Shown one piece after another: positions 1 through 33,973 of a stretch of 33,973 bases of DNA (positions are counted from its first letter, which is position 1; each line of letters opens with the position of its first letter). The notes beneath the pieces are model-generated. The model had not been told where the DNA came from and did not search any database. It saw only the letters and a list, made by a program, of their open reading frames with translations. Location: the NCBI GenBank assembly GCA_009692015.1, contig SIAB01000009.1, positions 1-33,973 of the forward strand, in the 5' to 3' direction. Made by a program: the position numbers and the translations under genes. Source of the stretch: Phycisphaerales bacterium (GTDB lineage Bacteria > Planctomycetota > Phycisphaerae > Phycisphaerales > SM1A02).

Positions 1-493
1 TGTCGATCACATAACCGATTCGTTTTCCGCGTCCTCCCACGCCAAAGAAGGTGGTTGCGCCGCCGGAGCCGTTGCCGCCAACTCCATCTCCGCCGCCACC
101 AGCCGCGAAGAGACCCGCAGCACCAGCAGTCACCACGGCAGACTCTCCCTGCTCATTTCCAGTCGACTCCGGCAGACCCATGTGTTCCATGTTGATTCCA
201 CCCGTTTCGGGGCCCGCAGAGCGAATCTCGGGTGCTTGCGAATCGCCGCCGGCCACGGAAGGTGGCTCGGGTTCAAGACGATCGCCGTCGATCAGCGAAA
301 CTTCGACGGACTCGATCGAGTTGCCAGTGGAATCACCGACTCCGGCGTGAATGCTTGAGAGAACTGCCAAGAGCACTCCGTGCAGCGGAATGGAAATCAC
401 CAACCCGATCCAGATCCAAGACATGGGGCCCTTTCGCGCGCTATCGGCGCGCGCCGCGGGTGTCGGCGCGTGTGCTGGATCGATCGCCATCAT
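1..493 (-). CDS. Partial membrane-anchored Gly-rich protein, probably with a VWA domain (C-terminal part lies outside the window)
   Basis: Open minus-strand frame with no stop before the window edge (so absent from the ORF track). It reads MMAIDPAHAPTPAARADSARKGPMSWIWIGLVISIPLHGVLLAVLSSIHAG...GGGGDGVGGNGSGGATTFFGVGGRGKRIGYVID: one TM segment, a Gly-rich linker and a FFGVxGxGxRIxYVID motif that often precedes the VWA MIDAS motif. The start could be at 424 (ATGTCTTGGATC) instead of 493. Confidence 0.6.
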   Translation of the reverse strand, partial: MMAIDPAHAPTPAARADSARKGPMSWIWIGLVISIPLHGVLLAVLSSIHAGVGDSTGNSIESVEVSLIDGDRLEPEPPSVAGGDSQAPEIRSAGPETGGINMEHMGLPESTGNEQGESAVVTAGAAGLFAAGGGGDGVGGNGSGGATTFFGVGGRGKRIGYVID

Positions 494-520
494 TCGCAGG
501 AGATTGTAGTCTTTGACTTT

Positions 521-1258
521 ATGGTCATCGAAACGTCGACTGCTCGTCCTCGCTACCGTCGCGTGCTGCTCAAGTTGAGCGGCGAGAGTTTCGCATCCGA
601 TGGGGCATTTGGCATCCACCCCGATGAACTCGCCAGCATCGCCGGCGAAATCGCCGCCGCGCTCGGCAATGGGCTCGAACTTGCGGTGGTGGTCGGCGGG
701 GGAAACATCATTCGTGGCGCACGACTCGCGGCGGTCGGAAAATTTGATCAGTCCACGGCTGATTACATGGGAATGCTCGGCACGGTGATCAACGGCCTGG
801 CGCTCAAGGAAGCGCTCCACGCCCGCGGAATCGAGAGTCGGGTGATGAGCGCGATCCATGTCCCGAGCGTCGCGGAGTCATTCATTCGTGCCCGCGCGCT
901 GCGCCACTTTGAAAAGGGACGAGTCATCATCTTGGTTGCCGGAACTGGCAATCCTTTCTTTACAACCGACACCTGCGCATCACTTCGGGCGATCGAACTT
1001 GGAGCTGAAGCCTTGCTCAAGGCCACCAAAGTGGATGGCGTGTATTCGGCAGATCCCCGCCAAGACACCACCGCCACCCGTTTCGAGACGCTGCGGTTTT
1101 CGCAAGCCATTGAGAAGAAATTGGGGGTGATGGATTTGACTGCGATGACCATGTGCATGGAGCACGCCCTTCCAGTCATTGTCTTTGACTACAAGGTGAC
1201 CGGAAACATACGCCGCGTCATTGCTGGCGAGCGAGTCGGCACCCTCGTGACCGCCTAG
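521..1258 (+). CDS. pyrH: UMP kinase
   Basis: RVLLKLSGESF...VVGGGNIIRG...DYMGMLGTVINGLAL...GTGNPFFTTDT...ATKVDGVYSADP; followed by frr. Start ATG 521 chosen by homology pattern. Confidence 0.96.
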   Translation: MVIETSTARPRYRRVLLKLSGESFASDGAFGIHPDELASIAGEIAAALGNGLELAVVVGGGNIIRGARLAAVGKFDQSTADYMGMLGTVINGLALKEALHARGIESRVMSAIHVPSVAESFIRARALRHFEKGRVIILVAGTGNPFFTTDTCASLRAIELGAEALLKATKVDGVYSADPRQDTTATRFETLRFSQAIEKKLGVMDLTAMTMCMEHALPVIVFDYKVTGNIRRVIAGERVGTLVTA

Positions 1259-1268
1259 GAACTCCACT

Positions 1269-1835
1269 ATGGACATCGACACCGTACTACTCGAAACAGA
1301 AGAGAAGATGACCAAGAGCATCGACTACTTGCAACGCGAGTATCGGGGGGTACGCACTGGTCGCGCCAACACCGCACTCTTGGAGTATGTGAAGGTTGAG
1401 TACTACGGAAGCTTTGTTGACCTGCGCGAAATTGCCGGTGTCAGCGTTCCAGAGCCGACGCAACTCCTCGTCAAACCCTTCGACCCAGGCGCGAAGGCCG
1501 AGATCATCAAAGCGATCGAGCGCAGTGGACTCGGTCTCAATCCTCAATCGGAAGGCGCGCAGATTCGGGTCATGCTCCCACCGCCCTCTGTCGAGCGTCG
1601 CAAGCAACTGGCCGCGCAGGTTCGCAAGATGGCCGAGGAGTGCCGCGTGACGGTTCGAAATGAGCGGCGCGATGGCAACAAGACAATCGACGCTCTCAAG
1701 AACGATCCAAAGTTGAAGATTTCCGAAGATCAGGTGACCAACGCCAAGGAATACATCGACGAACTCACCAAGACGACGACCACGCGCATCGACGAACTGA
1801 CCAATAAGAAAGTATCCGAAGTCGAAGAGATTTAG
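1269..1835 (+). CDS. frr: Ribosome recycling factor
   Basis: MDIDTVLLETEEKMTKSIDYLQREYRGVRTGRANTALLEYVKVEYYGS... is typical RRF; AGGAA upstream of ATG. Confidence 0.96.
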   Translation: MDIDTVLLETEEKMTKSIDYLQREYRGVRTGRANTALLEYVKVEYYGSFVDLREIAGVSVPEPTQLLVKPFDPGAKAEIIKAIERSGLGLNPQSEGAQIRVMLPPPSVERRKQLAAQVRKMAEECRVTVRNERRDGNKTIDALKNDPKLKISEDQVTNAKEYIDELTKTTTTRIDELTNKKVSEVEEI

Positions 1836-1839
1836 CGCC

Positions 1840-4194
1840 ATGCGTCCTTGTGTTCTCATCGCCCGCCTTGGGTGCATCGCGTGCTGCACACTCGCTGCGC
1901 AGGGGTTTCAGGCGGCTTCCACGGTTCCGCCCGCGCTCGCGGCCGAGCCGCAAGCGCCGCAGCTCCCGCAAGTCGTCGTTGCCGATGACAACACCCGTAT
2001 TACCCAATCCTGCAGGCTGATTCTCGCCCCCCGGGCACTGGTCGATGCCGATGACAATGGAGTCATTCACATCGACGGCGACGACCTGATCGTCGATCTC
2101 TCCGGGCAGACACTCTTTGGCGCCAACCATGAGACAACGCCACGGCATGAACTTCGCGGCATTGGAATCGTGATCAAGGGAAAGCGGGTGACGGTTCGTG
2201 GTGGCGTGATCACCGGATTTCGGGTGGGCATTTCTGGAACTGGATGCGATCACGCCGTCCTCGAGAATCTTGAACTCGTCCGCAACTTCGCGCAGCACCT
2301 TGGATCGACCCCCGAAGACGAAGACCCACGGGATTGGCTCTGGCCACATTCCAACGACCGCGACGAGTGGATGAAACAGTACGGCGCTGCCATCGCGCTT
2401 CGTGGCGCCCAAGGGGTCATCATTCGTGAGGTCGGCATTCGACAGGGGCAGAACGGAATCCTCCTTTCTGAGGTCTCGCACGCCCAGATCTACAACTGCG
2501 ACGCGTCGTTTCTGTCGGGTTGGGGGATCGCACTCTGGCGCAGCAGTTCCAACACGATTTGCCGAAACTCGCTCGATTTCTGCGTGCGTGGGTACAGCCA
2601 CGGTGTCTACAACCGCGGGCAGGACTCTGCGGGCATCCTGTGCTTTGAGCAGTGCTGCGACAACACCATTATGCTGAATTCTGTCACCCACTGCGGGGAT
2701 GGATTCTTTGGATTCGCCGGACGCGAGGCGCTTGGCGAAGTCGCCCCAGCGCTTGGCGAAGTCGCCGGCTCGAACTGGTACATCGGTCGCGGCTGCAATC
2801 GCAATCTCATTGCGCTGAATGATTTCTCAGACGCCGCCGCCCACGGCCTCGAGTTGACCTTTTCATTTGACAACCGAATCCTGCGCAATCGCTTTGACCG
2901 CGATGCGATCTGCGGAGTCTGGGGTGGGTACTCGCAGCACACGCTGGTGAGCGGAAATCTCTTCCGCAATAATGGCACGTCTGGTGTCGGCGCCGAGAGT
3001 GGCGGCATCAATATCGAACATGGTCGATCGACCACGATCACCGACAACACATTCGCCGACAATTCTGCAGGCGTGCGACTCTGGTGGGATGCGGATGCAG
3101 CGCTCGCCACGCGACCCTGGGCGATTGCCAATGGCGTCGGGTCCACTGGCAACGCCATCATTCGCAATAGCTTCTCGAAGGATGGCATCGCAATCTCGCT
3201 TCGATCGACGACGGACACGACGATCGCCGCAAACACGATGATCGATCTGCCGGTGGGTCTTGATGCGGATGCAGAGAGTGTTGCGGTTGAGGAAGCCCAA
3301 ACGACCCAACCGCCCGCCGATTGGACTGAGCTGATGGCGCGCGCGGCATCGCTCCCCGGGGCTGGAAATGCAGTCGAAATCGTGGATGGACTCCCGATCA
3401 CCAAGCGAACGCAGCTGAACGGTCGGGGTGCGATCCTCCTCGGTGACTACGGGCCATTTGACTTCATCGCGCCGATGACGATCGCCGAACCTGGACCAAC
3501 AAATGTCCACCGCTGGAAACTCCTCGGCTCGCAGAGGATTCAGTTTCTCCAGGCATCACAGGGACAGGGAGACCTACGCACAAACATCGAACCCGAGTCC
3601 AACACCGCGATCATCGAAACTGAGACGCCGAGCCATCTCACCAATTATGAACTGGCGATTTTCTGGGGTCGCGCTGCCAATCAAGTTCAGCGCGTGCATG
3701 GGACGCTATTGAGTGCCAACTGGCGCGTGGCGATTTTTCCGTTGCCGACTCCCGCGACCGCTGATGCCCCGCCGAGTCTCGACTCCTTCGACCAGGCCGC
3801 GAAAACGAATCCATTCATCGTGTATGTCGACTCGATCACCTTCCCCTTCGGCAGCGGTGGGCCAGATGATGTCAACCTCATGCAGAGGCCAGCCTCCATT
3901 CCGCCCGACAACTTTGGGATTCGCGCGACCACCACATTTTCTGCACCGCCGGGTGATTGGATCGTCCAAACCCGCAGCGACGATGGCATTCGTGTCTCGC
4001 TTGATGGCGAGGTCCTCATCAATCATTGGGATCGGCACGGGCTTGCCCAGGACCGTGGTCGCTTTTCCATCACCGCGGCGCGCGAGGTCACCATGACCGT
4101 CGACTATTTCGAGCTGGGCGGCAGTGCCGCGCTTGATCTGCGGATTCTTCCCGCCCCCAAACAGCCGACGATTCCCGAGGCGATTTCGCCTTGA
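1840..4194 (+). CDS. Secreted right-handed parallel beta-helix protein with C-terminal PA14-like module
   Basis: N-terminal hydrophobic signal; repeated N-x-I/xxNxF rungs (NTICRNSLDFC, NTIMLNSVTHC, NRILRNRFDRD, TTITDNTFADN, NAIIRNSF). The C-terminus FGIRATTTFSAPPGDWIVQTRSDDGIRVSLDGEVLINHW...YFELGGSAALDLRI is PA14-like. Confidence 0.8.
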   Translation: MRPCVLIARLGCIACCTLAAQGFQAASTVPPALAAEPQAPQLPQVVVADDNTRITQSCRLILAPRALVDADDNGVIHIDGDDLIVDLSGQTLFGANHETTPRHELRGIGIVIKGKRVTVRGGVITGFRVGISGTGCDHAVLENLELVRNFAQHLGSTPEDEDPRDWLWPHSNDRDEWMKQYGAAIALRGAQGVIIREVGIRQGQNGILLSEVSHAQIYNCDASFLSGWGIALWRSSSNTICRNSLDFCVRGYSHGVYNRGQDSAGILCFEQCCDNTIMLNSVTHCGDGFFGFAGREALGEVAPALGEVAGSNWYIGRGCNRNLIALNDFSDAAAHGLELTFSFDNRILRNRFDRDAICGVWGGYSQHTLVSGNLFRNNGTSGVGAESGGINIEHGRSTTITDNTFADNSAGVRLWWDADAALATRPWAIANGVGSTGNAIIRNSFSKDGIAISLRSTTDTTIAANTMIDLPVGLDADAESVAVEEAQTTQPPADWTELMARAASLPGAGNAVEIVDGLPITKRTQLNGRGAILLGDYGPFDFIAPMTIAEPGPTNVHRWKLLGSQRIQFLQASQGQGDLRTNIEPESNTAIIETETPSHLTNYELAIFWGRAANQVQRVHGTLLSANWRVAIFPLPTPATADAPPSLDSFDQAAKTNPFIVYVDSITFPFGSGGPDDVNLMQRPASIPPDNFGIRATTTFSAPPGDWIVQTRSDDGIRVSLDGEVLINHWDRHGLAQDRGRFSITAAREVTMTVDYFELGGSAALDLRILPAPKQPTIPEAISP
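2728..2766 (+). repeat. In-frame 21-bp tandem duplication within the beta-helix gene
   Basis: GCGCTTGGCGAAGTCGCC repeated with 21-nt period (starts 2728 and 2749), encoding ALGEVAP-ALGEVAG. Confidence 0.85.
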
Positions 4195-4249
4195 CTGCGC
4201 TCCTTTCTGCGCCGAAGATGCCCCCACGGCGCCTGCCGAAGAAGCACCC

Positions 4250-4747
4250 TTGAACTGTCCACACTGCAAGATTCCTGACGCGCGCGTGATCGACAGCCGT
4301 CCCATTGAAAGTGGTCAAGGCATTCGCCGCCGGCGCGAGTGTCTGGTGTGCAAGAAGCGCTTCACCAGCTACGAGCGCGCCGAGCGACTCACCCGGATCA
4401 AGGTCATCAAGAAGGATGGGTCGCGCGTTCCCTTTGAGAGCGCCAAGATCTTGCGCGGCATCCAGTCGGCCTGCGGAAAACGGCCCGTTGCAGAAGAGCT
4501 GAAACAGAAGATCACAGACGAAATCGACGATGGCATTCACCGCGACTTCGAACATGAGGTTCTGAGTTCGGAAATCGGTCGGCGGGTCGCGCTCGCGCTG
4601 CGCAGTGTCGATGCAGTCGCCTTCGTCCGCTTCGCCAGCGTCTACCACGACTTCCAAAGCGTCGCAGAGTTTCAGTTGGAGATCACCAAGCTCGCTGAGA
4701 AACCTCCGACCCCCGCTGGTCACCCCTCCCTTTTCGAAGGCGGGTAG
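4250..4747 (+). CDS. nrdR: Transcriptional regulator NrdR
   Basis: NCPHCKIPDARVIDSRPIESGQGIRRRRECLVCKKRFTSYER zinc ribbon plus ATP-cone; start inferred as TTG 4250 because the NCPHC motif normally follows the initiator. Confidence 0.93.
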   Translation: MNCPHCKIPDARVIDSRPIESGQGIRRRRECLVCKKRFTSYERAERLTRIKVIKKDGSRVPFESAKILRGIQSACGKRPVAEELKQKITDEIDDGIHRDFEHEVLSSEIGRRVALALRSVDAVAFVRFASVYHDFQSVAEFQLEITKLAEKPPTPAGHPSLFEGG

Positions 4748-4769
4748 ACTTCACGACCGAGTTTCTCTG

Positions 4770-6839
4770 ATGCCAAGAATCACTCTGCCAGACGGCAGCA
4801 TTCGACAATATGACGCAGCCACGACAGCCGCACAGGTCGCGGCAGACATCGGTCCAGGGCTGGCGAAGGCTGCGCTTGGTGCCAAGATCAATGGCAAACT
4901 CTCGGATCTTTCGACGCTGATCGAACACGATTGTGCCCTCGCCCTCGTCACGCCGAAATCGCGCGATGGCCAAGTTGATACCGATGCCCTCTCGATGCTG
5001 CGCCACTCCTGCGCGCATGTGATGGCCGAAGCGATTCAGAAGCTCTATCCAGGCACGATGCTGGTCTATGGACCGGCGCTCGACACGGGTTTCTACTACG
5101 ACATGGCATTCGCGAGTGGTCGTGCCCCGAGCACCGATGACTTCGCGGCGATCGAAGTTGAGATGGCGCAGATCATCGCGGAAAACCGACCGTTCACCCG
5201 CTACGACCTCACGCTCGATGCCGGGCTCTCCAAATTGCAGACCGAGGGCAGCAAGTTCAAGATCGACAATGCAGAGCGCGCGAAAGAAGGCGGTTCGACA
5301 ACGCTCTCCTGGTACGCGACGGGATCACCAAGCACCAACTGGGAGGATCTCTGCCGCGGACCGCACATTCCGTCGACTGGTCGCATCGGCGCGTTTAAGA
5401 TCACCAGTCTGGCGTCGAGCTATTGGAAGGGCGACGAAACACTCGATCGGCTCACCCGCGTCTACGGCACAGCATTCGCGACGAAACCAGAACTTGAGGC
5501 CTACCTCAAGCAGGTCGAAGAGGCAAAGAAGCGCGATCATCGGCTGCTGGGCAAGCAGCTGCGACTCTTCCACATTGACGAGATGGTTGGGCAAGGACTG
5601 GTGCTCTGGACTCCGCGCGGGGCGGTCGTGCGACAGGAATTGCAGACCTTCATCGGCGAAGCGCTGCGCGAGCAGGGATACCAACAAGTCTTCACGCCGC
5701 ACATCGGAAAACTCGAACTCTATCGAACCAGCGGGCACTACCCCTACTACCGCGAGAGTCAGTATCCACCAATCGTCGATCACGATGCCATGAGCAAACT
5801 CGCCAGCGAAGGCTGCTCGTGCGGCGAACTGGCCAATCGACTCGAACGCGGCGAAGTGGAGGGATACCTCCTCAAGCCGATGAACTGCCCGCATCACATT
5901 CGCATTTTCGCCAGCGAGCCCCACTCCTATCGCGATCTGCCGGTACGGCTGGCCGAGTTCGGCACCGTCTACCGCTGGGAACAGTCGGGAGAAATCGGCG
6001 GACTGACCCGCGTGCGGGGATTCACCCAGGACGACGCGCATCTCTTTGTTCGCGAGGATCAAGTCAGCGCGGAGTTGCAGGGATGCCTGGCACTGGTCAA
6101 GCTCATCTTCGCCACGCTTGGCATGAGCGACTATCGCGTGCGGGTTGGGCTGCGCGATCCCACCAGCGACAAGTATGTCGGCGAGTCTGCCAACTGGGAC
6201 AAGGCCGAAGAAGCCTGCCGTAGTGCAGCCCGCTCGCTTGGGGTTCCATTCTCGGAAGAACCTGGCGAAGCCGCCTTCTACGGTCCCAAGATTGATTTCG
6301 TTGTTCGAGATGTCATCGGTCGATCCTGGCAACTCGGCACGGTCCAGGTGGACTACAACCTTCCGATTCGATTCGACCTCTCCTATATCGGAGCCGACAA
6401 CAAGGAACACCGACCGGTGATGATTCACCGCGCACCGTTTGGATCGATGGAGCGATTCGTCGGCGTGCTGATCGAACACTTTGCCGGCGCCTTCCCGCTT
6501 TGGCTCGCGCCTGAGCAGGTTCGCGTGCTGCCGATCAGTGAAAAGAGCGAGGAGTACGCCAAAGAGGTGCTCGCGGCCATCAAGGCGCTGGGAATGCGGG
6601 CGACGATCGATGCCGGAAATGAGCGAATTCAAGCGCGCATTCGAGATGCCAGCGAGGCCAAGATCCCCTACCTCGCGGTTGTGGGTCCGCGCGACGCGCA
6701 GCAACGGGTGGTCAGCTTGCGGGCATTCGGAATCGACGCAAATCTGGGCGAATTACCGCTCGATCAGTTTCTTTTGAGGCTTGGGGCCGAGTACCGCACA
6801 CGCGGCAGTGAGTCGCTCAAGGCTGCGCTCACCCCCTGA
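4770..6839 (+). CDS. thrS: Threonyl-tRNA synthetase
   Basis: TGS domain at the N-terminus, LRHSCAHVMAEAI, LKPMNCPHHIRIF, RVRGFTQDDAHLF, GSMERFVGVLIEHFAG...; start ATG 4770. Confidence 0.96.
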   Translation: MPRITLPDGSIRQYDAATTAAQVAADIGPGLAKAALGAKINGKLSDLSTLIEHDCALALVTPKSRDGQVDTDALSMLRHSCAHVMAEAIQKLYPGTMLVYGPALDTGFYYDMAFASGRAPSTDDFAAIEVEMAQIIAENRPFTRYDLTLDAGLSKLQTEGSKFKIDNAERAKEGGSTTLSWYATGSPSTNWEDLCRGPHIPSTGRIGAFKITSLASSYWKGDETLDRLTRVYGTAFATKPELEAYLKQVEEAKKRDHRLLGKQLRLFHIDEMVGQGLVLWTPRGAVVRQELQTFIGEALREQGYQQVFTPHIGKLELYRTSGHYPYYRESQYPPIVDHDAMSKLASEGCSCGELANRLERGEVEGYLLKPMNCPHHIRIFASEPHSYRDLPVRLAEFGTVYRWEQSGEIGGLTRVRGFTQDDAHLFVREDQVSAELQGCLALVKLIFATLGMSDYRVRVGLRDPTSDKYVGESANWDKAEEACRSAARSLGVPFSEEPGEAAFYGPKIDFVVRDVIGRSWQLGTVQVDYNLPIRFDLSYIGADNKEHRPVMIHRAPFGSMERFVGVLIEHFAGAFPLWLAPEQVRVLPISEKSEEYAKEVLAAIKALGMRATIDAGNERIQARIRDASEAKIPYLAVVGPRDAQQRVVSLRAFGIDANLGELPLDQFLLRLGAEYRTRGSESLKAALTP

Positions 6840-6933
6840 AACCGCCAACTTCCCTGACGCGACCGACCCCACAAATCGCGGTATTCACGCCATTCTCTTG
6901 AGATTTCTTGGGCACAACTGAAATTGCGTGGTA

Positions 6934-6977
6934 GGTTGCGTCCGTCTCGAGCGTTCTCGAGATTGAACAGCGCAACC
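6934..6977 (+). promoter_or_regulatory. Two-tier hairpin in the infC leader
   Basis: GGTTGCG (6934-6940) pairs with CGCAACC (6971-6977); inside it TCTCGAG (6945-6951) pairs with CTCGAGA (6956-6962) with a CGTT loop. Confidence 0.5.
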
Positions 6978-7022
6978 TTGAGACCATCCGACTCATGATT
7001 TTCTCTCACATTCTCTCCGCAT

Positions 7023-7045
7023 GATGATGGGGCCGTCCCATCGTC
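7023..7045 (+). promoter_or_regulatory. Second hairpin in the infC leader
   Basis: GATGATGGG (7023-7031) and CCCATCGTC (7037-7045): 9-bp stem with one G-U pair, 5-nt loop. Confidence 0.4.
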
Positions 7046-7175
7046 GAGCCGGGTCTTGCGCAGCACACGGATCTTCAACTCAATGCACCATCGTTGGCTC
7101 GATGCCGCACGCGAACTCTTTGCGTGATGCACCAGCTTGTCATTTCGCTTCCATTCGATAACAGAGGAATTCACT

Positions 7176-7850
7176 ATCACCCAATTCAATCGTCGTCCCC
7201 CCTTCCGCGATTCACGAGACTCTGGTCCTCGGATCAATGATCGCATCCGTGTGACCCCCGTTCGTTTGCTTGATGCCGAAGGCACGATGGTCGGTGTTGT
7301 TGAACTCGAAGAGGCCAAGCGGCTCGCCGCCGTTGCTGGACTCGACCTGGTCGAAATCGCTGCGGATTCGCGACCTCCCGTGGTGCGCATCATGGACTTT
7401 GGCAAGTTCAAGTACGAACAGGCCAAGAAGGAAAAGCAGCAGAAGACCAAGTCCAAGGCTGGTGAAATGAAGGAAGTCCGGCTCGGGCGATCCATGAAGA
7501 TCGATCCGCACGATGTGGAGATTCGCGTCAATCAGGCCCGGCAGTTTCTGATGGAGGGCTATCGCGTGGTGTTCGTGCAGAACTTCCGCGGTCGCGAGTT
7601 GACCTACCGAAACAAGGGCGACGAACGCATGGAGCACATCGCCCAGCAACTCGCCGACATCGGTCGCGTCGAAATGACCCCCCGCCTCAACGGCAAGCGT
7701 ATGTCGATGATCCTCGTCCCCGATCGATCCAAGATCGAATCGGCGAAGAAGAAGTCTTCTTCGGGATCCCCCAAGGCATCCAAAGCAATAGCGCCGGTCG
7801 AAGCAGACGCCAGCGTTCCTGCGCCGCCGCCCGCAGCCGCGAACGCCTAA
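7176..7850 (+). CDS. infC: Translation initiation factor IF-3, probable ATC start
   Basis: ITQFNRRPPFRDSRDSGPRINDRIRVTPVRLLDAEGTMVGVVELEEAKRLAAVAGLDLVEIA...PPVVRIMDFGKFKYEQ. AGAGGA at 7163-7168 sits about 7 nt before ATC 7176; the tracked TTG at 7137 has no evident SD. Confidence 0.93.
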   Translation: MTQFNRRPPFRDSRDSGPRINDRIRVTPVRLLDAEGTMVGVVELEEAKRLAAVAGLDLVEIAADSRPPVVRIMDFGKFKYEQAKKEKQQKTKSKAGEMKEVRLGRSMKIDPHDVEIRVNQARQFLMEGYRVVFVQNFRGRELTYRNKGDERMEHIAQQLADIGRVEMTPRLNGKRMSMILVPDRSKIESAKKKSSSGSPKASKAIAPVEADASVPAPPPAAANA

Positions 7851-7862
7851 GCGAGAAAAGAC

Positions 7863-7905
7863 ACCGGTGGATGCCCCGCGTTGCGGGCGCCACCGGTTTT
7901 TCTTT
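7863..7905 (+). terminator. Rho-independent terminator after infC
   Basis: ACCGGTGG...CCACCGGT outer stem with inner GCCCCGC/GCGGGC pairing (one bulge), followed by TTTTTCTTT. Confidence 0.85.
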
Positions 7906-7913
7906 CCCGGCTC

Positions 7914-7942
7914 TTGACTTTTTATTCACTCGACTGCATAAT
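7914..7942 (+). promoter_or_regulatory. Sigma70-like promoter for argR/arg operon
   Basis: TTGACT (7914-7919), 17-nt spacer, CATAAT (7937-7942). Confidence 0.75.
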
Positions 7943-7948
7943 AATGCA
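7935..7948 (+). promoter_or_regulatory. Candidate ARG box (ArgR operator) overlapping the -10 element
   Basis: TGCATAATAATGCA is a perfect inverted repeat around an AATA core with the 14-nt architecture of TGAAT-N4-ATTCA, with a symmetric A->C / T->G substitution. Confidence 0.55.
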
Positions 7949-7950
7949 CC

Positions 7951-8454
7951 ATGCTTCCCAAAGCCCAGCGCCATCGTCAGATCATCAAGTTGATCGAATC
8001 GGGGCGAATCTCCAGTCAGGCAGACCTCGCTCAACATCTTGGGCGGGTTGGGATCGCCACAACCCAAACCACGCTCTCGCGGGATCTTGCTGAGATTGGC
8101 GTCGTCAAGAGTGCGAGCGGCTATCACCTGCCCGCCACGGGTACGGACTCTGCGTCGATCGACCGAAGCGCCGTGCTCGCCTTGACCGTGCGCCGCTTGA
8201 TGCTGGAGATATCAATTGGCGGAACGCAAGCAATCTTGCACACTCCGCCAGGGCAAGCCAGCGCACTCGCAGTTGAAATCGATCGAGCCGATCTCTCCGG
8301 GGTGCTGGGCACGATCGCCGGAGATGACTGCATCTTCATTGCCTGCACCACCGCCCGCGCGGCACGCATGGTTGTCCGCAAACTGCAGTCGCTCGCCCAG
8401 ATGCCTTCGCCTACCGCGCCATCGCCGCGGCGGCGCTCGCCCGCTCATTCTTGA
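7951..8454 (+). CDS. argR: Arginine repressor
   Basis: N-terminal winged helix (IIKLIESGRISSQADLAQHLGRVGIATTQTTLSRDLAEIGVVK) and C-terminal HTPPGQASALAVEIDRADLSGVLGTIAGDDCIFIAC. Confidence 0.94.
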   Translation: MLPKAQRHRQIIKLIESGRISSQADLAQHLGRVGIATTQTTLSRDLAEIGVVKSASGYHLPATGTDSASIDRSAVLALTVRRLMLEISIGGTQAILHTPPGQASALAVEIDRADLSGVLGTIAGDDCIFIACTTARAARMVVRKLQSLAQMPSPTAPSPRRRSPAHS

Positions 8455-9554
8455 GAGAAACCGTGAATCACCACACTCCATCCACGCGTTCATCCGTTGC
8501 GGCCTGTCGTGCTGTCGTGGTTGGCGCCGCGGGATACTCGGGGGCGGAGGTGGTTGGCATCTTGCTGCGACACCCAGGCGTCGAGGTGGTTGGGCTCTTC
8601 GGGTCCGCAGCACGCAGCGAGAACCCCCAGCGATTCGACCAGATTTTCCCGCGGTTTCGAGGATGGACCGACCTCAAGGTTCACGCCGCGTCGATCGAGG
8701 CGATCTGCGCGCTCAAGCCTGACGCCGTCTTCTTGGCTGTTCCGCACGAGGCGAGTCACGATCTTGCGCCGGCACTCCTCGCCGCTGGCATCACCCTGCT
8801 CGATCTCTCGGCTGCCTTTCGATTGCGAGATCCCGACGACTATCCCAAGCACTATGGTTTCGCCCACGCCCATCCTGCCTGGTTGCAATCGCGGGTCTAC
8901 GGGATCGCCGAACTCAACCGCGATGCGATCCGCCGAGCGCAACTCATCGCCGTGCCGGGCTGCTATCCCACAAGCGTGATTCTTCCCATGCGACCGCTCT
9001 GGGATGCCGGAGTGCTGGAAGCAGCACCAATCATCGTTGACAGCACCAGCGGCGTGAGTGGCGCGGGCCGCGCGCTCGCGCTGAAGAGTCTCTTCTGCGA
9101 GGTAAGCCAACAGCCCTACGGGGTTTTCAAGCATCGACACCAACCCGAGATCGCCCAGGAGGTCGGCAGCGATGTGATTTTCACTCCGCACTTGGGACCA
9201 TTCGACCGCGGGATTCTCTCGACCATTCACGCGACGCTGAAGCATGGTGTCGGCGAGTCCGCCATTCGTCAAATTCTCTCGGCGCGTTACAACTGCGAGC
9301 CATTTGTCACCATTCTCGACGCTGGCGCCTGGCCATCCGTTGCGGCAGTTTCCGGAAGCAATCGCTGTGACATCCAGTTGGCCGTTGATGAATCGCGACG
9401 ACACCTCATCGTCTGCAGCGCCATTGACAATCTCATCAAAGGTGCCGCTGGACAAGCTGTGCAGTGCCTCAACATCCGCTTTGGGCTGGGCGAAACAACG
9501 GGCTTTGCTCTGCCGCGTGCCGTGCCGTCGGTTCCACAGGAGGTGCTCTCGTGA
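8451..9554 (+). CDS. argC: N-acetyl-gamma-glutamyl-phosphate reductase
   Basis: VVVGAAGYSGAEVVGILLRHPG..., AVPGCYPTSVILPM, DSTSGVSGAGR, NLIKGAAGQAVQ. Start TTG 8451 (overlapping the argR stop) or GTG 8463. Confidence 0.96.
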   Translation: MRETVNHHTPSTRSSVAACRAVVVGAAGYSGAEVVGILLRHPGVEVVGLFGSAARSENPQRFDQIFPRFRGWTDLKVHAASIEAICALKPDAVFLAVPHEASHDLAPALLAAGITLLDLSAAFRLRDPDDYPKHYGFAHAHPAWLQSRVYGIAELNRDAIRRAQLIAVPGCYPTSVILPMRPLWDAGVLEAAPIIVDSTSGVSGAGRALALKSLFCEVSQQPYGVFKHRHQPEIAQEVGSDVIFTPHLGPFDRGILSTIHATLKHGVGESAIRQILSARYNCEPFVTILDAGAWPSVAAVSGSNRCDIQLAVDESRRHLIVCSAIDNLIKGAAGQAVQCLNIRFGLGETTGFALPRAVPSVPQEVLS

Positions 9555-10393
9555 GGAATCCGACCAAGGCTCCGACCAAGCTCGTTGTCAAATTGGGTGG
9601 CGCACTTCTCGACGATGCGCGCGCTCTCTCCGCGACGATCGCCGCTGTCTCGTCGCTCCACCATCGAAAACCCGGCTCGGTCATCATTGCCCACGGTGGC
9701 GGAAGCACCGTCGACCGCCATCTTGCGCGGCTCGGGATGAAGAGTGAAAAACGCGATGGCATCCGGATCACTCCGCCCGATCAGATGGCCGAGATTTCGG
9801 CCGTGCTCAATGGGCAGGTCAATGCGACCCTCGTCGCCCAGCTTCTCGCCCAAGGGTGCAGCGCGGTGGGGCTCTCGCTGGCCGATGGATTCACGACCAC
9901 CGCGTCAGTCGCCACGCACTATCCCTTTGATCCGGGATGCGTGGGCGAGATCACAAACGGGAACGCGCGGCTCCTCGACACACTCCTCGGCGCTGGCTTT
10001 CTTCCAGTGCTTTCGAGCGTCGCCGTCGACGGCGATGGCCATCTCCTGAATGTAAATGCCGACGATGCCGCCGCGGCACTCGCCAAACTGGTCCGCGCAA
10101 CAGGGCTGGTCTTTCTGACCGATGTACCCGGGGTGCGCGACGGCAGCGGCGCGGTCATCGAAGAGCTCAACCGATCCTCGGCAGAGCAACTGATTCTCGA
10201 TGGCACGATCCGCGCCGGCATGATTCCGAAAGTTCGCAGCGCGATCGCAGCAGCAGAAGCAACTGGGATCTCGGTGATCATCGCGAGTTGGAATGAGCCC
10301 AATCTCTTGGATCGCATCGCCAGCGGCGAGCGGGTCGGCAGTACGATTCTCCCCCCTTGCTGCGAAGAACGAGTCACGCTCAGCACACCATGA
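9551..10393 (+). CDS. argB: Acetylglutamate kinase
   Basis: KLVVKLGGALLDD, VIIAHGGGSTVDRHL, NVNADDAAAALAKLV, FLTDVPGV, GMIPKVRSAIAA. GTG start gives a GTGA overlap with argC. Confidence 0.95.
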   Translation: MRNPTKAPTKLVVKLGGALLDDARALSATIAAVSSLHHRKPGSVIIAHGGGSTVDRHLARLGMKSEKRDGIRITPPDQMAEISAVLNGQVNATLVAQLLAQGCSAVGLSLADGFTTTASVATHYPFDPGCVGEITNGNARLLDTLLGAGFLPVLSSVAVDGDGHLLNVNADDAAAALAKLVRATGLVFLTDVPGVRDGSGAVIEELNRSSAEQLILDGTIRAGMIPKVRSAIAAAEATGISVIIASWNEPNLLDRIASGERVGSTILPPCCEERVTLSTP

Positions 10394-11376
10394 CCTCCCC
10401 CGCATCCATGCTGCTCACGAGTGACTTGCTCCAGGTGATCGATCTCTCGGCCACAGAGATCACCCAGCTCTTTGGGATTGCATCTCGGTTGAAGACCGAT
10501 TACCGCCCCTTCGCTGGATCGTTGGCGCAGCGATCGTTGGTCATGCTCTTTGAGAAGCCATCGCTGCGAACGCGGGTCTCATTCGAGCTGGGCTTTCAGA
10601 AACTCGGTGGAGGCGTGGTCTTCCTCGACCACCAATCCTCGCCAATCGGCGGGCGCGAAACAGTCGAGGACTATGCCCACAATCTTTCCAGGTGGGCAGA
10701 TGTGATCGCGATTCGATGTCGATCGCACGAACTGCTGGCGCGCTTCGCAGCCGCCAGTTCAGTTCCGGTCATCAACGCCCTCAGCGACCTACATCACCCC
10801 TGTCAAGCGCTCGCCGACATTTTTACGCTCGTTGAGTCTGGAATACGACCGGAAGAACTCCATCTCGCCTGGGTTGGCGACGGCAACAATGTGTGCCTCT
10901 CACTCATTGAAGCGGTTGCGACGCTGGGAGGTCGGATGACAGTCATCACCCCGACCGCGTGCCGCCCAGCAGCCGACGCGCTGCGCATCGCTGACGCCCG
11001 GGCCTTTCGAAGCGGTGCGCGCATCGTGTGCACGGACGACCTCGCCGCCGTCGCGGGAGCCGACGCGATCTACACCGATGTCTGGGTCTCCATGGGCGAA
11101 GAATCGCGCGCAGCGGAGAAGACGGCGATGCTCACCCCCTACCGGGTCGACGCCGCACTGATGCGGCGCGCTGGAGCGAAGACTCGCTTCATGCACTGCT
11201 TGCCCGCCAAACGTGGCGAAGAGGTTGCCGCAGAAGTCATCGATTCGCCTGCCTCGATCGTCTTCGATCAGGCCGAGAATCGCATGCACATCCAGAATGC
11301 GCTCATGCTGGCACTGCTTCGCAGCGACCTTGCACCGCAGGATCGACCCGCTCCATCCGTGGCCGCTCACCCATGA
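10390..11376 (+). CDS. argF: Ornithine carbamoyltransferase
   Basis: FEKPSLRTRVSFELG, HPCQALAD, WVGDGNNVCLSL, TDVWVSMGEE, FMHCLPAKRGEEV; ATGA overlap with argB. Confidence 0.93.
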   Translation: MTSPASMLLTSDLLQVIDLSATEITQLFGIASRLKTDYRPFAGSLAQRSLVMLFEKPSLRTRVSFELGFQKLGGGVVFLDHQSSPIGGRETVEDYAHNLSRWADVIAIRCRSHELLARFAAASSVPVINALSDLHHPCQALADIFTLVESGIRPEELHLAWVGDGNNVCLSLIEAVATLGGRMTVITPTACRPAADALRIADARAFRSGARIVCTDDLAAVAGADAIYTDVWVSMGEESRAAEKTAMLTPYRVDAALMRRAGAKTRFMHCLPAKRGEEVAAEVIDSPASIVFDQAENRMHIQNALMLALLRSDLAPQDRPAPSVAAHP

Positions 11377-11430
11377 CATCCGCGAATTCACTCGCCTGTT
11401 TTTTCACTACTGCACCTTGAAGGAGTTCTC

Positions 11431-12735
11431 ATGAAAGAGTCATTCAAACCCCGTCGTGTTTCGCTCGCATACTCGGGAGGGCTCGACACCTCCTGCATCA
11501 TTCCCTGGCTGGTTGAAACCTACGGCTGTGAAGTGATCGCTGTCGTTGCCGATGTCGGTCAAGGCGCGCGCGAACTCGAGGGGATCGAAGAGAAGGCGAT
11601 TCGATCGGGGGCTACGAAGTGCATCATCAAGGACTTGCGCCGAGATTTCCTCGAGGAGTTCGCCTATCCGATGGCGATCACCGGGGCGGTCTATGAGGGT
11701 CGGTACTTGCTCGGCACATCCATTGCCCGGCCGATCATCGCTCGCGCGCAAGTCGAAGTCGCGCTCGAAACTGGCTGCGACGCTCTCAGCCACGGCTGCA
11801 CCGGCAAGGGCAACGACCAAGTTCGCTTCGAGTTCACCTTCGCTGCGCTCGCGCCGCACCTTCCGGTCATCGCCCCCTGGCGACTCTGGAATCTCAAGAG
11901 CCGCGAGCAGATGCTCGACTATCTCAAGGTGCGATCAATCCCCTGCGCGGCGAGCGCCGAAAAGATCTACTCGCGCGATGCCAACATCTGGCACATCTCG
12001 CACGAAGGGGGCGACCTCGAAGATCCATGGAAGGCACCACCCGACGATGTCTGGATGCTCACCTGCGATCCAGCCCGTGCTCCCGCGAGCGGTGCAGAAC
12101 TCACGCTCTCTTTCCGCAGTGGATTCCCCACAGCGATCGATGGCGTTCCCATGGATTCAGTCACGATCCTGGAAACGCTCAACCGAATTGGTGGCGAGCA
12201 GGGCGTCGGGCGCGTTGACTTGGTCGAGAACAGACTTGTGGGGATGAAGAGTCGCGGTGCGTACGAAACGCCAGGCGGCACGATCCTGATGGAAGCACTC
12301 CGTGGACTTGAGCAACTCTGCTACGACCGCGAGACGACGCAGTGGCGCCAACGGCTGGCACTCGACTTTGCCCGGATCGTCTACGAAGGCACCTGGTTCA
12401 CCCCGGTGCGCGAATCGCTCTGGGAAAGCGCCAAGCATGCCGCCCAGGTTCTCGACGGCGATGTTCGCGTCCGCTTGTTCAAGGGCACGGCGACAATTTC
12501 TGGACGGCGCAGTCCCAACTCGCTCTACAGCGAAGCCTTTGCAACCTTTGGTGCCGATGAGGTCTATGACCAGACTCACGCCGAGGGATTCATCCGCCTC
12601 TTCTCCCTTCCAACACGAATCCGTGCATTGAAAGGTGCATCGACTGCGGCGCTTCAGTCGTCTCGAACGACGCGCAGTCCAGCTGCGCCGCAGTCCACTT
12701 CGCAGCCCGCACCACAAGGCAGCACATGGGAGTGA
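11431..12735 (+). CDS. argG: Argininosuccinate synthase
   Basis: [37 protein letters not shown]..., [23 protein letters not shown] upstream of ATG. Confidence 0.96.
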
Positions 12736-14627
12736 TCTGGGCAGGTCGGGCAACGGAGCCGGCGGATCCACTCTTTCGCCAATTCAACGATTCGCTTTCA
12801 TTCGACCGCACCCTGGTGCGAGAAGACATCGAGGGAAGCGTTGGATGGGCACGCGCATTGGAACGCGCCAAGGTTCTCACCGCAGAAGAGGCTGGCTCGC
12901 TCATCGATGCGCTCGGCGAGGTCTTGCGTCATGCGATCGAGAGTCCATCCGCACTGGCCGAAGCTGCGGATGAAGACATCCACTCGTGGGTGGAACGCGA
13001 ACTTGTTGCCCGCGTTGGATCACTCGGCAAGAAATTGCACACCGGACGAAGTCGAAATGATCAGGTGGCTACCGACCTTCGCCTCTGGACCATCAAGCAA
13101 ATCGCCCGGCGCGCCAGCGAGATTGAGGGTTGCATTCAGAGCCTGCTTTCCCTCGCCGAGCGCGAGCGCGGCACTGTTTTTCCGGGCTACACGCACCTGC
13201 AGCGGGCGCAGCCGATTCTCTTTGGACACTGGTGCATGGCCTATGTCGAAATGCTCTTGCGAGATCGCGAGCGATTCAATGACGCTGCGATTCGCGCCTC
13301 GATGTGTCCGCTCGGCTCTGGCGCGCTCGCTGGAACCGCCTATCCGATCGATCGCGAGCAGTTGGCTCGGGATCTGGGATTTTCGGCGCCGACCGCAAAC
13401 TCGCTTGACGCCGTCAGCGACCGAGACTTCGTGGTCGAAACGCTCTCGGCAACCGCGCTGGCATCGATCCATCTCTCGCGACTGGCTGAGGACTTGATCT
13501 TCTACACCACCGGAGAAGCCGGTCTCATCACGCTTGGCGATTCCGTCACCAGCGGATCGAGTCTGATGCCGCAGAAGAAAAATCCAGACGCGCTCGAACT
13601 TATTCGCGGAAAGTCTGGTCGGCAGATCGGAAACCTCGTCAACATACTCACCGTGCTCAAAGGACTCCCTCTCGCCTACAACAAAGATTTGCAGGAAGAC
13701 AAGGAGCCACTCTTCGATGCGATGGAGCATCTGTCGTTGAGCCTGCGCATGATCCCTCCCGTCCTCGATGGAATGACGATCGACCGACAGCGCGCCCGCA
13801 TCGCCGCCGAGGGGGGTTATTCAAATGCCACAGAGCTTGCTGATTATCTCGTGCATCAAGGGGTTCCCTTCCGTGATGCCCACCACTCGGTTGGTCGACT
13901 CGTGCGCGAAGCAATCCGCGAGTCAAAGCCGCTCGAAGCACTTTCCGTAGAGCAAATGCAAGCAATCGCTCCCGGCGTTCGCGACGATGTGTATGTCGCG
14001 CTCACGGTCGACCGGGCAGTTGCCAAGCGCGATGTCCATGGCGGGACCGCGCCCGCCCAGGTTGCAGGATCGGTCGCGGCGGCGCGGCGGAATCTCGGTC
14101 GTGGATCACAGGATGCCAAGGCGTCTCACGCTGGCGACTCGCTGATCACGATTCGTGAGGCACACATCAACGACCTGGATGCCATTTGCGACATCGTCGC
14201 GCACTGGGCTCGGGCCGGCGAGCATCTGCCCCGTTCTCGCGAAGAGATCCTCGAATCACTCTCTGAGTTCGCGGTTGCCGTTGAAGGTCAAGAGGTTGTC
14301 GGCTGCGGTTCACTCTGGATCTACACCCCGCAACTCGCCGAAATCAGATCGCTCGGCGTGATCCCAAGTCGAAAGGGTGGCGGACTCGGTTCGACGCTCA
14401 CCCGCTACTTCGTCGACTGGGCCGCGGACTTGGGGATCCCCAAAGTGTTCGTGCTGACCCGCGCCCCAGACTTCTTCGCGCGTTGTGGTTTCAAGACAGT
14501 CAGCGTGAGCGTCCTTCCGGAAAAGGTTCTCAAGGACTGCGCAAAATGTCCACGAAACACGGCCTGCGACGAGGTTGCGATGACGCTCGACACGGGAGCG
14601 GCTCCGCTCGCGGATCACGGATCATGA
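12726..14627 (+). CDS. argH: Argininosuccinate lyase fused to a C-terminal GNAT N-acetyltransferase (ArgA-like) domain
   Basis: Residues ~1-460 ArgH ([37 protein letters not shown]); C-terminal [21 protein letters not shown]...[28 protein letters not shown]...FFARCGF...[18 protein letters not shown] is a short ArgA/NAGS-type GNAT. Confidence 0.93.
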
Positions 14628-15859
14628 CAACTGCGGTCGCGCCGATCACCCCTGCGCACACCACCGCGCCGCCCTGGCCACAGGGATTCATCTCTGCTGG
14701 TATCGCCGCGGGGATCAAGAAGGACGGCTCAACCGACCTAGCCCTGTTGACCAGCGACGGTCGCGGCAGCGGCGAACTCTCCGCAGCCGCAGTCTTCACC
14801 AGGAACCTCATTGTGGCGGCACCCATCCAACTCTCGCGCGCCAACCTCGCGGCGTCAGGTGGTCGGGTCCGCGCGCTCCTCATCAATTCGGGGTGTGCCA
14901 ATGCAGCGACGGGCGACGATGGCATGCTGCGCGCCGTGCAATCAACAACCGCGCTCGCAGAGCGGCTCGGAATCGACTCTCGATCAGTCCTCGTGAACTC
15001 AACGGGGGTCATCGGAGTTGCGCTTCCCATTGATCGCATCAAAGGCGCACTCGACGCACTGATCGCAGCGCAACAACCTGGCTCTTGTGAGTCTTTCGCT
15101 CGCGCGATCATGACCACCGACACGCGGCCAAAGTGGTCGAGCCGCTCAATTCACTGGATGGACGGCGTCACCCAGCGCAATTGCACCGTGACCGGAGTTG
15201 TGAAAGGTGCGGGCATGATCCATCCAAACATGGCCACGATGATCGCGGTCATTGCCACCGATGCCACGCTCGAACCAGACGAACTGCACGGCCATCTGCG
15301 CTCTGCAGTTGACTGCAGCTTTCACCGAATCTCAGTCGACGGCGACACCAGCACCAATGACAGTGTCTTCGCCCTCGCGTCGAATCGCGCCGGCACCGCG
15401 CCAACGGCACAACTCGCAGAGGCCTTCGAGCAGGTCGGACAAGAACTTGCCCTCATGGTTGTCCGTGATGGCGAGGGATCCGAACGCGGCATCGAAGTGC
15501 GCGTCACGGGCGCGCGAACTCAGGGCGACGCCCTGCAGGTTGCACGAACTGTGGCGATGAGCTTGCTGGTGCGCACCGCGGTCACCGGTGGCGATCCAAA
15601 CTGGGGAAGAATCCTCGCCGCCGCGGGTCGCGCTGGAATTCCGTTCGACCCAAACCGCCTGCGCGTGGGCGCGGGAGGCATCGCCCTCTTCGCCGATGGA
15701 TCACCAACCCATGCCGAAATCGGGGCGGTTCGAGCCGCGTTCACCGCTGACTGCGTTCGTATCGAACTCGACCTTGCAATGGGAGAAGCGCGCGATCTCT
15801 TCTGGTCCTGCGGACTCACCAAGCGGTATGTCGAAATCAACGCCGACTACACCACCTAG
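14624..15859 (+). CDS. argJ: Glutamate N-acetyltransferase / amino-acid acetyltransferase
   Basis: GFISAGIAAGIKKDGSTDLALL, NSGCANAATGDDG, NSTGVIGVALP, GVVKGAGMIHPNMATMIAVIATDA, GDPNWGRILAAAGRAG; ATGA overlap with argH. Confidence 0.95.
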   Translation: MTTAVAPITPAHTTAPPWPQGFISAGIAAGIKKDGSTDLALLTSDGRGSGELSAAAVFTRNLIVAAPIQLSRANLAASGGRVRALLINSGCANAATGDDGMLRAVQSTTALAERLGIDSRSVLVNSTGVIGVALPIDRIKGALDALIAAQQPGSCESFARAIMTTDTRPKWSSRSIHWMDGVTQRNCTVTGVVKGAGMIHPNMATMIAVIATDATLEPDELHGHLRSAVDCSFHRISVDGDTSTNDSVFALASNRAGTAPTAQLAEAFEQVGQELALMVVRDGEGSERGIEVRVTGARTQGDALQVARTVAMSLLVRTAVTGGDPNWGRILAAAGRAGIPFDPNRLRVGAGGIALFADGSPTHAEIGAVRAAFTADCVRIELDLAMGEARDLFWSCGLTKRYVEINADYTT

Positions 15860-15871
15860 TCCAAGCGTGCG

Positions 15872-16336
15872 CTAATCGCTGGCTGGCAAGCCTTGATCGA
15901 TTCGCCGCCGCGCCTTGGCGCAAATCTCACGCCATGGTTCATCGAGCATCGGTCCGATCACCGTGAGTCCCCGGCGAATCTCCAGGCGATCAATTCGGGT
16001 GATGAGCGATCCATCGAGGGCGAGCGCACCGGCGATCGCCGTGAGGTACTTGAGAAACGCGGCGAGTGCGCTGGGATCGCCAATATGCAGATCGCTCTCG
16101 CGAATATCGCGCTTGGCCAGATCTTTCCAAGCGATCCAACCCGCACGCGTTGTTGGGTTCGGTCCCCGACGGTCAAGAACTTCGCGACTCCACTTCAATC
16201 CCGCGCTCGCCGCGCATCGCGCCGCGAGTCGATCGACTGGCTTCGCAGCTTCGCCGAGGATGGCGCAGATGAGCTGCATCGCCATCGGCACGGTAACTGT
16301 CGGAAACTCCCCTGATCCATCACGATCCATGTTCAT
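15872..16336 (-). CDS. Uncharacterised 154-aa protein overlapping the end of the sigma-factor-like gene
   Basis: Frame MNMDRDGSGEFPTVTVPMAMQLICAILGEAAKPVDRLAARC...; start overlaps the upstream gene's stop by 17 nt; no family recognised. Confidence 0.6.
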   Translation of the reverse strand: MNMDRDGSGEFPTVTVPMAMQLICAILGEAAKPVDRLAARCAASAGLKWSREVLDRRGPNPTTRAGWIAWKDLAKRDIRESDLHIGDPSALAAFLKYLTAIAGALALDGSLITRIDRLEIRRGLTVIGPMLDEPWREICAKARRRIDQGLPASD

Positions 16337-17033
16337 GCAACACCTCCATCATCGCAGCTACCTCGACTCCGATCTCACTGGTCAGAGCACCATCCTTGCG
16401 CAGAATCCCATAGAGCGCATTTCGCACTTGGCCGGCCACCGCAAATGATCGCTGGGCTGCCTGAGCCGCAGTCATTTGATGCCGCTCAGCAATGACCGAG
16501 TAGGCGTGGCCGTCAACATGGTGCATCCAGAAAATATCCCACTCAGCGCGCTTGCCCCGTCGCTCGAGATTCGCAATCGTCTCTTTCATCGCCTGTTCGA
16601 GGGCGCTGAGAGCCCAGGCGCGCTCGAACTCATCTTCGGAGCGTTTCGTGGTGCTCGCGATCTCGTCCAGCGAATCCGTTGCGTTGGCTTGACCGGCGTC
16701 GTCGCGGCGAAGTTCGTGCACAAAGTGATGCAGTCCATTGCGCAGCCACTGACGAAGGCGCAGCCCGCTCCCCAGCCAAGACTTCAGATACTCAGTATTC
16801 GACAATCGGGTGGCGAAGAAACCTTGCACGATTTCTTGCGGATCGCCTCGAATAGAGGTGTGCAATCCCAGCGCCCGACAGTAGGTCACGAGTGGCTGCA
16901 GGTAGCTCGACATCACATGACCGTTGGCGAGAATCAGTCCAGCCTCCCCTTCTGACAATCGGTCTGAAATCCACAGCGTTCGCGTCTCCGGAAAGGATGG
17001 AGTGGGAGATGAAGATTCGGTCGCTGTCGCCAT
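16320..17033 (-). CDS. Sigma-70/ECF-like RNA polymerase sigma factor (planctomycete type)
   Basis: Region-2-like DPQEIVQGFFATRLSNTEYLKSWLGSGLRLRQWLRNGLHHFVHELRRDD; C-terminal HTH-like YSVIAERHQMTAAQAAQRSFAVAGQVRNALYGIL. Start ATG 17033 preferred. Confidence 0.6.
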   Translation of the reverse strand: MATATESSSPTPSFPETRTLWISDRLSEGEAGLILANGHVMSSYLQPLVTYCRALGLHTSIRGDPQEIVQGFFATRLSNTEYLKSWLGSGLRLRQWLRNGLHHFVHELRRDDAGQANATDSLDEIASTTKRSEDEFERAWALSALEQAMKETIANLERRGKRAEWDIFWMHHVDGHAYSVIAERHQMTAAQAAQRSFAVAGQVRNALYGILRKDGALTSEIGVEVAAMMEVLHEHGS

Positions 17034-17278
17034 TCTTGAACCAATAATGAGGGTAGCGCAACCAGCTAAAGAATATTTCACTTTTTTCTCAACAGAGCCC
17101 CCACAATTGTCTCTATCTACTACTCGAGCCCTTCTGGGTAGCAATCTAAGAAGGGTTGCGTGCGTCGAAGTGAGGTCTCTTGATCTGTGGGCGTCGAGAT
17201 CGCAGTGAAGCGATCGCTCGAGCGGGTCGCACGGAGTGCGGAGTTCACGGCGACTCGTGGGACACCACGGACCGCCGA

Positions 17279-17350
17279 TTCTGGGGATCTGATTCCGGCG
17301 GGGAGTTTCTGGGGACTTGTTCCGGGTCACAATTTCGGGGCACTTGGGGA
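17279..17350 (+). repeat. Three-copy imperfect 27-bp tandem repeat upstream of pheS
   Basis: TTCTGGGGATCTGATTCCGGCGGGGAG / TTTCTGGGGACTTGTTCCGGGTCACAA / TTTCGGGGCACTTGGGGAG at 17279, 17306 and 17333. Confidence 0.6.
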
Positions 17351-17355
17351 GATCC

Positions 17356-17423
17356 CCCGCGGGTATCGATGGCTCGTCCTCAGTTCTGATCCAGTAACCG
17401 AGAATGAGTCACGAACCCGCGGG
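17356..17423. repeat. 9-bp inverted repeat in the pheS leader
   Basis: CCCGCGGGT (17356-17364) and ACCCGCGGG (17415-17423). Confidence 0.6.
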
Positions 17424-17450
17424 AGGGTCAATCCCTACACTTCCAACCCG

Positions 17451-18473
17451 ATGTCCCTCCCGAGCCCCGATCTCTCCGCGATGATCCTTCGGATCGATTC
17501 CCTGCGAGAAGAGGCTTTGTCGGCTCTTGCCGGCGCGACTTCCATAACGACGCTCGAATCATGGCGAACCCGCTTCCTCGGACTCAACGGTCAGTTGAAA
17601 GCGCTCATGGGCGCGCTCAAGGACGCCTCGCGGCAAGAGAAGCCAGTGCTTGGTCAACGGCTCAATGAACTCAAGGTGCATCTTGAAGCGGCCCTCGAGC
17701 AACATCGATGCACCTTGAGCCTCTCAGCCGCTGGCCCGCGACTCGATGTCACAGAGCCGGGGATCCCACTTGCCGAGGGTCGACGGCATGTCTTATCGCG
17801 GACCATCGACGAGATCATTGCCGTCTTCGGTCGCATGGGATTCACCGTGGCAGATGGTCCTGAAGTTGAAGATGAGTGGCACAACTTCACCGCGCTCAAT
17901 ATTCCGGCGGGTCATCCCGCGCGAGACCCCGGCGACAATTTCTACATGGGTGAGCAGTCGGGTGTGCGCCGTCTGCTGCGGACCCAGACTTCGACCGTGC
18001 AGATTCGTGCCATGGAATCGCAGAAGCCACCGCTGAAAGTGGTGGCGGTCGGTCGGGTCTATCGGCCCGACACTCACGACGCCACGCACTATTCGATGTT
18101 TCACCAAATCGAAGGACTCTGCGTTGACCGCGACCTTTCGCTGGTCGATCTCAAGACCGCGCTCCTGCAGTTTGCACACGCATACTTCGGGGGCGACGCC
18201 GAGGTGCGCATGCGCCCAAGCTTCTTCCCATTCACCGAACCATCTGCGGAGGTGGACATGAAGATGCACATTCGCGGGCAGTTGCAGTGGGTCGAGATCG
18301 GCGGTTGTGGGATGGTCGATCCCAATGTTCTGACCGCCGTCGGGCTCGATCCAGAAGTGTGGCGCGGCTACGCTTTTGGTTTGGGAATCGAGCGGATCGC
18401 CATGCGCCGCTACGGAATCACCGATATTCGCTGGCTCTATGAAAACGACGCGCGGTTCCTGAGACAGTTCTAG
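17451..18473 (+). CDS. pheS: Phenylalanyl-tRNA synthetase alpha subunit
   Basis: HVLSRTIDEIIAVFGRMGFTVADGPEVEDEWHNFTALNIPAGHPARD..., THDATHYSMFHQIEGL, RPSFFPFTEPSAEVDM, GLGIERIAMRRYGI. Confidence 0.95.
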   Translation: MSLPSPDLSAMILRIDSLREEALSALAGATSITTLESWRTRFLGLNGQLKALMGALKDASRQEKPVLGQRLNELKVHLEAALEQHRCTLSLSAAGPRLDVTEPGIPLAEGRRHVLSRTIDEIIAVFGRMGFTVADGPEVEDEWHNFTALNIPAGHPARDPGDNFYMGEQSGVRRLLRTQTSTVQIRAMESQKPPLKVVAVGRVYRPDTHDATHYSMFHQIEGLCVDRDLSLVDLKTALLQFAHAYFGGDAEVRMRPSFFPFTEPSAEVDMKMHIRGQLQWVEIGGCGMVDPNVLTAVGLDPEVWRGYAFGLGIERIAMRRYGITDIRWLYENDARFLRQF

Positions 18474-18521
18474 CTGTCAGGGGAACGACGCGCGTCGTCG
18501 AAACAACTGTCGCAGCCTGGA

Positions 18522-19130
18522 TCAGGCCGTCGTATCGGGTGCCGCCGGAGCCTTGGTCGATTCCTTGCGAATCTGCGCTGCGAATGCGGTTCGTCGGTCG
18601 GCAGTTCCTCGGCGACCCGAGGTTCCACCAGAGACCTGCGATCCACCCTCGCGACCCACGAGTTGCAGAACCACCAGATTCGTCGCATCTCCAAGTCTGC
18701 GCCGATCCAACTTCACGATGCGGGTGTAGCCACCTGGCCGATCGGCAAAGAGCGGCGCGACGCGGGTCATCAGATGATGAACCAGCCGCGGTGCCTTGCG
18801 CAGTTCACCGAAGCGATTGAATTCAATCTCGCTCGCGGCAGGAACCGTCCAGTAGGGGCTTTGCTTGCGCGCTTCCTTCACCTTGGGATCAGCAACCCAG
18901 GCGAACACCGCGCGATCCGTCAATCTGCTGGTGAGCAAACGACGAGATGCCAGTGTTCGATGCCGAGCGATGGTGATCAGCCGTTCAACATAGGGCTTGA
19001 CCGCCTTGGCCTTGGTCAGGGTCGTCACGATTTCGCCGTGCTCAAAGAGCCCAGCGGCCAAGTTGCGAAGCATCGCGCGGCGATGATCGCTTTCGAGGCA
19101 GAGTTGTTTTCCAGCGACACGATGTCTCAT
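18522..19130 (-). CDS. rplQ: 50S ribosomal protein bL17 with an insertion and a C-terminal extension
   Basis: MRHRVAGKQLCLESDHRRAMLRNLAAGLFEHGEIVTTLTKAKAVKPYVERLITIAR...ADRPGGYTRIVKL; follows rpoA. Confidence 0.95.
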   Translation of the reverse strand: MRHRVAGKQLCLESDHRRAMLRNLAAGLFEHGEIVTTLTKAKAVKPYVERLITIARHRTLASRRLLTSRLTDRAVFAWVADPKVKEARKQSPYWTVPAASEIEFNRFGELRKAPRLVHHLMTRVAPLFADRPGGYTRIVKLDRRRLGDATNLVVLQLVGREGGSQVSGGTSGRRGTADRRTAFAAQIRKESTKAPAAPDTTA

Positions 19131-19144
19131 GTTTCAATACTCCT

Positions 19145-19160
19145 TTGGTCAAAGGACCAA
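19145..19160 (-). promoter_or_regulatory. Hairpin abutting the rplQ Shine-Dalgarno
   Basis: Minus-strand TTGGTC-CTTT-GACCAA immediately before AGGAG. Confidence 0.4.
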
Positions 19161-19185
19161 GTCAGATCCAGTTGGGCATGACTGC

Positions 19186-20190
19186 TCAACCGTGGGCTGA
19201 CGACCTTTCTTGTGCTTGCATACCCAGTGAGAGTCCAAGGTCCTGCAGACGCGCAGTGATCTCTTGCAGTGAGGTCTTTCCGAAGGCACGAAGTTCCATC
19301 AAATCGCCCTCCGTCTTCTGAACCAATTGCCGAACCGTGACGATTCCTGCGGCCTGCAAGCAATTCGTCGCCCGAACTCCGAGGTTGAGCTCGGAGAGTG
19401 TGATCTCGAGTTTTCGAACCAGATCGGCGTCAACATCCTGCTCCAAGGTGAGCCCCTGCTCAACCAACTCATCACCGGCTGAATCGAATTGGACGAATGG
19501 ATTGACATGCTTGCGAAGAATTTTTCCGGCCTCAACGACGGCCATCTCCGGACTGACGGTCCCGTTGGTCCAGACATCCAGAACGAGCCGCTCGTAGTTC
19601 ATGCGCTGACCAACGCGCGTGTCCTCCACGCGATAACGGACGCGCTGCACGGGTGTAAAGATTGCGTCAACTGGAATCTCTCCGATGACCTGCTCAATCT
19701 CGATGTTGTTGTACTGCTCGCTGGCAGGCTGATAGCCCCGCCCGCGCATCACCGTGAGATCCGCCTCGAAACGAACCTTGTCGTTGACGCGGCAGATCAA
19801 ATGGTCTGGATTCAAGATTCGGATGGAGGCATCGGACTCGATCGATGCGCCGGTCACATCGCAGGGGCCCTCGACGCGAATGCGCACGGTCTTGGACTCT
19901 TCGCCATCCATCTCAACAATCAGTCCCTTGATATTCAGCACGATGTCCGAGACATCTTGCACAATTCCAGGAATCGATGTGAACTCGTGGGTCACACCCG
20001 CGATTTGCAACTTGGTGATCGCCGCGCCCTCGATGCTCGAGAGCAAGATGCGCCGCATACTGTTTCCGATGGTTGTGCCAAATCCTCGTTCAAAGGGTTC
20101 AGCGGAAAACCGCCCAAATGTCTGCGAAAGACTGCTCTTGTCGGCGGTCACCCGACCAGGTAATTCAAGACCTCTCCAGCGTACATGCAT
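19186..20190 (-). CDS. rpoA: RNA polymerase alpha subunit
   Basis: GFGTTIGNSMRRILLSSIEGAAITKLQIAGVTHEFTSIPGIVQDVSDIVLNIK; alpha-CTD LNLGVRATNCLQAAGIVTVRQLV. Confidence 0.97.
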   Translation of the reverse strand: MHVRWRGLELPGRVTADKSSLSQTFGRFSAEPFERGFGTTIGNSMRRILLSSIEGAAITKLQIAGVTHEFTSIPGIVQDVSDIVLNIKGLIVEMDGEESKTVRIRVEGPCDVTGASIESDASIRILNPDHLICRVNDKVRFEADLTVMRGRGYQPASEQYNNIEIEQVIGEIPVDAIFTPVQRVRYRVEDTRVGQRMNYERLVLDVWTNGTVSPEMAVVEAGKILRKHVNPFVQFDSAGDELVEQGLTLEQDVDADLVRKLEITLSELNLGVRATNCLQAAGIVTVRQLVQKTEGDLMELRAFGKTSLQEITARLQDLGLSLGMQAQERSSAHG

Positions 20191-20310
20191 GATTCAAATC
20201 TCCTATCCAGCAGTTGTTCAATCCGAGAACGAGTTTGGCTCCGATCGGAAACCGCATCAGCCTGCTGGGCGCAATGCGGTCCCTACTGTGGGGCCAAGCA
20301 CAAGACGATG

Positions 20311-20685
20311 TTAGACGCGGCGCTTCTTGGGCGATCGGCATCCGTTGAATGGCAGTGGTGTCTGATCTTCGATGGTTAGTACCTTCAATCCATTGGCCTG
20401 CAGCGCTGTAACGGCCGATTCTCGACCCGGACCCGCGCCACGGACTCGAACTTCGACCTCGCGCATACCGACGCGCCGAGCCTTGCCCGCGGCACGCTCG
20501 CTGGCCCGACTCGCAGCGAAGGGGGTGCTCTTGCGTGCGCCCTTGAAGCCCACGCTTCCCGCTGAGTCCCAGCAAATTGTTTCGCCGTTGGTGTCGGTGA
20601 TGGTGACGATCGTGTTGTTGAACGATGCGTTCACATGCACGATGCCCTTGATGATGTTCTTACGAATCTTTGGTTTCTTCGACAT
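20311..20685 (-). CDS. rpsK: 30S ribosomal protein uS11
   Basis: [49 protein letters not shown] end. Confidence 0.97.
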
Positions 20686-20715
20686 GGTTTGTTCTCCTTG
20701 GTCATCCGCTGGGGA

Positions 20716-21093
20716 TTAACCGTTCACGCCTTTCTTTCCGGCGACGGTCTTCTTCTTGCCCTTGCGGGTGCGGGCGTTGGTGCGCGTGCGCTGACCGCGA
20801 CAGGGCAATGACCGACGATGTCGTTCGCCGCGATAGGCGTGAATGTCCTTCAATCGTTGCACATCCTGAGCGACCTGACGGCGCAGGGCACCCTCAACGA
20901 TGTAGCTGTCGTCGATCTCTTTCGAGATCGCGGCCAGTTCTTGATCGCCGAGCGTGTGGGTGCGACGATCTGGGTCGATACCCGTCTTCGCCAAGATCTT
21001 CTCAGCAATCTTGGGACCGACGCCGTGGATGTACTGAAGCGAGAAGAGGATTTTTTTCTTGTCTGGAATGTCGATACCGGCAATGCGTGGCAT
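20716..21093 (-). CDS. rpsM: 30S ribosomal protein uS13
   Basis: MPRIAGIDIPDKKKILFSLQYIHGVGPKIAEKIL...RTRTNARTRKGKKKTVAGKK. Confidence 0.97.
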   Translation of the reverse strand: MPRIAGIDIPDKKKILFSLQYIHGVGPKIAEKILAKTGIDPDRRTHTLGDQELAAISKEIDDSYIVEGALRRQVAQDVQRLKDIHAYRGERHRRSLPCRGQRTRTNARTRKGKKKTVAGKKGVNG

Positions 21094-21112
21094 AGTGTGC
21101 TCCGATGTTGGC

Positions 21113-21229
21113 TCAGCCTTGACGCTGCTTCAGCCGTGGGTTCTTCTTGTTGATGACAAAGCGCTTGCCCTTGCGGACAACAATCTGACAATCGAGAGTG
21201 CGGCGCTTGATACTGCTTCTAACCTTCAT
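21113..21229 (-). CDS. rpmJ: 50S ribosomal protein bL36, zinc-ligand-depleted form
   Basis: My minus-strand translation gives [38 protein letters not shown] (38 aa, below the ORF-track cutoff), in the canonical slot between infA and rpsM. Confidence 0.94.
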
Positions 21230-21266
21230 GATTAACTCCGTGAGTAAGGACTGAAAATTCGTTGGT

Positions 21267-21482
21267 TCATTGACGGAAAGTGATTCGACCCTTGGTCATG
21301 TCGTACGGGCTCATTTCGATGGTGACTCGGTCGCCTGGAAGAATTCGGATGAAGAACTTTCGCATCTTGCCGCTGACATAGGCCAGAATCTCATGACCAT
21401 TCTGGAGCTTCACGCGAAACATCGCATCGGGAAGCGCCTCAGTGACTTCGGCTTCGAGGGTGATCTTCTCTTCTTTGGCCAT
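21267..21482 (-). CDS. infA: Translation initiation factor IF-1
   Basis: [71 protein letters not shown]. Confidence 0.96.
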
Positions 21483-21500
21483 GAATTCCTTTGACAACAA

Positions 21501-22493
21501 TTACACTGACTTCTGAATCGAGACCGAGGCACGCGCCTCGTCGAGAATCTCGCAACCAGTTCTGGTGATCACCACCGTGCGCTCCACAGCGCAGCCCGGA
21601 AGACCACTCTCCGTTCGCATCGTCCAACCATCGTCGCACTGCACCAGCTGCACGCCGATGGCAAATCCGTCGGCGTCAACAGTTTGAATTCCGTCTGCGT
21701 GGCGAACGACCGTTGGTTCAACCGACAACACCATGTCGGGCAGAAGCGTGAAATCGTCTCGCGCCAGAAAGACGCGGTCCACCGCACTTGGGGCGATCGG
21801 TGCTTCATGCAGGTCCCGGCCAATGCCGTGACCGGCGTAACTCGTCACCATCCCAAGGCTGCGACTCTGGGCAACATCTTGCATCGCCTGCGCAACTTTC
21901 GACCAGCGAACGCCAGGCGCCATGATCGAGACGGCCGCATCGAGCATCTCTCGACAGCCATTGACCATCGCAAGTTCGCCGTAACCGCCCCGGCCGACAA
22001 TCACGCAATCGGCAATGTCGGCGCACCAACCACGAAATCGCACCGCGACATCAACCGTGACCACATCGCCATCCCGCAGGGGTTCATCGCTCGGCACGGC
22101 GTGAATCAGGCGATCGTTCACTGCGACGCAACAGGCTGCTGGAAAGTGGCCGCGGCTGTCCGGGAACGCATCGAGCGGGGTGCACTGAATCAGGCTCTCA
22201 GCCCGAGCCGCGGCGATGATCCCCGATGCAATCGATGCCAAGGAAGCCGGCGTTGTTCCGACCACTGCACATCGCAGCGCGGCATCGACGGCGGTGCGCG
22301 CAATCAGGGCAGCGTCGCGAATCGCGTCGATCTCGGTTTGTGTTCGCAGCGCGATCTCTCGTCCGCCACCGAATCGCGGGGTAGCCAGATGCGCCTGCGT
22401 ATCCGCACCCAACCGCACCGTGGCGATCACCCCACCCCGCCGAGCATCGGCTTGGGAGAGAACCTCATTTGAAGTGTTGCGGAGAGTCACCAT
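21501..22493 (-). CDS. map: Methionine aminopeptidase type I with N-terminal extension
   Basis: TQTEIDAIRDAALIARTAVDA, VTVDVAVRFRGWCADIADC, SYAGHGIGRDLHEAP, DMVLSVEPTV, ERTVVIT. The tracked start 22532 would overlap secY; ATG 22493 follows the secY stop by 4 nt. Confidence 0.92.
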   Translation of the reverse strand: MVTLRNTSNEVLSQADARRGGVIATVRLGADTQAHLATPRFGGGREIALRTQTEIDAIRDAALIARTAVDAALRCAVVGTTPASLASIASGIIAAARAESLIQCTPLDAFPDSRGHFPAACCVAVNDRLIHAVPSDEPLRDGDVVTVDVAVRFRGWCADIADCVIVGRGGYGELAMVNGCREMLDAAVSIMAPGVRWSKVAQAMQDVAQSRSLGMVTSYAGHGIGRDLHEAPIAPSAVDRVFLARDDFTLLPDMVLSVEPTVVRHADGIQTVDADGFAIGVQLVQCDDGWTMRTESGLPGCAVERTVVITRTGCEILDEARASVSIQKSV

Positions 22494-22497
22494 GGGG

Positions 22498-23910
22498 TCA
22501 CCCGCGCGCCGATCGAAGACGGGGACCGGCATGATTGCTTCCGCCAGAGAGGAACCCGGAGTAATTGCGCATCAAAAGATTGGCTTCGATTCGTTGCACG
22601 AGATCGAGTGCCACGCTGACCACAATGAGCAAACCAGTGCCGCCGAGGAACTGGGCGACGAAGAAGGGAATTCCGAGTTGCTGACTCACGATGGTGGGAA
22701 TGATCGCGATCAGGGCCAGCGCGCCCGCGCCGACATAGGTGATGCGCGAGATGACCGTCTCGAGGTACTCAGCGGTGCGCGGACCGGGGCGCAGTCCGGG
22801 GATGAACGAACCGTGCTCGCGAAGTTGCTTGGCCATGTCGGTTGGCGAAAGTTGAACCGTGGTCCAGAAGTAGGAGAAGAAATAGATCAGCACGATCTCG
22901 ACCAGCACATAGGGGTATGCCCCGATCTGCAGATTCTGGGCGACGAAACTGGTGATGGTCGACCAGGTAGAAGAGGCATCCACCGCCGCTGCGCGCGATG
23001 CGAGCCAGGCACAACCCGAAGCTGGGAACATCATGAGCGTGCTTGAAAAGATGATCGGCATCACACCAGCATGATTGATTCGCAGCGGCAAGTAGTGGCG
23101 CTGTCCGCCAAAGACCTTGCGACCGCGGGTGTGCTTGGCTTGTTGAATTGGAATCCGGCGCTGGGCAACGGTGATCACAATCGCGCCCGCGATCACAAAG
23201 AGGAATCCAGCGAGGAGCACGATGAGACCCACGAGGCCGATCTTCGAATCGACCCCCTGCACACTGGCGTCGAAGTTCTCAAAGATCCATGTTGCCGCGC
23301 TCGGCATGCGCGAGAGAATCCCCGCGGTGAGGATGATCGAAACTCCGTTACCAATTCCGTACTTGTCGACCTGCTCGCCGAGCCACATCAAGAAGAGGCT
23401 GCCAGCGGTCAACGCTGCGATGCCAGAGATGTAGAAGATGACGAGTCCACCGCCAAGTTGGAACTGCGGCTGCACAAGGTTCTGAGTGCGCAGGAAGCCC
23501 AGCCACATGAGACCTTGCAAGAGGCAGAGACCAACCGTGGCATAGCGCGTCCACTCCATGATCTTGGTTTGGCCAGACATTCCCTCCTTTTTGAGCTCCT
23601 GCAGCGCTGGGACGACAGCCTGTAAGAGTTGAAAGATGATGCTCGCCGTGATGTAGGGCATGATGCCCAAACCGAAGATGGTGGACTGCTGGAGCGATCC
23701 ACCCGAGAAGATCGAGGCGTATTCGAGCAGTCGACCGAATCCAGTTTGATCGACCGAGGCTCGTTCTGCCGCACGGGCGAGTTCTGATTGATCCACGCCC
23801 AAGAGTGGGATCCAGAATCCGATGCGATAGATGACCAGCACCCCCAAAGTGAAAAACACCTTGTTGCGCAGGTCGCGGATTCGGAAGATGTTCGCAAATG
23901 CTTGGAGCAT
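22498..23910 (-). CDS. secY: Preprotein translocase subunit SecY
   Basis: MLQAFANIFRIRDLRNKVFFTLGVLVIYRIGFWIPLLGV..., GIMPYITASIIFQLLQAVVPAL, YFFSYFWTTVQLSPTDMAKQLREHGSFIPGLRPG. Confidence 0.97.
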   Translation of the reverse strand: MLQAFANIFRIRDLRNKVFFTLGVLVIYRIGFWIPLLGVDQSELARAAERASVDQTGFGRLLEYASIFSGGSLQQSTIFGLGIMPYITASIIFQLLQAVVPALQELKKEGMSGQTKIMEWTRYATVGLCLLQGLMWLGFLRTQNLVQPQFQLGGGLVIFYISGIAALTAGSLFLMWLGEQVDKYGIGNGVSIILTAGILSRMPSAATWIFENFDASVQGVDSKIGLVGLIVLLAGFLFVIAGAIVITVAQRRIPIQQAKHTRGRKVFGGQRHYLPLRINHAGVMPIIFSSTLMMFPASGCAWLASRAAAVDASSTWSTITSFVAQNLQIGAYPYVLVEIVLIYFFSYFWTTVQLSPTDMAKQLREHGSFIPGLRPGPRTAEYLETVISRITYVGAGALALIAIIPTIVSQQLGIPFFVAQFLGGTGLLIVVSVALDLVQRIEANLLMRNYSGFLSGGSNHAGPRLRSARG

Positions 23911-23928
23911 GTCGTGATTGAAAAGGAA

Positions 23929-24519
23929 CTACTTCTTGTCTTCGGACTTCTTGTCTTCGGCTGGCGCTTCAGCGGCAGCCTTTGCCTTGGGAGCTCGCTT
24001 GGCAGCATTCGCCACCTTGGTCGCTTCGGCGTCAGCTTCGGCTTGAGCCGCGGCCGCAACCTTGGCTGCGTACGCCGTCAGGACAGCGGTCCCACCTGCA
24101 GCCTCGATCTTGGACTTCGCTTGCGCCGAGAATCGATCCGCAGTCACACTCAACTTGACGGCGATCTCGCCATTTCCCAAGACCTTGAGCGGAAGCTTGG
24201 TGTTGCGAACGATGCCAACAAGAATCAGCGCGTCGACATTGACGAAGGCGCCGGCAGCAAAGTGATGAGCGAGATCGGCGACATTGACCACCGCGTAGTC
24301 CACGCGGAAATCAGCATTCTTGAAACCGCGCTTTGGAAAGCGACGCAGCAGTGGCGTGGAACCACCTTGATAGCCAGGACGGCTCGTCCAACCCGCGCGA
24401 CTCTTGGCGCCGTTGTGACCGCGACCGCTGGTGCCGCCCTTGCCGCTTCCTTCGCCGCGACCAACGCGCATGCGAAGCTTGTGCTTCCCAACTCGTGCTG
24501 TGACATCATGGATCATCAT
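23929..24519 (-). CDS. rplO: 50S ribosomal protein uL15 with Ala/Lys-rich C-terminal extension
   Basis: KLRMRVGRGEGSGKGGTSGRGHNGAKSRAGWTSRPGYQGGSTPLLRRFPKRGF; tail ...KAKAAAEAPAEDKKSEDKK. Confidence 0.95.
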   Translation of the reverse strand: MMIHDVTARVGKHKLRMRVGRGEGSGKGGTSGRGHNGAKSRAGWTSRPGYQGGSTPLLRRFPKRGFKNADFRVDYAVVNVADLAHHFAAGAFVNVDALILVGIVRNTKLPLKVLGNGEIAVKLSVTADRFSAQAKSKIEAAGGTAVLTAYAAKVAAAAQAEADAEATKVANAAKRAPKAKAAAEAPAEDKKSEDKK

Positions 24520-24557
24520 GGTTCAATACTCCTAGAAAACTTTTCTTTCGACTCGTA

Positions 24558-25355
24558 TCAAGACTGAGCGGGTGGACTCGAACCTTCGGGTGGAGTCGCT
24601 GGTGCATCCGTTGTTGGAGCGGGAGTTGGTGCGGGAGCTGGAGTGTGACTTGGTGCGGCTGGTGCATTGGATCGACCACCATCATCGGACCGCGGTCGAC
24701 CGCCGCCGCCACCACCACCGAATCCGCGACCGCCACCACCTGAGCGACCACCACCGCCGCCACGACGGCGCTCATCGCCAACCGTGTTGACCGGCGCGGC
24801 GGCCCGTTCGCCGGATCGTTGCGCTGGCATCGCCGCCATTCCACGGGCGATCGCATCTTCAACTGACGTTGTCCCAAGCGAGACACCGCGAAGTTGCTCG
24901 ACGCGTTCGCGCGTCTTGAGCAAGTCAAGCGCCGCGAACGTCGCTTTCACCAAATTCTTGGCGTTGGTTGATCCGTACGCCTTCGTCAGACAATCTTGAA
25001 CACCGAGCATGTCCAAGACGGCGCGCACAGATGCGCCGGCAATGACGCCTGTTCCTGGACTTGCCGGAACGAGACGCACGGACGACGCTCCGAAACGACC
25101 TTCAACGGAATGTGGAAGGGTGCGACCTTGCAGCGGATAGGCGCGCAGCTTGCGCTTGCCTTCACGGGTGGCCTTCTCCACGCTGGTCGGAACCTGATTG
25201 CTCTTGGCGTAACCGACCGCCACCTTGCCGTGACGATCACCGACCACGACTAGCGCGCCGAAACTGAATCGGCGACCACCAGCCACGGTCGAGGAGGTGC
25301 GAAACACTTTGACTGTTGTCGCATCGACGCCGCTGTCATCAAAATTATCGTTCAT
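24558..25355 (-). CDS. rpsE: 30S ribosomal protein uS5 with RGG/Gly-rich and Pro/Ala-rich C-terminal tail
   Basis: [40 protein letters not shown]...; tail [71 protein letters not shown]. Confidence 0.95.
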
Positions 25356-25391
25356 ATTTGTTCCAGTTTGAATTCATTTGATTCCGACCAA

Positions 25392-25754
25392 TCAGAACTT
25401 GAGCCCTGCTGCACGCGCCGCATCGGCCAGCGCCTTGACTCGCCCGTGATAGAGATAACCGCCGCGGTCGAAGACCACTTGGCCCACACCGGCCTTGATG
25501 GCGCGCTCTGCCACGGCACGACCGACGATCGTTGCCGCATCCGCGTTGCCGCCGCTCTTGTTGGCGAGTTCAACATCCCGCGAGGAGGCCGCGGCGAGTG
25601 TGCGACCAGCCAAGTCATCGATGACTTGAACATAGATGTGTCGCGGGGAACGGAAGACCGCCAAGCGTGGCCGCAGCGGTGTTCCGCGAAGCGTCTTGCG
25701 AAGCCCCTTGCGTCGTCGACTCCGGCGGGTTCTCTTTTGTGTGCAGATATCCAT
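25392..25754 (-). CDS. rplR: 50S ribosomal protein uL18
   Basis: [30 protein letters not shown]...[28 protein letters not shown]. Confidence 0.96.
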
Positions 25755-25784
25755 GTGATTTCCTCGTAGGTTTCTCGAACGCGA

Positions 25785-26348
25785 TTATGCGCCGAATGCC
25801 TTGCCCTTCTTGCGCTGAATGACTTCGGTGGAGTACTTGATTCCTTTGCCGTTGTAAGGCTCGGGCTTGCGTTGGCTGCGAATCAGACTTGCGAATGCCC
25901 CAACCTGCTGCGAGTCAACGCCAGCGATCGTGATGATGGTGTTGTTGTCAATGGTGCAGGTGACCGTGTCGGGAACCATGAGCGGAATCGGGTTGCAGAA
26001 CCCAATCGAGAGCACCAACTTCTTGCCTTGCAACTTGGCGGTCCAACCCACGCCGATCACCTCAAGTTTGCAGGAGTACCCATCGGTCACACCCTTGACC
26101 ATCTTGTTCAAGACTGCCCGGGTGGTACCCCAATAAGCGCGGCGATTTCCCTCATCGATGCGCTCCATGTCATCGACCGAGCACGAAATCATTTTGGTCT
26201 TCTCGTCGAATGCCACCACAACCTCGGGACGGAAGACAAAAAAGTTCTTGCCCTTGGGTCCCTGGATATCGACCCGCTTGGTCGCGGCATTCACCGAGAC
26301 CTTGACAGTCGCCGGTACGGGGATGAGTTGTTTTCCAATTCGGCTCAT
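25785..26348 (-). CDS. rplF: 50S ribosomal protein uL6
   Basis: MSRIGKQLIPVPATVKV...QGPKGK...RKPEPYNGKGIKYSTEVIQRKKGKAFGA. Confidence 0.96.
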   Translation of the reverse strand: MSRIGKQLIPVPATVKVSVNAATKRVDIQGPKGKNFFVFRPEVVVAFDEKTKMISCSVDDMERIDEGNRRAYWGTTRAVLNKMVKGVTDGYSCKLEVIGVGWTAKLQGKKLVLSIGFCNPIPLMVPDTVTCTIDNNTIITIAGVDSQQVGAFASLIRSQRKPEPYNGKGIKYSTEVIQRKKGKAFGA

Positions 26349-26364
26349 AGGTCATTCCTTTCGA

Positions 26365-26763
26365 TCACGAGACAGCGCACACAACTTCGCCACCCACGCG
26401 CATTTCGCGAGCCTTGCGATCGCTCATCACGCCTTGGCTTGTCGAGACCACAGTGATCCCAAGTCCTTCAAGCAGGCGCGGCATATTTTCGGTACCGCAA
26501 TAGACGCGACATCCCGAATGGGAAACACGATCGATGCGATTGATCAGCGTTTCGCCACGCGGTCCATACTTCAGTTGAACGCGAAGCAAACCTTGACGAC
26601 CGTCGGCGATCACTTCGAATGCAGTGATGTAGCCCTCGTCGCGCAACACCTCCAACACGCCGCGATTCAGGCGGTTGTTGAGACAGGTAACGCTCTTGCG
26701 TCGGATCGAGACCGCATTGCGGATGCGGGTCAACATATCGGCGGTGAGATCTTGCAGTGACAT
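26365..26763 (-). CDS. rpsH: 30S ribosomal protein uS8
   Basis: DLTADMLTRIRNAVSIRRKSV...GLGITVVSTSQGVMSDRKAREMRVGGEVVCAVS. Confidence 0.96.
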   Translation of the reverse strand: MSLQDLTADMLTRIRNAVSIRRKSVTCLNNRLNRGVLEVLRDEGYITAFEVIADGRQGLLRVQLKYGPRGETLINRIDRVSHSGCRVYCGTENMPRLLEGLGITVVSTSQGVMSDRKAREMRVGGEVVCAVS

Positions 26764-26797
26764 GGTTGAATCCTTGAGTGAAGAAAGTCGAGTTGAA

Positions 26798-26983
26798 TTA
26801 CCAAGAGGCCTTGCGCATGCCGGGGATCATTCCCAGCAGCGCCAATTCGCGCAGCATGTGGCGGCTGATTCTGAACTTGCGGTAGTAGGCACGAGGGTGG
26901 CCAGTGATTTCGCAGCGATTGCGCTTGCGCGTCGAGAACTTCGGCGTGGTCTTCATCTTTACAAATGCGCGTTTGCTTGCCAT
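26798..26983 (-). CDS. rpsN: 30S ribosomal protein uS14, short form with most zinc ligands lost
   Basis: [61 protein letters not shown] between rplE and rpsH. Confidence 0.95.
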
Positions 26984-27007
26984 GGTGCTTCTTGCGGCTC
27001 CTGGGGA

Positions 27008-27643
27008 TTATGCAGCTGCGACCGGCGCGGTCGGCGCGGGTTGCTTCTTGGACGGGTCTGGTTTGACGAAGGGCATGCCGAGTTCGGCGAGAACCATGCG
27101 GCTCTTCTTGGGATCGCTTCGCGAGAAGACGATGTTGATGTTCATTCCGTGGGTGTGATTCACGGCCGCCATATTGATTTCCGGCCACACCGCTTGTTCA
27201 GTCAAACCCAAGGCGAAGTTGCCTTGGCGATCGAAAGTCTTGTCAGAAACACCGCGAAAATCCTTGATACGGGGCATGGCAAGATTGATCAAGCGATCGA
27301 GGAAATTCCACATCCGCTCACGACGCAGCGTGACCATGAAGGCACTCGGCGCACCCTCACGAACCTTGAAGTTCGACACAGCCTTCTTGGCAAGGATCAT
27401 GATCGGCTTCTGCCCAGAAATCGTAGAGAGCGTGCTGATCACGGCATCGCGATACTCAGGCTTGAGCTTCTGATTCTCGAGGTGACGACCAACGCCCACA
27501 TTGATCACCACTTTTTCGATGACCGGCAACTGGTGGATATTCTTCATCCCAAACTCCGCCAACACGCGTGGCGAGACCGCATCGCGGTAGAGGCTGCGCA
27601 GGCGGGGTTCTGGATATGACTTTGCAATTTGTTTCTGACTCAT
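27008..27643 (-). CDS. rplE: 50S ribosomal protein uL5
   Basis: NIHQLPVIEKVVINVGVGRHLENQKL...TISGQKPIMILAKKAVSNFKVREG...MNINIVFSRSDPKKSRMVLAELGMPF. Confidence 0.96.
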   Translation of the reverse strand: MSQKQIAKSYPEPRLRSLYRDAVSPRVLAEFGMKNIHQLPVIEKVVINVGVGRHLENQKLKPEYRDAVISTLSTISGQKPIMILAKKAVSNFKVREGAPSAFMVTLRRERMWNFLDRLINLAMPRIKDFRGVSDKTFDRQGNFALGLTEQAVWPEINMAAVNHTHGMNINIVFSRSDPKKSRMVLAELGMPFVKPDPSKKQPAPTAPVAAA

Positions 27644-27654
27644 TGGATACTCCT

Positions 27655-27996
27655 TCAGGCCTTGGACTTGGACGCGCCACGGAGCACATGCAGCGCACTT
27701 CCGTTGCGGACTGCGATGCGAACTTTGGAGCCATCGGGCTTGGCGACAAAACGAACCCGCGTCGGCTTTCCATCCACGACGGGGCTGACATTAGAAATGT
27801 GAATCGAGAGTTCCTTCTCAATAACCGAACCCTTGGGCGAAGCTTGGGTCGCCTTGATGTTGCGCTTGTGCAGGTTGATTCCCTTGACAAACACGCGGTT
27901 CGCCTTGCGATCCACCAGCAGAATCTCACCAGTCTTGCCTCGGTTGTTCCCCGAGGTCACCATCACAACATCACCTTTTTTTACATGGAGCGGCAT
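27655..27996 (-). CDS. rplX: 50S ribosomal protein uL24
   Basis: MPLHVKKGDVVMVTSGNNRGKTGEILLVDRKANRVFVKGINLHKRNIK...; tracked start 28020 lies within rplN, ATG 27996 preferred. Confidence 0.95.
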   Translation of the reverse strand: MPLHVKKGDVVMVTSGNNRGKTGEILLVDRKANRVFVKGINLHKRNIKATQASPKGSVIEKELSIHISNVSPVVDGKPTRVRFVAKPDGSKVRIAVRNGSALHVLRGASKSKA

Positions 27997-28000
27997 GGGA

Positions 28001-28387
28001 TTAGACCACCTCTGGCGCAAGGGACACGATCTTCATGTAGTTCTTCTCCCGCAGTTCACGCGCAACGGCGCCGAAGATGCGCGTGCCTTTGGGATTACCG
28101 TCTTCATCAATCAGAACACATGCATTGGAATCAAATCGGACATACGAACCATCATCACGGCGAACCGGGTACTTGACGCGCACGATCACGGCCAGCGCCT
28201 TATCCCCAGACTTCACATCGCCATTGGGAATTGCCGCCTTGATCGCCACGCGAACCCGATCACCCACCGACATCGACAGACGGGTGAATCGACCGCGGGC
28301 GGTACTCGCACCGAGCACGCCAATCACCATGGCCTGTCGGGCGCCGCTGTTGTCGGCAACTTCGAGTCTGCTTTCTTTCTGAATCAT
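28001..28387 (-). CDS. rplN: 50S ribosomal protein uL14
   Basis: [26 protein letters not shown]...[34 protein letters not shown]. Confidence 0.97.
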
Positions 28388-28418
28388 TGCATTGATCTCC
28401 GTAGAAGTTCGCTTGAAC

Positions 28419-28739
28419 TCAGTCTTTGGCCTTCACCGCTTCGCCGTACACAATTTCTGCCTTGAGCGGAGCCTTCTCCACGATGCGCACCAGCGTCCAG
28501 CGCTTGGTTCGCGAGAGTGGACGGCACTCGGCGATTTCGACGCGATCGCCCGAATGCGACTCGTTGGTCTCGTCATGAACCTGTAGCACCGTGCGCCGAC
28601 GGACATACTTTCCGTAGCGGGGATGACGGGCGGAGTAGGAAATGACCACGCGCCGGGTGCGATCCTGCACATCGCGGTCGACCATACCGACCAGACGCGG
28701 GCTCTTTTCTGGAATGACAACTGGAGACTTGCGACTCAA
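28419..28739 (-). CDS. rpsQ: 30S ribosomal protein uS17
   Basis: [77 protein letters not shown]. Confidence 0.96.
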
Positions 28740-29005
28740 GACTTCACCTTCTTTCGGACAACTGGCTTGCGGGCGGTTGGCGTGACAGCGACTGGCTTGC
28801 GGACGACAGTCGCCTTGGCGACGCGCCGCGCGGACACTTCGGTGAGCACGCGCGCGAGCTCGACACGGGTCTTGACGAACTTCGTGGTGTCCTTCAACTT
28901 TTCAGAAACGACCGAAGAGCGCAGATCGAAAAGCACGCGACGAATGCGCGTGGTTTCGATCCCCAACTCCTCATCATTCAACTTTTTGATTTCTTTCATG
29001 TCCAT
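28736..29005 (-). CDS. rpmC: 50S ribosomal protein uL29 with basic C-terminal extension
   Basis: [60 protein letters not shown]; tail [21 protein letters not shown]; 4-nt overlap with rpsQ. Confidence 0.93.
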
Positions 29006-29039
29006 GATTCAGTTCCTTGTCTCTGCTGCTTGATCTCGA

Positions 29040-29459
29040 TCAGACGGCCAACCGCCGAGTCACCATTCGGCAGCGCACTGGCATCTTGTAGGCCACGCGG
29101 GCGAGTGCCTGCTTGGCCAATTCTTCCGACACACCTTCCACTTCGAAGAGCACTGTTCCAGGCTTCACGCGCGCTGCCCAGTACTCGACTTCGGCCTTTC
29201 CAGTACCCATGCGTGTTTCGAGTGGCTTCTTCGAAATTGGCTTCTCGGGGAAGACCCGGATGTAGAGCTTGCCTTGACGACGGAGGAAGTGCTGCGCCGC
29301 GATGCGTCCAGCCTCGATCTGCCGTCCGCTCAACCAAACGGTTTCCAAAGACTGGAGACCGAATTCGCCAAACGCGACATAGTTGCCGCGGGTTGCGCAA
29401 CCCTTCATCTTGCCGCGTTGTTGCTTGCGGTACTTGACTCGTGATGGAAGTAGGTTCAT
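29040..29459 (-). CDS. rplP: 50S ribosomal protein uL16
   Basis: MNLLPSRVKYRKQQRGKMKGCATRGNYVAFGEFGLQSLE...RVFPEKPISKKPLETRMGTGKAEVEYWAARVKPGTVLFE. Confidence 0.97.
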   Translation of the reverse strand: MNLLPSRVKYRKQQRGKMKGCATRGNYVAFGEFGLQSLETVWLSGRQIEAGRIAAQHFLRRQGKLYIRVFPEKPISKKPLETRMGTGKAEVEYWAARVKPGTVLFEVEGVSEELAKQALARVAYKMPVRCRMVTRRLAV

Positions 29460-29489
29460 GTCTTATCTCGTGTGTAATTCGGTCATGAA

Positions 29490-30197
29490 TCAGCGACGAC
29501 CGCGGGCACGGGCCTTGCCACCCGCTGCGGTCGATTGATAGTCCTGCTGCGTTTCTGCGACCGCGTACATACCGCGGTAGACCCAAACCTTGACACCCAG
29601 TGCGCCATAGGTCGTGAATGAGTGGGCGAGCGCATAATCAACATGCGCCTGCAATGTCGAACGGGGAATCGAACCCAGTCGCATGTCGAGCGTGCGGCTC
29701 ATTTCGGCTCCGCCCAAACGACCGGCCAGAAGAATGCGAATCCCCTTGGCGCCATTCTGCATCGCACTCTCGCAGCGCATCTTGATGAGGCGGCGAAAGT
29801 TGGCGCGCTTTTTCAATTGCTCCGCCATCGTTTCGGCAATGAGTCGGGCATCGATTTCTGGATTGCGAACTTCGACGACATTCACAGCGACTTTGCGGTT
29901 GGTGAGCGCCTGTAGCTCGTTGATCAGTTGTTCCTTGCCTGTGCCTTTGAGTCCCAGGACTTGACCAGGTCGGGCGGTCTTGATGACCACCGTCAGTTCT
30001 TCGCGGGTGCGCTCGATAAGGACATCGCTCACCGCCGCGAAGGGTGGCGTGCGGTTGAGTCGCTTGTCGATGAACTTGCGGATCTTGTAATCCTCGACCA
30101 GCAATTCACCGAAGAGTGCCTTGGGGGCAAACCAACGGCTCTTATGCGTTTCGGTGATTCCGACTCGAAAACCAAATGGATGTGTCTTTTGACCCAT
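29490..30197 (-). CDS. rpsC: 30S ribosomal protein uS3
   Basis: MGQKTHPFGFRVGITETHKSRWFAPKALFGELLVEDYKIRKFIDKRL...; start at MGQK 30197. Confidence 0.97.
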   Translation of the reverse strand: MGQKTHPFGFRVGITETHKSRWFAPKALFGELLVEDYKIRKFIDKRLNRTPPFAAVSDVLIERTREELTVVIKTARPGQVLGLKGTGKEQLINELQALTNRKVAVNVVEVRNPEIDARLIAETMAEQLKKRANFRRLIKMRCESAMQNGAKGIRILLAGRLGGAEMSRTLDMRLGSIPRSTLQAHVDYALAHSFTTYGALGVKVWVYRGMYAVAETQQDYQSTAAGGKARARGRR

Positions 30198-30207
30198 ATT
30201 GAAAACC

Positions 30208-30543
30208 TCAGGATTTGCGCTCGGCAACGGTCACATGAATATGACTCGTGCGCTTCTTGATTGGATGGGAGCGCCCGCGGTCTTTCGGCTGAAAGCGCTT
30301 GATGATTGGACCTTCGTCGACTTTCGTTTCCTTGATGAAGAGCGAGCCAACATCGGCATCCTTCTCTTCAGCATTGGCGATGGCGCTCTTCAGGACGACC
30401 TTGACAAACGCAGCGCCACGACGGGGGCTGAAGTCAAGACGAGTCATCGCGGCGGCGACATCGAGTCCGCGGATCATGTCAGTGACCAAGCGAACCTTGC
30501 GCGGTGCGATTCGGCAGTGTTGATGGGATGCTGTGTATGACAT
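30208..30543 (-). CDS. rplV: 50S ribosomal protein uL22
   Basis: MSYTASHQHCRIAPRKVRLVTDMIRGLDVAAAMTRLDFSPRRGAAFVKVVLKSAIANAEEK; start at 30543. Confidence 0.96.
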   Translation of the reverse strand: MSYTASHQHCRIAPRKVRLVTDMIRGLDVAAAMTRLDFSPRRGAAFVKVVLKSAIANAEEKDADVGSLFIKETKVDEGPIIKRFQPKDRGRSHPIKKRTSHIHVTVAERKS

Positions 30544-30569
30544 AGTGCTCTCCGAAGTGGGTTGTGCTC

Positions 30570-30866
30570 TCAGGCGCGGGCCTTCTCGCCGCCTGCAATG
30601 CCTTCCTTCTTGTTGGTGTGACCACGAAAAGTCCGTGTCATCGAAAACTCGCCGAGCTTGTGACCGACCATGTCTTCCGTGACGAACACATCGATGAACG
30701 CGCGCCCGTTGTGAACCTGGAATGTCGTGCCGACGAACTCTGGAACGATCGTGCAGGCGCGACGCCACGTCTTGATGGGCAGACGCCGACCAGTCGCCGC
30801 AAGCGCCTCGACCTTTCGGAAGAGTTTCTCGTCGACTGCTGGACCTTTTTTGAGTGATCGTGACAT
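30570..30866 (-). CDS. rpsS: 30S ribosomal protein uS19
   Basis: [22 protein letters not shown]...[43 protein letters not shown]. Confidence 0.97.
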
Positions 30867-30895
30867 ATGGGTTCTTTCTTCTGTGCTGCTTTCAA

Positions 30896-31750
30896 TCAGA
30901 CCTTGAGTTGCCCGTAACGCCGACTAAACCTTCGGCGAAGAATCCGTTCATCACTGGCCTTGCCGCGCAATCGGGTGCGACCGCCCTTGGATGGCGTGTT
31001 GCTGGCATTGGATGGAATCTGACCACCCTTGGAACGACCCTCACCACCACCGTGGGGATGCTGATGATGGCTCATGGCCATACCACGGGTGCGTGGGCGG
31101 CGACCAAGCCAACGCGCCCGCCCAGCCTTGCCCAACTTGACGAGACCGTGATCTGGATTGCCAACCGAACCAATCGTGGCGCGGCAATCAAGCGAGACTT
31201 GTCGAATCTCTCCCGATGGAAGAACCAGCGTCGCAAAGCGACCTTCCTTATTTGTCAGGCGGGCGGACATCCCGGCGGCACGAACAATTTGGGCTCCTTT
31301 GCCTGGAACCAATTCGACCGCATGGACATCAAGACCTGTTGGAATATGGCGAAGCGCCATACAATTGCCGACATCGGGGTCGATCTGCTTTGCTGAACTC
31401 AACACTTTTGTTCCGACGCGAATGTTCTTCGGCGCGATGATGTAGCGCACGCTGTCATCTTCGTACTTCAAGAGTGCGAGATGGCAGGATCGATTTGGGT
31501 CATACTCAACGCCCACAACCAGCGCGGGCGCATCGTCCTTGGTCCGGCGCCAGTCGATCAGGCGATAGCGGCGCTTGTGGCCTCCACCCTGCTGAATCAC
31601 GGTCAGTTTGCCCTGGCAGTTGCGCCCACCGGTCTTATGGAGCGGTCGAAGGAGACTCTTCTCTGGCGTCTTCTTGGTGACTTCAGCGTGCAAATTCACC
31701 GACGCGTTGCGGCGACTATTTGTGACTGGTTTGTAAACGCGAATTGGCAT
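30896..31750 (-). CDS. rplB: 50S ribosomal protein uL2
   Basis: [18 protein letters not shown]...[31 protein letters not shown]...[21 protein letters not shown]. Confidence 0.97.
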
Positions 31751-31772
31751 TGTGGTGTTTCTTTCGGTTCAA

Positions 31773-32051
31773 TCAGAAGAGTTCGATCCGGTCCTCTGGA
31801 TGCACGCGAACAACCGCACGCTTCTCCCACTTTCCAGCGATGAGACCAAACTTCGTTTTGCGATCCTCAGCCTTGCGATTCAGCACGCTGACGCCCAGAA
31901 CGCGAACTTTGTAGAGCGCCTTCACGGCGTCCTTCACATCGGTCTTGTTTGCCCGGCCATCGATCTCGAAGGTGTAGCGGTTGCAGTCACTAGCGCCACC
32001 ATTGGCCTTTTCAGTAATGAGCGGTCGACGGAGGACGACGGTTGGATTCAT
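31773..32051 (-). CDS. rplW: 50S ribosomal protein uL23
   Basis: MNPTVVLRRPLITEKANGGASDCNRYTFEIDGRANKTDVKDAVKALYKVRVLGVSVLN; start at 32051 overlaps rplD by 4 nt. Confidence 0.95.
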   Translation of the reverse strand: MNPTVVLRRPLITEKANGGASDCNRYTFEIDGRANKTDVKDAVKALYKVRVLGVSVLNRKAEDRKTKFGLIAGKWEKRAVVRVHPEDRIELF

Positions 32052-32704
32052 GATGGGACCTCTTGCGCTTTCACGAAGCATGATTCATCGAGGAACGCAT
32101 GCAGCGTGGCGCGATCGATCACCATGTAACGGTGGTTGAGAACCTCAAACACATTGAGCTGATCGACTCGGATCGTCGATGTGTGTGGCAAGTTTCCTGC
32201 ACACTGCCGGGCATCCGCATTTGCTGGATCGAGGACGATCAGGCAGGTGCGATCGATGCCGACCACGCGCAGCAACTGCGCAAATGTTTCAGTCTTTGGC
32301 GCTGGGAACTTCAAGTGCTCGAAGCACTTCACTTCGCCGTCCACCAACTTTGCCAAGAGCGCGTTGCGGTTGGCGAGTCGACGCATTTTCTTTGGGAGCG
32401 AGGAGCGCAGATCTTCGCGCGTGCGCGTCTTCGCGAAGGCCACACCACCTCCCTTGCGGATGGGGGTTCGCGCCGCACCAGCGCGCGCATTTCCCGTGCC
32501 CTTTTGCTTGTAGATCTTGCGGGTCGACCCATGCACCGAGCCACGGCTCTTGGTGCGCGCCGAGCCCTGTCGCTGGTTCAAGTGCACCGCAACATAAGCC
32601 TGCTTCAGAAGTGGGAAGCGAACTTCACCACCGAGAAGTGCTGGGTCGATCTGGATCGAGTCGACCTTTTTACCGTCATGAGAATAGATTGGGAGATCAA
32701 TCAT
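32048..32704 (-). CDS. rplD: 50S ribosomal protein uL4
   Basis: VRFPLLKQAYVAVHLNQRQGSARTKSRGSVHGSTRKIYKQKGTGNARAGAARTPIRKGGGVAFAKTRTRED. Confidence 0.96.
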   Translation of the reverse strand: MIDLPIYSHDGKKVDSIQIDPALLGGEVRFPLLKQAYVAVHLNQRQGSARTKSRGSVHGSTRKIYKQKGTGNARAGAARTPIRKGGGVAFAKTRTREDLRSSLPKKMRRLANRNALLAKLVDGEVKCFEHLKFPAPKTETFAQLLRVVGIDRTCLIVLDPANADARQCAGNLPHTSTIRVDQLNVFEVLNHRYMVIDRATLHAFLDESCFVKAQEVPS

Positions 32705-32717
32705 TTCTGGGTTCCTT

Positions 32718-32842
32718 CGGCGGGAATCCGCCGTTTTCGCCTTGCTCTCCAGACGCCAATCACAACAGGCGGCGGGCAGAGTTCGACTTGGATGTCAATT
32801 CAGGTTGTCCTTGTTGCATGGTTCCCGCGCGCTTTCGCGCAG
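32718..32842 (-). promoter_or_regulatory. Structured rplC-rplD intercistronic region (two hairpins)
   Basis: Minus-strand CTGCGCG-AAAG-CGCGCGG (32825-32842; alternatively a GCGC-GAAA-GCGC tetraloop) and CGGCGG-ATTC-CCGCCG (32718-32733) just before the rplD SD. Confidence 0.4.
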
Positions 32843-32875
32843 AGGGCCTTTGCAACCAAGCATGGCGTTTCGACG

Positions 32876-33562
32876 CTATGCCTTGGCCTGGATTCGTGCC
32901 TTTGGTTTGTAGAGCCGCGTGGCAGCTCGAACGATGAGATAACCAGAGTTCGCTCCGGGGACCGCCCCCTTCACGATGAGTAGATTCTTTTCGGCGTCGA
33001 TGCTGATGACATCGAGGCTGCGCATGGTGCACTGCTCGTTTCCGAGACGACCAGGCATTTTCTTGCCCTTCTTGATCTTGGCACCGTGACCACGATCCGT
33101 TCCGTGGCTTCCGATCGATCCTGGGGATCGATGCTTGCGCTCGACACCGTGCGACGCGCAGAGACCCTTGAAGCGATAGGCCTTCATGACACCTGCAAAT
33201 CCTTTGCCCTTGCTCGTGCCGATCACATCAACGAACTTGACCTTCTCAAAGGTCGAGGCATCGATGGTCTGGCCGAGCGTGAAGGCCTCTGCCTCGGCGT
33301 CGGTGGCGAGACGGATCTCGCGGTGCATGCGCTTGGATGTGACTCCAGCCTTGGCGTCATGACCGATGACCGGCATCGAACTGCGACGGGGCTTGATGTC
33401 TTCGTAGGCAATTTGAACGGCGCAGTATCCATCACTCGCCATCGTCTTGACTTGCGTCACGGAGCAGGGTCCTGCGGAAATCACGGTGACGGGAATGTTG
33501 CGACCATCGTCAAGGAACCAGCGCGTCATTCCAATTTTTCGACCGATGATTGCGTTGTGCAT
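32876..33562 (-). CDS. rplC: 50S ribosomal protein uL3
   Basis: MHNAIIGRKIGMTRWFLDDGRNIPVTVISAGPCSVTQVKT...GTSKGKGFAGVMKAYRFKGLCASHGVERKHRSPGSIG. Confidence 0.96.
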   Translation of the reverse strand: MHNAIIGRKIGMTRWFLDDGRNIPVTVISAGPCSVTQVKTMASDGYCAVQIAYEDIKPRRSSMPVIGHDAKAGVTSKRMHREIRLATDAEAEAFTLGQTIDASTFEKVKFVDVIGTSKGKGFAGVMKAYRFKGLCASHGVERKHRSPGSIGSHGTDRGHGAKIKKGKKMPGRLGNEQCTMRSLDVISIDAEKNLLIVKGAVPGANSGYLIVRAATRLYKPKARIQAKA

Positions 33563-33582
33563 TTTCAGTTGCTCCGCTGCGC

Positions 33583-33888
33583 CTAGGCCTTGATCTTGAC
33601 GAAGACACCTGCCGGAACCACCAGACGGTTCAGGGCATCGACTGTCTTCGAGTTGGGATCGGTGATGTCGATAATGCGCTTGTGGGTGCGGATTTCGAAC
33701 TGTTCACGGCTCTTCTTGTCAATGAAAGGAGAGCGATTGACGGTGTAAATCTCGCGGCGGGTTGGTAGCGGAACTGGTCCCGCGACGCGTGCGCCACTGA
33801 TCTTTGTCTGTTCAACGATCTCTCGGGCGCTCGCGTCGAGCACCTGATGGTCGTAGGCTTCAAGTCGTATGCGAATAGTTCCGTTCAT
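33583..33888 (-). CDS. rpsJ: 30S ribosomal protein uS10
   Basis: [75 protein letters not shown]; start at 33888. Confidence 0.97.
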
Positions 33889-33920
33889 AATGCACGCCCT
33901 TGATATGGGGCGAATCGGCG

Positions 33921-33948
33921 ATACTAGCGTGTCCGTGAAAACTGTCAA
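33921..33948 (-). promoter_or_regulatory. Sigma70-type promoter for the S10-spc-alpha operon
   Basis: Minus strand TTGACA (33948-33943), 16-nt spacer, TAGTAT (33926-33921), about 33 nt from the rpsJ ATG. Confidence 0.85.
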
Positions 33949-33973
33949 CCAAGCGAGAAGGAGTGCGAACTCG

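Follow-up and report, generated by a model that had tools for sequence, protein, structure and literature searches.

The analysis of the region upstream of argR reveals that positions 7913–7950 of the window (the whole stretch of DNA that was analysed, 33,973 nucleotides from a Phycisphaerales bacterium) very probably form a canonical ArgR operator, through which ArgR would repress both argR and argCBFGHJ, with a near-leaderless transcript being made on derepression. The operator covers both TTGACT and CATAAT, lies upstream of argR-argCBFGHJ and ends at the start codon (Table 1). Since the operator overlies both promoter elements, ArgR most likely switches off argR itself together with the whole operon. 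In the proposed mechanism, an arginine-loaded ArgR hexamer would bind the four half-sites of 7913–7950 and, once bound, would cover the −35 and −10 elements and exclude RNA polymerase, argR and the collinear argCBFGHJ being repressed together. When arginine falls, ArgR would leave and the transcript would start 0–3 nt from the argR ATG, a predicted position that makes translation of argR from a leaderless or near-leaderless mRNA probable.

Profile searches place argR at the head of a collinear operon, argR-argC-argB-argF-argG-argHA-argJ, extending from 7951 to 15859. The operon contains both argJ and an argHA fusion, in which a GNAT domain is found at the C-terminus of ArgH (12726–14627), so that acetylglutamate synthase activity may be encoded twice. 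Between infC and the argR promoter lies a hairpin with a folding energy of −28.3 kcal/mol (z −3.4) that is probably a terminator parting the two; it is absent from the output of a simple consensus terminator scan. The encoded ArgR scores over the cut-off for the N-terminal domain PF01316 and reaches 109.9 with TIGR01529, under the curated cut-off of 130.45 (E 1e-31). Its best structure match is M. tuberculosis ArgR 3ere (7e-19; entry 3ere/3lap), and this actinobacterial protein is also its closest solved relative by sequence. In the alignment of the two proteins the C-terminal, arginine-binding GTIAGDD motif is kept, and the TQxTLSRDL helix of the M. tuberculosis protein is present as well. 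Solved ArgR proteins align from residue 3–4 of the ORF and relatives from residue 1; since homology begins within the first four residues, the ATG at 7951, as assigned in an earlier reading of this DNA made from the sequence only, is the right argR start.

Table 1. Features of the argR control region and of the arginine operon (positions in the window).
Feature	Position	Strand	Evidence and remarks
infC	7137–7850		stop at 7850, 5′ of the argR promoter
Probable intrinsic terminator	7863–7905	+	GC-rich hairpin with a T-rich stretch after it, 3′ of infC
ARG box 1, 18 bp	7913–7930	+	CTTGACTTTTTATTCACT; core TGACT-TTTT-ATTCA 7915–7928 (arms TGACT 7915–7919 and ATTCA 7924–7928, spacer TTTT), over the −35
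−35 hexamer TTGACT	7914–7919	+	overlaps left half-site of ARG box 1
ARG box 2, 18 bp	7933–7950	+	ACTGCATAATAATGCACC; core TGCAT-AATA-ATGCA 7935–7948 (arms TGCAT 7935–7939 and ATGCA 7944–7948, spacer AATA), over the −10
−10 hexamer CATAAT	7937–7942	+	within ARG box 2
Predicted transcription start	7948–7951	+	leader of 0–3 nt; standard −10 to start spacing
argR, arginine repressor, 167 aa	7951–8454	+	PF01316; TIGR01529, 1e-31; M. tuberculosis ArgR 3ere
argC	8451–9554	+	TIGR01850, 1.5e-114; overlaps argR stop codon
argB	9464–10393	+	TIGR00761, 4.5e-59; start codon uncertain
argF, ornithine carbamoyltransferase	10357–11376	+	NF001986, 7.6e-109; TIGR00658, 2e-99; start codon uncertain
argG	11431–12735	+	NF001770, 2.6e-167
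argH with C-terminal GNAT N-acetyltransferase domain (argHA fusion)	12726–14627	+	NF008964, 6.7e-247
argJ	14483–15859	+	NF003802, 1.4e-129; start codon uncertain

Every placement in the window was scored at 16 positions against wnTGAATwwwwATTCAnw, the classical ARG-box consensus of E. coli and Bacillus, which is independent of the planctomycete clade. Box 1 (14/16) and box 2 (13/16) are the best and the second best single boxes in the 34-kb window. They are separated by 2 bp (20 bp from centre to centre), and as a pair they rank first among 135,742 placements; their joint score, not attained in any of 5000 local Markov shuffles, is far above what chance would give. The −35 imposes a constraint on the left half of box 1, TGACT, which deviates from the ARG-box consensus. 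The sequence-only reading had proposed a single operator site on the −10, consisting of a perfect inverted repeat at 7935–7948. The box on the −10 is indeed real and TGCAT-N4-ATGCA is present, but the 5-bp arms enclose a non-palindromic AATA instead of forming a perfect 14-nt palindrome, and the operator is made of two tandem ARG boxes, the one on the −35 having been missed. An isolated inverted repeat with 5-bp arms is weak evidence by itself. The genome contains the pattern TGNATNNNNATNCA 20 times; as these are mostly GC-rich, and all others inspected lie under a longer ORF, they give no further targets, and such single-box matches were rejected as extra operators. Two additional TGCATAATNATKCD matches in one relative (L062 and L063 in G002) were likewise discarded, being located within long ORFs.

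The TTGACT-N17-CATAAT promoter described in the sequence-only reading is recovered as the sole sigma-70-like promoter in 7700–8100 (0.1 expected in shuffles), with a 17-nt spacer and a −10 that ends 8 nt before the argR ATG; no Shine-Dalgarno sequence is seen before this ATG in 7935–7950. The gap between the −10 and the start codon measures 6–9 nt in 18 of the 19 genus members, and 8 nt in most, which makes a leaderless or near-leaderless argR mRNA likely and agrees with the geometry proposed earlier. For this part of the reading alone there is an alternative, namely that argR has an ordinary 5′ leader transcribed from an undetected upstream promoter, 7914–7942 then being an operator or a minor promoter. 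The argR transcription start is a predicted one, and in some relatives (L023, L182, L183 and L191) the block is found about 80–110 nt before argR, i.e. with a leader present. Against this alternative, which we regard as unlikely, stand the single promoter-like site with a probable terminator just upstream of it, the lack of a Shine-Dalgarno sequence and the short gap kept throughout nearly all of the genus. Those four longer-leader loci indicate that leaderlessness is not required for operator control; as judged from the spacings, the leaderless state appears to be common in relatives, not universal.

Genus-wide, nine near-consensus promoters have a gap of 5–8 nt to an ATG and one has a gap of 17–20 nt (12 nt longer), the latter being one of the same nine loci, recounted. 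All nine leaderless-spaced promoters open from the ATG into closed reading frames of 63–407 aa (candidate genes). Three of them, in different genomes (L164, L166 and L168), precede lipoprotein-like ORFs of 63–67 aa (MKKLLPILVCSACAILVSCG and similar) and perhaps represent a conserved leaderless small gene. Planctomycetes are reported to have few Shine-Dalgarno genes and to show sequence biases compatible with initiation that is leaderless or depends on S1, their non-Shine-Dalgarno initiation having been predicted from sequence statistics (PMC5397173). A literature search of titles and abstracts yielded no paper with a leaderless argR as its subject; the present analysis supports leaderless initiation for a regulated planctomycete operon.

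The upstream regions of argR from 19 genus genomes were collected by tblastn anchoring, the rows being picked by ArgR homology alone. All 19 contain TTGAC, the spacer sequence TTATKCA and TGCATAAT, with ATKC or ATCC preceding the start codon, and the flanks of the operator are unconserved; TTATKCA deviates by one base in one genome and is otherwise invariant. Box 2 reads TGCATAATNATKC in 16 of these genomes and TGCATAATCATCC in the other three. The sequence-only reading had named conservation of its palindrome in relatives as a test, and at argR the pair of boxes is kept in 19/19 genomes, so that the test did not refute the proposed operator. A second alignment used rows picked by the box-2 motif, so that only the columns outside this motif are independent. 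The −35 is TTGAC in 26 of 27 aligned operators and TTGCAT in the remaining one. Separately retrieved loci from other genera of the family have TTGCAT as their −35 and TGCAT-N4-ATGCA as box 1, which reads TGCATAATCATGCA in L187, L188, L192 and L198 and TGCATGTTTATGCA in L201, with TGTATATTCATGC as box 2. That the genera with the weaker −35 show this form of box 1 confirms the two-box reading; promoter consensus seems to be traded for operator consensus there, as expected for an ArgR half-site. ARG boxes and promoter hexamers thus appear co-optimised: either TTGACT is kept and the outer half-site is weak, or TTGCAT is adopted and the box is perfect. These observations bear on the possibility that the block is merely the strong sigma-70 promoter of a leaderless gene, its inverted repeats being by-products of −35 and −10 conservation. 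TTGAC and CATAAT at a 17-nt spacing do fit the sigma-70 hexamers; however, conservation is as strong in TTATKCA, which does not belong to any promoter element, and in the bases surrounding the −10 as in the hexamers themselves, the block is confined to argR, and relatives give up the −35 consensus for a perfect box, all of which renders this explanation very improbable.

A sequence-only model, R1, trained on some of these operator sites, finds the argR operator in 19/19 genus genomes. Its further matches there, bar one weak match in G002 (E 0.44), are opposite-strand reads of the argR operator; such matches arise from its inner repeat TTATKCA-N6-TGCATAA and were rejected as new sites. No second operator at comparable R1 score was found in the 19 genomes, R1 being a model that would overlook isolated boxes and those that have diverged strongly. 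Among 181 family genomes, 121 have PF01316 and 54 an R1 match (E up to 0.05), and 53 of these 54 matches precede the argR domain by 1–109 nt on its own strand. As some of them served to train R1, the evidence lies in their location and not in the E-value. R1 gives no match in more than half of the family genomes that have argR, the model being narrow and the filters strict, and several of these genomes show diverged versions of the operator. The one match outside argR (G067:C47:12476-12507, E 2e-4) occurs in a genome without PF01316; it may be a chance match or a relic, or argR may be missing from the assembly. The operator is present at all six argR-argC loci tested and at none of the seven tested argC loci that lack an adjacent argR. 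This tight association with argR, together with the match to the classical consensus and the 20-bp pitch, leaves hardly any probability, the least among the alternatives, for an operator that serves another arginine or nitrogen regulator while ArgR acts elsewhere, even if ArgR is assigned as the regulator from the ARG-box match and proximity. Eight family members have no detectable argR (G020, G022, G024–G027, G031 and G036); in seven of them a match to this ArgC is missing too, and in G027 the only match is distant. It seems that repressor and pathway are retained or lost jointly, which suggests that arginine auxotrophs exist in the family.

The preferred reading therefore remains that of an ArgR operator placed on the argR promoter, a proposal of the sequence-only reading that the consensus score and the conservation at argR sustain. 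Autoregulation of argR and of the downstream arg operon, predicted at the same time, is also supported; the operator covers the only recognisable argR promoter and is kept in relatives. Control from a single two-box operator is the best-supported form of it because the anatomy is the same as that of E. coli. Hexameric arginine-bound E. coli ArgR occupies two promoter-overlapping ARG boxes and sterically excludes RNA polymerase (PMC6640053). As a genetic switch the operator is well conserved but of an ordinary kind; two somewhat unusual traits are its compact layout and the failure to find a second operator in any of the 19 genomes. A more tentative idea, to which we give somewhat less than even chances, is that the ArgR regulon of this lineage has shrunk to a single operator, in which hexamers, four half-sites and a leaderless start share about 38 bp, so that repressor and pathway would form a self-contained module that is retained or lost as a unit. 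Our search of titles and abstracts found no study of a planctomycete ArgR regulon or operator; a clear, conserved ArgR operator is now available for Planctomycetota, a phylum for which that search returned none.

Comparison with known systems places this operator within a common family. The boxes of the E. coli argR and S. clavuligerus argC operators are 2 bp apart and overlap the promoter (PMC3293853), and the present operator resembles that of E. coli argR in its two 18-bp boxes, their 2-bp separation, the promoter overlap and the predicted autoregulation of the repressor. It differs in that argR here heads the whole arginine biosynthesis operon, in its half-sites (TGCAT/ATKCA versus TGAAT/ATTCA in E. 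coli) and in the predicted near-leaderless mRNA. Bacillus AhrC/ArgR operators belong to the same consensus family, TGAAT-N4-ATTCA; in B. subtilis argC, however, the boxes are 11 bp apart and a further single-box operator lies inside the gene (PMC3293853), whereas the boxes here are 2 bp apart and no further box within the gene was seen. The arg operators of Streptomyces clavuligerus and S. coelicolor (argC, argG and argH) likewise have tandem boxes with a 20-bp pitch and the core TGCAT-N4-ATGCA. As this core is also that of the ArgR-bound S. coelicolor argH box AB.SCO1570_1, TCATGCATGAGTATGCAGAA (PMC5839063, Table 1), the TGCAT/ATGCA arms are not lineage-specific, contrary to what the sequence-only reading had supposed. 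Streptomyces has several such operators and a wide ArgR regulon (PMC3293853, PMC5839063), in contrast to the one operator found per genome here.
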